In this document: positions 1-64,000 of the stretch, one piece after another
How the letters are laid out: the number at the start of each line of letters is the position of its first letter
How positions within the stretch are numbered: the first letter of the stretch is position 1
Assembly (NCBI GenBank): GCA_021781335.1
Contig: JAJXXA010000069.1
Span: 1-64,000, forward strand
Direction of reading: 5' to 3'
Source: Actinomycetes bacterium
Lineage (GTDB): Bacteria > Actinomycetota > Acidimicrobiia > Acidimicrobiales > RAAP-2
DNA length: 64,000 nucleotides
Notes under the pieces: model-generated
Told to the model about the DNA's origin: nothing
Databases searched by the model: none
The model's input: only the letters and a program-made list of their open reading frames with translations
Position numbers and translations under genes: made by a program

Positions 1-656
1 TCAGTTATGTAAGGGATACGAATGAACCAGTTCGTCGCTCCGACCAACTTCATGACAGAGACTTCACGTCGGCGTGAGAATATCGCCATACGGATCGTGT
101 TCAAGATCAGAACCGTCGCCGAGAGCAGTAGGACGCCCGCCAAGGCCAGGAATACGATCTGAATGATGCGAATTGCGTGATTCATTTCGCGGATCTGCTG
201 CTCTGGCGCCGTGACGCTGTACACACCGGGCTGATTCTTGAAAGTCGACTCGACGATGAAAGCGTCAGCGGGCACCGTTGGAACGCATCGAAACGACGAC
301 GGCATCTGTGCAACGGTCAACACCGACCATTCCGACTGTGGCAGGAGTTGCTTGGCTTCGGCGAAGTCCTGGGCCTGCGTGTAGAAGGCGCAACTCTTCA
401 CAATGGGCATGCTCGCCAACTGAGTCTGCACACTCGAAATCTCGTTTTGGGAGGCCGTAGGCTCCATCCACACCGTCACGCGCGTACCTTGCTGCCAACG
501 CGCCGACGCTTGCGCCGCACTCTGCTTGAGCAGCAACGCCGAACCAACAAGCGAAAGTGACACCGCCACTGTTAAGACCGCGGCAATCGTCATCATGCGG
601 TTGCGCCAGAGATTGCTCAACGTTTCTTTGATCGCGTAACGAAAATAGACTCGCAT
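1..656 (-). CDS. ftsX: Cell division ABC transporter permease FtsX (3' end truncated by window edge)
   Basis: Reverse-strand translation from ATG at 656: [45 protein letters not shown]...; start overlaps ftsE stop (TAATG). Confidence 0.88.
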   Translation of the reverse strand, partial: MRVYFRYAIKETLSNLWRNRMMTIAAVLTVAVSLSLVGSALLLKQSAAQASARWQQGTRVTVWMEPTASQNEISSVQTQLASMPIVKSCAFYTQAQDFAEAKQLLPQSEWSVLTVAQMPSSFRCVPTVPADAFIVESTFKNQPGVYSVTAPEQQIREMNHAIRIIQIVFLALAGVLLLSATVLILNTIRMAIFSRRREVSVMKLVGATNWFIRIPYIT

Positions 657-1354
657 TACAGCACAGCCCCTTCGTCGACACCGTAGACACCGCGAACTTG
701 GTCGCGAATCATTTCACCACGGTCGAGCTCAATGACTCGTCGTCGCATCCGGTCCACCAGTGCCTTGTCGTGCGTAGCCATCACAACGGTCGTACCGGTG
801 CGGTTGATTCGTTCGAGCAACGCCATGATCGATTCGGAGTTCGCCGGGTCAAGGTTGCCCGTGGGTTCGTCGGCGAGAAGGATCAACGGCCGGTTGACGA
901 AGGCACGCGCAACGGCCACGCGCTGCTGCTCACCGCCCGATAGCTCACCGGGCAAGTTACGTGATTTATCGGCGAGACCGACGAGGTCGAGAATCTGAGG
1001 GACTTGACTTTCAACGGTCGAGCGGGGTCGCCCGATCACCTCGAGCGCAAACGCGACGTTCTCAAACACCGTCTTGTTAGGCAAGAGACGAAAATCCTGA
1101 AAGACACATCCGATGTTGCGACGCAAATAGGGCACCCGCCACTTGGGCAGGTCACCAATGTCTCGACCCGCCTCCAAGATACGGCCTTGGTCTGGCAACT
1201 CTTCTCGGAGCAGCAACCGTAGGAACGTCGTCTTGCCCGACCCTGAGGCGCCGACCAGGAACACGAACTCGCCCTTTTCGATGTCGAGCGAAATGTCCTT
1301 GAGAGCCGGCGTGCCGTTCTTATACGTCTTAGAGACGTTCTCAAATCGAATCAC
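656..1354 (-). CDS. ftsE: Cell division ATP-binding protein FtsE
   Basis: ABC ATPase: Walker [10 protein letters not shown], signature LSGGEQQR, Walker [13 protein letters not shown]; upstream of ftsX. Confidence 0.95.
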
Positions 1355-1482
1355 GGCAACACCCCCTTGGGTTCACTGTTTGAAGTGCAACGGCACTCGG
1401 ATCTGCGTAGTAATCATTCTAGTTTGGCGGTCATGCAATCTAACGCCACGAAAATGCCTTAGATACAGGGCTTCGCAATTTC

Positions 1483-2628
1483 TTATGAACGTGCGCGCTG
1501 ACGGCGTAACTCGGCCTCCATGAATTCGTCCAGATCGCCGTCAAGGACGGCCTCGACGTTACCCGTCTCGAAGTCGGTGCGATGGTCCTTCACCAACTGG
1601 TACGGCGCTTGGACGTAACTTCGAATCTGCGAACCCCACGCATTGTCGCCGCGATTTCCGCTGAGCGCATCCATCTGCGCCTGGCGCTCGGCGCGGGCGC
1701 GCTCGGCGAGCTTGGCCTCGAGGATCTGCATTGCGCGTGCACGGTTCTGGTGTTGGCTGCGCTCGTTTTGACAACTCACCACGATGCCCGAAGGAATGTG
1801 CGTGATGCGAATTGCGGAATCGGTCTTGTTGACGTGCTGGCCACCCGCGCCCGACGACCGATACGTGTCCACTCGCAGGTCCTTCTCATCGATGTCCACT
1901 TCGCCCGCGTCGTCATCGAGGAGTGGCGTGATCTCCATACTCGCGAAACTGGTTTGACGACGTGCTTGAGAATCAAAGGGGCTAATGCGCACGAGCCGGT
2001 GAACCCCGCGCTCTGATGAGAGCCAACCGTACGCGAAGCGACCCTTGACGATGAACGTCGCCGACAACAGGCCCGCCTCACCCCCTTCAGTCGCTTCGTC
2101 AACTTCAACCGCGAAACCGCGACGCTCGGCCCAGCGCGAGTACATGCGCATGAGCATCTCGGTCCAATCTTGGGCGTCGGTGCCGCCCGCGCCGGCATGC
2201 AATTCGACGATGGCGTCGTTCTCGTCGTACGGTCCGCTGAAAAGACTCTGGGTCTCGAGCGCAGCTATCTTGTGTTCGAGTTGCGCCACACTCGACGAAA
2301 GTTCATTCAACAACGACCAATCTGCCTCGCCCGCGACGAGGGATTCTCGGGAGAATTCCGCGAGGACCTGCGCGTCATCAATCGCACTGCGCAGCCCATC
2401 GAACATCTCGAGGTCGTTCGCGAGGCGTCCAAGCTCAGTCGTGACCTCGCGCGCGTGGTCCTGGTCGTTCCACAGCAAGGGATTCGCCGCTTCCTCGCTC
2501 AGAGCCTCGTGTCGCTTTCGACTGTCGTCGATCTTCAGATAGTCGCGCGCCGCGGCCCAGCGCGTCTCGAGTTCCTCGAGAGCGCTGGTGGCATCACGCA
2601 GCGCGTTCTCCGCCTTAGGGTCGGCCAT
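1483..2628 (-). CDS. prfB: Peptide chain release factor 2
   Basis: GGQ motif (RSSGAGGQHVNKTDSAIRITH), continuous 381 aa ORF. Confidence 0.95.
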   Translation of the reverse strand: MADPKAENALRDATSALEELETRWAAARDYLKIDDSRKRHEALSEEAANPLLWNDQDHAREVTTELGRLANDLEMFDGLRSAIDDAQVLAEFSRESLVAGEADWSLLNELSSSVAQLEHKIAALETQSLFSGPYDENDAIVELHAGAGGTDAQDWTEMLMRMYSRWAERRGFAVEVDEATEGGEAGLLSATFIVKGRFAYGWLSSERGVHRLVRISPFDSQARRQTSFASMEITPLLDDDAGEVDIDEKDLRVDTYRSSGAGGQHVNKTDSAIRITHIPSGIVVSCQNERSQHQNRARAMQILEAKLAERARAERQAQMDALSGNRGDNAWGSQIRSYVQAPYQLVKDHRTDFETGNVEAVLDGDLDEFMEAELRRQRARS

Positions 2629-5281
2629 GGCACTGCTTGAATTTCCGACCAGAGCCGCACCAACACGGATCGTTACGTCCGATCTTGTCGCCCTCTTTGG
2701 GTGCGGGTTTGGAAGTCGTACGGTGTACCGGCAACTCAGTAGCGCCCGGCGCCACTTCGTTCACGTTGGTAAGAGCATTCTCGAGCCCTTCATCGGCTTC
2801 GCTCTCGACTGGTTGGGTCTCAACGTGTGTGATGTAGCGCACGTAGTCGTTGTCGACCGCAGTGAGCAGGTGCTCAAACATGACGTAGCCTTCCTTTTGC
2901 CACGCCGTCAGCGGGTCCTGCTGTGCGACCTGGCGCAGGTGGATGCCGTCGCGCAGGTAATCCATGTCCGATAAGTGGTCACGCCAGCGCTGATCGAGGA
3001 TCTGCAACATGACGTCGCGCTCGATCTCCTTGGCGGTCTCAATACCTCCGGGGAAGTTTTCACACTTCTTCTCGTACTGACTCACCGCCTCGTCGACGAT
3101 CAGCGCGACCACGTCCTCACGGTCCTCGTAGGTGCTCAGCTGTTCGATGCTCAACTCCGTCGGATAGTACGTCTGGAGCTCGGTGAGCAGGTACTGCAGA
3201 TCCCAGTCTTCGGCGTAGTCTCCACCCAACTGATCTTCAACGAATGTCGTGAGCGTCTCTTCGATCAGCGCAATCGTCGCATCGTGGATGTCTTCGCCAT
3301 CGATGACCTGCTGGCGACGGCCGTAAATGACCTTTCGTTGCTCGTTCATGACTTCGTCGTACTTGAGAACATCCTTTCGAATCTCCGCGTTTCGACCTTC
3401 GACGGTATTTTGTGCGCGCTCGATAGCGCGCGAGACCATCTTCGCCTCGATAGCCTCGTCGTCGGGCATCGTACGGTCCATGACCCACGAGACAGCGCCG
3501 GTCGCGAAGAGCCGTAAGAGTTCATCTTCGAGCGACAAGAAGAAGCGACTCTCGCCGGGATCACCCTGGCGCCCAGAACGACCGCGCAACTGATTGTCGA
3601 TGCGTCGAGAATCGTGCCGTTCGGTTCCCAGGACGTACAGTCCACCCAAGGCACGCACTTCATCACCCTCGGCTTCGCAAATCGGAACAAATGTCGCCAA
3701 CGCTGCCTGGTATGCAGCGTCGTATTCTTCGGTGCCTGGTTGCAGACCACGGCTGAGTACTTCGCGTGCGGCGAGACCCTCAGCATTGCCGCCCAAGATC
3801 ACGTCCACGCCTCGTCCGGCCATATTGGTCGCCACGGTGACGGCGTATTTCCGCCCGGCCTGGGCGACGATCTCAGCTTCACGAAAGTGCTGCTTGGCGT
3901 TCAAGACCTCGTGCACGACGCCAGCCTTCGAGAGCTCGCGCGAGAGTAATTCGGACTTCTCAACCGAAGCCGTACCGAGCAGCACGGGCTGGCCCTTCTC
4001 GTTTCGCTCGCGGACCTCTTCCACGATCGCCTTGAACTTCGTGGCCTCGGTCTTAAAGATCAGGTCCGGCTGATCAATGCGCTTAAGGGGTCGATGCGTT
4101 GGAATCGGTACGACCGAGAGGGCGTAGGTGTTTCCGAATTCACCCGCCTCGGTCTCAGCGGTACCGGTCATGCCCGCCAATTTCTCGTACAAGCGGAAGT
4201 AGTTCTGCAAGGTGACGGTTGCCCACGTGTGGTTCTCTTCTTGGATGCGCACACGTTCCTTGGCCTCGACGGCTTGGTGCAGCCCGTCGGACCAACGCCG
4301 TCCGTCAAGGGTTCGGCCCGTGAATTCATCGACAATCTTCACCACGCCCGCGTCGACGAGATAATCCTTATCGCGGTGGAACAGTTCCTTGGCTCGAAGT
4401 GCCTGTCCCAATTGATGTACGTAGTTCGTCGCGACCGCGTCGTACAGGTTGGTGACGCCCAGGAGCTTCTCGACCTTCTCGATGCCCGCCTCGGTCGGCA
4501 CAACAGTCTTCTTCTCCTCATCAACCTCATAATCCACGTCGCGCGACAGCGAGCGAACGATCGAGGCGAACTGGTAGTACAACTTGGTCACGTCTGAGGC
4601 TGGACCCGAAATGATGAGCGGCGTACGCGCCTCGTCGATCAGGATCGAGTCGACTTCGTCGACGATTGCGTAGTGATGTCCGCGCTGGACCATGTGTTCG
4701 CGGCGCCGAGCCATGTTGTCTCGCAAGTAGTCAAAACCGAATTCAGTGTTGGTGCCGTAGGTGATGTCCGAGGCGTAGGCCGCCCGCTTGTCCTCGAACT
4801 CTGGTAGGTCAGGCCCCACACGTCCGACGGTCAATCCGAGGAACCGGTGGAGCTGGCCCATCCAGTTGGCGTCACGGGTCGCCAAGTAGTCATTGACCGT
4901 GACGATGTGCACACCCTGGCCCGCGAGAGCGTTGAGGTAGACGGGCAGTGTCGAAACCAGCGTTTTACCCTCACCGGTCTTCATCTCGGCGATCCATCCG
5001 AAGTGAAGGGCCATGCCACCCATCAACTGTTCGTCGTAGTGACGCTGGCCGAGCACGCGCGTAGAAGCCTCACGAACCACCGCGAACGCCTCAATGAGCA
5101 GGTCGTCGAGGGTTTCGCCTTCGGCAATGCGCTCTCGAAACACGTCGGTCTTCGCGCGCAACTCCGCGTCGGTGAGACCCGCCATCTCGCCGGAAAGTTC
5201 GTTAATGGGTCCGACGAGTTCAGCGAGTTGACGAACTCGCTTTCCTTCACCAGCCTTCAAAATCTTCTGAAAGACACTCAT
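2615..5281 (-). CDS. secA: Preprotein translocase ATPase SecA
   Basis: MSVFQKILKAGEGKRVRQL... start at 5281; GEGKTLVSTLPVYL, DEVDSILIDEARTPLIISG, C-terminal CWCGSGRKFKQCH zinc motif. ORF-track start 5458 is an upstream extension. Confidence 0.96.
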   Translation of the reverse strand: MSVFQKILKAGEGKRVRQLAELVGPINELSGEMAGLTDAELRAKTDVFRERIAEGETLDDLLIEAFAVVREASTRVLGQRHYDEQLMGGMALHFGWIAEMKTGEGKTLVSTLPVYLNALAGQGVHIVTVNDYLATRDANWMGQLHRFLGLTVGRVGPDLPEFEDKRAAYASDITYGTNTEFGFDYLRDNMARRREHMVQRGHHYAIVDEVDSILIDEARTPLIISGPASDVTKLYYQFASIVRSLSRDVDYEVDEEKKTVVPTEAGIEKVEKLLGVTNLYDAVATNYVHQLGQALRAKELFHRDKDYLVDAGVVKIVDEFTGRTLDGRRWSDGLHQAVEAKERVRIQEENHTWATVTLQNYFRLYEKLAGMTGTAETEAGEFGNTYALSVVPIPTHRPLKRIDQPDLIFKTEATKFKAIVEEVRERNEKGQPVLLGTASVEKSELLSRELSKAGVVHEVLNAKQHFREAEIVAQAGRKYAVTVATNMAGRGVDVILGGNAEGLAAREVLSRGLQPGTEEYDAAYQAALATFVPICEAEGDEVRALGGLYVLGTERHDSRRIDNQLRGRSGRQGDPGESRFFLSLEDELLRLFATGAVSWVMDRTMPDDEAIEAKMVSRAIERAQNTVEGRNAEIRKDVLKYDEVMNEQRKVIYGRRQQVIDGEDIHDATIALIEETLTTFVEDQLGGDYAEDWDLQYLLTELQTYYPTELSIEQLSTYEDREDVVALIVDEAVSQYEKKCENFPGGIETAKEIERDVMLQILDQRWRDHLSDMDYLRDGIHLRQVAQQDPLTAWQKEGYVMFEHLLTAVDNDYVRYITHVETQPVESEADEGLENALTNVNEVAPGATELPVHRTTSKPAPKEGDKIGRNDPCWCGSGRKFKQCHGRP

Positions 5282-5599
5282 ATCGTGTTCAACCCTACCG
5301 GTCGTGCTCATACTGCAGAAGGGGCTGCGGGTGCTGACCTGGTCTTTGACCCCACACCTGCCTGCAGCGATGTCCGTACGCGCCCCAGGCAGCACTTGGC
5401 TCTCCTGAGACGAACTCGCACTCTTCACCGGCTCCCGGCGCCACCACTTTGGTGCCACCGAGGCAGGACTTACTTCTAAACCGCGCCATGCTCAGCCTCA
5501 ATAAGACGCCTTACGTGGGTCGTTTCGCCCGCGGCTAGCATCGACTTTCAACCACAGAACCACCCGCAGCCCTAGTGACATCCTAGGCGTTCGTTTGAT

Positions 5600-6439
5600 T
5601 TAGAGGCTGGGGCGTCGAAAAAGGACCACGAAAAGTCGAAGTCCCAGCACCAGTGTCGCTAGGGGCGCCAACACACGGCGAACGCCGGTCGCTGTCTGCC
5701 ATTCAAAGCGCATGGCGCTGCGATGGTGGGCAATCAGCATGGCCCGAGAGACCCGTTGACGCGAGAGGCCCTCGATGTGGGTCACGATCGCCTCCGAAGT
5801 CGTGCCGACGCGATACCCCTGTGCGCGCACCTGCCAGCACAGGGCCATATCCTCAGCGAACATGAAGTAGCGCTCGTCAAAGCCCCCGACTTGCTCAAAG
5901 ACGCTTCGTCGAATGAGAAAGCATGCCCCCGAGACCCAATCGACGCTGCCATCGGGACGTGGTGCCCGATAGTGCCTGGTCGCAGGATTGTCGGGCCAGA
6001 ACGGCTCCAGGAGAGCGTGCAGGCCCGCCAACCAGAAGTTAGGAAAGACACGCTGAGACGGGTAGACGCTGCCATCGGGACGAAGAACCTGGGGGCCAAC
6101 GATTGCGACGTCTTGGTGTTCATCAAGGTACCGAATCATCGATTCGACCGCACCCTCATGGATAACCACGTCAGGATTCGAGACCAACAAGAATTCGACC
6201 TCACCCGTGCGCGCGGCTCCTCGATTGACTCCTCGGCCGTAGCCGAGGTTCATACGAGGCTCAACCAAGGTCACGTCGTGATGCCCGAGCGAGGGCGTCG
6301 TCGAGCCCTCGGTGCCGTTTTCTACGACAACGATGTTGGAGACACCGTTGTCGTAGAGGGAATCAATGCACGCCCCTAGGGCGTCCCCGGCGTGGTAATC
6401 AACGACAATGGCCGCGACGCGGCCCGGCTCGATGCTCAT
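5600..6439 (-). CDS. Family 2 glycosyltransferase (rhamnosyltransferase-like)
   Basis: VVENGTEGS, LVSNPDVVIHEGAV, GACFLIRRSVFEQVGGFDERYFMFAEDMALCWQVRAQGY. Confidence 0.85.
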   Translation of the reverse strand: MSIEPGRVAAIVVDYHAGDALGACIDSLYDNGVSNIVVVENGTEGSTTPSLGHHDVTLVEPRMNLGYGRGVNRGAARTGEVEFLLVSNPDVVIHEGAVESMIRYLDEHQDVAIVGPQVLRPDGSVYPSQRVFPNFWLAGLHALLEPFWPDNPATRHYRAPRPDGSVDWVSGACFLIRRSVFEQVGGFDERYFMFAEDMALCWQVRAQGYRVGTTSEAIVTHIEGLSRQRVSRAMLIAHHRSAMRFEWQTATGVRRVLAPLATLVLGLRLFVVLFRRPSL

Positions 6440-7356
6440 GACGTCCTCACGCGATCGCTTAGAAAACGCGCCACACCGTCTCGCCAGTCGGGCAGTTGAG
6501 TAAAGCCGGCATCAACCCATTTCTCAGTGGACAAGTCGCTTCGAGTGGGTCGACGAGCGAGCGGAGCGGGAGAGAGGTCGCTCGTCGCGATCGGGGTCGC
6601 AAATTCATCTCCACGCCCCAGGAGCGATCCCGCGTATGCCGCGATGTCGAACCATGTGGTGGTACCGGCATTGGCGATGTGCCAGATGCCCGAGGGGCGC
6701 TGACGAGCCATGCTCACCAGCGCGCGCGCGAGGTCACTCGCGAACGTTGCGGTGCCCGTCTGGTCATTGACGAATCGTACGGTCTCACCCGAACTCGCTC
6801 GATCGCTAATCACGTGCAGTACGTTCTTTCCTCGCACACCCATCACCCAAGAGGTGCGCACAATCGTGTCGTCGTGCGCGCAGAGAAGTTCCCCCGCCCG
6901 TTTCGAGGCACCATAGACGTTAAGGGGGTCGGTTTCGTCGTCTTCGATGTACGGCGCACCCTTCATGCCATCAAAGACGTAATCAGTCGAAAGCGCAATC
7001 AAGTGGGCGTCCACGTCGTGAGCTGCGAGCGACAGGGTCTCAGTGGCACTGGCGTTGACGGCGTAGCACTCCTCACGTTGCACTTCGGCGCGGTCCACCT
7101 GGGTGTATGCGGCCAGATGGATAATCACGTCGGGCCTCACCGATCGTACGGCGTGCATGGTCTGATCTCGATGCGTGATGTCCAGGTCATGACGGGTGAG
7201 TCCGAGCACCTCGAATTCATCATCCCCCACCGGCTTCTCGTCTGGTTGGAAGGTGAGGTCTCCCCCAGGTGGCGTCACACCACGCAACGTGTCCAGCAGA
7301 TCAACACCCACTTGACCACCCGCACCAGTGACCAGGATGCGCGTTGGCCTAGTCAC
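6436..7356 (-). CDS. rfbD: dTDP-4-dehydrorhamnose reductase
   Basis: SDR fold GAGGQVGVDLL; STDYVFDG; YGASKRAGE; overlaps the GT gene by 4 nt. Confidence 0.88.
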   Translation of the reverse strand: MTRPTRILVTGAGGQVGVDLLDTLRGVTPPGGDLTFQPDEKPVGDDEFEVLGLTRHDLDITHRDQTMHAVRSVRPDVIIHLAAYTQVDRAEVQREECYAVNASATETLSLAAHDVDAHLIALSTDYVFDGMKGAPYIEDDETDPLNVYGASKRAGELLCAHDDTIVRTSWVMGVRGKNVLHVISDRASSGETVRFVNDQTGTATFASDLARALVSMARQRPSGIWHIANAGTTTWFDIAAYAGSLLGRGDEFATPIATSDLSPAPLARRPTRSDLSTEKWVDAGFTQLPDWRDGVARFLSDRVRTS

Positions 7357-8095
7357 GAATCACTTCTTCGAAACGGCGAAGATGCACGACGTCGCCCGCG
7401 TTAAAGGCCATTGTCGCTCCGTCGACCTCGACCAACAATTGTCCCGACGTATCGACACCTCGAGCTATGCCCGACTGAACGGCGTTGACCAGTTCAATAC
7501 GCACTGACTGGCCCACCGTCACGAGCGCACGCTCGTACTCGTCTCGTAGGGTCTCGCGACCTTCGACGGATTCAAGGAGAGCTCGGCGAGGCTCGATCTC
7601 TTCGAGGAGAATGTCGAGTAGCGCCCTCGGTGCGATGGTCACACCCGACGCGTCGCGCACGCTCGTGGCGCGCACACCATCGGGGCCAGCGTCGCTCAGA
7701 TTTACGCCGATACCCACGATGATCGCGAGTCCCGCACTGGTCTGGACCACTTCGCCCAACAACCCCGCCAACTTGTCCTCGCCGACGAGCAGGTCGTTAG
7801 GCCACTTGAGAGAAGGACGAACCCCACACAATCGCACCAAGGCCGCTCGCGCCGAGAGTGCGACGGCCGCCACCGCGAGATAGAGCTCATCGGCCGAGAG
7901 CGGGGGGCGCAGCAGAATCGAACACAGCAGCGACGTCCTGGGGGGCGACACCCATCTCCTGTCCAGCCGGCCCCGACCGGCCGACTGGAAATCCGCGTAC
8001 GCCACGGTCCCTTCGGGCGCTCCACTCTTCGCTTGAGCGGCCAACCACGTATTGGTTGATTCAATCTCTTCGAAGTGCTCAACGCGCCAAATCAT
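7349..8095 (-). CDS. birA: Biotin--[acetyl-CoA-carboxylase] ligase (no HTH domain)
   Basis: ESTNTWLAAQAKSG, ADFQSAGRGRLDRRW, LKWPNDLLVGEDKLAGLL; N-terminus starts directly at the catalytic domain. Confidence 0.9.
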   Translation of the reverse strand: MIWRVEHFEEIESTNTWLAAQAKSGAPEGTVAYADFQSAGRGRLDRRWVSPPRTSLLCSILLRPPLSADELYLAVAAVALSARAALVRLCGVRPSLKWPNDLLVGEDKLAGLLGEVVQTSAGLAIIVGIGVNLSDAGPDGVRATSVRDASGVTIAPRALLDILLEEIEPRRALLESVEGRETLRDEYERALVTVGQSVRIELVNAVQSGIARGVDTSGQLLVEVDGATMAFNAGDVVHLRRFEEVIRD

Positions 8096-8105
8096 CGGGT
8101 TCACA

Positions 8106-8125
8106 CTCAAACATTAGGGTTTGAG
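8106..8125. promoter_or_regulatory. Perfect 7-bp inverted repeat CTCAAAC-ATTAGG-GTTTGAG in birA / biotin carboxylase divergent region
   Basis: Read directly from sequence; sits between the two divergent start codons (8095 and 8168). Confidence 0.5.
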
Positions 8126-8167
8126 AGACGAGTGGTAGAAAATAACAGTCCCTGTACGGAGGTTCGC

Positions 8168-9922
8168 GTGTTAAAGAAAGTCCTCATCGCCAATCGAGGC
8201 GAGATTGCGGTCCGGGTGATCCGGACATGTCGAGAAATGGGCATCGCCACCGTCGCGGTCTATTCCGAGCTCGATCGCAACGCCCTGCACGTACGACTCG
8301 CCGATGAGGCGTACTCACTGGGCGGTCAAAGTGCCGCCGAGAGTTACCTCAATACCGAAGCGATACTCGACGTCATCAAGCGCAGTGGGGCTGACGCCGT
8401 ACACCCCGGCTACGGCTTCTTCTCAGAGAACACAGACTTCGCGCGCGCCATCACGTCACTCGGCGTTACCTTCATTGGCCCCCCTCCCGAAGCGATCGAA
8501 GTCATGGGTGACAAGATCTCGTCGCGACTCGCCGCGGAAAAGGCTGGCGTCAACGGCGTCCCTGGACGCAATGAGACCCTCACGAGCGCCGAAGAAGTCA
8601 TCAGTTTCGGCAACGAGGCAGGTTGGCCCATCGCCATCAAAGCCGCGTACGGTGGTGGTGGCCGGGGGATGAAGGTCGTCAACGGCCCCGACGAAGCGCA
8701 AGCCGCACTTGAGAGTGCGACGCGTGAGGCGCAGAGCTATTTCGGCCGACCCGAGTGCTACGTCGAGCGCTACCTGACGTGGCCGCGCCATATCGAGATG
8801 CAGGTATTGGCTGACACCCACGGCAATACCTTGTGGCTTGGCGAACGCGACTGCTCCGCTCAGCGTCGTCACCAAAAGCTCATCGAGGAGTCGCCCGCGG
8901 CCAACTTTCCCGACGACGTGCGCCGCGCCATGGGTGAGGCGGCGGTCAAGGTCTCACGCGCTTGCGGTTACGTCAACGCGGGTACCGTCGAATTCCTCTA
9001 CCAAGACGGCGAGTTCTTCTTTCTGGAGATGAACACGCGACTCCAGGTGGAGCATCCGGTGACCGAATTGGTCACGGGGCTTGACCTCGTCGAGTGGCAA
9101 CTTCGTATCGCTGCCGGAGAAGCATTGGACTTCACCCAAGATGAGATTCGCCGCGACGGTCACGCCATTGAGGTACGTATCAATGCAGAAGACCCGAGCG
9201 GAGGACGATTCTCTCCGTCCCCGGGCACCATCACGCGCTTTGACCAACCTTCGGGCCCCGGTGTGCGCTTGGATGCGGGCTACACCAGCGGCGACACGGT
9301 CTCGCAGTACTACGACAACTTGATCGCCAAACTCATCGTGTGGGGCAGCGATCGCGAGAAGGCTCGCCGACGCATGTTGCGCGCCATCGAAGAGACCGTT
9401 ATCGAAGGCGTGGCGACCACGTTGCCCGCCGATACCGTCATCCTTTCCGAGCAGGACTTCGTCAACGGCACGCATTCAACGAAGTGGGTCGAGACGAATC
9501 TCGATTTCAACTCGCTCTCGACGCCCGCCGTGACGGGGATCGCCGTCGGCGAAGGTCACGTGCGAAAAGACGTGACTGCCGAGGTCAACGGCCGTCGGGT
9601 CACCGTCGCGCTCTGGATGCCCTCATCAGGTGACGACGACCTCCCTCGTGCGCACAGCACCGCAAAGAAACCCCGACGGCAACACCACACCGGCGTCGTG
9701 GGAAGCGGGTCTGGCAACGTCACCGTACCCATGCAGGGCACCATCGTCAAAGTCGCGGTAGAAGTGGGCCAGACCGTCGACGCTGGCGACACCGTGGTCA
9801 TCCTCGAGGCCATGAAGATGGAGAACACGGTGAACGCTGAAATGGGCGGCGTAGTGAAACTCATCAAAGTGACGGCCGGGGACTCGGTGAGCGCTGGGGA
9901 CATCGTGGCGGTCATCGAGTGA
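8168..9922 (+). CDS. Acetyl-/propionyl-CoA carboxylase alpha subunit (biotin carboxylase + BCCP)
   Basis: GTG start with GGAGG upstream; MLKKVLIANRGEIAVRVIRTCREMG; EAMKMENTV biotinylation motif near C-terminus. Confidence 0.93.
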   Translation: MLKKVLIANRGEIAVRVIRTCREMGIATVAVYSELDRNALHVRLADEAYSLGGQSAAESYLNTEAILDVIKRSGADAVHPGYGFFSENTDFARAITSLGVTFIGPPPEAIEVMGDKISSRLAAEKAGVNGVPGRNETLTSAEEVISFGNEAGWPIAIKAAYGGGGRGMKVVNGPDEAQAALESATREAQSYFGRPECYVERYLTWPRHIEMQVLADTHGNTLWLGERDCSAQRRHQKLIEESPAANFPDDVRRAMGEAAVKVSRACGYVNAGTVEFLYQDGEFFFLEMNTRLQVEHPVTELVTGLDLVEWQLRIAAGEALDFTQDEIRRDGHAIEVRINAEDPSGGRFSPSPGTITRFDQPSGPGVRLDAGYTSGDTVSQYYDNLIAKLIVWGSDREKARRRMLRAIEETVIEGVATTLPADTVILSEQDFVNGTHSTKWVETNLDFNSLSTPAVTGIAVGEGHVRKDVTAEVNGRRVTVALWMPSSGDDDLPRAHSTAKKPRRQHHTGVVGSGSGNVTVPMQGTIVKVAVEVGQTVDAGDTVVILEAMKMENTVNAEMGGVVKLIKVTAGDSVSAGDIVAVIE

Positions 9923-11076
9923 GTGCGCAGGACCTCGCGAGCAAGTCCATCGAAGACTCCCGCGACGAACTCGTCGCGCTCAGTCACTACGTCCACGCCA
10001 ATCCCGAGTTGGGCTACGAGGAATTCAAGAGCGCAGAGGCCGTCGCGAGCGCCTGTGAGCGTGCGGGTTTCACGGTCGAACGCGGGATCGCGTCACTACC
10101 CACGGCATTTCGCGCGAGCGCGGGTGAGGGAGATCTTCACGTGGTCATCTGCGCGGAATATGACGCGCTTCCCGACGTTGGCCACGCGTGTGGCCACAAC
10201 ATCATTGCCGCATCTTCCTTAGGCGCAGCCATTGGCCTCGCAGCGGTGGCCGATGAACTGAACCTGCGCGTGACCCTGCTCGGCACACCCTCCGAGGAGG
10301 GCGGTGGCGGCAAGATCGACCTCTTGAACGCGGGCGAATTCAAAGACGCCCATTTTGCGATGATGATCCACCCCTGGCCCGACGAGCGTCTCGAGGCCAC
10401 GTGTCTCGCCGTCGATCATTTCGACGTCACGTACGAGGGCAAAGAGGCCCACGCTTCGGCCGCGCCCTGGCAGGGCGTCAACGCACTCGATGCCCTGACG
10501 ATTGCCCAAGTGGCTCTCGGGCTCTTGCGTCAACAACTCCCCCCAGGTGACCAGTTCCACGGCATCGTGAACGAAGGTGGCGCAGCGGCCAACATCATCC
10601 CGCGTCACGTGGTGGGACGCTTCATGGCGCGCTCGCTGACGAGCGAAAGACTCGCCGGACTTCGTCGGCGCATGGACGCGTGCTTTCAAGCGGGTGCCCT
10701 GGCGAGTGGTGCCACGATGCACGTGCAAGAGCTCGGCAGCGCGTTCTCGCACATGGAATCTGACCACGAGATTCTCTCTCACTATCGGCGCGCCGCTGAG
10801 TCACTCGGGCGTCGCTTCGACCTTGATGACGCGGGCGTTCCCAAACCCACCATCTCTACCGATATGGCCAACGTCTCCCTGGCGGTCCCGTCGATCCATC
10901 CACTGCTCGCGATCCCGACCAACGGTGCGGTCAACCATCAACCAGAGTTCACCGCCGCGTGCATCACGGCTGAAGCGGACCAGGCAGTGCTCGACGGTGC
11001 GCGCGCACTCGCGCTCACGGCCATCAGTGTCGCCTCCGACCCATCCCTACGAAAGAGATTGCAGAGCAGACAATGA
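9919..11076 (+). CDS. M20 family metallopeptidase / amidohydrolase
   Basis: HANPELGYEE, CAEYDALPDVGHACGHN, EEGGGGK; GTGA overlap with upstream gene. Confidence 0.88.
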   Translation: MSAQDLASKSIEDSRDELVALSHYVHANPELGYEEFKSAEAVASACERAGFTVERGIASLPTAFRASAGEGDLHVVICAEYDALPDVGHACGHNIIAASSLGAAIGLAAVADELNLRVTLLGTPSEEGGGGKIDLLNAGEFKDAHFAMMIHPWPDERLEATCLAVDHFDVTYEGKEAHASAAPWQGVNALDALTIAQVALGLLRQQLPPGDQFHGIVNEGGAAANIIPRHVVGRFMARSLTSERLAGLRRRMDACFQAGALASGATMHVQELGSAFSHMESDHEILSHYRRAAESLGRRFDLDDAGVPKPTISTDMANVSLAVPSIHPLLAIPTNGAVNHQPEFTAACITAEADQAVLDGARALALTAISVASDPSLRKRLQSRQ

Positions 11077-11366
11077 TCCTTGAACACGCACTCCTCCAAG
11101 TCACGCCAGGCCGCGAGCAAGAATACGAGGAATCGGTACGTCAGGCCTTGCCGGTGATCAGTTCGGCGCCTAACTGCTTTGGTGTGGAGATCAGGCGTCA
11201 AGAAGAGAATCCTTCGACGTACCTCCTCTTGATCCGCTGGTCCTCAATCGAAGCGCACATGGCATTTCGTGAGACCGATCTCTTTACGAAGTGGCGCGAA
11301 ATGACCCACCACTTCTACGTGGAGATGCCCCGCGTAACGCACTTTCACGAGCCACTGGGCGACTAG
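11073..11366 (+). CDS. Antibiotic biosynthesis monooxygenase (ABM) domain protein
   Basis: 97 aa; [26 protein letters not shown]...[31 protein letters not shown] overlap with upstream gene. Confidence 0.8.
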
Positions 11367-12943
11367 TGCGGCTGATAGGTACCGAACTCGCCACGTAGGA
11401 CATCGGCGACCTCGCCCAACGTGGCCATTCGCGAAAGTGCGACCTTCATCGGGTACAAGACGTTTGACGTTCCACGCGCGGCGCGGGCCAAGTCTTCGAG
11501 TGCCGAGCGCACCCCCTCGTCTTCTCGACGTTGCTTGAGTGCGACAACCCTGGCGACCTGCGCCTCCTGCTGGGCAACATCAACAGGAAAGACGTCAGCC
11601 TTGGTCGACTCGCTTTCGCTGAAGCGATTCACGCCCACGACAATCTTGTCGCCCCGGTCGACACTTCGAGCGAACTCGTACGCCGCCGACTCGATCTCGT
11701 TCTGCATGTAGTTCGATTCGATCGCCGCCACCGCGCCACCCATTGCGTCGATTGCGTCAATGTAGTCACGCGCACGTCGTTCAACCTCGTCGGTCAGTGT
11801 TTCAATGAAGTACGAGCCCGCCAGTGGATCGACCGTGTCGGTGACGCCCGACTCGAACCCGACAATCTGCTGGGTACGAAGTGCCAACTTCGCCGCGCGC
11901 TCGGTGGGTAGGCCCAGCGCTTCGTCGAAACCATTGGTGTGCAGGCTCTGCGTGCCGCCCAGCACCGACGCGAGCGCCTGGAGCGTCACCCGCACGATGT
12001 TGTTCTCCGGCTGCTGGGCGGTCAACGTCGAGCCACCCGTCTGGGTGTGGAAACGCAGCATCATCGACTTGGGGTCACGGGCACCAAAACGATCACGCAT
12101 GATCGTTGCCCACAACCTGCGTGCGGCGCGATACTTCGCCACCTCTTCGAAAAGATTGTTGTGCGCATTGAAGAAGAAGCTGAGTCGCGGAGCGAACTCA
12201 TCAAGGACGAGCCCCGCGGCGAGCGCCGCTTCGACGTAGGCAATGCCGTTGGCCAAGGTGAAAGCGATCTCTTGGACCGCCGTCGAACCCGCTTCGCGGA
12301 TGTGATAGCCGGAGATGGAAATCGTGTTCCAGTTAGGCATCTCTTTCGCGCAGTAGGCAAACGTGTCGACGACTAGGCGCATCGACGGGCGAGGCGGATA
12401 GATGTACGTGCCGCGAGCGACGTATTCCTTCAAAATGTCATTTTGAATGGTGCCTCGAAGCTGATCGCCACGCACGCCCTGTTCTTCAGCTACCAGCTGA
12501 TAGAGGAGCAAGAGCGTCGACGCCGTCGAATTGATCGTCATCGACGTCGTCACCTCGTCGAGCGGTAGACCTGCGAGCAACAGACGCATGTCCTCTAGCG
12601 ACGAGATGGCCACCCCAACCTTGCCGACCTCCCCCTCGGAGCGCGCGTGGTCGGCGTCGTAACCCATCTGGGTGGGCAGATCGAAGGCGCAGGACAGACC
12701 GGTCTGACCCGCGCCGAGCAGGAACTTGAACCGCTCGTTCGTCGCTTCGGCGGTGCCGAAGCCCGCGTACTGTCGCATTGTCCAGAGGCGACCCCGATAC
12801 ATGCTCGGCTGGACGCCACGAGTGTATGGAAAACTTCCTGGTTGACCCAGGCGCTCCGCTTCATTGAAATCCTTGAGGTTGCGCTCGTCGTAGACGGGTT
12901 CAACCACGATGCCCGAATCAGTCCTTCGTTCGCTCGAGGTCAT
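11363..12943 (-). CDS. Methylmalonyl-CoA mutase, large (catalytic) subunit without B12-binding domain
   Basis: [49 protein letters not shown]; ends after the catalytic domain. Likely start [10 protein letters not shown] at 12943. Confidence 0.9.
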
Positions 12944-13047
12944 AATCGCAAGGTTAGGCGCTGGAAACTGCGATGAGAAAGCAGCGTCGCACCGGGAGTA
13001 TGAGCGTGGTCGTGACAAAGGGTCCACGCGTAGAGCAGACTGGAGAG

Positions 13048-13578
13048 ATGTACTGTCCTCACTGCGGCACCCAAGTCCAGAGCAACCGTTGCAACGTCTG
13101 TGGGACCGTCATCACCACCTCGAACGAAGAGGTCTCTGGCGCGCCCGAACTATCGGGTTGGTGGCGGCGAGTGGGCGCAACGCTCGTAGACGATATTTTG
13201 CTCTTCATCCCGACCTACGTTGTCATCATGGTGGTGACAGCCATCATTGGCCTGGTCGGTGGCACTATCGCAGGACTGCTTCTCCAAGGTGCCTATATGG
13301 TCAGGTTTCTCGCCCGCCCCGCGGGTCAAACAATCGGGAACCGGCTAGTGGACACGTACGTGCGAGACGCGACGACTGGCCAGGTCTTGACGAGTCAACA
13401 GGTCCTTCGACGCTGGGGCTTCGTGGCGGTCTACAGCCTCTTTGGGATCACCGGCTCAATGGTTGGCACGAGCATCGTCGGCGCGATTGGACTCGTGGAC
13501 TGCCTCTACCCCCTCTTCAATGCCCGAAAGCAGACATTGCACGACAAGTTCGCTGGCACCATTGTCCTTCGAAAGTGA
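13048..13578 (+). CDS. Zinc-ribbon + RDD family membrane protein
   Basis: [19 protein letters not shown] followed by RDD-type [19 protein letters not shown]...[12 protein letters not shown]. Confidence 0.8.
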
Positions 13579-13749
13579 GGGACTTCTCACATTGGCACTG
13601 GCCGGAGCTTGTGAAGACTTCATTAAATCTGACGACAAACGTTGCGAATCCCGTGGCCACAAAATGCGACGTACGTAGTGTTGAACCCATGACACTTCGC
13701 ACGAGCTCCTTTTGACACGTGTGATCGCATTCGAAGGACGGCTACCCGT

Positions 13750-14223
13750 ATGAGCATTGACATAGGCACGGATCCGGTCACGGGTAAACCGTTGGCTAAT
13801 TGGGGGCAGCGCGTAGGTGCCACGCTGATCGACTTTCTCATCATGCTCGTGCCTGAGGTGCTCTTGCGCACGGTCTTGGGTAACGCCATAGGTTCGAGCA
13901 TCTATCTGGTCGTCTTCGGCATCTATCTGATCACGCAGTGGAATCTCTGCGACGGCCGCACCGTAGGCAACCGTGTCGCCAAGACCCAAGTCCTCGACGC
14001 GGCCTCCGCCGCCTCAATCACCAACAAGCAAGCGTTCAACCGCTACCTCTACCTCGAGCTCTACGCAATCGTTGACCTGTACGGCGCCGTCGAAGGCGTG
14101 CGCATGGTCGTGGTGCTCGCCGGTATCTACGGGGTCGTCAACGTCCTGCTTCCACTCTTTGACCAACGACGCCAGACCTTGCATGACAAGTTCGCGCGCA
14201 CGATCGTGGTCGTCAGAAACTGA
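13750..14223 (+). CDS. RDD family membrane protein
   Basis: NWGQRVGATLIDFLIMLVPEVLL...[16 protein letters not shown]; paralogue of the preceding gene. Confidence 0.8.
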   Translation: MSIDIGTDPVTGKPLANWGQRVGATLIDFLIMLVPEVLLRTVLGNAIGSSIYLVVFGIYLITQWNLCDGRTVGNRVAKTQVLDAASAASITNKQAFNRYLYLELYAIVDLYGAVEGVRMVVVLAGIYGVVNVLLPLFDQRRQTLHDKFARTIVVVRN

Positions 14224-14260
14224 CCCCGCAGATTGACGTCATCGATGCTCGGGTGCAGCG

Positions 14261-15424
14261 CTACACCCCGACCGGGTGCGGCATGCACAAATCGTCGTAC
14301 TCAGCGATCACTATTGGAGGAGCGTTCTCGCCACACGCCGGGCAGGTGGGGTCTCGGCGAACCTTGAAGGTCCGAAAGCTCTGATCAAGCGCATCGTAGG
14401 TGAGCAGTCGCCCGACCAAGGGATCACCGAGTTCAAGGATCAGTTTGATCGTCTCTATGGCCTGAATGGACCCTACGATTCCCGGCAATACGCCAAGAAC
14501 GCCCGCCTCGGCACAGCTCGGCGCCAACTCGGCGGGAGGGGGCTCGGGGATCATGCAGCGATAGCACGGGCCGACGTAAGGATTGAAGACGGTGATCTGA
14601 CCCTCGAAGCGAAAGATTGAACCGTGCACCACGGGAATGTTCTTCAAGAGCGCCGCGTCGTTGACAAGGTACCGGGTCGGAAAATTGTCCGTGCCGTCGA
14701 CAATGACGTCATACCCATCAATGATGTCAAGGATGTTGTCGGCGCCCAGGCGCGTGTCGTAGGTAAGGACCTTCAGATCTGGGTTCATCGCTTCGAGCGT
14801 CAGGCGCGCACTGTCCACCTTGCGCATGCCCACTCGATCGAGGTTGTGCAGGATCTGGCGCTGCAGGTTCGATGAATCGACGACGTCCATGTCGATGATC
14901 CCTATCGTCCCCACGCCGGCGGCGGCGAGATACAGCGCGGCCGGTGATCCGAGTCCGCCCGCACCGAGCAATAACACTTTGGCGTCCAGCAACTTCATCT
15001 GACCACTCTCACCCACTTCGGGCAAGAGAAGGTGACGGTGGTAGCGGATGCGCTGATCTTGGGTCATGGAGCGAGGGGTGTCCCACGTGAGCCCCTCGTC
15101 CTTCCATTTGTTGAACCCACCAATAATGGACACGACGTCGGTGTACCCCAAGTCTTGGAGGGTCTTCGCCGCGAACGCCGAACGAACGCCGCCCGCGCAG
15201 TACACCGCAATCGGTGCGTTCTTATCGGGCAATCGTCCCTCGATTGAGAACTCGAGGTTCCCGCGCGCAACGTGCACCGCGCCGGGCACTGCACCCTGTT
15301 CGTGTTCGTCGGGCTCGCGCACGTCGAGCAGCGTGTAGTGGTCGAGCCGAGCGGCGACCTCGTGCGGGTCTATTTCGCGTATCTCGGACTTGGCAGCGTT
15401 CAGTAGATCTCGAGGTGTGGGCAA
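14261..15424 (-). CDS. moeB: Rhodanese-ThiF/MoeB fusion (sulfur carrier adenylyltransferase)
   Basis: N-terminal rhodanese (LDVREPDEHEQGAVPGAVHV, VYCAGGVRSAFAA) then ThiF/MoeB (LLGAGGLGSPAALYLAAAGVGTIGIID, DGTDNFPTRYLVND). Confidence 0.88.
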   Translation of the reverse strand: MPTPRDLLNAAKSEIREIDPHEVAARLDHYTLLDVREPDEHEQGAVPGAVHVARGNLEFSIEGRLPDKNAPIAVYCAGGVRSAFAAKTLQDLGYTDVVSIIGGFNKWKDEGLTWDTPRSMTQDQRIRYHRHLLLPEVGESGQMKLLDAKVLLLGAGGLGSPAALYLAAAGVGTIGIIDMDVVDSSNLQRQILHNLDRVGMRKVDSARLTLEAMNPDLKVLTYDTRLGADNILDIIDGYDVIVDGTDNFPTRYLVNDAALLKNIPVVHGSIFRFEGQITVFNPYVGPCYRCMIPEPPPAELAPSCAEAGVLGVLPGIVGSIQAIETIKLILELGDPLVGRLLTYDALDQSFRTFKVRRDPTCPACGENAPPIVIAEYDDLCMPHPVGV

Positions 15425-15502
15425 CGGTCGCTCCTTCTTTGTCTATAAATCTTACCTCCTAGGTCAACTTTCGATCACACCGCACCTGCTAGACCACATC
15501 AC

Positions 15503-16108
15503 GTGGAACTTTCGGCACTTCTCAAGCAACGTCGAATGGTGAGGTCCTTTGACGGCACACCCGTGGACTTGGACTGGCTCGAGAGCCTCTGCGCCAGCGC
15601 CCTGTGGGCGCCGAGCGCCGGCAACAGCGCGGGTGTTCGTATGCACACCATTGGTCACGAGTTGCTGTCGCAGTACTTTGAAGTCGCCACCGACGAGCAG
15701 TGGCGCACCAGCGCTCGTCGAGCCGACGGCCTCCAGCGCGCGGGTGCGGTCGTACTCGTGACCGCTCGACCCCAGGACTATCTCGCCCGATATCAAGAGT
15801 CCGACAAAGCGGCGTCGGGCCTCGGCGTCGAAGAGGCGTGGCCCGTACCGTACTGGCACACTGACGCCGCGATGGCAACGATGGCGTTGCTGTTGCTGAT
15901 CGAACAGGACTCGTGGCACGCCACCTTGTGGGGGAATTTTCGAAACGGTGACGCGGTGCTCAATTGGGCGCGAATCCACGATGAGACGCTTTTCGGTGCG
16001 GTACTGGTGGGACGTGGCGACGGCAACGACGTCCCCTCACGCTCGCTGCAACGTCGCGTGCCCGCGCGCGCCCAACGGGTGCGCCGAGTCAGTCCTCGCG
16101 CTTTGTGA
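15503..16108 (+). CDS. Nitroreductase family protein
   Basis: LLKQRRMVRSFDGTPVD...LWAPSAGNSAGVRMHTI. Confidence 0.78.
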   Translation: MELSALLKQRRMVRSFDGTPVDLDWLESLCASALWAPSAGNSAGVRMHTIGHELLSQYFEVATDEQWRTSARRADGLQRAGAVVLVTARPQDYLARYQESDKAASGLGVEEAWPVPYWHTDAAMATMALLLLIEQDSWHATLWGNFRNGDAVLNWARIHDETLFGAVLVGRGDGNDVPSRSLQRRVPARAQRVRRVSPRAL

Positions 16109-17600
16109 CGTTCGAGACGGCGAATAGGAATTCGACGATCGTTCGCGCGCTAAAGGCAGTCGCGCCTTTCGTGACGTACCCTTTGTCCGCATCAGCGCGA
16201 CCCGGTCCGGCAATATCGAGATGCACCCACGGCCGCCCATCGGTGAATCGCTGCAGCAGCAATGCGGCGCTTATCGCGCCCGCGCGACCCGGCTTTCCGA
16301 TGTTCTTCATGTCGGCAATGTCGGATTCGATGTGTGACTCATAACTCGAAACCAAGGGCATGCGCCACAATTGCTCGCCGCTCGCCGCAGACGCCTCGCT
16401 GAAATAGCTCGCCAATTCGTCGGTCGACGCGAAGAACGCACCCACCTCGTCGCCGAGCGCCACTGCTTGGGCTCCCGTCAGCGTCGCTACATCAATAATC
16501 GCGTCCGGGTTCGTCTCCACCGCGAGACTCAAGCCGTCGGCCAATATCAGTCGACCTTCCGCGTCGGTGTTGAGCACCTCAATAGTCATGCCGTTTCTGA
16601 TCGTCAGGACGTCGCCAGGCTTTATTGCCTTGTCACCACTCAGGTTCTCGGTCATTGGCGCAATGGCGCTGACGCGTACCGGGATCTTGAGGCGACTGGC
16701 GATTGAAATCACCGCCATCACGACCGCCGCCCCGGTCATGTCGGTCTTCATGGTCATCATGCCGTCGCCGGACTTGATCGAAAGTCCTCCCGAGTCAAAC
16801 GTGACACCTTTACCCACCAGGGCGACGTGAGGAATCGACTCGCCGGGTTGGGGGTCGTAGGTGGCGTAGACAAGTCGCGTGGGTTGCGCCGAACCCTGGC
16901 CAACGCCGAGAAGCCCGCCGAGTCCTTCAGCCTTTATCTTGGTCTCGGTCCACGCTTCGACGCTGACGTGCGCGTCGGCGTCCAAACGCAGCACCACATT
17001 CCTCGCGAGGTCGCGGGGTGTCATGTCGCCAGCGGGCGTGTCAATCAGACGTTTGGCCCAATTGACGCCCTCGCCCACCACGATGCCATCGCTGACACCG
17101 TCGGTGACCTTGTTGTGCGTCTCGACGCTCGGCAGTGGGATGCCGAGTGGGATGACATCGAACGTCGTGGGCGGCGTTCGATCCTTGAAGGTGTACGACG
17201 CGAGAAGTGCTCCTTCAACGAGCGCTCGCGCAGCGCCGCGGGGGTCCTCGATGCCATTGGTGGGCAAGAAGAACGCTACGGAACTCTTGGGTGCCTGGCG
17301 CACCGCCGCGGCGCCACAGAGTCGATAGTTCTCGAGACGGTTGTAACTCGCACCAAGACTCACCAGCAGCACGCTCGAATCCGAGAACGAAGGGACGAGT
17401 ACTGAACTACCGGGCTCTTCCTTCAAGCCCTGTTGTGCGCACCATTCTTTGCTGAACGAGCGTGGGAACTTCTGTCCCGCGAGATTGAGCGGCACCGATT
17501 CGGCCACCACCGCGGTACCCGCATCGAAGACAACTGGTACCGCCTGAACGGTTTGCTTGGCACCCTCTACGGGCGTCGAGATCCTGGCGCTTCGTGACAT
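16089..17600 (-). CDS. pepA: Leucyl aminopeptidase (M17)
   Basis: GKGVTFDSGGLSIKSGDGMMTMKTDMTGAAVV; NTDAEGRLILADGL. Confidence 0.94.
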   Translation of the reverse strand: MSRSARISTPVEGAKQTVQAVPVVFDAGTAVVAESVPLNLAGQKFPRSFSKEWCAQQGLKEEPGSSVLVPSFSDSSVLLVSLGASYNRLENYRLCGAAAVRQAPKSSVAFFLPTNGIEDPRGAARALVEGALLASYTFKDRTPPTTFDVIPLGIPLPSVETHNKVTDGVSDGIVVGEGVNWAKRLIDTPAGDMTPRDLARNVVLRLDADAHVSVEAWTETKIKAEGLGGLLGVGQGSAQPTRLVYATYDPQPGESIPHVALVGKGVTFDSGGLSIKSGDGMMTMKTDMTGAAVVMAVISIASRLKIPVRVSAIAPMTENLSGDKAIKPGDVLTIRNGMTIEVLNTDAEGRLILADGLSLAVETNPDAIIDVATLTGAQAVALGDEVGAFFASTDELASYFSEASAASGEQLWRMPLVSSYESHIESDIADMKNIGKPGRAGAISAALLLQRFTDGRPWVHLDIAGPGRADADKGYVTKGATAFSARTIVEFLFAVSNVTKRED

Positions 17601-17615
17601 CTGTCTCCCTTTTCT

Positions 17616-18155
17616 TCAGTGCACTCGAGCAGTTCGATGATTCGGCCCTTCGGCCCAGCGCGCCATTGTCCACGCGAGATCGCTCAGTCGATTGAGATAG
17701 CCAACCACAAAGGACCCGTCGAGGGGGTAACCAACGGCGATTCGCTCGGCGCGACGAATAACCGTGCGCGCCACGTCCAGGGCCGCCGACAACTGGTTCT
17801 CACCCGGCACTACAAATTCGTTGGGCATCTCGATCTCTTCAGAGAGCGCGTCGATCTCACGTTCCAGGCGGGCAATCATCTCTGTGGTGACGAGCGACTT
17901 GTCGGCGGTGAGCTTGTGGCGGTTCGACGGCAACGTCGCAACCTCGGCCATAAGGACCCAGAGGTCGCGCTCAAGTGTGATGAGCAGATCGTTCAAACGG
18001 GTCTGCGGCTCACAGAGCGATCGCGCCCAACCGAGCATCGCTTGGGCTTCGTCGACGGCACCGTTCACCTCGATGGGGTCCGAACTCTTCTGCACTCGAC
18101 CACCAAAGTAGAGACCCGTGGTCCCGTCATCGCCGCCGCGCGTATAAATCTTCAC
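17616..18155 (-). CDS. ATP:cob(I)alamin adenosyltransferase (PduO-type)
   Basis: MKIYTRGGDDGTTGLYFGGRVQKSS...VPGENQLSAALDVARTVIRRAER; GTG start at 18155. Confidence 0.9.
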   Translation of the reverse strand: MKIYTRGGDDGTTGLYFGGRVQKSSDPIEVNGAVDEAQAMLGWARSLCEPQTRLNDLLITLERDLWVLMAEVATLPSNRHKLTADKSLVTTEMIARLEREIDALSEEIEMPNEFVVPGENQLSAALDVARTVIRRAERIAVGYPLDGSFVVGYLNRLSDLAWTMARWAEGPNHRTARVH

Positions 18156-18204
18156 ATGGTCAGCGTACTGACATTGACTACATCGCGGGTAGCCTGAAGA
18201 ACCA

Positions 18205-21200
18205 ATGGTTTCCTCAACACCCACACCTTTTGCACGGCCCGCAGTGGATGATCCCTACCTCAGGGCGCTTCGAGAGCGCGTGGTGATCTTTGACGGAGCG
18301 ACAGGCACCAACCTCCAGACCCAAGACCTCAGCGCGGACGACTTCGGCGGCGCGGCGTTCGAAGGCTGCAACGAAATGTTGACGATCACACGCCCCGACG
18401 CCATCGAGCGACTGCACCGCTCATTTTTGGACGTGGGCGTCGACGCGATCGAGACCAACTCCTTTGGCTCATTCTCAGTCGTGTTGAACGAGTACGGCAT
18501 ACCCGAACGTGCCCACGAATTGGCGTACGCGTCAGCGACCATCGCGCGTCGCGTAGCCGACAGTTACGCAACGGCGGGTTCGCCCAGATTTGTCGCGGGC
18601 TCAATGGGCCCCGGCACCAAGTTCCCCACACTCGGCCAGATCAGTTACGACGAATTGTCGGCGAGTTACGAGGAATTGGCATATGCGTTGCTCGAGGGCG
18701 GCGTCGACCTCTTGCTCGTTGAGACGATGTTCGACCTACTCTCGGGCAAAGCGGCCATTGCGGCGTGTCACCGCGCCATGGCGCGCCACGGCCGTGTCGT
18801 TCCCATCCAGGCGCAGGTGACCATTGAATTGACGGGTCGCATGCTGCCCGGTACAGAAATCGGCGCGGCCATAACCGCGCTCAGCCCCCTCGGAATCGGC
18901 GTGCTCGGGTTGAACTGCGCCACGGGCCCCGTCGAGATGTACGAGCCGCTTCGCACCTTGAGCGAGTCGGCACCACTGACGATTTCGTGCCTACCCAACG
19001 CGGGCCTACCGAGCGTCGTCGATGGCGCGATGCACTATGACCTCACGCCCGACGCTCTCGCCCAGCACCTGTCCAGGTTCGTGAGCGAATACGGGGTCGG
19101 CGTCGTTGGTGGGTGCTGTGGCTGTACGCCTGAGCACTTGGCGCGCGTGATCGAGACTGTTCGTCCGTTGGAGCGTGGCGCGCGCACGCCCGTCATGGAG
19201 GATGCAGCGGCGTCGATCTACTCGGCCACCCCCTACGCCCAGGAACGGTCTGTCCTTCTCGTCGGCGAACGTACGAACGCCAACGGCTCCAAGAAGTTCC
19301 GCGACGCGATGCTCCAAGGCGACTGGGACACGTGCGTGGCCATTGGCCGCGACCAGATCAAAGAAGGCGCTCACATCCTGGACGTCTGTGTTGATTACAC
19401 CGGCGCAGACGGTGTGAGCGACATGAACGAGGTTATGAGCCGCCTCGCCACCCAGTCGTCAGTCCCCATCATGGTCGACACCACCGAGATCAAGGTCGCT
19501 CGCCAGGCTCTCACCTGGCTCGGGGGCAAGGCAATCCTCAATTCGGTGAATCTCGAAGAAGGTGATGGTCCGGGCACCCGACTTGACGGCTTCCTCTCGC
19601 TGGCCAGGGATTTTGGTGCGGCCGTGGTGGCGACGTGCATCGACGAAGAAGGTCAAGCTCGAAGCGCGGACTGGAAAGTTCGCGCCGCGAGCGCGATTGT
19701 GGAGTTGGCGGTGAGTCGGTATGGTCTCAGCGCGAACGACATCTTCATCGACCCCCTCGCCCTACCGCTCTCCACCGGCATGGTCGAGTCACGTCGTGAC
19801 GGCATCGAGACCCTCGAGGCCATTCGTCGCATCAAAGCGGAGCTCCCGGGTGTCCGCACGATCCTTGGCCTTTCAAACATCTCCTTCGGTCTCAACCCCG
19901 CCGCACGTCAGGCGCTAAACAGCGTCTTTCTGCACGAGGCCTCCGAGGCCGGTCTTGACGCCGCGATCGTGCACGCCTCCAAGATCTTGCCCCTCAACCG
20001 CATCGACGAAGAGGTGCGTCGCGTATGTCTTGATTTGATCTACGACCGCCGTAGCGAGACCTACGACCCACTTTCGGAACTCCTACGCCTTTTCGAGGGG
20101 GTGTCGACCTCCAACGCGAACACCACCACGTTGGACGACCTCGCGCTTAATGACCGGCTGCGCCGGCGGATCATCGATGGCGCACGACCCGGCCTCGAGC
20201 AAGACCTCGACCAGGCCATGCGCGAAGGCGCGACGCCGCTCGCCATCGTCAACGACATCCTGCTCGACGGTATGCGTGAGGTCGGTGAGCTCTTCGCCTC
20301 GGGCGAGATGCAGCTCCCATTCGTTCTGCAGAGCGCCGAGACGATGAAGGCCGCCGTTTCGTACCTCGAACCCCACATGGAAAAGAGCGACCAAGGCGGG
20401 CGCGGGCGTATCGTGCTCGCCACCGTCAAGGGTGACGTGCACGACATTGGCAAGAACCTTGTCGACATTATCCTCACCAACAACGGCTACGAAGTCGTGA
20501 ATCTCGGCATCAAAGTCGGCATCAATGAGATGCTGAGTGCGGTCGAGGAGCACCACGCCGATGCGCTCGGCATGAGTGGACTGCTCGTCAAGTCAACCCT
20601 CATAATGCGCGAGAACCTGGAATTGATGAACGAGCGCGGTATGTCGAACCTGCCCGTACTTCTCGGGGGTGCGGCCTTGACGCGCACGTTCGTCGAGCGT
20701 GACTTGCGCGAGATCTACCAGGGCAAGCTCTTCTATGGCAAGGATGCCTTCGAGGGTCTTCGCGTGCTCGATCGATTGAGCGAACTTCGAAAGACCGGTG
20801 AGGATGACCCCGAATACGGTCGCGAGATCTCTGAACGCAAGGTGTATCGCCGCATTCGTGGCGACGGCCAAGAACCTCCAGAGGGACTTCCGTCGAGGAG
20901 CCCCGATGTGGAGACGACCAACCCCCTCTTCACGCCGCCCTTCCTCGGGAGCCGCGTCGCGAAAGGGATGTCGATTGATGAGATCAGTGAGTATTTGAAC
21001 CTCACGGCGATCTTTCGAAACCAGTGGGGCTTTCGCCCCGAGGACGGCGAGGACGACCCGGCGTTCAAAGAGCGCATCAGTGCCACGCTGCGTGAACAAC
21101 TCGCGATTGCAAAACACGATGATCTTCTTGTCCCTCAAGTGGTGTGGGGGCACTTCGCGGCCGCGGCCGATGGCAACGAACTCGTCATCTTCACTGACGA

Positions 21201-21711
21201 CACGCGACGCGAAGAACGCACTCGCTTCACGTTCCCACGTCAGCACCAAGAGCCCTACTTGTGCATCGCCGACTTCTTTCGCCCTCTCGACAGCCCCGAG
21301 CACGATTATGCGAGTTTCATGCTCGTCACCATGGGCTCTCGAGTCTCCGAGCGATGTCAAGAACTCTTCGCCGAGAATCGCTACACGGACTATCTCCTTT
21401 TGCATGGGCTCGGTGTGGAAATGGCCGAAGCCCTCGCCGAGATGTGGCACAAACGCATCCGTGAAGAACTTGGCTTCGTCGAGCAAGACGGGCCCACTCT
21501 CACCGGTCTCTTTCGCCAGCAATACCGGGGCGGTCGCTACTCGTGGGGCTACCCCGCTTGCCCGGATCTCACCGACAACGCAAAAGTGGCCGACCTCCTC
21601 GAGGCCGAGCGCATCGGCGTAACCGTCTCCGAAGGCTTTCAACTACACCCCGAGCAGACCACCGACGCCATCATCTGCCATCATCCGAGGGCGAAATACT
21701 TCATCGCCTAG
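18205..21711 (+). CDS. metH: Cobalamin-dependent methionine synthase
   Basis: 1168 aa; FDGATGTNLQTQDL; GGCCGCTPEH; B12-binding VKGDVHDIGKNLVDIIL; C-terminal activation domain. Confidence 0.95.
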   Translation: MVSSTPTPFARPAVDDPYLRALRERVVIFDGATGTNLQTQDLSADDFGGAAFEGCNEMLTITRPDAIERLHRSFLDVGVDAIETNSFGSFSVVLNEYGIPERAHELAYASATIARRVADSYATAGSPRFVAGSMGPGTKFPTLGQISYDELSASYEELAYALLEGGVDLLLVETMFDLLSGKAAIAACHRAMARHGRVVPIQAQVTIELTGRMLPGTEIGAAITALSPLGIGVLGLNCATGPVEMYEPLRTLSESAPLTISCLPNAGLPSVVDGAMHYDLTPDALAQHLSRFVSEYGVGVVGGCCGCTPEHLARVIETVRPLERGARTPVMEDAAASIYSATPYAQERSVLLVGERTNANGSKKFRDAMLQGDWDTCVAIGRDQIKEGAHILDVCVDYTGADGVSDMNEVMSRLATQSSVPIMVDTTEIKVARQALTWLGGKAILNSVNLEEGDGPGTRLDGFLSLARDFGAAVVATCIDEEGQARSADWKVRAASAIVELAVSRYGLSANDIFIDPLALPLSTGMVESRRDGIETLEAIRRIKAELPGVRTILGLSNISFGLNPAARQALNSVFLHEASEAGLDAAIVHASKILPLNRIDEEVRRVCLDLIYDRRSETYDPLSELLRLFEGVSTSNANTTTLDDLALNDRLRRRIIDGARPGLEQDLDQAMREGATPLAIVNDILLDGMREVGELFASGEMQLPFVLQSAETMKAAVSYLEPHMEKSDQGGRGRIVLATVKGDVHDIGKNLVDIILTNNGYEVVNLGIKVGINEMLSAVEEHHADALGMSGLLVKSTLIMRENLELMNERGMSNLPVLLGGAALTRTFVERDLREIYQGKLFYGKDAFEGLRVLDRLSELRKTGEDDPEYGREISERKVYRRIRGDGQEPPEGLPSRSPDVETTNPLFTPPFLGSRVAKGMSIDEISEYLNLTAIFRNQWGFRPEDGEDDPAFKERISATLREQLAIAKHDDLLVPQVVWGHFAAAADGNELVIFTDDTRREERTRFTFPRQHQEPYLCIADFFRPLDSPEHDYASFMLVTMGSRVSERCQELFAENRYTDYLLLHGLGVEMAEALAEMWHKRIREELGFVEQDGPTLTGLFRQQYRGGRYSWGYPACPDLTDNAKVADLLEAERIGVTVSEGFQLHPEQTTDAIICHHPRAKYFIA

Positions 21712-21739
21712 CGGTCCATTCTTAGAGAGCCCTTATGTG

Positions 21740-21771
21740 CGCTCAATATCTTTGAGCGTGTGAATTCACAC
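21740..21771. repeat. Two adjacent inverted repeats at the start of the Tat-exported protein gene
   Basis: CGCTCAA-TATCT-TTGAGCG (21740-21758) abutting the 14-bp palindrome GTGTGAATTCACAC (21758-21771). Confidence 0.6.
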
Positions 21772-23304
21772 CTATCGCGCCGCACGGTCCTTCACGGCGC
21801 CGGAGCCCTAATCGGTGGTGCGATCGTGAGCGGTGTGGCCGGCGCATCGCGGGCCAAGCGCGGAGCGCGACTCGATTCGTTCGCTCCGACCAGCGCCTGG
21901 ATCAACGAAGAGAACGCGCGAAATGGCGACGGAACCTGGCTCAGCGGCCCGGCGGCACCCGCGGGGATGCTCGAAGGCTATACGAATGTCACGAGCGTGA
22001 ACAAGGGTCGCCAGATCCACGTCTTTGTAAGCAGTGCGTCGTCGTTCTTCGACGCCAAGATCTATCGAATCGGCTACTACCAGGGATTGGGCGCTCGACT
22101 CGTCGAGAAGCGCTCAAGGATTCGAGGACGGCTCCAGGTCATACCAACTCCCGACGAATACGGCACCGTTGACTGTCACTGGCCGATCTCATTCACCATC
22201 GACACCGATCATCGCTACGTACCGGGTCAGTACCTGATCCGACTCGAACTACCAAACGGTCAATACTCGCTAGTCCCTTTCATGGTGCGAGATGACGCGT
22301 CCAAGGCCACCTTTGTCTATATGAGTGCGGTCACCACGTGGCAGGCGTACAACACCTGGGGGGGCTTCAGTCTCTATCGCGGAGCTGACCAGCAGGGGGT
22401 GGCGAACTTCAACAACGCCCAACGCGCGGTTCGCGTCTCGTTCAATCGACCCTACGATAGAAATTTCGCCAATGGCGCAGCCGACTTCATCGGTAACGAA
22501 TTTCCACTCCTCTTTCTCGCGGAACGTCATTCGCTCGATCTCACGTACCTGACCGACATCGACCTCGATATGAAGGGTGAACTGCTACTCGGTCACCGAG
22601 CGGTGTTGTCACTAGGACACGACGAGTACTACTCACCCGCCATGCGCACCGCCATCACCACTGCGATCTCCTCAGGCGTCAATGTCGCCTTCTTCGGCGC
22701 GAACTTCTGTTATAGAAAGATTCGCTTCGAGCCCGGCGTGAACGGCGCCGACCGTCTTATGGTCAACTACCGCTCAACCGCTGACCCTATCTACCTCGTG
22801 AACCCTTCTCTCGCCACGGTGAACTGGTCGGACTGGCCATCGGACCTCCCCGAGAGCACCTTCAGCGGCTCGCGGTACGCCGGCGTGGACGGTACGGGTT
22901 CGCTCGTCGTCGCGGACTCTTCCTCATGGCTGTGGAGCGGCACCGGACTCATCGACGGCGACGTCCTGGCTGGCGCCCTCGGTGGTGAGTTCAACCACTA
23001 CGACCCCGCGAGCGTCAATCCCCCAAACGTGCAGATATTCGCACACTCACCGGTGGGCGGCGGCGTCAGCGACGCGACCTACGTCGCGAACCCGGGTGAG
23101 GGTGGGGTCTTCTGTTCAGGAACCGGCCAGTGGATCTACCATCTTTCGAACACACCACTGCTGGGTAACACGTGGATTCCAGGTCCGATCCCCCACGTCA
23201 CCGCGTCGCTGACCAAGGCCACCCAGAACATATTGGCGCTCTTTGGCCAGGGCCCGGCGGGGACCACGTCGCCCTCGCAGAGCAACGTCACCCAGTTCTA
23301 CTAA
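21760..23304 (+). CDS. Tat-exported protein related to N,N-dimethylformamidase large-subunit-like family
   Basis: Twin-arginine leader HLSRRTVLHGAGALIGGAIVSG; later YMSAVTTWQAYNTWGGFSLYRG, LSLGHDEYYSPAMRTAI, GANFCYRKIRFEP. Confidence 0.7.
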   Translation: MNSHLSRRTVLHGAGALIGGAIVSGVAGASRAKRGARLDSFAPTSAWINEENARNGDGTWLSGPAAPAGMLEGYTNVTSVNKGRQIHVFVSSASSFFDAKIYRIGYYQGLGARLVEKRSRIRGRLQVIPTPDEYGTVDCHWPISFTIDTDHRYVPGQYLIRLELPNGQYSLVPFMVRDDASKATFVYMSAVTTWQAYNTWGGFSLYRGADQQGVANFNNAQRAVRVSFNRPYDRNFANGAADFIGNEFPLLFLAERHSLDLTYLTDIDLDMKGELLLGHRAVLSLGHDEYYSPAMRTAITTAISSGVNVAFFGANFCYRKIRFEPGVNGADRLMVNYRSTADPIYLVNPSLATVNWSDWPSDLPESTFSGSRYAGVDGTGSLVVADSSSWLWSGTGLIDGDVLAGALGGEFNHYDPASVNPPNVQIFAHSPVGGGVSDATYVANPGEGGVFCSGTGQWIYHLSNTPLLGNTWIPGPIPHVTASLTKATQNILALFGQGPAGTTSPSQSNVTQFY

Positions 23305-23308
23305 TACG

Positions 23309-23330
23309 GCGCCTTCGATCCTGGAGGCGC
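23309..23330. terminator. Possible terminator hairpin between convergent genes
   Basis: GCGCCT-TCGATCCTGG-AGGCGC between convergent stop codons; no clear T-tract. Confidence 0.3.
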
Positions 23331-23335
23331 GGCCG

Positions 23336-24961
23336 TCAGCGCCGGGTGGGCGCGGCGACGGGCGTCGCGTCGCTCAGCGCCTCACGGGCGTGGTAACTGG
23401 ACCGGGTGAGCGGTGAAGACTGCACGTGCTGGAGTCCCAATCTTTCCCCACGCGCGGCGAGCTCAGTGAACTCCGCAGGATCCCACCAGCGCGCGACCGG
23501 TAGGTGGCGCTCCGTTGGACGAAGATACTGACCGATCGTGGCGATCGATACGCCCACAGCCGCCAGATCCGCAAGGGTCTGCTCGACCTCTTCGAACGTC
23601 TCGCCCAATCCCACCATCATTCCGGACTTCGTCGTGAATCCAGCGGCCTTACTGCGAGCTAAGACGGTGAGCGAACGCAAGTAACCCGCACTCGGTCGAG
23701 CCGCGCGCTGAAGTCTGGCGACGGTCTCGATGTTGTGATTGATCACGTCAGGCTTGGACTCAAAGATGAGTGCGAGCGACGCCTCGTCACCCTTCAGGTC
23801 GCTGATGAGCACTTCGATGTCGGTGTGCGGTGAGCGTTCGCGAATCGCTCGTACGGTGGCCGCAATGGCCCCGGCGCCCCCGTCATCGAGGTCATCGCGC
23901 GCGACGCACGTGATCACCGCATGCTTCAGCTTCAAGCGCACAACCGCTTCGGCGACTCGATCAGGCTCAGTTGGATCAAGCGGCATCGGTTTTCGGGTGT
24001 CGATAAGACAAAAACCACACGCGCGCGTACAGCGCTCGCCATTGACCATGAACGTCGCGGTGCCGTCAGCCCAGCATTCATAGATGTTGGGACATCCGGC
24101 CTCTTCGCAGACCGTCACCAGACGCAGGTCTTCAGTCAGCGTGCGAAGAGATTGGTACTGCGTTCCCATGTTCGCCTCGATGCGTAGCCACTCGGGCTTC
24201 CTCGAACGAAGTGAGATGCCCGCGTCGGGATCGACACCGGCCTTTCGAAGGCGACGAAGGAGCGGTCGCTCGCCCGTCGCCGTAGAGGCGCTTCGATCAA
24301 CTCGTGCGACGTCCTCATCTCGACCAAGGCGGAGGGCCAACTCTTCACCGAGGCGCTCTTCCACGTCGATGAATGCCACGTCGAGACCCAATGACTGCAG
24401 TGACGCAACGGGCTTGTCCGCTATGCCGCATGGAACGATGGCACTGAATCCGGCGAGGTCGATATCGACGTTGAGCGCCACCCCGTGCAGCGTTCGACGA
24501 GCACCGCGCTCGTTTCGCTGCGTGCGCACCCCCACTGCCGCGATCTTCGCGGGTCGAGCGTCCACGTGGGCCCACACCCCCGGATAACCCTCGAGGCGTC
24601 CGACCTCTCCTAGCACGCCGCCTTCGTCAAAGGAGCGCACCGTGGCAATCACCGCGTCTTCCAGGCGAGCCACGTGGTTCTTGCCCGCCGAGGGGTCGTC
24701 GGCCACGGTAACGACCGCCCAGGCGACGACCTGGCCGGGCGCGTGGTAAGTCACGTCTCCGCCGCGGTCTGCGTCGATCACGACGGCATCGAGCTGGGAT
24801 GGCGGCACCAGGAAGTGCTCCTCTTGGGTGCGGATTCCTCGGGTATAGGTGGGTGGGTGTTCGAACAACAAGATGTAGTCGTCACTCGACTCCATCACGG
24901 CACGCTGGAAATCGTTGGCTTCAGCGAACGACACACGCCCGAGATGGCGACGCCTCAACAT
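23336..24961 (-). CDS. lipBA: Bifunctional octanoyltransferase-lipoyl synthase (LipB-LipA fusion)
   Basis: Residues ~1-215 LipB-like (GGDVTYHAPGQVVAW, RPAKIAAVGVR, IVPCGI); residues ~236-541 LipA (CEEAGCPNIYEC and CTRACGFC radical-SAM motif). Single uninterrupted ORF. Confidence 0.93.
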   Translation of the reverse strand: MLRRRHLGRVSFAEANDFQRAVMESSDDYILLFEHPPTYTRGIRTQEEHFLVPPSQLDAVVIDADRGGDVTYHAPGQVVAWAVVTVADDPSAGKNHVARLEDAVIATVRSFDEGGVLGEVGRLEGYPGVWAHVDARPAKIAAVGVRTQRNERGARRTLHGVALNVDIDLAGFSAIVPCGIADKPVASLQSLGLDVAFIDVEERLGEELALRLGRDEDVARVDRSASTATGERPLLRRLRKAGVDPDAGISLRSRKPEWLRIEANMGTQYQSLRTLTEDLRLVTVCEEAGCPNIYECWADGTATFMVNGERCTRACGFCLIDTRKPMPLDPTEPDRVAEAVVRLKLKHAVITCVARDDLDDGGAGAIAATVRAIRERSPHTDIEVLISDLKGDEASLALIFESKPDVINHNIETVARLQRAARPSAGYLRSLTVLARSKAAGFTTKSGMMVGLGETFEEVEQTLADLAAVGVSIATIGQYLRPTERHLPVARWWDPAEFTELAARGERLGLQHVQSSPLTRSSYHAREALSDATPVAAPTRR

Positions 24962-26152
24962 CTAGTGTTCGCTCTCCAGGTCCATACCCGCGAGGAGTTC
25001 CGCCACTCGTTCCAGGTACTCAACCGCGGCCACCGAGTCGCAGACGCGGTGGTCGAACGAAAGACCCAACACCAAGCGTCGGCCAACTTCTATCGTCGCG
25101 ACACCATCTTTCATCACGACAACCGGCACCTGTCGCACCGCGCCGACACTCAAGACGGCTACTTCGGGCTGAATGATGATCGGCTTGATCCACAGCGTGT
25201 TCTCACTTGGCGCGCCCACCATGGTGAACGTGCCTCCCATGAGGTCGTCGGCCGTGAGTTGACGAGACGCCAAACGCTCGCCCAAGTCGCTCACTCGTCG
25301 AGCCAAAGCCCGCAGCGTGAGGCCCGCCGCCGCGTGCACGACGGGAACCAGCATGCCGTCGGCGTCGACGTGTCGCATGAAGCCGAGACTCACCGTGCGG
25401 TGCACGATCAATTCATCGCCCATGTAAGTGGCGTTCAAGAACTCAAATTCGCCGAGCGCACGAACCGCCGCGAGGCCAACGACCATCTCGTCGGTGATGG
25501 CGACGCCGTCACGGGTAACGCGTCCGAGTCGCTCCACGTCAGCGAAGACTGAACCGTCCGCTTCGATGGCGACGAATCCGTGTGGCGTATTGAGTGCCGA
25601 CACCGAAAGGTGTTGACCCATCCGGCGCTGGCCGTTCGAAAGGGACTTGACGACTTCCTCGGTAGGGCCATTCGCGACGGCTCGCTCCGCGTCGCGTCGA
25701 GTGATCGCACCCCCGGGTCCCGAACCTCGAACCGTCGACGCCTCGACACCGCCGTCGTTCAGGATCCTTCGCACAACGGGTGAGAGCACGACACCGTTCT
25801 GACCGTCACCGGCGACACTCGAGGTCGCTGGAGCGGGCCCCGGAGCGGGCGTTTGGTCAGCGGCGAGCGGTGCGGGTGTGGAGGCGCCGCTCGACGACGG
25901 CTCAGCTCCCGCCACGGCGTTTTCGTCGATCACCGCGACGCGTGCGCCCGTTTCGACCGTGTCGCCCTCTTCGGCCAAGATCTGGACCAAGACGCCTGCC
26001 GCGGGCGAAGGCATCTCGGAGTCGACCTTGTCGGTCGAGACCTCGAACAGCGGTTCGTCGCGCGCGACCGCGTCACCAACCTTCTTGAACCATTGTGTGA
26101 TGATTCCTTCGGTGACCGACTCACCAAGCGACGGGAGGGTGACGTCAACCAA
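24962..26152 (-). CDS. 2-oxo acid dehydrogenase E2 component (lipoyl acyltransferase)
   Basis: Lipoyl domain EVSTDKVDSEMPSPAAG; E3-binding SPVVRRILNDGGV; catalytic region FDHRVCDS. Confidence 0.92.
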   Translation of the reverse strand: MVDVTLPSLGESVTEGIITQWFKKVGDAVARDEPLFEVSTDKVDSEMPSPAAGVLVQILAEEGDTVETGARVAVIDENAVAGAEPSSSGASTPAPLAADQTPAPGPAPATSSVAGDGQNGVVLSPVVRRILNDGGVEASTVRGSGPGGAITRRDAERAVANGPTEEVVKSLSNGQRRMGQHLSVSALNTPHGFVAIEADGSVFADVERLGRVTRDGVAITDEMVVGLAAVRALGEFEFLNATYMGDELIVHRTVSLGFMRHVDADGMLVPVVHAAAGLTLRALARRVSDLGERLASRQLTADDLMGGTFTMVGAPSENTLWIKPIIIQPEVAVLSVGAVRQVPVVVMKDGVATIEVGRRLVLGLSFDHRVCDSVAAVEYLERVAELLAGMDLESEH

Positions 26153-27560
26153 CGTGAAGTCCTCGACCGGCCAAGGCCAAAAGTGTCTCTCCGAACGTCT
26201 CAGACAACGACGGGTGCGGCTGGATCAGCGCAGCCGCTTCTTCCGCAGTGGCCTCCCAGTTGACAGCGAAGTAGCCAGCACCGAGTTGCTCGGTGACCCA
26301 CGGACCCGCCATGTGCACGCCGAGGATCTGTCCGGCGGTGCCATCCGCCCGCTTCTCCGCGATGATCTTGACGACACCATCGGTGTCACCAATGATCTGG
26401 GCGCGGCTGTTGCCTCCGAAGGGGTCCTTCTTCACGACGACTTCGTACCCCTTCTCCTTGGCACCCGCCTCGGTGAGCCCACAGAACGCGACTTCGGGGT
26501 TCGAGTAGATCGCCCACGGCACGCGGTCGTAATCCACCGGCACGACCGATTCGCCCAAAATTGTCTTGATCGCAACGATCGCCTCGGCGAAGCCCACGTG
26601 GGCCAACTGGGGCGTGCCGGCCACGATGTCACCGACCGCGAACACGTTCGCGTTGGCGGTGCGCTGGTAGGCGTCAGCAACGACAAAGCCCCGCTCGTCG
26701 AGTTCGACACCCGTTGCGTCACCCAGGAGGCCTTCGCTTCGAGGACGACGCCCGACCGAGATGACGACCATATCGACCTTCACGTCGTCGCTGCCCTCGA
26801 TCTGCACGGCGGTGCCGTTCTTCTTCGGCGTGTGACCGGTGATCTTCACGCCCACTTGGATCTCGATGCCGCGCTTCTTGAACGCACGTTGCACCACATT
26901 GGCGACTTCGGTGTCACAACCAGCGAGAATCGAAGGCAGGCCTTCTAGGATCGTGACCTTTGTCCCCATGTCACAGAGCATCGACGCGAACTCACAGCCA
27001 ATGGCGCCGCCACCAATCACCGCCGCCGTTGCGGGCAGTGAAGAGAGCGCCAAGAACTCGTCGGAGGTCACGACGATCTTGCCGTCGACCTCAAAACCCG
27101 GCAGCGTGCGCGGAACTGATCCCGCGGCCAAGATGACGTTCTTGCCCTGGGCCACGACGCCCTGGTCTGCCCCGTCGAGCACCGTCACGGTCTGGTTCGC
27201 ATCGAGGCGTGCGGTGCCTTCAAAGATTGTGACTTTTCGACCCTTCAACAGACCCGAGAGGCCCTTATGAAGTCGGTCAACGATCTCGTTCTTGCGCGAT
27301 TGGCTCACTGAGAAGTCAACGTCCACGCTGCCAGTCGTGATACCAAAGGCACCCGCATGCTCCAGGGTCCGGCGCACGTGCGCGGTTTCAAGGAATTCCT
27401 TCGCGGGTACGCAGCCGCGGTGCAGACACGTACCACCGACCTTGTCCCGCTCGATAAGCGCCACGTTCATCCCAGCGGCAGCACCGTAGAGGGCCGCAGC
27501 GTACCCACCAGGTCCTCCTCCGATTATGACAACATCGAACTGCTGGACCTCATTAGCCAC
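26145..27560 (-). CDS. lpdA: Dihydrolipoyl dehydrogenase (E3)
   Basis: IIGGGPGGYAAALYGAAAG; GGTCLHRGCVPAKE; VIGGGAIGCEFASM; C-terminal HPSLSETFGE. Confidence 0.94.
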   Translation of the reverse strand: MANEVQQFDVVIIGGGPGGYAAALYGAAAGMNVALIERDKVGGTCLHRGCVPAKEFLETAHVRRTLEHAGAFGITTGSVDVDFSVSQSRKNEIVDRLHKGLSGLLKGRKVTIFEGTARLDANQTVTVLDGADQGVVAQGKNVILAAGSVPRTLPGFEVDGKIVVTSDEFLALSSLPATAAVIGGGAIGCEFASMLCDMGTKVTILEGLPSILAGCDTEVANVVQRAFKKRGIEIQVGVKITGHTPKKNGTAVQIEGSDDVKVDMVVISVGRRPRSEGLLGDATGVELDERGFVVADAYQRTANANVFAVGDIVAGTPQLAHVGFAEAIVAIKTILGESVVPVDYDRVPWAIYSNPEVAFCGLTEAGAKEKGYEVVVKKDPFGGNSRAQIIGDTDGVVKIIAEKRADGTAGQILGVHMAGPWVTEQLGAGYFAVNWEATAEEAAALIQPHPSLSETFGETLLALAGRGLHVG

Positions 27561-27639
27561 GGCCTATCCCTTCAAAGTGCGTCCATTGAATACCTAGGGA
27601 ATCCTAATGTTTCTCGCACCACCTCGGCGCGGCTCTCAC

Positions 27640-28077
27640 TTAGGAATGACGTGGTCGCTGGCTGTCTGCTGCCACTGTGGCGAGCGCGTCCACGAAGTCG
27701 TTCATCACATCACCCGAGTGGCCCTTTACCCACGAGAAAGTGACGTTCCGAGAGGAATTCAACACCAGTTCGAAGAGCGGTTCCCACAGGTCGCGATTCG
27801 CGACCGGTTGGCCTTGAGAGTTCTTCCACCCTCGTCGCAACCATCCAACGTGCCACTTGTCGTTAAAACATTTCACCACGTACGTTGAATCGCTCACGAT
27901 CTCAACGGGTCCCTCGACGTTCTCGCGAAGCGCCTCGAGGACAGCCATGAGCTCCATGCGCTGATTCGTGGTCTGCGGCTCGCAGCCACTGGCGAACGAG
28001 TCAGGACCACTCGCCCACGCCCATCCACCGGGCCCCGGATTCCCACGGCACGCGCCGTCGGTATGTATGCGCATCAT
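27640..28077 (-). CDS. rnhA: Ribonuclease HI
   Basis: RIHTDGACRGNPGPGGWA; TNQRMELMAVLEAL; SDSTYVV; start ATGA overlaps the upstream Rrf2 gene stop. Confidence 0.9.
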   Translation of the reverse strand: MMRIHTDGACRGNPGPGGWAWASGPDSFASGCEPQTTNQRMELMAVLEALRENVEGPVEIVSDSTYVVKCFNDKWHVGWLRRGWKNSQGQPVANRDLWEPLFELVLNSSRNVTFSWVKGHSGDVMNDFVDALATVAADSQRPRHS

Positions 28078-28532
28078 ACGGTTCTGGTGATCCACGAATC
28101 TGGGTCTGAGGTGAAGCGAGTCACCGACTCGGGGAGTTCGCCTCGCAACACCTGTCCGAGTGTCACGTGCTCGAGTACTTCACGCAGCGTCCCGCGAACC
28201 GCCACCCACACGTCACGAAGGTGTGTTGCTTCGCCTTCGTACGCGAGGGTCTCGGGTCGCATACCTCGAACACCGGCGAGCGGCCCGCTCACCACGCGAA
28301 GGATATCCGCGATCATGATCGTGTCGGGGTCACGCGCCAATTTGAAACCACCTTCGGGACCGCGCTGACTAGTGACCAATCCACCGCGACGCAGGTCTGA
28401 GAGGATGGCCCCGAGGAACTTCGCAGGGAGTTCTTGCTCCTTGGCGAGATGCTCGGCGCTCACTGACGAGTCACTGGCGGCGAGGGTGAGCAGGGCCCGT
28501 ATCGCGTACTCGGCCTTCGCGGGAATCTGCAT
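28074..28532 (-). CDS. Rrf2 family transcriptional regulator
   Basis: MQIPAKAEYAIRALLTLAA; EQELPAKFLGAILSDLRRGGLVTSQRGPEGGFKLAR; translation contains no cysteine. Confidence 0.88.
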   Translation of the reverse strand: MQIPAKAEYAIRALLTLAASDSSVSAEHLAKEQELPAKFLGAILSDLRRGGLVTSQRGPEGGFKLARDPDTIMIADILRVVSGPLAGVRGMRPETLAYEGEATHLRDVWVAVRGTLREVLEHVTLGQVLRGELPESVTRFTSDPDSWITRTV

Positions 28533-28584
28533 TCCCCCATTCTGCCCCACTCAGGCGCTCACGCGTGGAGCGGGAACTTCTAAG

Positions 28585-29235
28585 GTGTTCAGCGTGTTCG
28601 ATTTGACCTCCAGGAACCTTTACCTGTGCGTGCCGCACAGAGACGACATGGTCGATTTTCTTCCCGACGTGTTGCGTGCAGGGGTGGATGTGGTCCAATT
28701 ACGTGAAAAAGAGCTCCCCGACGAGGTCAGGGTCGAGACGGCGAAGATCATGGTTGCGATCTGTCGTGACTTCGGCGTGCCCTTCATCATGAATGATTCT
28801 CCCCATCTCGCCGAGGCCGTGGGCGCAGACGGCGTGCACGTGGGTCAAGACGACGTGAGCGTCGAGACGTGCCGTCAGATACTGGGCCCCGACGCCATCG
28901 TCGGGCTTTCCACGCATTCTTCGAGCGAATTCGACCGCGCCTTGAGTGAGCGCGCCACCTACATGAGCGCCGGACCGATTGTTGCAACACCCACCAAAGT
29001 GGGTCGTCCGGGCACCGGCGTCTCCTACGCGCTCGAGTGTCAGGCTCGAAGTGACCGACCGGTCTTTGTTACCGGTGGAGTGACGAGTGAAAACGTCGGC
29101 GAACTCATCCGACGTGGCCTACGGCACTTCGTGGTCGTACGCTTCCTCACTCAATCAACGCACCCTTATAGCGATGCACAAGCCTTGCGTGCCGCAATCG
29201 ACGATGCGCTATCAATGACGGTCAAGCCAACCTAA
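28585..29235 (+). CDS. thiE: Thiamine-phosphate synthase
   Basis: VVQLREKELPD; FIMNDSPHLAEAVGADGVHVGQDD; GRPGTGVS. Start GTG at 28585 or 28594. Confidence 0.85.
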   Translation: MFSVFDLTSRNLYLCVPHRDDMVDFLPDVLRAGVDVVQLREKELPDEVRVETAKIMVAICRDFGVPFIMNDSPHLAEAVGADGVHVGQDDVSVETCRQILGPDAIVGLSTHSSSEFDRALSERATYMSAGPIVATPTKVGRPGTGVSYALECQARSDRPVFVTGGVTSENVGELIRRGLRHFVVVRFLTQSTHPYSDAQALRAAIDDALSMTVKPT

Positions 29236-29955
29236 CAAGGTCGCCACCATTCTCGGGTCCGCGCGCAGCTGATGACCCGCACCTTGGATGATCCGTAGTT
29301 CAGCGCGTCCCTCGGCGCTCGCGAGCAGGTCGCGGGCGTCACCCACCGGCACTTCGATGTCGTCGGCCCCATGTCCGATCAATAGTCGTCGCGGCGGGAT
29401 CGTCGCAATCGCCCCCATTGGATCGATCGCCAACACGTCATCACGCAAAGCCGCAGCGTCTAGGAGCTCGCTCTCGTCACCGACGACACCAGCGACCTGC
29501 ACCGCGCGGCGGAACTCCTCGGCGCTCGAACACCACTTGTCGAGATGTGCCGGCGCGGCGAAGGTGGCCACACCTCGAACGCGATCATCCTGCGCCGCGA
29601 CCGCGAGGGCCAATGATCCTCCAAAGCCGAATCCCGCGAGCGAGATCCGACGTTCACCCTCTTCGATCCGGTTCAGAATCTGGGTGAGGTCATTGCGCCA
29701 CTGCGTTCCTGAAAACGTACCGGTACTGCCGCCCACACCTGAGAGCGTTCCCGTCGCCACGACCCAGCCCGACTCATTGGCGAGGTGTTCAGCCAACTCT
29801 GGAAGTAAACCCGCCGCCTGGCGACCCATCCCCATCGCGCGTGGCAAACCGTGCACGAGTACCAGAATGTGCTCAGCCGACGGCCGAGCACCCGACGTAG
29901 CGATTCGAAGGTCGAGCAGCGATGTGCCGCTGCTTAGTTGTTCATGAGCGAGCAC
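29212..29955 (-). CDS. Alpha/beta hydrolase fold protein, atypical nucleophile elbow
   Basis: LVLVHGLPRAMGMG; elbow region LAGFGFGGSLAL lacks GxSxG serine; late GHGADDIEVP and GAGHQL. Confidence 0.72.
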   Translation of the reverse strand: MLAHEQLSSGTSLLDLRIATSGARPSAEHILVLVHGLPRAMGMGRQAAGLLPELAEHLANESGWVVATGTLSGVGGSTGTFSGTQWRNDLTQILNRIEEGERRISLAGFGFGGSLALAVAAQDDRVRGVATFAAPAHLDKWCSSAEEFRRAVQVAGVVGDESELLDAAALRDDVLAIDPMGAIATIPPRRLLIGHGADDIEVPVGDARDLLASAEGRAELRIIQGAGHQLRADPRMVATLLGWLDRH

Positions 29956-29961
29956 CGGTGA

Positions 29962-31077
29962 CTAGATACCCAAACGTTGTGCCAGCAGTTCACGATGATA
30001 CGAAGGGTCACCGAGGAACAACTCTGAACTCTTGGCGCGCTTGAAGTAGAGATGCGCGTGATGCTCCCAGGTGAATCCAATGCCGCCGTGGATCTGGATG
30101 TTCTCGGCCGCACAGTGGAAATACGCCTCAGAGCAGAATGACTTCGCCAGGCTCGCCGCAATCGGGAGTTCGTCGTTGAGTTCCTGGGCGGCCCACGCCG
30201 CGTAGTACGCCGCAGACTTTGCCGACTCCACGTCGAGCAGCATGTCGGCGCACTTGTGCTTGATCGCCTGGAACGAGCCGATGGGTCGGCCGAACTGGAC
30301 GCGGTCCTTCGCGTACGCGACCGCGTTGTCGAGCACCCGTTGTGCGCCACCAACCTGTTCGGCCGCGAGAGCGGCGGCAGCGATCGAGAGGGTCGTCTCA
30401 AGCCCAGCGAGAGCCTCGCCTTCTACGCCGATCAGCGCGGCGGGAACATCGCTGAAGACAATACGGCTCTGCTTGCGCGTCTGATCCATCGTCGCGAGGG
30501 CTTCGCGAGCGACGCCCGACGCGTTGCCATCGACCGCGAAGAGCGAGAGGCCCTTGTCGGTCATCGCCGGCACGAGGAGAAGCGAGGCAATATTCCCGTC
30601 GGTGACGTAGTTACGCACGCCGTTCAGTACGAAACCCTCACCCACACGGTTCGCCCGCGTCGAAGTGGTGCTCAAATTCCATTGGCCGGCGTCATCAGTC
30701 AAGGCCACGGTCGCGATGGTCGCCCCCGACGCGATACCGGGAAGATAGGACGCCTTGTCGGCGTCGCTGCCCACGTTGAGAAGTGCGTTGCTCGCCAAGG
30801 CGACGGTTGAGAAATATGGCGAACAGAACAGCGCGGCCCCCATCTCTTCGAAGACGACGTACAACTCGACTGGACCATAACCTTGCCCACCGAACTGTTC
30901 GGGGATCCCGAGCCCCTGTAGGGCCAACTCGTTCGCCATCTGATCCCAGACCGCCGGGTCGTACCCCTCGGGCGTCGCCATCAAGCGACGCACCTCGGTC
31001 TCGGGAGATTTCTCTTCCAAGAACCGCTTGACCATCTTTCGCAGTTCTTCTTGCTCTTCACTGAACCCAAAGTTCAT
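29962..31077 (-). CDS. Acyl-CoA dehydrogenase family protein
   Basis: MNFGFSEEQEELRKMVKRFLEE; GIPEQFGGQG; FGRPIGSFQAIKHKCADM; IQIHGGIGFTWEHHAHLY. Confidence 0.9.
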   Translation of the reverse strand: MNFGFSEEQEELRKMVKRFLEEKSPETEVRRLMATPEGYDPAVWDQMANELALQGLGIPEQFGGQGYGPVELYVVFEEMGAALFCSPYFSTVALASNALLNVGSDADKASYLPGIASGATIATVALTDDAGQWNLSTTSTRANRVGEGFVLNGVRNYVTDGNIASLLLVPAMTDKGLSLFAVDGNASGVAREALATMDQTRKQSRIVFSDVPAALIGVEGEALAGLETTLSIAAAALAAEQVGGAQRVLDNAVAYAKDRVQFGRPIGSFQAIKHKCADMLLDVESAKSAAYYAAWAAQELNDELPIAASLAKSFCSEAYFHCAAENIQIHGGIGFTWEHHAHLYFKRAKSSELFLGDPSYHRELLAQRLGI

Positions 31078-31170
31078 CGCAGCCCTCTTCCATCCCTACT
31101 GGACAGTAATGCTCTTGACTGCGACATTAGCGAAAGTTCGAGCACGGGAAAGACGTGGCATTGTGGTGCT

Positions 31171-31788
31171 GTGGACAACGTGGAATTGGTCTGGTCGGAC
31201 GCGAGCGCCGAGATTCACCGTTTCGTCGTCGGCCCGGTCGCCAACAACGTCTACGTGGTGCGGTGTCGGCGAACCGGCGAGGCGGCGTTGATCGACGCGG
31301 CGAACGAGCATGATCGACTCCTACGCGTAGCTCGAAGTCTTGGCGTCACCTCGGTACTGGAGACCCACGGCCACTGGGACCACATCGGTGCCGTCGAGCA
31401 CGTCCGAGATGCTGGCATCGACGTCTGGGTCAGAGCGGAGGACGCTGAGCTCTTACCGAGTTACGACCATCTGCTCGAGGACGACACCGTGCACCAGGTC
31501 GGCGAACTGCGACTTCGCACTCTCCATACCCCCGGACACACGCCGGGTTCCATCTGCTTCGCGCTGGAGAACACTCCCCTTTTGTTCACGGGTGACACCC
31601 TTTTCCCCGGTGGCCCAGGCAACACCACCTTCGACGGCGGCGACTTCGCAACGATCATTGCGTCGATTGAGCAGCGGATCTTCGCGCCATACCGCGACGA
31701 CACGGTGATCTGGCCCGGCCATGGTGCGAACTCGACACTCGGTGTCGAGCGGCCCAATCTCGACACGTGGATCGAACGAGGATGGTGA
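31171..31788 (+). CDS. MBL-fold metallo-hydrolase (glyoxalase II-like)
   Basis: LETHGHWDHIGAVEHV; TPGHTPGSICF; LFTGDTLFPGGPG; GHGANSTL. Confidence 0.87.
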   Translation: MDNVELVWSDASAEIHRFVVGPVANNVYVVRCRRTGEAALIDAANEHDRLLRVARSLGVTSVLETHGHWDHIGAVEHVRDAGIDVWVRAEDAELLPSYDHLLEDDTVHQVGELRLRTLHTPGHTPGSICFALENTPLLFTGDTLFPGGPGNTTFDGGDFATIIASIEQRIFAPYRDDTVIWPGHGANSTLGVERPNLDTWIERGW

Positions 31789-31827
31789 AGGGCCGGGAGA
31801 ACCAGCGCCACCAGTAGGCTCTTCTGC

Positions 31828-32586
31828 GTGTCTGAAGCCCTTCTAGAACTACGAAACCTCCACGTCGAAGCTGACGGCGCTCCCATTCTTCGAGGCGTCG
31901 ACCTCACAGTGAACGAGGGCGAGGTGCACGCTCTCATGGGACCCAACGGCGCCGGCAAGTCAACGCTCGCCAACGTCATCATGGGTCACCCCGGCTACAA
32001 CGTCACCCAGGGTGACATCTTTCTCAAAGGCGAGAACATCGCGTCCTGGACGCCCGACCAGCGCGCGCGCGCAGGCATCTTTCTCGCCTTCCAATATCCA
32101 GAGGCGATTAGCGGCGTCTCAGTCGTCCAATTCCTTCGCCAAGCGATCGCCGCTCGAAAGGGGCTGAGCGAGTTGAGCGTGCTCGAGGTGCGCCTCGACC
32201 TCATTGAATGGATGGACCGACTGGGAATGGACCCCGCGTTCGCGGAGCGACACCTCAACGATGGTTTCTCTGGCGGTGAGCGAAAGCGAAATGAAGTACT
32301 TCAGATGGCGCTGCTCGAACCGGCCCTGGCGCTGCTCGACGAGACCGACTCAGGTCTGGACATCGACGCGCTTCGAATTGTGGCGCGAGGCGTGCGCACC
32401 GTGCGCGACGAGAATCCTCAAATGGGAGTCGTCGTGGTCACCCACTACGTCAAATTGCTCGAAGAGATCGAACCCGATCAAGTCCACATTCTCGTGGACG
32501 GCATCATCGTGCACTCGGGCGGCGCTGATCTGGCCCAGATCATTGAGCACGAGGGGTACGACGCGTGGCGCCCGGTGAGCCTGTGA
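31828..32586 (+). CDS. sufC: Fe-S cluster assembly ATPase SufC (copy 1)
   Basis: MGPNGAGKSTLANVIMGHPGYNV; FSGGERKRNEVLQMALLEPALALLDETDSGLDIDAL. Confidence 0.93.
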   Translation: MSEALLELRNLHVEADGAPILRGVDLTVNEGEVHALMGPNGAGKSTLANVIMGHPGYNVTQGDIFLKGENIASWTPDQRARAGIFLAFQYPEAISGVSVVQFLRQAIAARKGLSELSVLEVRLDLIEWMDRLGMDPAFAERHLNDGFSGGERKRNEVLQMALLEPALALLDETDSGLDIDALRIVARGVRTVRDENPQMGVVVVTHYVKLLEEIEPDQVHILVDGIIVHSGGADLAQIIEHEGYDAWRPVSL

Positions 32587-33818
32587 GCAGTTTCGACCCG
32601 CGTAGGGTTCGTGCCGATACCCCGCTACTGCGCCGGGTGATCAACGAGCGGCCAATCACCTATCTCGACTCCGCCGCCTCCTCGCTGCCGCCACGAGCCG
32701 TCATCGAGGCGATGAGTCGCTACTACGAGATGCGACACGCCAACGTGCATCGCGGCGTCTACCAGACGGCGAACGAAGCAACCGCCATCTACGAAGGGGC
32801 TCGCGAAGCGATTGCGCGATTCATCAACGCCCCCGCAGGGGCGAACGAGATCGTCTTCACGAAGAACGCCACCGAGGGATTCAACCTTCTCGCGAAGTCG
32901 TGGGGCCACAAGAACCTGAAAGCTGGCGACGTCGTGCTCGTCTCAGAGATGGAGCACCACGCCAATATCGTGCCGTGGTTTCAACTTCGAGAAGTGAACG
33001 GTATCGAGGTCCGATTCATTCCGGTGAACGACGACTTCCGTCTCGATCTCACCGACATTGAATCTCTCATGGAGGGCGTCAAGTTGGTCTCGCTCACCGC
33101 GATGTCCAACGTCCTTGGCACGATCAATCCGATCAAAGACCTCGCCGCACTCGCGCACCGACACGGTGCGCTCATCGCGGTTGACGCCGCCCAATCGGTC
33201 GCTCACTCGCCGAGTGATGTCACCGACCTCGACGTCGACTTCTTCATCTTTTCCGCGCACAAGATGCTCGGACCCACCGGCCTTGGGGTCGTGTGGACCC
33301 GCGAAGCGATCCTTGATCAGATGCCACCCTTCCTCGGAGGCGGGGGCATGATCGCCGACGTGCGAGTCGACGGGTACACACCCGCGAATGGTCCCAGTCG
33401 ATTCGAAGCGGGCACACCACCCATCGCCGAAGCGGCCGGGCTGGGTGCAGCGGTGCTCTACCTCGAGGGGCTCGGCATGGCCAATATCGTCGAACACGAA
33501 CGAAACCTGACGAGCGACGCCCTCTCGCGACTGGCGTCAGAGTTCGACGGCCGAGTGCGGGTCATCGGCCCCTCTGACACCCATAGTCGAGGCGGCGTCA
33601 TCAGCCTCGACGTCGAGGGCGTCCACCCGCACGACGTTGCTCAGGTCCTCGACCAGTTCGCCGTGTGCGTGCGACCGGGCCACCACTGTGCAAAGCCACT
33701 CATGCGCCGCTTCAACCTGGCCGCCACCGCGCGAGCGTCGTTCGGTCCATATTCACTCACGCGCGACACCGATGTGCTCATCGAGGCACTTCATCACGCT
33801 CTCACAATGTTTGGATAA
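32583..33818 (+). CDS. sufS: Cysteine desulfurase SufS
   Basis: YLDSAASSLPPRAVIEAM; FIFSAHKMLGPTGLGVVW; catalytic Cys in VRPGHHCAKPLM; GTGA overlap with sufC. Confidence 0.93.
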   Translation: MSSFDPRRVRADTPLLRRVINERPITYLDSAASSLPPRAVIEAMSRYYEMRHANVHRGVYQTANEATAIYEGAREAIARFINAPAGANEIVFTKNATEGFNLLAKSWGHKNLKAGDVVLVSEMEHHANIVPWFQLREVNGIEVRFIPVNDDFRLDLTDIESLMEGVKLVSLTAMSNVLGTINPIKDLAALAHRHGALIAVDAAQSVAHSPSDVTDLDVDFFIFSAHKMLGPTGLGVVWTREAILDQMPPFLGGGGMIADVRVDGYTPANGPSRFEAGTPPIAEAAGLGAAVLYLEGLGMANIVEHERNLTSDALSRLASEFDGRVRVIGPSDTHSRGGVISLDVEGVHPHDVAQVLDQFAVCVRPGHHCAKPLMRRFNLAATARASFGPYSLTRDTDVLIEALHHALTMFG

Positions 33819-33823
33819 CTGAT

Positions 33824-34285
33824 ATGTCAAGTCTCGAAGACCTCTACCGAGAAGTGATCCTCGACCACTACCGCTCGCCTCGCAACCGCGGTGAACTGCC
33901 CTCTCCCCCGGCACGACGCGTCGAGGGTTTCAATCCCTTGTGCGGCGACGAGATCGTGGTCTATCTCGAGGTGCGCGACGACGTGCTCGTCGACATCAAA
34001 CTGACGGGTCACGGGTGTTCGATCTCCCAATCGTCGTCATCGCTCATGAGCGCCGCCGTCAAGGGTAAGCCCGTGAGTCAAGTACGCGAGATCATTGCCA
34101 ACTTCAAACAACTCATGATGGGCCACGAAGCGACCTTGGGAAGCGATGAGGCGCCCACAACCGCCGATCTTCGTGCCATGGGGGAACTTGCCGCGCTACA
34201 GGGGGTTGTCAAGTTCCCCGTTCGCATCAAGTGCGCGACGCTGGCGTGGAACACGTTGGCCCAGGGCCTGGACGAATCAGACTGA
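33824..34285 (+). CDS. sufU: Fe-S assembly sulfur transfer/scaffold protein SufU
   Basis: EVILDHYRSPRNRGEL; NPLCGDEIVVYL; GHGCSISQSSSSLM; KCATLAWNTL. Confidence 0.92.
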   Translation: MSSLEDLYREVILDHYRSPRNRGELPSPPARRVEGFNPLCGDEIVVYLEVRDDVLVDIKLTGHGCSISQSSSSLMSAAVKGKPVSQVREIIANFKQLMMGHEATLGSDEAPTTADLRAMGELAALQGVVKFPVRIKCATLAWNTLAQGLDESD

Positions 34286-34289
34286 CGAT

Positions 34290-35639
34290 CTACGGTGTGC
34301 AGGGCACCGGATCGAAGTACTGCTGACCCGGTGTCGCAATCGTCGTGGTCGTCGTCGGCGCATTGGACGCACCCGACGCGCCAGAGGTGGTAGTGGCTTT
34401 GTGCGTCGTGGAGGTGACCGGCACGCTCGTCGTGGTCGTCACGACTGGCGGGAGCGGCGTCTGCAGTGCCGTATTAGGCGGAGGGTTGGTGGGCGTGATC
34501 AACTCGCTGCCGAAGATGTTCACCAACATCTGTTGCGCCGCTGGTTGATCGACGTAGAGGACATCGCCCAACGTCGGGTTCACGCCGCTCACCGTAGGCA
34601 GCGTGTAGGTGACCATATTGGCTGGATTGAAGCTGTGGAACTTGACGGCGAGCCCTATCAGGTCCGACAAGGTGAAATTGCTGTCCAACGTGATGCCTTG
34701 GGGTAACTTCGACAAGAACGAGTTGATCGTCAGGGGGTTGTAGAGGTGCTTCGCGCGCTCGATCATCGCGCGCATGAACGCGTTCTGACGGTCAATGCGC
34801 CCGAAGTCGCTCGTGACGTCATAGTTCCACACTCCGTTCTGGAACCACTCGTAGTGTCGACTGCGCGCCACTGCCAGGGCTTGGAACCCGTCTACGAGTT
34901 GGCACCCGGCGTGTGGGATGTTCAAACCCGAATACGCGTCCTTCGCGGGATAGGGGAAGTCGAGATACACCCCGCCGAGCGCCACCGCGGCGTTGATGAG
35001 CCCTCCGAAGCTCACCACAATCGTGTGGGTGATGGGGATGCCGAAATTGGCGGTGATGGTTTGGGCCAACAGTGACGGCCCGCTACCGAAATTGACATTG
35101 ATCCGGTTGAATTTTCCGTACAGCGACTGATTGGCGAGCAGCGTAGTCATCGTGTCGCGAGGGATCGACAGGACAGAAATGGTTCCAAGCGCCGGGTCGA
35201 CGTGCATGATCTTCACAACGTCACTTCGCTGACCCGCTGCTTGGCCCGTCGATGCACCCGTTTGAGCCGCCACCGCGCCCGTGAGACCGGCACGCGAGTC
35301 GGATCCGATCTCCAAGATGTTGAAAGGCTTTCCCGATATTTGCGGTAATTCACCCGCTACGGTGACTTTCTTGATCTGACTGAAGCGCCACTGCGCGTAG
35401 AGGTAACCGCCACCCACCACGCCGAGCAGCAGCGCGATCACGACAATGCCCACGATGATGACATTTCGACGAGCGCGGTGTGGGCGTCGAACTCGAGGCT
35501 TACGCGGGCTCACACCCGCGCTGCGGTCAACCGCCTCGCCCAGCGCCACGAGACGATGTTCATTCGCGAGAGCTTGTTTCTTCTCTCGGCGAGATTGATG
35601 GGGGCGATCTTTTGGTCCGTCGTCGCGCCCGTTAACCAT
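34290..35639 (-). CDS. LytR-CpsA-Psr (LCP) family cell-wall glycopolymer ligase
   Basis: N-terminal TM; SIPRDTMTTL; KFNRINVNFG; ARSRHYEWFQNG; Thr-rich C-terminal tail. Confidence 0.88.
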   Translation of the reverse strand: MVNGRDDGPKDRPHQSRREKKQALANEHRLVALGEAVDRSAGVSPRKPRVRRPHRARRNVIIVGIVVIALLLGVVGGGYLYAQWRFSQIKKVTVAGELPQISGKPFNILEIGSDSRAGLTGAVAAQTGASTGQAAGQRSDVVKIMHVDPALGTISVLSIPRDTMTTLLANQSLYGKFNRINVNFGSGPSLLAQTITANFGIPITHTIVVSFGGLINAAVALGGVYLDFPYPAKDAYSGLNIPHAGCQLVDGFQALAVARSRHYEWFQNGVWNYDVTSDFGRIDRQNAFMRAMIERAKHLYNPLTINSFLSKLPQGITLDSNFTLSDLIGLAVKFHSFNPANMVTYTLPTVSGVNPTLGDVLYVDQPAAQQMLVNIFGSELITPTNPPPNTALQTPLPPVVTTTTSVPVTSTTHKATTTSGASGASNAPTTTTTIATPGQQYFDPVPCTP

Positions 35640-35676
35640 TGTTCGACATTACCAAAATGACAGTCATCGGAGAACC

Positions 35677-36402
35677 TCAGGAATTTACCGGCCGAAACGG
35701 TTCGTAGCCGTCACGCTCGAGCTCGTCGGCCAGCTCCGGACCGCCCGTCGCAACGACTCGACCATCGGTCATCACGTGAATCGTGGTAGGGGTGAGCTCT
35801 TGGAGCAGGCGTCGAAAGTGCGTGATGGCAAGGACACCACAGTCCCATTCACTGGTCGCTTGGCTCAGTCGACGCGCGACCGCACCGAGTGCGTCGACGT
35901 CAAGACCCGAGTCGATCTCATCAAGCATCGCGAACTTAGGCCGCAGTATTGCGAGCTGCACCATCTCGGCCCGCTTGCGCTCGCCACCGGACAGATCAAC
36001 GTTCACGAATCGATCGAGGACCTCGGTGCGCAACTCCACCCGCTGGGCTTCGAGGGTCATGCGCTGGCGAAGGTCGTGTTGGTCGGCGCCCGCGGCGATC
36101 AACAAGTCGATAGGTCGCACTCCAGGGACCTCCATCGGGTGTTGCATGGCCAAGAAGAGTCCGTGACGAGCCCGCTCGGTGGGCGAGAGTCCGAGCAACT
36201 CCTCACCATCGATCTTCACCGACCCGTCGAGGACCTTGTAGCCCGGACGCCCACTCAGCGCATGGGCCAGCGTCGATTTTCCCGAGCCGTTCGGGCCCAT
36301 GATCACGTGGACCTCACCCGAACGCATCGAGAGGTCGAAGCCCTTCAGTACTTCTTTGCCGGCGACCTCGACACGTAATCCTTCAATTGTCAGTGTCGAC
36401 AC
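35677..36402 (-). CDS. sufC: Fe-S cluster assembly ATPase SufC (copy 2)
   Basis: MGPNGSGKSTLAHALSGRPGYKV; LSGGERKRAEMVQLAILRPKFAMLDEIDSGLDVDAL. GTG start at 36402 overlaps Rieske stop (TAGTG). Confidence 0.92.
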   Translation of the reverse strand: MSTLTIEGLRVEVAGKEVLKGFDLSMRSGEVHVIMGPNGSGKSTLAHALSGRPGYKVLDGSVKIDGEELLGLSPTERARHGLFLAMQHPMEVPGVRPIDLLIAAGADQHDLRQRMTLEAQRVELRTEVLDRFVNVDLSGGERKRAEMVQLAILRPKFAMLDEIDSGLDVDALGAVARRLSQATSEWDCGVLAITHFRRLLQELTPTTIHVMTDGRVVATGGPELADELERDGYEPFRPVNS

Positions 36403-36716
36403 TATGGCACCATCACTTTGAGACGACCGTCCTTCATTTCCACCTCGTAATGCGCTACCGCACGAGTCGCGGGGAACGACATTGGCTCGCCGTCCTTCAG
36501 CGAGAACATGGCCCCGTGTCGAGCGCATTCGATCTCACACGTTTCGACGTTGACCTCGCCTTCGGCGAGACTGAAATCCTCGTGGCTGCAGCGGTCGTCC
36601 AGGACGTAGACGGTGTCATCGATGCGTACCATGACGAGCACCCTCGATCCGACGCGAACTTGTCGCGCCTCACCGTGCACGTAATCATCGAGCTCGCCAA
36701 TATCCAACAGTGTCAT
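36402..36716 (-). CDS. Rieske [2Fe-2S] ferredoxin within suf operon
   Basis: DDRCSHEDFSLAEG...CARHGAMFSLKDG (CxH/CxxH Rieske ligands). Confidence 0.9.
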   Translation of the reverse strand: MTLLDIGELDDYVHGEARQVRVGSRVLVMVRIDDTVYVLDDRCSHEDFSLAEGEVNVETCEIECARHGAMFSLKDGEPMSFPATRAVAHYEVEMKDGRLKVMVP

Positions 36717-37951
36717 TGGTCGACCTTCAACAATTCGAGTGTCGAGGTGACGTCACGCTCGACCAGTTCCGCCAGGTCGCTCGGGAGGGTCGTCAACATC
36801 TCATAGAAGAAGCCCTGGATGATCAGACGCTGCGCGTCGCGCCTCGTGACGCCACGCGATTCGAGATACCACAGTTGAAGTTCGTCAAGTGGCCCCACAC
36901 TCGAAGCGTGAGCGCACATGACGTCATTCTCTCGAATATCGAGGTTGGGCACGCTGTCGGCATGGGCGTGGGGCGACAGCAGCAAGTTGTGATTGGTCTG
37001 ACGCGCGTCGGTACGCTTGGCGCCCTTCTCGATCTCGATCAGCCCGGTGTAGACGCAACGCGACTCTCCCGCCACTGCGCCCTTTGACAAGAGGGTCGAT
37101 TGCGTGCGCGCAGCCTTGTGGAACTGATGCGTCCTGAGGTCATGGACCTGCGAATTCGAACCCATGAAGGTCGTACGCAGTTCATTGTGAGAACCGGTAC
37201 CGAGTAGTTCTGCGTCGTTGCGCGAGCGGTTGTAGTGCGCACCCATGCCAATCACGGCTTGATGGAGTCGCGCGTCGCGATGCAGGAATCCCGTTGTTCG
37301 CGCGACGTGCCACGCGCTCGCGTCGAGACGCTGATACGTCACGAGCTGCAGCGAAGCATTGTCACCGAGTTCATATTCGCTCACCGGCACCACGAGGGCG
37401 TTGTGACCGCCTTCAAAATATTCGACGACCGTCGCACTGGCGCCTCGCCCCAGGATGATCTGGGTCCGCGAGAATGATGCGGCGCTCGAAGTGGTGTTGA
37501 GGACCACAATGGGCAGTGCAACGTGCACATCGTTATCCACTCTGATGATTGTCGTAGAAGGGGCGAGTGCATCATTGAGGATTGCGAAGGTGTCGCTTTC
37601 ATAGCGACTCAGCATTGTTTCGCCGCTGAGTGAGGTCACGCGAGCGGCCGTCTCGACCCTGACGCCCTCAGGCAACGAATCGCTACCCTCGAAGTAACCA
37701 TCGACAACTCGAACAACGAGACCTGCTCGATCACGCAACTCGCGAGCGAACACCGAGTCGGCCTCGTTAGAGGGAGCGGGCGCAATGGAGAACTTGTCGA
37801 GGTCCAGGTCTCCCAGGGGCGCGTAGCGCCATACTTCGTCACTGGTGGTTGGTAGACCCAAGGTCTCGAAAATCGACCATGCGCGTGAACGCTCCGTCGC
37901 GTCGGGACGCTCGGCGATAAATGAGAGGGCTGAGTCAGCGAAGATTTTCAT
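36713..37951 (-). CDS. sufD: Fe-S cluster assembly protein SufD
   Basis: C-terminal SufBD family motifs: AGESRCVYTGLIEIEKGAKRTDARQTNHNLLLSPHAHADSVPNLDI; NDVMCAHASSVGPLDE. Confidence 0.92.
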   Translation of the reverse strand: MKIFADSALSFIAERPDATERSRAWSIFETLGLPTTSDEVWRYAPLGDLDLDKFSIAPAPSNEADSVFARELRDRAGLVVRVVDGYFEGSDSLPEGVRVETAARVTSLSGETMLSRYESDTFAILNDALAPSTTIIRVDNDVHVALPIVVLNTTSSAASFSRTQIILGRGASATVVEYFEGGHNALVVPVSEYELGDNASLQLVTYQRLDASAWHVARTTGFLHRDARLHQAVIGMGAHYNRSRNDAELLGTGSHNELRTTFMGSNSQVHDLRTHQFHKAARTQSTLLSKGAVAGESRCVYTGLIEIEKGAKRTDARQTNHNLLLSPHAHADSVPNLDIRENDVMCAHASSVGPLDELQLWYLESRGVTRRDAQRLIIQGFFYEMLTTLPSDLAELVERDVTSTLELLKVDQ

Positions 37952-38024
37952 AGATATCTCGAACAGTGAAGTGTAATGGGAGCCAGCGGAATTCCCGCAT
38001 GGCGCCGACCTAGGCTACGTCGAT

Positions 38025-38882
38025 ATGACCCAGGGAGTGGACGTGCAATTCACATCTGAAGTTCTCACCATGGAGGTGAAGGATCACATCGCCACCTTGT
38101 GGCTCGATCGACCAGAAGCACGCAATGCCATGGGGCGAGCTTTGTGGCGGGACTTGCCCAAGGCCGCAGAGGTCGTGCGGGCCGATCAATCCATTCGCGT
38201 GCTCGTCATCGCGGCGCGCGGCCCTCACTTCACCGTCGGTCTGGACTTGAAGGAGCTGGGCTCGAGCCTCATGAATGGAGGCACCGATGACACCGAGCCC
38301 ACTTCCAAGGCGAGCGCGAATTCCCTCTCCTATCACGCCGTTCGCGCCATGCAAGCATCGATCACGGCGATCAGCGAACTCCCTGTTCCGGTGATCGCCG
38401 CCGTCCACGGGTACTGCATCGGTGGTGGTGTCGACCTGATAAGTGCGTGCGACATCAGGCTCTGTTCTAATGACGCCATCTTCTCGGTGCGAGAAGCGAA
38501 AGTTGCCATCGTCGCGGACCTTGGAACTCTGCAGCGCCTCCCGAGGATCGTGGGAGCGGGACACGTCGCCGAGCTGGCGTTCACTGGAAAAGACATCGAC
38601 GCCGCTCGCGCCCTCGCAATCGGCCTCGTGAACTCGGTGCACGGCCAGGGCGAGCACGATGTGCGCAACGCCGCGTACGACCTCGCCCAAGAAATTGCGG
38701 CGAACTCACCCCTCGCCGTACAGGGGACTAAGGCGGTCCTTCACGCAAATGATGGCCGAACAATCGCTGAAGGGCTCGATTTTGTAGCGCGATGGAACAC
38801 CATGTACTTGCAGAGCAATGACCTCAAAGAGGCGATGAGCGCGTTCATAGAGAAGCGCCCACCGCGCTTCACGGGTGACTGA
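38025..38882 (+). CDS. Enoyl-CoA hydratase/isomerase (crotonase) family protein
   Basis: RPEARNAMGRALW; FTVGLDLKELG; AAVHGYCIGGGVDLISACDIR. Confidence 0.88.
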   Translation: MTQGVDVQFTSEVLTMEVKDHIATLWLDRPEARNAMGRALWRDLPKAAEVVRADQSIRVLVIAARGPHFTVGLDLKELGSSLMNGGTDDTEPTSKASANSLSYHAVRAMQASITAISELPVPVIAAVHGYCIGGGVDLISACDIRLCSNDAIFSVREAKVAIVADLGTLQRLPRIVGAGHVAELAFTGKDIDAARALAIGLVNSVHGQGEHDVRNAAYDLAQEIAANSPLAVQGTKAVLHANDGRTIAEGLDFVARWNTMYLQSNDLKEAMSAFIEKRPPRFTGD

Positions 38883-38885
38883 CGT

Positions 38886-39239
38886 TCAACGCCGCCAGAA
38901 CCGCCAGGAACGTCGCGACTTGCGCTCTAACTCTTCGAGGTGGCGCCGACGCTCTTCGATCATCTCTGGAGCGACGGCATTGACGATCTCGCTCGCCATG
39001 TTGAGGATCTCGCGTCGATCGTCGAGCGGGACGTCGGTCGCGGGGGCCGACTCGACGGGCTGATCGACAAGCGAACCGTGCGACCAGCCAACGTCGGCGA
39101 AACGCCGCTCGTAGGTCACACAATCTTCGGGGCACGACCAGGGCTGATCAGGTGCGTTTCCCAGGACGCAAAATCGTGCCACTTCACCGGATTTGTAGGT
39201 GCGACTTTGAAAGTGCTTGCATTCTTCGCGCATTGCCAT
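38886..39239 (-). CDS. Small Cys-containing conserved-type protein next to sufB
   Basis: 117 aa; EECKHFQSRTYKSGEVARFCVLGNAPDQPWSCPEDCVTYERR; on the suf strand between sufB and sufD. Confidence 0.65.
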   Translation of the reverse strand: MAMREECKHFQSRTYKSGEVARFCVLGNAPDQPWSCPEDCVTYERRFADVGWSHGSLVDQPVESAPATDVPLDDRREILNMASEIVNAVAPEMIEERRRHLEELERKSRRSWRFWRR

Positions 39240-39338
39240 CGAGCAATTCTCGCACGTAACGCGCTGGCGCGCGAACGCACCTGCTCACAGGACGAGCAAC
39301 GACTTCATCGATGATCCGCGACGTGCGCCAAGCTCGAC

Positions 39339-40739
39339 TCAGCCGATGGAGCCCTCCATTTGCAGCTCGATCAAACGTGACCATTCGACCGCGTACTCCA
39401 TTGGCAAGGTGCGCGTTACCGGCTCGATGAAGCCGTTCACGATCATGCCCATTGCCTGGCTTTCGGTGAGGCCCCGACTCATCAGATAGAACAACTGATC
39501 GTCACCAATCTTCGAGACGGTGGCTTCGTGACCAATTGACGCATCCTGCTCTCCGACTTCCATGTACGGCTTGGTCTCAGAGGTCGAGAACTCGTCCAAC
39601 AACAGCGCATCGCAACGAACGAAACTCTTTGAACCGGTCGCGCCCTCTTCGACCTTCACGAGTCCTCTGTAGGCCGTCAACCCTCCGTCTTTGGAGATCG
39701 ACTTCGAGACGATCGTTGACGTCGTCTCGGGTGCGCAGTGAACCATCTTGGCCCCCGCGTCTTGGGTCTGCCCCGGTCCCGCGTAGGCAACCGACAGGAC
39801 TTCACCCGACGCCTTGGGACCCATGAGGTAGACCGAGGGGTACTTCATCGTGAGCCGAGAACCAATGTTGCCGTCGATCCACTCGACGTGAGCTTCTGCT
39901 TCCGCGCGAGCACGTTTGGTGACCAAGTTGTAGACGTTGTTCGACCAGTTCTGGATGGTCGTATAGGTGATGCGAGATCCGGGTAGTGCCACTAATTCAA
40001 CGACTGCCGAGTGCAGGGAGTCTGTCGAATAGACGGGAGCCGAGCAGCCTTCGACGTAATGAACCTGACTACCCTCGTCGGCAATGATCAACGTACGTTC
40101 GAACTGACCCATGTTCTCGGTATTGATTCGAAAGTACGCCTGGAGCGGCTGGTCGACCTTGACGCCCGGCGGGACGTAGATGAACGAGCCACCACTCCAT
40201 ACCGCTGAATTGAGCGCAGCAAACTTGTTGTCATTGGGAGGGATGACTGTGCCGAAATACTTTCGCACGAGGTCGGGGTAGTCACGAACGGCGGTGTCCA
40301 TGTCACAAAACAGCACACCGAGGCGTTCGAGGTCCTCGCGATTTCGGTGAAAAACGACTTCTGACTCATATTGCGCGGTGACACCAGCCAGATACTTGCG
40401 TTCCGCTTCTGGGATACCGAGGCGCTCGTAGGTGTTCTTGATCGCGTCAGGAAGGTCTTCCCATCGCTCCACTCGATTCTCAGTGGGCTTGATGTAGTAG
40501 TAGATGTCATTGAAATCAAGATCGGGCATTCGCGTCGCGAACCAAGGCAGCATCGGCTTCTTCTCGAAACGCTTGAGAGCGCTGAGACGAAAATCAAGCA
40601 TCCACTTCTCTTCACTCTTGATGCTCGACATCTCACGAACGATTGCCTCGTTGATGCCCTTCTTCGGCTTGAAGACGGGAATCTGCTCGTCGGACCAGCC
40701 GAGCTGGTAACGACTGAAGTCCAGATTGTCTATAGCCAT
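39339..40739 (-). CDS. sufB: Fe-S cluster assembly protein SufB
   Basis: VHYVEGCSAPVYSTDSLHSAVVEL; NWSNNVYNLVTKRARAEAEAHVEWIDGNIGSRLTMKYPSVYLMGP. Confidence 0.95.
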   Translation of the reverse strand: MAIDNLDFSRYQLGWSDEQIPVFKPKKGINEAIVREMSSIKSEEKWMLDFRLSALKRFEKKPMLPWFATRMPDLDFNDIYYYIKPTENRVERWEDLPDAIKNTYERLGIPEAERKYLAGVTAQYESEVVFHRNREDLERLGVLFCDMDTAVRDYPDLVRKYFGTVIPPNDNKFAALNSAVWSGGSFIYVPPGVKVDQPLQAYFRINTENMGQFERTLIIADEGSQVHYVEGCSAPVYSTDSLHSAVVELVALPGSRITYTTIQNWSNNVYNLVTKRARAEAEAHVEWIDGNIGSRLTMKYPSVYLMGPKASGEVLSVAYAGPGQTQDAGAKMVHCAPETTSTIVSKSISKDGGLTAYRGLVKVEEGATGSKSFVRCDALLLDEFSTSETKPYMEVGEQDASIGHEATVSKIGDDQLFYLMSRGLTESQAMGMIVNGFIEPVTRTLPMEYAVEWSRLIELQMEGSIG

Positions 40740-40768
40740 CGCGCTCCTTTTGAATTAACCCTACGCCC

Positions 40769-40796
40769 ATAGTAGTAACTGGACACAGCGGCACAA
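40769..40796 (-). promoter_or_regulatory. Candidate sigma70-like promoter of sufB
   Basis: On minus strand TTGTGC - 16 nt - TACTAT, followed by AAAAGGAG just upstream of the sufB start. Confidence 0.35.
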
Positions 40797-40910
40797 CCAC
40801 AAACTCACAAAAGTTAGCCGCTCCGCTACAACAGCGCGCTGTCTCTGGCGAGTTCGCGAATCACAGCGTGAACTGGTGAATTGGGTTTGCCGGCATTCTG
40901 GCAGAGTGGA

Positions 40911-43079
40911 GTGGTGCTCACACCCCCCTCCGCATCTAAGCGCCCTCACTCCATCTCTCGCCACAACGATGAACGGATCGACCCCTACTACTGGTTGATG
41001 CAGCGAGATGACCCTGAAGTCATTGCGCATCTGCGTGCGGAGAACGCCTACCAAGAGGCAGCATTCTCGTCGCTCAAGGCGCTCGAGAACGAGCTCTTCG
41101 AGGAGATCAAAAATCGTATCGAGGAGACTGACATCTCAGTGCCCGTACGTCGAGGGTCCTGGTGGTATTTCGAACGCACTCGCGAGGGACTCGACTATCC
41201 GATCAGCTGCCGGGTTCCCTCAACGGCTGATGATGAAACGCCTCCGACCATTGACCCCCTCGTACTCTTGGCGGGCGAACAGATCGTGCTCGATGAGAAT
41301 CAGGAGGCCGTGGGCCACGACTTCTTGTCAGTAGGGGTCCTCAGCGTCAGTCCCGATGATCAATGGGTTGCGGTCGGCACCGACTTTGAGGGCAATGAAC
41401 GTCACACCGTCACCGTGCGTCCCCTCGCCGGTCAAGATCCGCTCGACGACGAGCTCAATGATGTCTACTACGGCTTTGCGTGGGCCAACGACAGCCGTCA
41501 CTTCTTCTTCACGCGCGTCGACGACGCCATGCGACCGTGGCAACTCTGGCGACACGAACTTGGTACGTCGCCCGAGCACGACGTTCTCCTCTACCAAGAA
41601 GATGACGAGCAGTTCACGGTGTCAGTGGGCAAGAGTCGCGACGACGCGGTGATCGTATTGTTGATCGGTTCTTCCACCACGACTGAGGTCCGATACCTCA
41701 ACGCGGACGAGCCAACGTCGGCGTTGTCACTTCTTGAAGGTCGCCGACAAGGCATCGAATACGGCGTCGAGCACTTTCGCGACGGCAACGATCGAAGGTG
41801 GTGGCTGAAGATCACCAACGAGGATGCAACGGACTTTCGACTGCTCGCCCGTCTGCACGAGGCGAGCGAGTGGCGCGAGCTCATTGCTCATCGACCAGGC
41901 AGTCGCCTTGACGGCGTCGACGCCTTCAAGAATTTCCTCGCTATTAGTGAGCGTCGCGACGGTAGCGCGACCGTGCGCATCGCGGCAGTCCTTGAAGGTG
42001 ACGACCCTTTCGGCGACGACGTGCTCGCCCGATCACGCTCGGTCGATGCCGACGTCAGCCCGAGCACAGTGTCACTGTCGGCCAACGTGAGTTACGACAC
42101 CTCTCTGGTACGCGTCGATATCACGTCCTTAGTCACACCTCACCTCATCGCCGACATCGTCGCCGCGACCGGCGAGGTGATTGTGAGAAAGCAGCAACGG
42201 GTCCGTGGTGGCTATGACGCCGCTAACTACGTCAGTGGACGACTCTGGGTCGAAGCGAGCGACGGTGCACGCATCCCGGTGTCATTCGTCGCACGTCGAG
42301 ACCTCGTTGAAGTTGGCGCCGACGGAGCGCGACCTCTGGCTCCGGCACCACTCTTGCTCTACGGCTACGGCAGCTACGAGATCTCTATCGACCCCGCCTT
42401 TTCTTCACTTCGACTCTCCCTGCTCGATCGGGGTGTGATCTTCGCCATTGCCCACGTACGAGGGGGTGGTGAGATGGGTCGGTCCTGGTACGAAATGGGC
42501 AAACTCGCGCAAAAGCCGACTACCTTCAGCGACTTCGTTTCGGTGGCGCGCCACCTCATTGATCAGCACTGGACCACTCCTTCACGCCTGGCCATTCGCG
42601 GCGGCTCCGCCGGCGGGCTCTTGATGGGTGCCGTGATGAACTTGGCGCCCGAGCTCTTTCGATGTGTGGTGGCTGAGGTGCCATTCGTTGACGCACTCAC
42701 GACAATGCTTGATGCGACGCTGCCGCTCACCGTTGGCGAGTGGGAAGAATGGGGAAACCCCGATGAGAGTGCGACCGCGTATCGCACCATGAAGTCCTAT
42801 TCGCCCTATGACAACGTTCGCTCGCTCAATGAGGACGGCTCGACTCGTGTCTATCCGCATCTCTTCGCAGCCGGTGGATTGAACGACTCGCGCGTCGGGT
42901 TCTGGGAACCGGCCAAATGGGTGTTGAAACTACGTGATGCCAATCCCGCCAACGTTGCGTACCTGAAGACGGAGATGGGCGCCGGCCACGGCGGTCCCTC
43001 TGGTCGCTATGAGGCGTGGCGCGACGAGGCTCAAGTCCTTGCGTTCATATTGAACGAGATCACGACGCCCGAGGAGTAG
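40911..43079 (+). CDS. S9 family oligopeptidase (oligopeptidase B-like)
   Basis: YYWLMQRDDPEVIAHLRAEN; HVRGGGEMGRSWYEMGKLAQKPTTFSDF; RGGSAGGLLMGAV; GHGGPSGRYEAW. Confidence 0.92.
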   Translation: MVLTPPSASKRPHSISRHNDERIDPYYWLMQRDDPEVIAHLRAENAYQEAAFSSLKALENELFEEIKNRIEETDISVPVRRGSWWYFERTREGLDYPISCRVPSTADDETPPTIDPLVLLAGEQIVLDENQEAVGHDFLSVGVLSVSPDDQWVAVGTDFEGNERHTVTVRPLAGQDPLDDELNDVYYGFAWANDSRHFFFTRVDDAMRPWQLWRHELGTSPEHDVLLYQEDDEQFTVSVGKSRDDAVIVLLIGSSTTTEVRYLNADEPTSALSLLEGRRQGIEYGVEHFRDGNDRRWWLKITNEDATDFRLLARLHEASEWRELIAHRPGSRLDGVDAFKNFLAISERRDGSATVRIAAVLEGDDPFGDDVLARSRSVDADVSPSTVSLSANVSYDTSLVRVDITSLVTPHLIADIVAATGEVIVRKQQRVRGGYDAANYVSGRLWVEASDGARIPVSFVARRDLVEVGADGARPLAPAPLLLYGYGSYEISIDPAFSSLRLSLLDRGVIFAIAHVRGGGEMGRSWYEMGKLAQKPTTFSDFVSVARHLIDQHWTTPSRLAIRGGSAGGLLMGAVMNLAPELFRCVVAEVPFVDALTTMLDATLPLTVGEWEEWGNPDESATAYRTMKSYSPYDNVRSLNEDGSTRVYPHLFAAGGLNDSRVGFWEPAKWVLKLRDANPANVAYLKTEMGAGHGGPSGRYEAWRDEAQVLAFILNEITTPEE

Positions 43080-43612
43080 GCCCCCACCTGAGCACTTGGC
43101 GGCGCCATACCGGTCCTGGTTGTCGTTGTCGTTGTCGTTGTCGATGTCGAGTTCGGTTTCGAGCTCGAGTGGTCGAAATAGTAGAACGCACCAACAGCAA
43201 TGACGAGAACGACCAGGAGCACCACCGCCAATTTGCGTACGAAACTAGGTGTGAACGTCGCGCGCCGAGCAGACCTCGACAATGCCCAGCGTTCATCGTG
43301 TCGAAGTTGGGCCAGCGCCTCAACGTCGTAGATCGGCGCCTGTGACTCTCCAAACACGTATTCTCGAGACGGCTCGAGGCGCGGTCGCGCGGGCGTCGTA
43401 CGTTGAGCGTCACTGGGCGCTTCATTTGGATCTTTGACGAGTCGAAACCCCTTCGAAGTGGCGTAGGGCGACGGCGGTGGCGAGATCAGCCGCGTCGACT
43501 TCAGTGTGTCACCACGGACATGATCGCGGCGAAGCTTTCGGTACCGGAGCACACCCACCGCAAGGATCACGATGACCAGTACTGCGGCGATCAACTCGAG
43601 TGCGAGGATCAC
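43031..43612 (-). CDS. Hypothetical membrane protein with poly-Thr tract
   Basis: N-terminal TM ALELIAAVLVIVILAVGVL, second TM KLAVVLLVVLVIAVGAFYYF, then TSTTTTTTTTRT; 3' end overlaps the peptidase gene by ~49 nt. Confidence 0.65.
   Translation of the reverse strand: MILALELIAAVLVIVILAVGVLRYRKLRRDHVRGDTLKSTRLISPPPSPYATSKGFRLVKDPNEAPSDAQRTTPARPRLEPSREYVFGESQAPIYDVEALAQLRHDERWALSRSARRATFTPSFVRKLAVVLLVVLVIAVGAFYYFDHSSSKPNSTSTTTTTTTTRTGMAPPSAQVGAYSSGVVISFNMNART
43120..43149. repeat. Hexanucleotide microsatellite (TTGTCG)x4 plus one variant unit
   Basis: ttgtcg ttgtcg ttgtcg ttgtcg atgtcg; encodes part of the poly-Thr tract on minus strand. Confidence 0.9.
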
Positions 43613-43682
43613 GCACCCTCACTTCGTCGTTCGCTCATCTCTAGGGACTTGGCCATACGACGAAGCGTAGTAAACGTCGCGC

Positions 43683-44156
43683 CTACGTAAGCTCGGCGAA
43701 GCCGCCACGGTAATAGACCAGCGGGGTACCCGGGTGCGCGGCCACGTAGTCAATGGCGACGATTGCGATGTCGTGGTCTCCGTACGTGGAGAGCTGTGAG
43801 ATCCGGCCCTCAAGATGTGCAATGGCGCCGTCCAGCATCGGCGCACCCTCTGGCCCGACGCTCCACCCAACGCCATTGAACTTGTCGATGCCTGTCGTGG
43901 CAAAGACGCGCGCGAGCGCCTCTTGCTCAGATGAAAGGATGTTGATACCGATTGACTCGGCATTTTTGACCCTTGACCAGGACTCTCCGACACTCCTCGC
44001 CGCAAACGACACAAGGATCGGCTCCAATGACAGCGATCCGAAAGTTTGACACGTGAACCCGGCGAGGCCGTCAGGTGTCGAAGCGGTGACCGCGACCACG
44101 CCCGTCACGTAGTGTCCGACCACTTCTTTGTAGTGCGCAATCTCCAGTGAACTCAC
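43683..44156 (-). CDS. Flavin reductase family protein
   Basis: GHYVTGVVAVTASTPDGLAGFTCQTFGSLSLEPILVSFAARSVGESW. Confidence 0.88.
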   Translation of the reverse strand: MSSLEIAHYKEVVGHYVTGVVAVTASTPDGLAGFTCQTFGSLSLEPILVSFAARSVGESWSRVKNAESIGINILSSEQEALARVFATTGIDKFNGVGWSVGPEGAPMLDGAIAHLEGRISQLSTYGDHDIAIVAIDYVAAHPGTPLVYYRGGFAELT

Positions 44157-44233
44157 GCGTGGCACCTTACCGGCGTTGGTGCGTGTCACGCCGCATACCG
44201 ATCAACGCGCGAGGCCCGACAACTCCGATGTGC

Positions 44234-45112
44234 TCACTTGGCAAGCTGCAGGCGACGGCGAACCTCCTCGACGAGGCCGTCATCGATGAGACTGCGGACA
44301 ATGAGTTCTCTGCGCTCCATCGTCACCTCCGACAGCGACTGGTCAAGCCGGGTCCAGGACACTGGCCCTTCTCGCAACATCGCCAACACCCGACCTCGGA
44401 TCTGACGGTTTGAACCAGCGAAGGTGCCCTGAGGACGAGATACGCCAGCACTTGTCGGCGCAGGATCTGCGCCACCGTGACGTCGCCACGCACACCCACC
44501 GCGTACCGGACAACTCTCACAGAGCGGCGTCGACCGGCAGTACTGGGCGCCAAGGTCGAGCATTGCCTGGTTGAAAGCTGCGACGTCATCGCGTGGAAGG
44601 AGCGACTGAGCTATCTCTCGCGCATCTCGCACACTGAGAGATTTGTTGGCGATCGCACGTGAGACGATCCGCCCAACGTTCGTGTCGAGTACCGCGACTC
44701 GTTGACCGAATGCGAATGAGGCAACCGCGTTCGCTGTGTACTCGCCAACACCCGAGAGGCCGCGCAAGGCGCGCACGTCATCGGGCACCACACCTTGAAA
44801 CTCGTCGCGAATCGTTTTGGCCGCGGTGTGCAGAGCCTTGGCGCGTCGTGGAAATCCGAGCCCGCCCCATACGGTGAGCACACTCGAAAGTGGCGCATCA
44901 GCGCACGCCCGTGGCGTTGGGAAACGCTGAAGAAAGATCGTCCACGGTTCGATCACGCGCGCCGTCTGGGTCTGTTGCAGCATGACCTCGCTTACGAGAA
45001 TTGCCCAGGGGTCAGGATGATTGATCCACGGTAGCGCTCGCTGCAATCCTGGTGCGGCACGACGAAGCGCGCGTCGAAACGCCGCGCGGTCGCTAACCCC
45101 AGACGTCGTCAC
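44234..45112 (-). CDS. mutY: A/G-specific adenine glycosylase (MutY-like)
   Basis: EVMLQQTQTARVI; LSGVGEYTANAVASFAFG; VLDTNVGRI; Fe-S CRSTPLCESCPVRGGC; no NUDIX-like C-terminus seen. Confidence 0.88.
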   Translation of the reverse strand: MTTSGVSDRAAFRRALRRAAPGLQRALPWINHPDPWAILVSEVMLQQTQTARVIEPWTIFLQRFPTPRACADAPLSSVLTVWGGLGFPRRAKALHTAAKTIRDEFQGVVPDDVRALRGLSGVGEYTANAVASFAFGQRVAVLDTNVGRIVSRAIANKSLSVRDAREIAQSLLPRDDVAAFNQAMLDLGAQYCRSTPLCESCPVRGGCAWRRHGGADPAPTSAGVSRPQGTFAGSNRQIRGRVLAMLREGPVSWTRLDQSLSEVTMERRELIVRSLIDDGLVEEVRRRLQLAK

Positions 45113-45611
45113 CGTAGGGGCGACGTCGCACGGGGGCGAAGTCTTTTTTCCATACCATCACTTTTCGTCGGAAGTAGCAGACTTCCATCCCCTCTTGATT
45201 GAAACCCTTTGTCTCTACGACAACGATGCCACGATCGTTCTTCGACGTCGAGGGGATCTTGTCCAGGACACGGGTCTCGGCGTAGATCGTGTCGCCGTGA
45301 AAGGTCGGAAAACGGTGGATCAGACTCTCCACTTCAAGATTTGCGATTGCCGAGCCCGAGACATCGGGAACACTCATACCCAAGACGAGCGAGTAGACAA
45401 GGTTGCCGACAACAACGTTCTTTCGCTGCACACTCTCGTTCTCGGCAAACCACGCATTGGTGTGCAGTGGGTGGTGATTCATCGTGATCATGCAGAACAG
45501 ATGGTCGTCAGCTTCCGTGATGGTCTTGCCCGGCCAGTGTTTGTACACGTCACCGATCTCGAACTCCTCGAAATAGCGACCGAAGGGACGATCAAAAGTG
45601 CTCATGCTCAC
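45093..45611 (-). CDS. mch: MaoC-family hydratase, probable mesaconyl-CoA hydratase
   Basis: GRYFEEFEIGDVYKHWPGKTITEADDHLFCMITMNHHPLHTNAWFAE...LGMSVPDVSGSAIANLEVESL; resembles single-domain Streptomyces-type Mch from memory; neighbours mcd and mcl. Confidence 0.78.
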   Translation of the reverse strand: MSMSTFDRPFGRYFEEFEIGDVYKHWPGKTITEADDHLFCMITMNHHPLHTNAWFAENESVQRKNVVVGNLVYSLVLGMSVPDVSGSAIANLEVESLIHRFPTFHGDTIYAETRVLDKIPSTSKNDRGIVVVETKGFNQEGMEVCYFRRKVMVWKKDFAPVRRRPYGDDVWG

Positions 45612-45640
45612 TGACGACCTTTCCTTGAAGTAGTGCGACG

Positions 45641-46081
45641 TTACTGCTCTTGTGGCTCTTCGATGGCGGGACGAGTCGTAAAAGACACGGTGCCGCCCGG
45701 AAGAGATTCCCCGTCGACCACCATGCGCCAGGTGTAACGAGCCCCGGGCACGAGTGGAATAGGTCCAAAGTTCACGGCAATCGGCACGTCGACGGGTGTC
45801 CCGACGGGTACGCCCTCAGGTGCCCCGGCGGTGAAATCGCCACGCACTTCAATGCTCTGAAGTCCATCGGGGGTGTCAAAGTGCACCAGTTGGCCGTCCG
45901 CGTCTTCAAGGAAGAGCTCCCAGTGGTGCTGCTCGTTAAATTCGTGCCAATCCACACTCACCTTTAGTGCGACCGCCGACGGTACGGGATCAGGTCCGGT
46001 CACCGACCATCCGCCGCCCAGGATATAAAGCTTGCCATCGGCCACTTGGGCCGCGTCCGCGAGGAGCATTGTCACATTCAT
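45641..46081 (-). CDS. Conserved hypothetical protein (DUF6941-like)
   Basis: MNVTMLLADAAQVADGKLYILGGGWSVTGPDPVPSAVALKVSVDW. Confidence 0.6.
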   Translation of the reverse strand: MNVTMLLADAAQVADGKLYILGGGWSVTGPDPVPSAVALKVSVDWHEFNEQHHWELFLEDADGQLVHFDTPDGLQSIEVRGDFTAGAPEGVPVGTPVDVPIAVNFGPIPLVPGARYTWRMVVDGESLPGGTVSFTTRPAIEEPQEQ

Positions 46082-46134
46082 ACCTTCAGCCTAGGCCGCT
46101 CGTGCGCCCCTCGAAGAACCAGTAAATTTCACCT

Positions 46135-47751
46135 ATGACGACACCTGACATCGACCTCGCCCACGCCGCTGAACTTATTGAGCACGCGCAGTCACTGATC
46201 GACACTGCGGTGCAGCGACTCGCCGAGCTGGGCGGCGTTGATGAGAATCAGACGCTGGCCTATGACCTCGCGCACGCGTCAAGCGCGATCGCAACGGCAC
46301 GCGCCTGTCTTTCCTACGCGCAGAAGGGCCCGATCGAGGCTTCGCTGTTCGCTGCGTTCCTGGCCCACGCGATCAGTGATCTGCACACTCGCGTCTTCGC
46401 TCGCGAAGAACTGTGGGGCGCAGGCCCCACGTGGTACGTCCCCTTTGAGTCATTCGCGCGTGCCTACCGAGACCCTGGGTTCCTCGCTACCCTCGCCGAG
46501 ACGCCAGGACCGCGCCACCTCGGCGAGGACTACCAGATGGTGTCTGAGATGTTCCACCGCTTCGCAGAAGAGCAAGTCCGCCCGCACGCGGAGCATGTCC
46601 ATCGGGCCAACGCCGATATTCCCGAATCGATCATCGACGGCCTCAACCAGCTAGGTGGCTTCGGTCTCTCGGTGCCCGAGGCGTACGGCGGGTTCGCCAC
46701 GGGGGGCGAATCCGAGTATCTCGCCATGGTCATCGCCACTGAGGAGCTCTCCTGGGGCGGACTCGGCATCGGCGGATCATTGATCACCCGGCCCGAGATC
46801 CTGACTCGCGCACTGGTGAATGGCGGTACCGACGAACAAAAGCAGCGCTGGCTCCCTCGGCTCGCCAGCGCGGAATCCCTCGCGGCGATCGCCGTCACCG
46901 AGCCGGACTTTGGCAGCGATGTCGCGGGCCTCACCACCATGGCCACCAAGACCGCGGGTGGTTGGCTGATCAACGGCAGTAAGACCTGGTGCACGTTCGC
47001 CGCGCGCGCCGACGTGTTGATGCTGCTCGCGCGAACCGACCCTGATCGCTCCAAAGCCCACCGTGGCCTCTCGTTGTTCCTCGTCGAGAAGCCACAAGGT
47101 GACAGTCACGGATTCACGTTCTCCCAAGACGCCGACGGCGAGGGACGCGCCGACCCCAATGGGCGCCTCGAAGGGCGGCCAATCGACACGCTGGGCTATC
47201 GGGGCATGCATTCGTACGAATTGAGCTTTGACAATTGGTTCGTGCCCGACGAGAACTTGGTCGGGGCGGAGGCCGGCCTCGGCAAGGGCTTCTATTTTCA
47301 GATGGCCGGATTCGAGAACGGACGTATCCAGACCGCGGCACGCGCCGTAGGCGTGATGCAAGCCGCGTATGACGCGGCTCTCGAGTACGCACGAAACCGC
47401 GTGGTCTTTGGACAACCAATCATCAATTACGAGCTCACTCGAGTGAAACTCGCCACGATGGCCGCCATCATCCAATGCTCTCGACAGTTCTCCCTCCACG
47501 TGGCGACCTTGATGGGCCGAGGTGGCGGCGCCACCGAAGCGTCAATGGCTAAGGCGTACGTGTGTCGTGCGGCCGAGTGGGTGACGCGCGAAGCCATGCA
47601 GATCCACGGAGGTATGGGCTACGCCGAGGAGTATCCCGTCAGTCGCTATTTCGTCGATGCGCGAGTCCTCTCGATCTTCGAAGGAGCCGACGAGACGCTT
47701 TGTCTCAAGGTCGTCGCACGTCGACTGTTGGACGAGCGCAGCAGTGCCTAA
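46135..47751 (+). CDS. mcd: Acyl-CoA dehydrogenase with N-terminal extension, probable (2S)-methylsuccinyl-CoA dehydrogenase
   Basis: ~120 aa N-terminal extension before the ACAD core; ITEPDFGSDVAG-type VTEPDFGSDVAGLTT; QIHGGMGYAEEYPVSRYFVDARVLSIFEGADETLCLKVVARRLL. Confidence 0.8.
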   Translation: MTTPDIDLAHAAELIEHAQSLIDTAVQRLAELGGVDENQTLAYDLAHASSAIATARACLSYAQKGPIEASLFAAFLAHAISDLHTRVFAREELWGAGPTWYVPFESFARAYRDPGFLATLAETPGPRHLGEDYQMVSEMFHRFAEEQVRPHAEHVHRANADIPESIIDGLNQLGGFGLSVPEAYGGFATGGESEYLAMVIATEELSWGGLGIGGSLITRPEILTRALVNGGTDEQKQRWLPRLASAESLAAIAVTEPDFGSDVAGLTTMATKTAGGWLINGSKTWCTFAARADVLMLLARTDPDRSKAHRGLSLFLVEKPQGDSHGFTFSQDADGEGRADPNGRLEGRPIDTLGYRGMHSYELSFDNWFVPDENLVGAEAGLGKGFYFQMAGFENGRIQTAARAVGVMQAAYDAALEYARNRVVFGQPIINYELTRVKLATMAAIIQCSRQFSLHVATLMGRGGGATEASMAKAYVCRAAEWVTREAMQIHGGMGYAEEYPVSRYFVDARVLSIFEGADETLCLKVVARRLLDERSSA

Positions 47752-48956
47752 GGCTCGTCGATGGTGAAAGCGGCGTGCACCGCACCCAGTTCGAGCCCGG
47801 CCGAGTGCAGGTCGGGTCGGTCACCGCGGGCGGTCTGTGCGCGAAGTGCCGCGCGCTCCCACCGCTGTTCCACTTTGCCGTATCGCCAAAAGAGCAACGC
47901 GAAGGTCCAGACCGCGACGAACAGCCCCACGATGACAAAGCCCGCCCGATTGATGTTGAATCCGGCGGCGTAACTCCACAGCCCACCCTTCAAGTGAAGT
48001 TGGCCGGCGAGGACCTGCAAGAGTTCCAGTGTGCCAATGTAGAAAGCGACGAACACGCTGAGTCCAGTGATCGCGATGTTGTAATAGACCTTGCGCACGG
48101 GCTTGGAGAATGCCCACCCGTAGGCAAAGTTCATGAACGAGCCGTCGATGGTGTCGAGCAGACTCATGCCCGCCGCGAACAAGAACGGCAGTGACAAGAT
48201 TGCCCAAAAGGGGAGACCGGCGGCCACGGAGGTTCCCGCGAGCACCAGAAACGCCACCTCAGTCGCGGTGTCAAAACCCAAGCCGAAGAGCAGACCGACC
48301 GGGTACATCTTCCAGGGCTTATCCACCGAACGCGCAATGGGTCCAAAGAATCGCATCATGAATCCACGGGCGTTCAAGTGACGCTCGAGCTCCGAGTCAT
48401 CAAAACGTCCTTGGCGCATCTGGACGAAGAGTCGCACGATCCCGTACAACACCACCGCATTGAGTGTGGCGATGATGTAGAGAAAGCCTCCCGACACCAC
48501 GGTGCCAATGAGGCCGCCGTAGTGATGCAGCCCCGAGCTCGAATTGGCGATCTGGGGTCCGAGCGCACGCGCTCCGAGACCGAGGAGCACAGTGAGGCCA
48601 AAGACGACCGAGGAGTGTCCCAACGAGAAGAAGAAACCGACCGACATTGGCCGCTTGCCCTCGGACATGAACTTTCGCGTCGTGTTGTCAATGGCGGCAA
48701 TGTGATCAGCGTCAAAGGCGTGTCGCATTCCCAGGGTGTACGCGAGCACCCCGGTGCCGACGCCGAGAATCTTGCTGGACCCACCCGTGTAGTGGTGTGA
48801 CGAGGCAAGCAACAACAGACCCCAACCCAACACGTGCAACAAGACAATGAAGGCCAACATCCCATAGAGGCTGCGCCATTCCGACGGGGAGAACGAGGCA
48901 CGAACCCGGTGGCGCAACTTGGTTGGAGGTGGGGCCACGGTGGTCACGAGGCTCAC
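47748..48956 (-). CDS. NiCoT-family nickel/cobalt transporter
   Basis: TM-rich; signature RHAFDADHIAAIDNTTRKF; LGFDTATEVAFL. Confidence 0.92.
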   Translation of the reverse strand: MSLVTTVAPPPTKLRHRVRASFSPSEWRSLYGMLAFIVLLHVLGWGLLLLASSHHYTGGSSKILGVGTGVLAYTLGMRHAFDADHIAAIDNTTRKFMSEGKRPMSVGFFFSLGHSSVVFGLTVLLGLGARALGPQIANSSSGLHHYGGLIGTVVSGGFLYIIATLNAVVLYGIVRLFVQMRQGRFDDSELERHLNARGFMMRFFGPIARSVDKPWKMYPVGLLFGLGFDTATEVAFLVLAGTSVAAGLPFWAILSLPFLFAAGMSLLDTIDGSFMNFAYGWAFSKPVRKVYYNIAITGLSVFVAFYIGTLELLQVLAGQLHLKGGLWSYAAGFNINRAGFVIVGLFVAVWTFALLFWRYGKVEQRWERAALRAQTARGDRPDLHSAGLELGAVHAAFTIDEP

Positions 48957-48996
48957 CTTACTGGGAACATCTCCTAATAAGACACACCCGAGGCCG

Positions 48997-49935
48997 CTAG
49001 TTCGCGGTCCTGCTCATTCCCGAGCGAAGCCCACGAGCCACGAAGGAATTCGCGATCTTGGCCGAAGCTTCGTCGATCATCTCATCGCCGAACATCAGGG
49101 CACCCGTGCGGTCTTGTTCGGTTGCGACCCGATAGGCGTCAAGAATGTCATAGGACTTGTCGAAGAGTTCCTGGCTCGGCGAATAGACCTCGTTGAGCAC
49201 GAGGGCCTGGTCCGGGGTCAGCGCCCACTTGCCGTCAAAACCGTAAGAAGAGGTGATCCCCGCCGCGTAGCGAAGGGCTTCATTGTCGCGGACCTTCAAA
49301 AAGGGACCGTCAATCACCTGAAGGCCGTTGGCCCTTCCCGCCATGAGAATCTTCGCGAAGACGTAACTGAACGGATTCGAGGGGCCGTGGTGGATGGTCT
49401 CATCGATGGTCGTGACCGGCATGCCAATGGATGCAGCGAAGTCGGCGGGGCCAAAGACGATCGTCTCGAGCCGTGAGGACGCCGCACAGATCTCCTCGAC
49501 GTTAATGAGACCTTGGGCGGTCTCAATCTGCGCCTCGATGCCGATGTGACCGACCGGCAGGCCCGCGTTCTTTTCCACTTGGGTCAACAACAAATCCATC
49601 GCGACGACGTCAGATGCGCGCTCGACCTTTGGCATCATGATCTCATCGAGGCGCACCCCCGCACCGCCGACTACTTCGATCACGTCACCGTACGTCCATG
49701 GGGTGTCCCACGCGTTGACCCGCACGCACAGCACTCTCTCATCCCACGCAAGCGTCGTGATCGCGTTCACAACCTTCGCTCGCGCGGCGACCTTCTCATT
49801 GGGCGCAACCGAATCCTCGAGGTCGAGAAAACTCATATCCGCCGTCGCGGTCGGCGCCTTCGCGAGAAACCGGTCCGACGAACCGGGAGTGGAGAGACAG
49901 GACCTGCGTGGAAGCGAGCGAGAGCGTTCTGACAT
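48997..49935 (-). CDS. mcl: CoA ester lyase (CitE-like), probable malyl-/beta-methylmalyl-CoA lyase
   Basis: RRSCLSTPGSSDRFLAKA; DLEDSVAPNEKVAAR; IGIEAQIETAQGLINVEEI; FGPADFAASIGM; GFDGKWALTPDQ. Confidence 0.82.
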   Translation of the reverse strand: MSERSRSLPRRSCLSTPGSSDRFLAKAPTATADMSFLDLEDSVAPNEKVAARAKVVNAITTLAWDERVLCVRVNAWDTPWTYGDVIEVVGGAGVRLDEIMMPKVERASDVVAMDLLLTQVEKNAGLPVGHIGIEAQIETAQGLINVEEICAASSRLETIVFGPADFAASIGMPVTTIDETIHHGPSNPFSYVFAKILMAGRANGLQVIDGPFLKVRDNEALRYAAGITSSYGFDGKWALTPDQALVLNEVYSPSQELFDKSYDILDAYRVATEQDRTGALMFGDEMIDEASAKIANSFVARGLRSGMSRTAN

Positions 49936-50088
49936 GCGATGAGCCTATTCTGGCCACATCGCCGCGAAGGGACGAATCGCCCACACGTCGCCGTTGCACG
50001 AAATATAGTGAAGTTGACCAGGAAAAATGGAATTTCTTATGTATTTCTTGTCCCCCGGCCGGGTTCCCAACCGATAGCCTTTACATCC

Positions 50089-51195
50089 GTGACCGACGTC
50101 GGGCGCTCTGCGCGCTTCTCGACGCTACGGCCAACTAGGGGACTTCAGCGGTTCCGGTGGATTAAGTCCACTTTGGCTGTCGTCGCAGTGTGTTCCAGCA
50201 CTGTGGCTGCTTTGCCACGCCCATCGGGGGCCTCGACGATCACGAACGAGCGGGCCAAGGCCACCGTCCTCTACAACCAGATTCAGTCCATCAATGCCCG
50301 CGTCGAAGGCTTGGGTCAGAAGTACGACGAAGCGCGTATCAAACTGAACAAGGTCAACAACGAGATCACCAACACGAGAGCAACCGTTGCGGGAATTGAG
50401 CAGAGCGTGAACAAGAACAACACGCAACTGCGCGCCGACGCCATCTTCGCTTATGTGACCAACGGCTCGGCGGCGAGCAACAATCCCCTGTTCTCGCCCA
50501 GCGCATCAAAGATTGGTGCGACCAACGTCTACAGCAAACTCGCGCAAGGCAACATCAGTGCCACCATTGCGAGTCTGAAGAACTACAAGATCGAGCTGAC
50601 GCGAGAGCGGGCACTGTTGAAGCGTGAAGATGCGCTGGCGCGTGCCGCCGCCGTCGCCGCGGCCTCATCGTTTCACCAGGCCAAACTCCTCCAGGCCTCC
50701 CTGCAACGCACCCTCGGGCAAGTGAAGGGGCAAATTGCGACCTACGTCGCCCAGGCCGCCGCCGCGGCGGCGGCCAAGTCTGCGGGAGCATTGGCATCAG
50801 CGAAACCACAAAGTGGCTTTCCCGCGCCGCCACCCAACTCGAGAGCCAACATCGCGGTGCGCGCGGCGATGTCCTACATCGGCACGTGGTACGCATGGGG
50901 AGGGGCATCACGCGCTGGCGTGGACTGCTCAGGGCTCGTCATGCTCGCCTACGACGCGGCTGGTATCTACCTTCCCCACTACTCGGGCGCGCAGTACGCA
51001 GACACCATGCGAGTACCGCTCTACGACATCCAGCCGGGTGACCTCTTGTTCTACGGCTACAACGGCGACGAACACGTCGCGATGTACGTAGGACACGGAG
51101 ACATGATCGAAGCGGAGCAGACCGGCACACGAGTGCACATCGTGCCGATCCGCTTGGGATACGGATTTGCCGGCCTCGGTCGACCTCGAGCCTAA
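50089..51195 (+). CDS. Secreted NlpC/P60 peptidoglycan endopeptidase with coiled-coil N-terminus
   Basis: Signal-like WIKSTLAVVAVCSSTVAALPRPSGAS; C-terminal WGGASRAGVDCSGLVMLAYDAAGIYLPHYSGAQ, GDLLFYG, HVAMYVGHGDMIEA. Confidence 0.88.
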   Translation: MTDVGRSARFSTLRPTRGLQRFRWIKSTLAVVAVCSSTVAALPRPSGASTITNERAKATVLYNQIQSINARVEGLGQKYDEARIKLNKVNNEITNTRATVAGIEQSVNKNNTQLRADAIFAYVTNGSAASNNPLFSPSASKIGATNVYSKLAQGNISATIASLKNYKIELTRERALLKREDALARAAAVAAASSFHQAKLLQASLQRTLGQVKGQIATYVAQAAAAAAAKSAGALASAKPQSGFPAPPPNSRANIAVRAAMSYIGTWYAWGGASRAGVDCSGLVMLAYDAAGIYLPHYSGAQYADTMRVPLYDIQPGDLLFYGYNGDEHVAMYVGHGDMIEAEQTGTRVHIVPIRLGYGFAGLGRPRA

Positions 51196-51960
51196 GTGTC
51201 GGGTCTTCCCACATCGTTTCACGTCGGTCCGCTCGTCTTTCACCTCTACGGTTTCGGCCTCGCAATCGCCGCTTACGTCACGTACATCTATTCAGAACGT
51301 CGTCTGCGTGCCGCGGGCTTTGGCGTTGAACGATTCGCCAGATTCGCGACAGCACTGATCGTCAGTGGACTCATTGGAGCACGCGCGGCCAATATCGCAA
51401 CGAACTGGGGCTACTACGCCGGACACCCGGCCCGATGGATCGCAATCTGGCAAGGGGGGCTCGCCAGCTTTGGCGGCATCGGCTTCGCAGTTCCCGTGGG
51501 TCTGTACCTCCAACGTCGATGGTGGCCCGGGTCGTCGCTCGCTCGATTCACTGACGCGCTCTTGCCCGCCCTCATCGCGGGCTGGGCACTGGGCAGAGTC
51601 CTTGGACCACAATTGATGGTGGGTGGTGGTGGACACCTCACCCACCAGTGGTTCGGGATGCATTACGCGGGTCAAATTGGAAAGCGTGTCCCGGTGCCAC
51701 TCATTCAAGGCGGCGAGGACGGTCTCTTGTGGCTCGCACTGATTTGGAGCGAACGTAGGTGGCCAACGCGACGCCCGGGTTCGATCACGGGCGCTGCGAT
51801 GATCGTGTGGGGAGTCGTTCGCGCCTTCGACGAGCGTTGGTTGCTCGGGCAACATTCCCACAGTGGATCGGTCGGCGTGCAACTGGCTGGCTTGGTGCTC
51901 GCCGCAGCGGGAGTGCTCGTGCTTGCGCGTCGACGCGCTCTACGCGCACCCCACTCGTAG
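51196..51960 (+). CDS. Prolipoprotein diacylglyceryl transferase-like membrane protein (divergent)
   Basis: GPLVFHLYGFGLAIAAYV; IWQGGLASFGG; WALGRVLGP; multiple TMs; lacks canonical GRxGNFxNxE. Confidence 0.65.
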   Translation: MSGLPTSFHVGPLVFHLYGFGLAIAAYVTYIYSERRLRAAGFGVERFARFATALIVSGLIGARAANIATNWGYYAGHPARWIAIWQGGLASFGGIGFAVPVGLYLQRRWWPGSSLARFTDALLPALIAGWALGRVLGPQLMVGGGGHLTHQWFGMHYAGQIGKRVPVPLIQGGEDGLLWLALIWSERRWPTRRPGSITGAAMIVWGVVRAFDERWLLGQHSHSGSVGVQLAGLVLAAAGVLVLARRRALRAPHS

Positions 51961-51969
51961 GCTGAAATC

Positions 51970-52620
51970 ATGATGGCTGGTCGCTCCCCCAAAGCGGGCA
52001 CGTCACGCTTCTTGCGTGGACTTTCGCTGTTGGCCTTAACAGTGAGTGTCGCCACTGCGTTCACCCACACCCCCGTTGGTGCCGCGGGGGCGCGATTCCT
52101 CCCCCAGACTCGCAACGAGCCAAACTTTACGTCCGACTTGAACGCCCAGATGCGTACGTTGTGGCGAGCAATTACGTCAGACTCACCCGCTCTCGGTGAG
52201 CGGGTGTTCTTTCCGCGCGACGCGTACCTTCACATGAAGCAAGGACAGATCCCCGACCCCGCCGCGGACTATCAAGACCGGCTCGTCGCCCTCTTCGCAC
52301 TGGACGTCTCGGCGTACCACCACCTCTTGACGACCGGTCCTGGCGTCACGTTCGTGCGCGTCTCGAGCGCGCCCTCGGACGCCGCGTGGATTGCGCCGGG
52401 AGCCTGCGAGAACACGATTGGCTACTGGCATCTGCCAGGGGTTCGCTTGGTCTTCAGACGCGGCACGCGAATTGAATCGGTGCGGGTCGCCTCGTTGATT
52501 TCGTGGCGAGGTGTCTGGTACGTGGTGCACCTCGGACCGAACCCGCGACCCGCGAATGTTGGCACGGTTGACGATTTTCACTTGGGCCCGGGCGTGCCCG
52601 GTCCAGCGGGCGGCTGCTAA
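51970..52620 (+). CDS. Hypothetical secreted protein
   Basis: Signal peptide-like FLRGLSLLALTVSVATAFTHTPVGAAGA; no family recognised. Confidence 0.6.
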   Translation: MMAGRSPKAGTSRFLRGLSLLALTVSVATAFTHTPVGAAGARFLPQTRNEPNFTSDLNAQMRTLWRAITSDSPALGERVFFPRDAYLHMKQGQIPDPAADYQDRLVALFALDVSAYHHLLTTGPGVTFVRVSSAPSDAAWIAPGACENTIGYWHLPGVRLVFRRGTRIESVRVASLISWRGVWYVVHLGPNPRPANVGTVDDFHLGPGVPGPAGGC

Positions 52621-53774
52621 CCGGCGCGCAGTATGGCGCCGCCGGCGCCGATGAGTGCCGCGTTCGCACCGAAATCAGCGCGAGAGAGTTCATTGACAAA
52701 CGTCGACGACGCGTTCGTTGGATCGACTGATGGCTGGCCCGATGTACTCAGTCGCACCGACGTGAAAGTTCCCGAGACGAATCCGCCGTTCGCGTCAAGG
52801 GTCACGTGCAGAATGGCCGAGAGGTCCAGAACCCCCGCGGCGGAGAAGTCGTAATAATTCGCGAAGTCTCCCAGGCTGTAATCGATGAGATGTCCCTTAA
52901 ACCATTCCATGCCCCGCAGCACATGTGGTCCACTAGCGATCACCAGATCCGCTCCATCATTGATGGCGGCGTGCGCAAACGCGTACGGGTTGCCTCGATT
53001 CTCACCGTAGAAGGACTCGCTCTGGCGAGTGACGTGATCGGCGGAGGCCCCCTCGGCACCCGCGTGCATGTACACCACAACGACGTTCGCGAGCTGGTGG
53101 GCGCGCGCAATCAATCGAGCCGCCGCGGGAAAATCGAGCATGTCGTTGGTGTTGTAGTAAGGAGCGAAGTCGACGAACGCGACTTTGACGCCGCCGTCTC
53201 TCACTACGCCTATCTGCCCGGGTAATCCGGCCTGGACGATACCGGCAGCGCGCAGTGCCGTTGAGGTATCGATGACGCCCTGCTGGCCAAAGTCGTAGGC
53301 GTGGTTATTGGCGCTGTTCAGCACGGTGAACCCCGCCGAGCGATAGACCGCGGCGTACGAGGTCGGGACCCGAAATGTGTAACACGACGTCCCGTTGGGC
53401 ACGCACTTGGAGTGGGCGCTGTCGGTGAGGGTGCCCTCGAGGTTTCCAAAGACGATGGGCGCCGCCAATGCATGGGTGATCGGCTGGAGGTACGCTCGCG
53501 GATCCGAGGGAAGTTGCGGCGAGTTGCCGAGTTCCATATCGCCCACCGCAGCGATGCGCACCGTGGGCAGAGCGGTCGTTGTGGTTACCGGTAACAACGT
53601 GGTCGTGGGCGAGCTCGTCGTCGTGGGCGAAGTCGCACCGTGAGTCGAATCGAGCGCCACCAACGTGCCCCCCGCTAGCACGAGGACCGTCAGCGACCCG
53701 AGCCACAACCCTCGACGACGCCGCGCGACGCGTTGACCATCTCCTTGGGCCCGGGCGTCATGCTTTCCTACCAC
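52617..53774 (-). CDS. CapA family protein (PgsA/CapA-type calcineurin-like)
   Basis: AAVGDMELGN; VFGNLEGTLTDSAH; TVLNSANNHAYDFGQQG; VVVVYMHAGAEG; GPHVLRGMEWFKGHLIDYSLGDF; poly-Thr linker after N-terminal TM. Confidence 0.85.
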   Translation of the reverse strand: MVGKHDARAQGDGQRVARRRRGLWLGSLTVLVLAGGTLVALDSTHGATSPTTTSSPTTTLLPVTTTTALPTVRIAAVGDMELGNSPQLPSDPRAYLQPITHALAAPIVFGNLEGTLTDSAHSKCVPNGTSCYTFRVPTSYAAVYRSAGFTVLNSANNHAYDFGQQGVIDTSTALRAAGIVQAGLPGQIGVVRDGGVKVAFVDFAPYYNTNDMLDFPAAARLIARAHQLANVVVVYMHAGAEGASADHVTRQSESFYGENRGNPYAFAHAAINDGADLVIASGPHVLRGMEWFKGHLIDYSLGDFANYYDFSAAGVLDLSAILHVTLDANGGFVSGTFTSVRLSTSGQPSVDPTNASSTFVNELSRADFGANAALIGAGGAILRAG

Positions 53775-54760
53775 GGCTGCGCCTCGCCCGGTCTCGCCGA
53801 GACAAAGACCGCGAAGAAGTCCTTGGTGCTGGCGTAAAGGAAGCGATTAGGGATCTGGTTGGGATTGGGAACATCTAGCGACGGACCCCGCGCGCCCGCG
53901 GCGGCATACGTGACGAAGATCGGCCATTCGGGATTGATGTCGAGTTCCATCGCTCGAACCACGTGCAGTTCCAGCATGGTCTGCGCGAGCTGTTCTGCGG
54001 TCACATCCGCCACTGCGGCGTAGACAAGATTGCCTTGGGCGTCGACCCCGAGCGCCGTTCGCCACACCGCTGGCGCGCCATGAAGGGTGAGGCCCCAGGC
54101 CGCGTTGTCGGCCGCCCCCGGTACGACACGAGCGTTGTTGACGAGCAGCGGGAGATTCTGGCGCGCCATGACGATGTCTGAACCTGGTCGAGTCGCACCC
54201 GTCCAGTCAATGATGTCGACCGTTCCGTTGGTGTAACGAACCACCGTCGCCAAACCCCTGACCATCGGGAAGTACAACGTGTGGTTCACGTAGAAACCGG
54301 CGGGGCCATCTTGCTCGTAGAAACCCGAATTGAAGGTCGCAAGTAGTCGAGGTGTCGCCGACGGCGGCACCATCTCTGGGCCACGTGGCAACGTTGTCAC
54401 ACCGGGTCCCTCATAACCCGGGTAGAGCGCAAGATCAGTGCCGGACGTCCGGATCCACGAGGCGTACGCGGTGACCCCGGGGTACGACGCGAATGGGGAG
54501 AAGGAGGTCGTGTAGACCGGCGTTGGTCCACCGGTCCAGGTGTCGCGCGCCGTCCAGGATGCGCACGTCGACGTGGCACTGGCTGGCTGGCCGCACACGG
54601 CGGGCGGTGTCACCACAGTCGTTGTCGTGACCAATGTGGTCGTCGTAGTGGTACTTGGCGTCGTGCTCTGTGCCGCCACGCTCGCATGTCGCGAGCTATA
54701 CATGTACGCCCCGAGCCCGATCAGTATCGCCAGTACGGCAAGTAACGCGAACTTACGCAT
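53768..54760 (-). CDS. Phosphodiester glycosidase (NAGPA-like) family secreted protein
   Basis: LLATFNSGFYEQDGPAGFYVN; GSDIVMARQNLPLLVNN; WRTALGVDAQGNLVYAA; ELDINPEW; poly-Thr region. Confidence 0.75.
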   Translation of the reverse strand: MRKFALLAVLAILIGLGAYMYSSRHASVAAQSTTPSTTTTTTLVTTTTVVTPPAVCGQPASATSTCASWTARDTWTGGPTPVYTTSFSPFASYPGVTAYASWIRTSGTDLALYPGYEGPGVTTLPRGPEMVPPSATPRLLATFNSGFYEQDGPAGFYVNHTLYFPMVRGLATVVRYTNGTVDIIDWTGATRPGSDIVMARQNLPLLVNNARVVPGAADNAAWGLTLHGAPAVWRTALGVDAQGNLVYAAVADVTAEQLAQTMLELHVVRAMELDINPEWPIFVTYAAAGARGPSLDVPNPNQIPNRFLYASTKDFFAVFVSARPGEAQPW

Positions 54761-54860
54761 GGCCCTCTCTCGTGGCGATTAAGGGCAATTCTACGAAATT
54801 CGAGCGCCGTATCGTCGCGATCAACGTAAGAATTGACCTAAGTGAGGAGCGTTGTACGGC

Positions 54861-55874
54861 TCAGATGAGGCTGTTCCACTCGTCATCGGCGAGCCGACCC
54901 AAGCGTTCGAGGCTGTCGAGCGCGACGGGCACCGCCACGCGCACGCCTTCGACGTAACACACGTGATCGAGGCCGAGTCGACGCCACGGTTGAAAGAGCA
55001 CCCGTGTCGAACCCGGGTTGGTGTAGACACCCTGGACGAGGACGCCATCGTCGGAGGCACCCACGACCACGGCCGGACGCTGCTTGGACTTCTGTTCGGG
55101 CGCCTCAGGGTCGACGGCGCTGTAGGGCACTTCAACGAGCACGACCGAACCGACGAGCGGGTGGTCGGGGCTGAACTGGGCCAGCTCGCTCGGCGTGAGC
55201 ACAATTCGACGCCGCTCGAGCACGTCGAGCGTTATCTCAGGGGTGCGAACCTCGATCGAAGGGGGTGACGCGTGCTTGTGGGTGCCTTTCACCCTCGACG
55301 GCTTCGCGGGTCGTGCGGACACCGACTTCTTCTTCGCCTTCTCCTGCTCGCGGCGAAGGCGTCGCTGTGCTCGAACCTCGGCGTCGACCTCTTTGGGTGT
55401 GAGCAGTGACGATGCCGACACGCCGTCGGGCAGTTCGGGCAACGCCCATTGGGGGCGCTCTTCGAGGAGTCGACGACAATGCGGTGCCGCGGGGAAGGCC
55501 TCGCCGACGGCGAACGTCAACATCGCCACGACCTCGTCATCGCTCATACCATTGGTCACCAACTCGTCGAGCGCGGCACCCAGCTGCTCGAAAGAGGGAG
55601 AGTCTGCGTGTTCACCCAACACCTCAATCACCCGCTCGAGAGGATTGAGGGCCAGGAGTTCCAACAGACCCTTCACGGCGGCCATCGGCGCCGTTGACGC
55701 GAAATTGACCACATCGCGTCGCTGCTGGAGCGTGCGAAGCGGCATACCGACCACCGCTTGGAGTCGAGTGCCCTTCAAGTTGAGTGAGTCAACCGTGGAG
55801 AGCACGACGTCTTCGTGAATCTTGAGGAGGCCGCGACGAACGATGTCGTTGGCACTACTAGTTGAATTCGACAT
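54861..55874 (-). CDS. Uncharacterised helical domain fused to C-terminal PemK/MazF-like domain
   Basis: C-terminus LVGSVVLVEVPYSAVDPEAPEQKSKQRPAVVVGASDDGVLVQGVYTN resembles PemK-like barrel; Lys/Arg-rich linker RAQRRLRREQEKAKKKS. Confidence 0.6.
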   Translation of the reverse strand: MSNSTSSANDIVRRGLLKIHEDVVLSTVDSLNLKGTRLQAVVGMPLRTLQQRRDVVNFASTAPMAAVKGLLELLALNPLERVIEVLGEHADSPSFEQLGAALDELVTNGMSDDEVVAMLTFAVGEAFPAAPHCRRLLEERPQWALPELPDGVSASSLLTPKEVDAEVRAQRRLRREQEKAKKKSVSARPAKPSRVKGTHKHASPPSIEVRTPEITLDVLERRRIVLTPSELAQFSPDHPLVGSVVLVEVPYSAVDPEAPEQKSKQRPAVVVGASDDGVLVQGVYTNPGSTRVLFQPWRRLGLDHVCYVEGVRVAVPVALDSLERLGRLADDEWNSLI

Positions 55875-55880
55875 TGATTC

Positions 55881-57023
55881 CTATTTCAAGAGGTGCTTAG
55901 AAATGACGACGCGCTGCACCTGGTTGGTCCCCTCGTAGATTTGCGTGATCTTCGCGTCGCGCATAAAGCGCTCGACAGGGAACTCCTTGGTGAAGCCGTA
56001 GCCACCCAGCAACTGTACGGCATCTGTCGCCACGCTCATCGCCGTGTCTGAAGCGAACGACTTGGCCGCCGCGCCGAGGTAGCTGAGTTGATTGTCAGGG
56101 TCGCCCGCGTCGATGGTGGCGCACGCACGGTACACGAGCGCGCGCGCGGCCTCGGTTCGAATGGCCATGTCGGCGAGCATGAAGCGAAGACCTTGCAGGT
56201 CAGCAATCGGTGCGCCGAACGCCTTACGCGTCTTCATGTAACCACCCGCGAAGTCGATGGAGGCCTGCGCTATACCAACGGCTTGGGCGCCAATGGTCGG
56301 ACGCGAGCGATCGAGCGTGTGCATCGCAATCTTGAAGCCTTCACCCTCCTCGCCAATTCGATGCGACGCCGGCACCCGCACGTCTTCGAAGACGACCTCG
56401 CCGGTCGGTGACGCGCGAAGACCCATCTTGTCTTCGTGCTTGGGGAACTTGAGCCCCCAGTCCTTCTCGACGAGAAAGCACGTGATGCCACGACTGCGCG
56501 CTTCGGGGTCGGTGCTCGCAAAGACGGTATACGTATCGGACACTCCCGAGTTAGTGATCCAGTACTTGGAACCGTTGAGTATGTAGTCGTCGCCGTCTCT
56601 CACCGCGCGCGAACGCATGCTCGCAACGTCAGATCCCGCATCGGCCTCGGAGAGGCAGTAACTGGCTTGGATCTCTCCACGAGCAATGCGGGGAAGGTAT
56701 TCCCGCTTTATCTCCTCGGAGGCGAAGTTCATGATGGGCAGCATCCCAAGCTTCGAGATGAGCATCGTCACCGACGTCGACGCGCACCCTCGCGCGAGCT
56801 CCTCAGCCATGATGGCTTGGGTCACCATGTCGGCTCCCGCGCCACCGTACGCCTCAGGAACATTGAGCGATGGCAGGTCCATTTCGACGCAGGCATCAAA
56901 ACTATCCTGGGGAAAAATCTGTTCACGGTCGTAGCGTGCGGCATGTGGGGCGATTCGCTCGTCCACAAAACTACGCATCACGTCTCGAAAGGCACGTTGC
57001 TCACTCGTCAGGTCAAAACTCAT
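55881..57023 (-). CDS. Acyl-CoA dehydrogenase
   Basis: MSFDLTSEQRAFRDVMRSFVDERIAPHAARYD; YCLSEADAGSDVASM; QLLGGYGFTKEFPVERFMRDAKITQIYEGTNQVQRVVISKHLL. Confidence 0.93.
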   Translation of the reverse strand: MSFDLTSEQRAFRDVMRSFVDERIAPHAARYDREQIFPQDSFDACVEMDLPSLNVPEAYGGAGADMVTQAIMAEELARGCASTSVTMLISKLGMLPIMNFASEEIKREYLPRIARGEIQASYCLSEADAGSDVASMRSRAVRDGDDYILNGSKYWITNSGVSDTYTVFASTDPEARSRGITCFLVEKDWGLKFPKHEDKMGLRASPTGEVVFEDVRVPASHRIGEEGEGFKIAMHTLDRSRPTIGAQAVGIAQASIDFAGGYMKTRKAFGAPIADLQGLRFMLADMAIRTEAARALVYRACATIDAGDPDNQLSYLGAAAKSFASDTAMSVATDAVQLLGGYGFTKEFPVERFMRDAKITQIYEGTNQVQRVVISKHLLK

Positions 57024-57046
57024 ATATTCCTTCAGTAGTTGGGGTA

Positions 57047-57511
57047 CTAATGAGAGGTCGCGGCTGGAACCAGCGCGGTGTCGCTGATCGCGTCAACGAA
57101 GTGGCGTTGCTTCACGTAACTGTGCGAAAGGCCCGCAAAGGCGCTGCAACGTTCGTGGTCGATCACTTCAACGTCGCGAAGTCCGAAAATATCAAGCGCC
57201 ACGTGCACGTCGCCCAAGATTGGACCTCGTCCGACGAGGCTCGCTCGTTTGGCCGCGACGAGCGCGACCCCCGTCTCGACGTCGTGACGATCGTGTTCAT
57301 TGGCGAACGTGAGTTTGCCCACTTCACGATGCGCGATGGTAAGAGCGAACCCTTCGCCGGGCGCGGAGGTACCGAAACCGGCTCCCTTGGCGACCACGGG
57401 CGAACGCTGGAGCCCAGGCTTCTTCGCGCGGGCGAGTTCGGGCGTCGCGGTCTTCATCGAAGGTCGCACCTCGCCTGCGGAGGGTACGGGAGAAAACGTT
57501 GGTTGTGTCAC
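57047..57511 (-). CDS. Hypothetical protein
   Basis: 154 aa ORF filling the gap between ilvE and the acyl-CoA dehydrogenase on the same strand; no family recognised. Confidence 0.4.
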   Translation of the reverse strand: MTQPTFSPVPSAGEVRPSMKTATPELARAKKPGLQRSPVVAKGAGFGTSAPGEGFALTIAHREVGKLTFANEHDRHDVETGVALVAAKRASLVGRGPILGDVHVALDIFGLRDVEVIDHERCSAFAGLSHSYVKQRHFVDAISDTALVPAATSH

Positions 57512-57535
57512 ACTTCGAGACTATCTCTCGAGCGA

Positions 57536-58462
57536 CTAGACCCTCGCGAGCCAATCCTCGTACTCGGGAATCTGACCACGTACGGCCTTGAAGTACGTTG
57601 ACTGAATTGCCTTGGTGACGGGTCCCGGTGTGCCGGTGCCGACCAGACGGTCATCCACCGACGCAATCGGCACGACCTCGGCGGCGGTGCCGGTGAGGAA
57701 TGCCTCGTCCGCCAAATACAAGTCGTCTCGGCGCATTGCTTCAAAACTCACCTGATATCCCAGGTCGTTGGCGATCTTCACGATGCTCGCCTGCGTGATC
57801 CCTCGAAGCGCCCCCGCTTCGGACGGTGGCGGGCTGATGAGCAGGCCGTCACGGACGATAAAGAGGTTCTCACCCGTGCACTCAGAGATTCTCGCGTCAG
57901 GTCCGAGCATGATCGCCTCGTCGTATCCGGCCTTCAGCGCTTCGACCTTGGCCAAGCTCGAGTTCACGTAACCACCAACAGTCTTGGAGGCGGTGGGCAT
58001 TGCGTTTGGCGCGTGACGTGTCCACGAAGAGATCTTCATCCTCACGCCATTCTCCACGCCGTGGTCGCCGAGGTACGCACCCCACGGCCACGCGGCGATC
58101 GCCACGTTGACCGGCGAGGACAGTGGGTAGATCCCCATCTCGCCGTACCCGAGATAGACGAGCGGTCGCATGTAGCAGCCTTCGTCGAGCTCGTTCACCC
58201 GCACCACTTCGAGAGCCGCGTCACACAGCTGATCCAAGGTGAACGGGACCTCGATCATCAAGATCTTGCAGCTGTTGAGGAGCCGCTGCATGTGCTCGCG
58301 CAAGCGAAAGATCGCCACGCCGTTGGGGGTCTTGTAGGCACGAATGCCCTCGAAGGCGCCCGTACCGTAGTGCAGCGTGTGACTGAGCACGTGGGTCGTC
58401 GCTGACTCCCAGTCGACGAGCGTGCCGTCCATCCAGATCTTCTTCGTAGGTGTTATTGGCAT
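57536..58462 (-). CDS. ilvE: Branched-chain amino acid aminotransferase
   Basis: HTLHYGTGAFEGIRAYKT; RPLVYLGYGEMGI; NAMPTASKTVGGYVNSSLAKVEA; ECTGENLFIV. Confidence 0.93.
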   Translation of the reverse strand: MPITPTKKIWMDGTLVDWESATTHVLSHTLHYGTGAFEGIRAYKTPNGVAIFRLREHMQRLLNSCKILMIEVPFTLDQLCDAALEVVRVNELDEGCYMRPLVYLGYGEMGIYPLSSPVNVAIAAWPWGAYLGDHGVENGVRMKISSWTRHAPNAMPTASKTVGGYVNSSLAKVEALKAGYDEAIMLGPDARISECTGENLFIVRDGLLISPPPSEAGALRGITQASIVKIANDLGYQVSFEAMRRDDLYLADEAFLTGTAAEVVPIASVDDRLVGTGTPGPVTKAIQSTYFKAVRGQIPEYEDWLARV

Positions 58463-59481
58463 TACAACCTCTCAATTAGCTGCTTTGTGACCCCGTCGGT
58501 GCCGAGCACCGCGACGTCTCCATCGAATTCTTGCACTGCGCGCGCGATACGCGATGCAGCCGCGTCCTCGCCCAGATGCTCCAGCATCAAAACGGCTGAG
58601 GAGACTGCGGCGAGCGGATTAGCCCGACCGGTCCCCACGATGTCGTGAGCGGCGCCGTGTACGGGCTCGAAGAGTGACGCGCCGGTGCGTGCCGGATTGA
58701 GGTTGGCGCTCGCGGCGTAGCCAATACCGCCGGTGACCGCGCCGGCGAGGTCCGACAAGATGTCGCCAAAAAGGTTGTCAGTGACGATGACGCCGTATCG
58801 TGACGGGTCTTCCACCAGGTAGATGCACGCGGCGTCGACGTGGTTGTAGTCGACTTCCACCTTCTCGTACTCACCCGCGACCTCGCGCACGACGCGACTC
58901 CACAACTCGCCGGCGAACGTCAGGACATTGGTCTTGTGCACCAAGGTCAACCGCGGACGTTGCAGCTTCGCCGCGCGCTCGAACGCGTATCGCACACAGC
59001 GCTCCACACCGAAACGCGTATTCACCGATCCCTGCGTTGCAATCTCGTGCGCAGTCCCGTGACGCAGCACGCCACCCTCGCCGGCGTAGGGACCCTCGGT
59101 GTTCTCACGCACGATGGCGAACTCACAACCCTCGGCGAGCGAACCCGCCACACCGCGAAACGGACGGTAGTTGATGTAGAGATCGAGGCCGAAGCGCAGC
59201 CGAAGAAGGAGTCCACGCTCCAGCACACCGCCGGGGATTCGCGTGTCGCCAATGGCGGGGCCGATCGCCCCCAAGAGTATGGCGTCGAAACCCCTGAGCG
59301 CCTCGAGCGTCGCGTCGTCTAACACGAAACCGTCTCGCAGATATCGCGCGGCGCCGAGTTCGAACTCCGTGGTCTCAAGGTGCACGCCCGCAGCACGCAC
59401 AACCTCGAGCGCAGCACTGGTGACTTCCGGGCCGATCCCGTCGCCCCCGAGCACGGCCACGCGGTACGTGCGTTGGTTCAT
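58462..59481 (-). CDS. leuB: 3-isopropylmalate dehydrogenase
   Basis: LGGDGIGPEVTSAAL; VRENTEGPYAGEGG; VTDNLFGDILSDLAGAVTGGIGYA; FEPVHGAAHDIVG; TAATG overlap with ilvE. Confidence 0.93.
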   Translation of the reverse strand: MNQRTYRVAVLGGDGIGPEVTSAALEVVRAAGVHLETTEFELGAARYLRDGFVLDDATLEALRGFDAILLGAIGPAIGDTRIPGGVLERGLLLRLRFGLDLYINYRPFRGVAGSLAEGCEFAIVRENTEGPYAGEGGVLRHGTAHEIATQGSVNTRFGVERCVRYAFERAAKLQRPRLTLVHKTNVLTFAGELWSRVVREVAGEYEKVEVDYNHVDAACIYLVEDPSRYGVIVTDNLFGDILSDLAGAVTGGIGYAASANLNPARTGASLFEPVHGAAHDIVGTGRANPLAAVSSAVLMLEHLGEDAAASRIARAVQEFDGDVAVLGTDGVTKQLIERL

Positions 59482-59603
59482 TGCTCTTCGTCTCCTCGTT
59501 TCTTACATTTTGCTCGGTGAAGCCCAGGGATGGCAAACTCACCCAGTGCGGGCAATGAACGAAACAGTAGAATTGGGACTTCTCTACTAGTTGAGGTCAC
59601 GCC

Positions 59604-60080
59604 ATGGCGAGCGAAATTCATCGCATCACCCAAGAGACGCTGGACAAGTTGCGTGCGGAGTACAAGCATTTGACGACCGTTGGTCGAACCGAGATCGCGC
59701 GCGTGATCGAAGCGGCCCGTCTTCTTGGTGACCTCAGCGAGAACGGCGACTACCACGCCGCGAAGGACGACCAGGGCAAGATGGAGGCTCGAATTCGCCA
59801 AATCGACAATGTGATCCGCAATCACGAGATCGTCGAGCGAGACGAGAACGCGGGAGCCGTCCAACACGCCAGCATCGTCCAAGTGGTCTACGAAGGCGAT
59901 GCGGAAGACGATTACCAGGAGTTCTTCATAGGCTCCATTGAGGAAAAGCCCGACGACGTCCTCGTCGCATCACCCACTTCACCCCTCGGATCTGCACTTT
60001 TAGGCAAGTCAGTCGGCGACGTCGTGAACTACGACGCGCCGTCGGGTGTCTTGCAGGTCAAGATCGTCGGGATCAGGTAG
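59604..60080 (+). CDS. greA: Transcription elongation factor GreA
   Basis: [58 protein letters not shown]. Confidence 0.93.
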
Positions 60081-60082
60081 CC

Positions 60083-61486
60083 GTGGCGCGCACGTTGTAC
60101 GAAAAGCTCTGGGATGAACACGTGGTGGCGTCTCCTGAAGGAGAGCCGACGCTGCTCTACATCGATCTGCATCTGGTGCACGAAGTGACCAGCCCCCAGG
60201 CCTTCGATGGCCTTCGGCTGAACGGCCGCACGGTGCGCCGTCCAGACCGCACGCTCGCCACCGCAGATCACAACGTGCCCACCGATCCCATCTCCACACC
60301 CGTAAAGGACCCCATCTCCAAACGTCAACTGGAGGCACTCGAGGAGAACTGCCACGAATTCGGCATCACCGTCTTTCCCCGGGGTCACGAGAACCAAGGT
60401 ATCGTCCACGTCATCGGCCCGGAATTGGGTGTCACGCAACCGGGTATGACCATTGTCTGTGGCGACTCGCACACCTCCACCCACGGTGCGTTCGGATCGC
60501 TGGCCTTTGGTATCGGTACGAGCGAGGTCGAACACGTTCTCGCGACCCAGACGCTCCCCCAGCAGAAGGCGAAGACCATGGCGATCACCGTCACCGGTCA
60601 GCCACCGTCTGGGGTCACCGCGAAGGACATCGTGCTCGCAATCGTCGCCAAGCTTGGCACCGGAGGTGGCGCAGGTTACGTGCTCGAGTACCGCGGCGAG
60701 GCCATCGAGCAACTCTCGATGGAAGGTCGGATGACCGTGTGCAATATGAGCATCGAAGCCGGAGCACGCGCCGGCCTGGTTGCGGTGGACGAGACGACCA
60801 TTGACTATCTTCGTGGGCGACCTGGAGTGCCATCAGGTGAAGAATTCGAACAATTGGCAGAGCGATGGCGGGGCTACATCAGTGACGCCGACGCCACCTT
60901 CGACGCAGAACTTGTACTCGACGCCTCGACGCTCGTCCCGTACCTGACGTGGGGCACCAACCCCGCCCAGGTAGTCGCACTCAGTGGTGTCGTCCCGTCG
61001 CCCGAGGATTTTGACGACCACGACCAGCGTGAAGCCGTCACCCGCTCACTCGCCTACATGGGACTCACCCCCGGCACACCGATGCGAGACATCCCGATTG
61101 ACATCGTGTTTCTCGGCTCGTGCACGAATTCGCGCATCGAAGACCTGCGCGCCGGCGCGCAGGTCGCACGCGGTCACCACGTTGCGGCGAACGTGCGTGC
61201 ACTTGTCGTACCCGGGTCGCATCGCGTGAAGCGACAGGCTGAAGAGGAGGGTCTCGACCAGATCTTCCTCGATGCGGGATTCGAGTGGCGCGAGCCCGGT
61301 TGCTCGATGTGTCTTGGAATGAACCCTGATCAACTGAGTGCCGGCCAGCGAAGTGCGTCGACGTCAAATCGCAATTTCGAAGGTCGTCAAGGTCGCGGCG
61401 GGCGCACCCATCTGGTTTCACCCGTCGTTGCGGTCGCGAGCGCTCTCCTCGGTCGCTTCGCCTCACCCGATGAGCTGGGCGCATGA
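60083..61486 (+). CDS. leuC: 3-isopropylmalate dehydratase large subunit
   Basis: [64 protein letters not shown] start 2 nt after greA stop. Confidence 0.95.
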
Positions 61487-62100
61487 GGGCGGTTCGCATC
61501 CTCGAAGGTCGCGCCGTCCCGCTCGAACGTTCCGACGTCGACACTGACCAGATAATCCCCTCGGACTGGCTCAAGCGCGTCGAGCGCACGGGCTTCGGTC
61601 GGGGTCTGTTCAGCGAGTGGCGCGATGATCCCGACTTCGTTCTCAACAACCAGAGCTACGTCGGTGCCACGATTCTCGTCGCGGGTCCACGCTTCGGCAC
61701 CGGTTCGTCGCGCGAACACGCCGTGTGGGCACTGATGGACTTCGGTTTCGAAGCGATCATCGCGCCGTCGTTCGGTGACATCTTTCGTAACAACGCTTCC
61801 AAGCAGGGTCTCGTCATTGTCCAGTTGCCCCACGAGGACGTGGAGGAACTGACACAGATCATCAAGCAGGCACCGAGTCGTCTGGTCATCGTGGACGTCG
61901 AGCACCTTCGCGTTGAAGTACCCGAGACAGGTTGGCAACGCGACTTCACGCTCGACGCCATGACCAGAGAACGACTGCTCAATGGCTGGGACGACATCGG
62001 GCTCACCCTGCGTCGAGAGGCGTCGATCACCGCTTACGAGCGCACGAGCCGCACTCCGTCACTCGTTGGAATCTTTGACGACAACGGGCACGCACGCTGA
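61483..62100 (+). CDS. leuD: 3-isopropylmalate dehydratase small subunit
   Basis: [69 protein letters not shown] overlap with leuC. Confidence 0.95.
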
Positions 62101-62218
62101 TCCGAACTCGTCGGTGACGTCCGCTCATCGCAAGGACCCGAGTCTTCAACTCTCTGGCATCGATCGGTGACGCACTACAGCGATTCGGCGTCCGCGCGTC
62201 GCGTGCAAGACTCATGCG

Positions 62219-62686
62219 ATGCGCACTCGAGTCATGGCCACCATCGTGGGCATCGTCCTCGTCCTTGCCGCATTCCTGCTCGGTCACGAGTCATGGCCAC
62301 AGCGATCGACCACGGTGCCTCCTGCACCGACCGCTGCGATGACCGTGCCCGTGCTGGGAGAGAAATTCACGCTCTTGCCCTGCTCCCAAGCGAACACCTT
62401 GGGACTCGAAGGCTGCGCAGAACACCAGATCGTGGCACTTGACGCACAGATCAACAGCCTTCGACGGCGTGTGTACTCCTCGTTGACCTTCATCGGCGCG
62501 CGACGCAACTTCGTCAAGGGCGAAGTGCAGTGGACGAGTTACCGTTCGTCATTGTGTCTGAGCGAGTCGAGTGCGTACCAGGGCGGTTCCCTGGCTCCCG
62601 TGGCGTACGCCAACTGTCTGGTGAACAGCGACCGTCGTCACGTCTCGACGTTGCACCAGTTCGTCGAGGCACTCTCGCACCCCTAG
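62219..62686 (+). CDS. LprI/DUF1311-like secreted or lipoprotein-like protein
   Basis: Signal/TM MATIVGIVLVLAAFLLG; LPCSQANTLGLEGCAEHQIVALDAQIN...WTSYRSSLCLSESSAYQGGSLAPVAYANCLV. Confidence 0.7.
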   Translation: MRTRVMATIVGIVLVLAAFLLGHESWPQRSTTVPPAPTAAMTVPVLGEKFTLLPCSQANTLGLEGCAEHQIVALDAQINSLRRRVYSSLTFIGARRNFVKGEVQWTSYRSSLCLSESSAYQGGSLAPVAYANCLVNSDRRHVSTLHQFVEALSHP

Positions 62687-62687
62687 A

Positions 62688-63719
62688 TCACTCGAGCGCC
62701 TGCGCCTCACGAACGTGCGCTACGAAATCGGCGAGTATTCTGCGCAGTTCGAGCGTGGTCTTGTCGGCTCGAGTATGGACTTCCTCGGTGAGGTCGAGTG
62801 GCAATTCCAGCACGTCGAAGCGAGATTGGAGTCGAAGGTCCTCTTCGACCACCGCCACCTCAAAGTCAATCGCCTCTCGCATCCTCTCTCTGGAACCACC
62901 AAGGTCATTGCGCCAAATGCTCGAATAGATGCGTACCGCGTCATCGTCGACGGGCGTCAAGAAGAACCCGATGACGTTGGTGCCACCCGCATCAAGAAAT
63001 TCAATGGCGAGCTCAAGATGAAACGGAGCCGTGTAGCGGTACGTCAGGCGTCGACGTTGTAGCAATGGACGGATACCCTGGGTGACCCCGGGGTCCTCGC
63101 GATTCGCGAATTCGTGCTCGTAGGTGGCGCTGAAGGTGTAACCGTCTCGCGTCACGCTGTACGAGGGGACTTCACGAGCCTCGCCGGCACCGAAGGTGCC
63201 AGCGTGCACGAAGGGGAAATGCGCCATGTCGAGGAAGTTGTCAGCCAAGAGTCCGGCACTCGCCCTCGTGAGCATCTCGGGCAGATCACCGCGCTCGAAC
63301 TGCGGGTCAAGAGCGGACGCGATCGAAGGCAGCGGCGTGCGGGCGGGCTCGGGCGAGATGAAGACCATGGCGTGAGACTCTGCAACGCCCGCGGGGCCGT
63401 CTAGGCGTGCACGAGACGGGAGCGTGGCCCCCGCGCCGAGTGCGGGGATCTCCACGCACGCACCATCTTCGTCAAAGACCCACCCGTGATAAGCGCAACG
63501 TAGCGCGGCCCCCTCACACGATCCGAGTGACAGCGGCGCAAAGCGATGCGGACAACGATCGCGGAACACTCTGACGTCACCGTTGTCGAGGCGATACGCC
63601 ACATAGTCCTCGCCCAAGAGACGAAAGGACCTCGGCACGTCGCTGACGTCGCTCGAGCGACACAGTGGATGCCAGGCGTGACGAAGTGAAGGATCGAGGT
63701 TCCCTAGCCCTGGCGACAT
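62688..63719 (-). CDS. Rieske non-heme iron aromatic ring-hydroxylating oxygenase (vanillate demethylase-like)
   Basis: DRCPHRFAPLSLGSCEGAALRCAYHGWVFDEDG; NFLDMAHFPFVH mononuclear Fe motif. Likely start MSPGLGNLD at 63719. Confidence 0.88.
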   Translation of the reverse strand: MSPGLGNLDPSLRHAWHPLCRSSDVSDVPRSFRLLGEDYVAYRLDNGDVRVFRDRCPHRFAPLSLGSCEGAALRCAYHGWVFDEDGACVEIPALGAGATLPSRARLDGPAGVAESHAMVFISPEPARTPLPSIASALDPQFERGDLPEMLTRASAGLLADNFLDMAHFPFVHAGTFGAGEAREVPSYSVTRDGYTFSATYEHEFANREDPGVTQGIRPLLQRRRLTYRYTAPFHLELAIEFLDAGGTNVIGFFLTPVDDDAVRIYSSIWRNDLGGSRERMREAIDFEVAVVEEDLRLQSRFDVLELPLDLTEEVHTRADKTTLELRRILADFVAHVREAQALE

Positions 63720-63893
63720 GGCCAACAATGTAGCCGAGACAATTCTTGCGGAGATTCGCTTCACACTGAGGTCACCACACCATTATGCGAGAACGCTCCG
63801 TCAGTGACCTTCTCCTCTGGCGCGCAGCGCTCAATGGTTCAATAATGTGTGGATCGAAGGGTAATCCATTCCAGTGCGAGAGCGAGGGCCGCG

Positions 63894-64000
63894 ATGTCCG
63901 ACTCCGAAGGTCCCGGTAGGGCAGGTCCTGCGAGCGCGGCTTCGCAACCCGTTGTGGGCACGTACCCCGCCGACTTGGAATGCGACGTCACAACGAGTAC
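63894..64000 (+). CDS. Start of a CDS running off the window, possibly a GNAT/acyl-CoA synthetase-type protein
   Basis: MSDSEGPGRAGPASAASQPVVGTYPADLECDVTTS; the YPADLECDV segment resembles the N-terminus of CoA-binding/GNAT fusion acetyltransferases. Confidence 0.45.
   Translation, partial: MSDSEGPGRAGPASAASQPVVGTYPADLECDVTTS

Follow-up and report, generated by a model that had tools for sequence, protein, structure and literature searches.

An in-frame fusion of LipB and LipA is the standard form of the two enzymes throughout Acidimicrobiia

How LipB hands an octanoylated domain over to LipA has reportedly been studied so far with separate proteins. The function of the Lys/Cys dyad is known for the LipB of M. 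tuberculosis and E. coli (PMC9307952), and the roles of the LipA cluster motifs and of the serine ligand have been described (PMC12246082, PMC13232139). Among fused systems, the nearest named relative of the protein reported here is the NCBIfam LplA-LipA fusion (NF053790, LplA_LipA_fuse; bifunctional lipoate--protein ligase/lipoyl synthase), in which an attachment enzyme likewise lies N-terminal to LipA; by its model name the N-terminus there is an LplA-type ligase, whereas ours is a LipB-type Cys/Lys acyltransferase. The two-in-one 2-oxoglutarate dehydrogenase OdhA/KGD (PMC10415282) is also an actinobacterial fusion of successive lipoate-dependent activities, but it concerns different enzymes and a different step: OdhA/KGD uses lipoyl groups, and the fusion described here would make them.

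In the window (the whole stretch of DNA that was analysed, 64,000 nucleotides), one uninterrupted 541-codon ORF with an ATG start (lipBA, 23336-24961, minus strand) reads as a full LipB followed by a full LipA. Pfam places LplA-B_cat at residues 23-208, LIAS_N at 252-290 and Radical_SAM at 309-465 of the 541-residue protein. Both halves pass the curated NCBIfam cut-offs: the LipB half scores 114.9 bits against TIGR00214 (lipB, cut-off 83.55 bits) and the LipA half 332.9 bits against TIGR00510 (lipA, cut-off 310.25 bits); the LipB half also reaches 84.6 bits against PF21948 (cut-off 27). From these matches, the LipB half covers residues 1-212 (24326-24961, minus strand), with RGGD at 66-69 and the dyad K139 (codon 24545-24547) and C178 (codon 24428-24430); residues 213-251 (24209-24325, minus strand) form a linker and the N-terminal lead-in to LipA, weakly conserved and of varying length; and the LipA half, which is further marked by its invariant residues and a match to the solved structure 5exi, covers residues 252-541 (23336-24208, minus strand). 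The first-pass annotation, made from the DNA letters, had called a genuine single-ORF LipB-LipA fusion and had named K139, C178, the auxiliary-cluster cysteines C285/C290/C296 (CX4CX5C) and the radical-SAM cysteines C311/C315/C318 (CX3CX2C); the fusion is borne out by the domain matches and by its class-wide in-frame occurrence, and every one of these residues is present at its given position. To that list we add the RSSY serine-ligand motif at 520-523 of the LipA half. In an alignment of 49 fusions reaching down to 40% identity with the window protein, R66, G67, G68, K139 and C178 of the LipB half are invariant in 49/49, as are the six LipA cysteines together with R520, S521 and S522. Knowledge of the two families, together with these residues, strongly indicates that the protein is bifunctional, catalysing both octanoyl transfer and sulfur insertion.

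The two halves agree with the separate M. tuberculosis LipB (1W66) and LipA (5EXI) in fold, in catalytic residues and in the reactions predicted, and other actinobacteria share the adjacent lipB-lipA order; the difference is that here the two are one polypeptide with a linker. Separate copies elsewhere, which the first-pass annotation had allowed for, were not found: the fusion is the only lipB or lipA detected by profile and sequence searches of its own genome, which is 88.8% complete, so that a copy could be missing. Against NF053790 the window protein scores 350.9 bits over model positions 330-605, the LipA segment, which is well below the cut-off of 800 bits, and among the NCBIfam models none spans both halves. 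Both enzymes are thus well known; what we describe is their joined form, which is fixed in one class, and no paper on this fusion was found in the literature searched (subscription papers and UniProt/InterPro architecture pages lay outside its scope); passages of PMC10332631, PMC3917532 and PMC3904984 make no mention of a LipB-LipA fusion.

The distribution of the fusion was surveyed in Actinomycetota. Matches occur in 39/41 near genomes and in 189/198 genomes sampled evenly from Acidimicrobiia. When 134 loci with a lipB and, after it, a lipA on the same contig were put through a frame test, 109 proved to be fused in frame, L097 among them (locus counts are not species counts, as some loci share one genome). 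All 109 come from the class of the window or have titles that fit it, with one exception in title, L075. The 25 unfused loci all lie outside Acidimicrobiia and have a stop between lipB and lipA; their genera include Dietzia, Rhodococcus, Nocardioides, Nocardiopsis and Streptomyces, along with others. As a guard against bias to strong full-length hits, 30 genomes of the class whose matches were weak or divided were re-examined: the halves are fused in all 25 whose contig holds both, and five have one half only. The sole possible exception in the class is one of these five, G348 (L221; 85% complete), whose LipB stops shortly after the domain and in which neither the downstream DNA nor the rest of the genome yielded a LipA; this could be a real loss or a stray contig. 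Within the scope of this survey, the fused form is standard throughout Acidimicrobiia, and the two enzymes are separate proteins in other bacteria.

Adjacent, stop-separated lipB and lipA are the arrangement expected of a precursor, and many such pairs also lie close downstream of an E2 gene. In the LipA tree a branch whose SH-aLRT of 69 is low separates the fused sequences from the rest; in the LipB tree they need two changes, and no well-supported branch opposes a single origin. Both trees, as far as the sequences go, are compatible with one fusion event. The search for homologues of the same architecture that the first-pass annotation had proposed yielded 109 fused loci, and the trees of the halves give a picture in keeping with one origin.

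The locus is compact. The gene lpd (dihydrolipoyl dehydrogenase, E3; 26145-27560, minus strand; TIGR01350, 462 bits) overlaps by 8 nt an E2-like gene (24962-26152, minus strand), and the stop TAG of the latter directly precedes the ATG of the fusion in the same frame (24959-24964, minus strand), so the coordinates and gene order first reported are correct. This zero spacing (TAG-ATG) recurs in most loci of the same genus. The E2-like protein has a lipoyl domain (DKVDSE), a peripheral-subunit/E3-binding domain and a 2-oxoacid acyltransferase core, assigned by Pfam and motif comparison; the HxxxDG motif of the core is degenerate and reads DHRVCDS. The genes lpd and E2 stand upstream of lipBA in many relatives of the class, and in the marine relatives L066-L074 lpd is upstream of the fusion, but no homologue of the window E2 was detected there. 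A scan for promoters and terminators around the operon gave no useful site.

The genome holds several potential substrates for the enzyme: four E2-type proteins, encoded in the window and on contigs C74, C84 and C152, and GcvH on C35. The C84 E2 adjoins E1 alpha and beta genes, and the window Lpd is the only Lpd found in the genome (single match, E<=1e-30). The operon thus supplies parts that all lipoate-dependent complexes have in common, which favours a general enzyme over a private one.

Based on these findings, we propose that the fusion is very probably a bifunctional, general-purpose lipoylation enzyme that carries out both steps for all the lipoyl proteins of the cell and that arose once, in the ancestor of Acidimicrobiia. 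In the proposed scheme, octanoate from octanoyl-ACP would be loaded onto C178 of the LipB half and then passed to a lipoyl-domain lysine, with K139 serving as the acid/base; the LipA half would cleave two SAM molecules and sacrifice its auxiliary [4Fe-4S] cluster, inserting sulfur into C6 and C8 on the same lipoyl domain. The enzyme would serve the E2-type proteins and GcvH, and its operon-mate would be the only E3. The fusion would have come about when the stop dividing neighbouring lipB and lipA genes was lost, a single time, in the ancestor of the class. Likely gains from joining the two would be a fixed 1:1 stoichiometry and a short path for the octanoyl-domain between the active sites.

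How far the two halves work together can be approached through predicted structures. AlphaFold2, run with an alignment of the class, gives the window protein a mean pLDDT of 90.3 and a pTM of 0.91, and an Actinomarina-type fusion (L088), 40% identical to it, a pLDDT of 87.8 and a pTM of 0.88; pTM values of this size indicate a confident prediction of how the two domains lie relative to each other. In a fold search the LipA half matches 5exk (TMt 0.93, 48-49% identity) and, as a separate match, the LipB half finds 1w66 (TMt 0.83, 38% identity); the nearest solved structure for the LipA half is M. tuberculosis LipA 5exi (E=3e-88). That the LipB half passes the octanoylated domain straight on to the LipA half may be suggested by this confident predicted packing, the one line of evidence that speaks for it, and co-operation between the halves is accordingly only hinted at. 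Among the 49 fusions, anything from 50 to 105 residues lies between positions 190 and 256, the majority residue has a mean share of 0.31 over residues 206-231, and the pLDDT of the linker region, 63, marks the lowest block there. Because the linker is variable, it argues against a strictly conserved inter-domain mechanism.

Two ways of reading the joined halves follow. In the first, the fusion is neutral: the halves act independently on a flexible tether, and equal expression is its sole effect. The variable length and low conservation of the linker fit such a tether, and since lipB and lipA are already adjacent in relatives, the loss of a stop suffices to produce it. However, no split locus occurs in the class among those with both halves on one contig, and the pTM of 0.88-0.91 in two distant members predicts a defined arrangement of the domains. 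We consider a neutral fusion a serious possibility, though one we would not presume; it is a sub-case of bifunctionality, and its probability overlaps that of the general-purpose enzyme proposed above. The second, which we put forward tentatively and regard as rather doubtful, is that the halves are packed into a rigid module whose interface is conserved, so that a lipoyl domain octanoylated at LipB might re-dock on, or swing to, the LipA of the same molecule. If true, this would be physically coupled de novo lipoylation, fixed in the ancestor of an entire bacterial class. As a natural fusion whose domain arrangement is predicted to be fixed, the protein lends itself to structural and kinetic work on whether the two steps are coupled.

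Another possibility is that the fusion is a private factor, which docks on the adjacent E2-Lpd and modifies mainly the adjacent E2; the first-pass annotation had likewise suggested a hand-over, possibly in complex with the neighbouring E2/E3. The tight lpd-E2-lipBA order in the window, and the presence of lpd and E2 upstream of lipBA in many class relatives, would agree with such a role. Yet three further E2s and GcvH need lipoate and no other LipB/LipA was found, Lpd is single in the genome, and the marine loci keep lpd without a detectable window-type E2. One LipB/LipA and one Lpd for four E2-type proteins and GcvH do not favour a private complex. The adjacent E2 is, moreover, a divergent, core-degenerate paralogue. 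Operon E2s elsewhere in the class mostly carry the canonical DHRxxDG active-site motif near their end; in the window's genus the motif is DHRV/I-x-D/E: none of the aligned sequences of the genus keeps the glycine, and most have Glu in place of Asp. In two genomes of the same family (L134, L135) the catalytic His is gone. These motif-eroded proteins retain the lipoyl lysine and the E3-binding domain. A paralogue on C74 (G000:C74:6524-7885; L121:367-1725, minus strand) has an intact motif, DHRAVDG, and comes closer to the operon E2 of other families (about 50-63%) than the window E2 does (about 41%); in many genomes of the same genus no match to a C74-type E2 was found, and the degenerate operon copy is the only one found. 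From these sequences, the present role of the window E2-like protein can reasonably be inferred to be chiefly that of carrying a lipoyl group and anchoring E3. The genome also encodes OdhA/KGD, which has its own succinyltransferase domain (YDHRIIQG) and requires lipoyl groups in trans (PMC10415282); the window E2-like protein is possibly a core-inactive lipoyl carrier that serves OdhA, in the manner of an E3-binding protein. We therefore judge a dedicated complex with the neighbouring E2/E3 improbable and retain the general-purpose enzyme as the preferred reading.

It is likewise improbable, in our estimate, that the LipA half is also produced alone, through an internal start or proteolysis of the linker. 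The weak conservation of the linker would permit this, and at least one in-frame ATG or GTG lies within the linker stretch in 45 of the 49 aligned fusions. However, the most widely shared start column is common to 16/49 at most, and for the one GTG of the window linker no Shine-Dalgarno-like site was found. An internal start for the LipA half was accordingly set aside, as the 49 fusions offer no conserved candidate. A search across the window for a perfect Shine-Dalgarno sequence with an ATG gave none.

Finally, although the source genome is a fragmented MAG of 156 contigs, an assembly or sequencing artefact joining two genes, which the first-pass annotation had raised as a danger, has practically no chance of being the explanation, because the same in-frame fusion occurs in independently assembled genomes across class relatives, including the single-contig G030, G117 and G150, and in the named isolate Acidiferrimicrobium sp. 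IK. The probability that the frame at 23336-24961 is open by chance or through a local error is negligible, as same-class genomes share the in-frame fusion.

Its distribution makes lipBA a candidate molecular marker for Acidimicrobiia. Because no model or paper was found for a LipB-LipA fusion, automatic naming could assign 'lipoyl synthase' alone and so score these organisms as lacking lipB. L075, a MAG titled Bifidobacterium breve, has an lpd-E2-lipBA locus of the Acidimicrobiia type whose protein is 50% identical to the window protein; because of this identity and the Acidimicrobiia gene order, we take it as mislabelled, and the name of the record is probably wrong.

Of additional note, the genome has one other LplA-B_cat-like match, a divergent protein of the LplA/LipB superfamily on C127 (L119:1321-2043, minus strand; 241 aa), which scores 18.9 bits, below the cut-off, and has no Pfam or NCBIfam match above cut-off. 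It is kept in 39/41 near genomes; a protein so conserved across the order could contribute to lipoylation. Upstream of lpd, at a distance of 79 nt, lies rnhA (ribonuclease HI; 27640-28095, minus strand), and upstream of rnhA and overlapping it is a gene for an Rrf2-family regulator (28074-28550, minus strand), both assigned by Pfam/NCBIfam. Where the contig extends far enough, rnhA is at the same position in the same-genus loci checked (L038-L049), as is the Rrf2-family gene in most of those checked (L038-L048); an Rrf2-family protein near an operon for an Fe-S enzyme may be regulatory.
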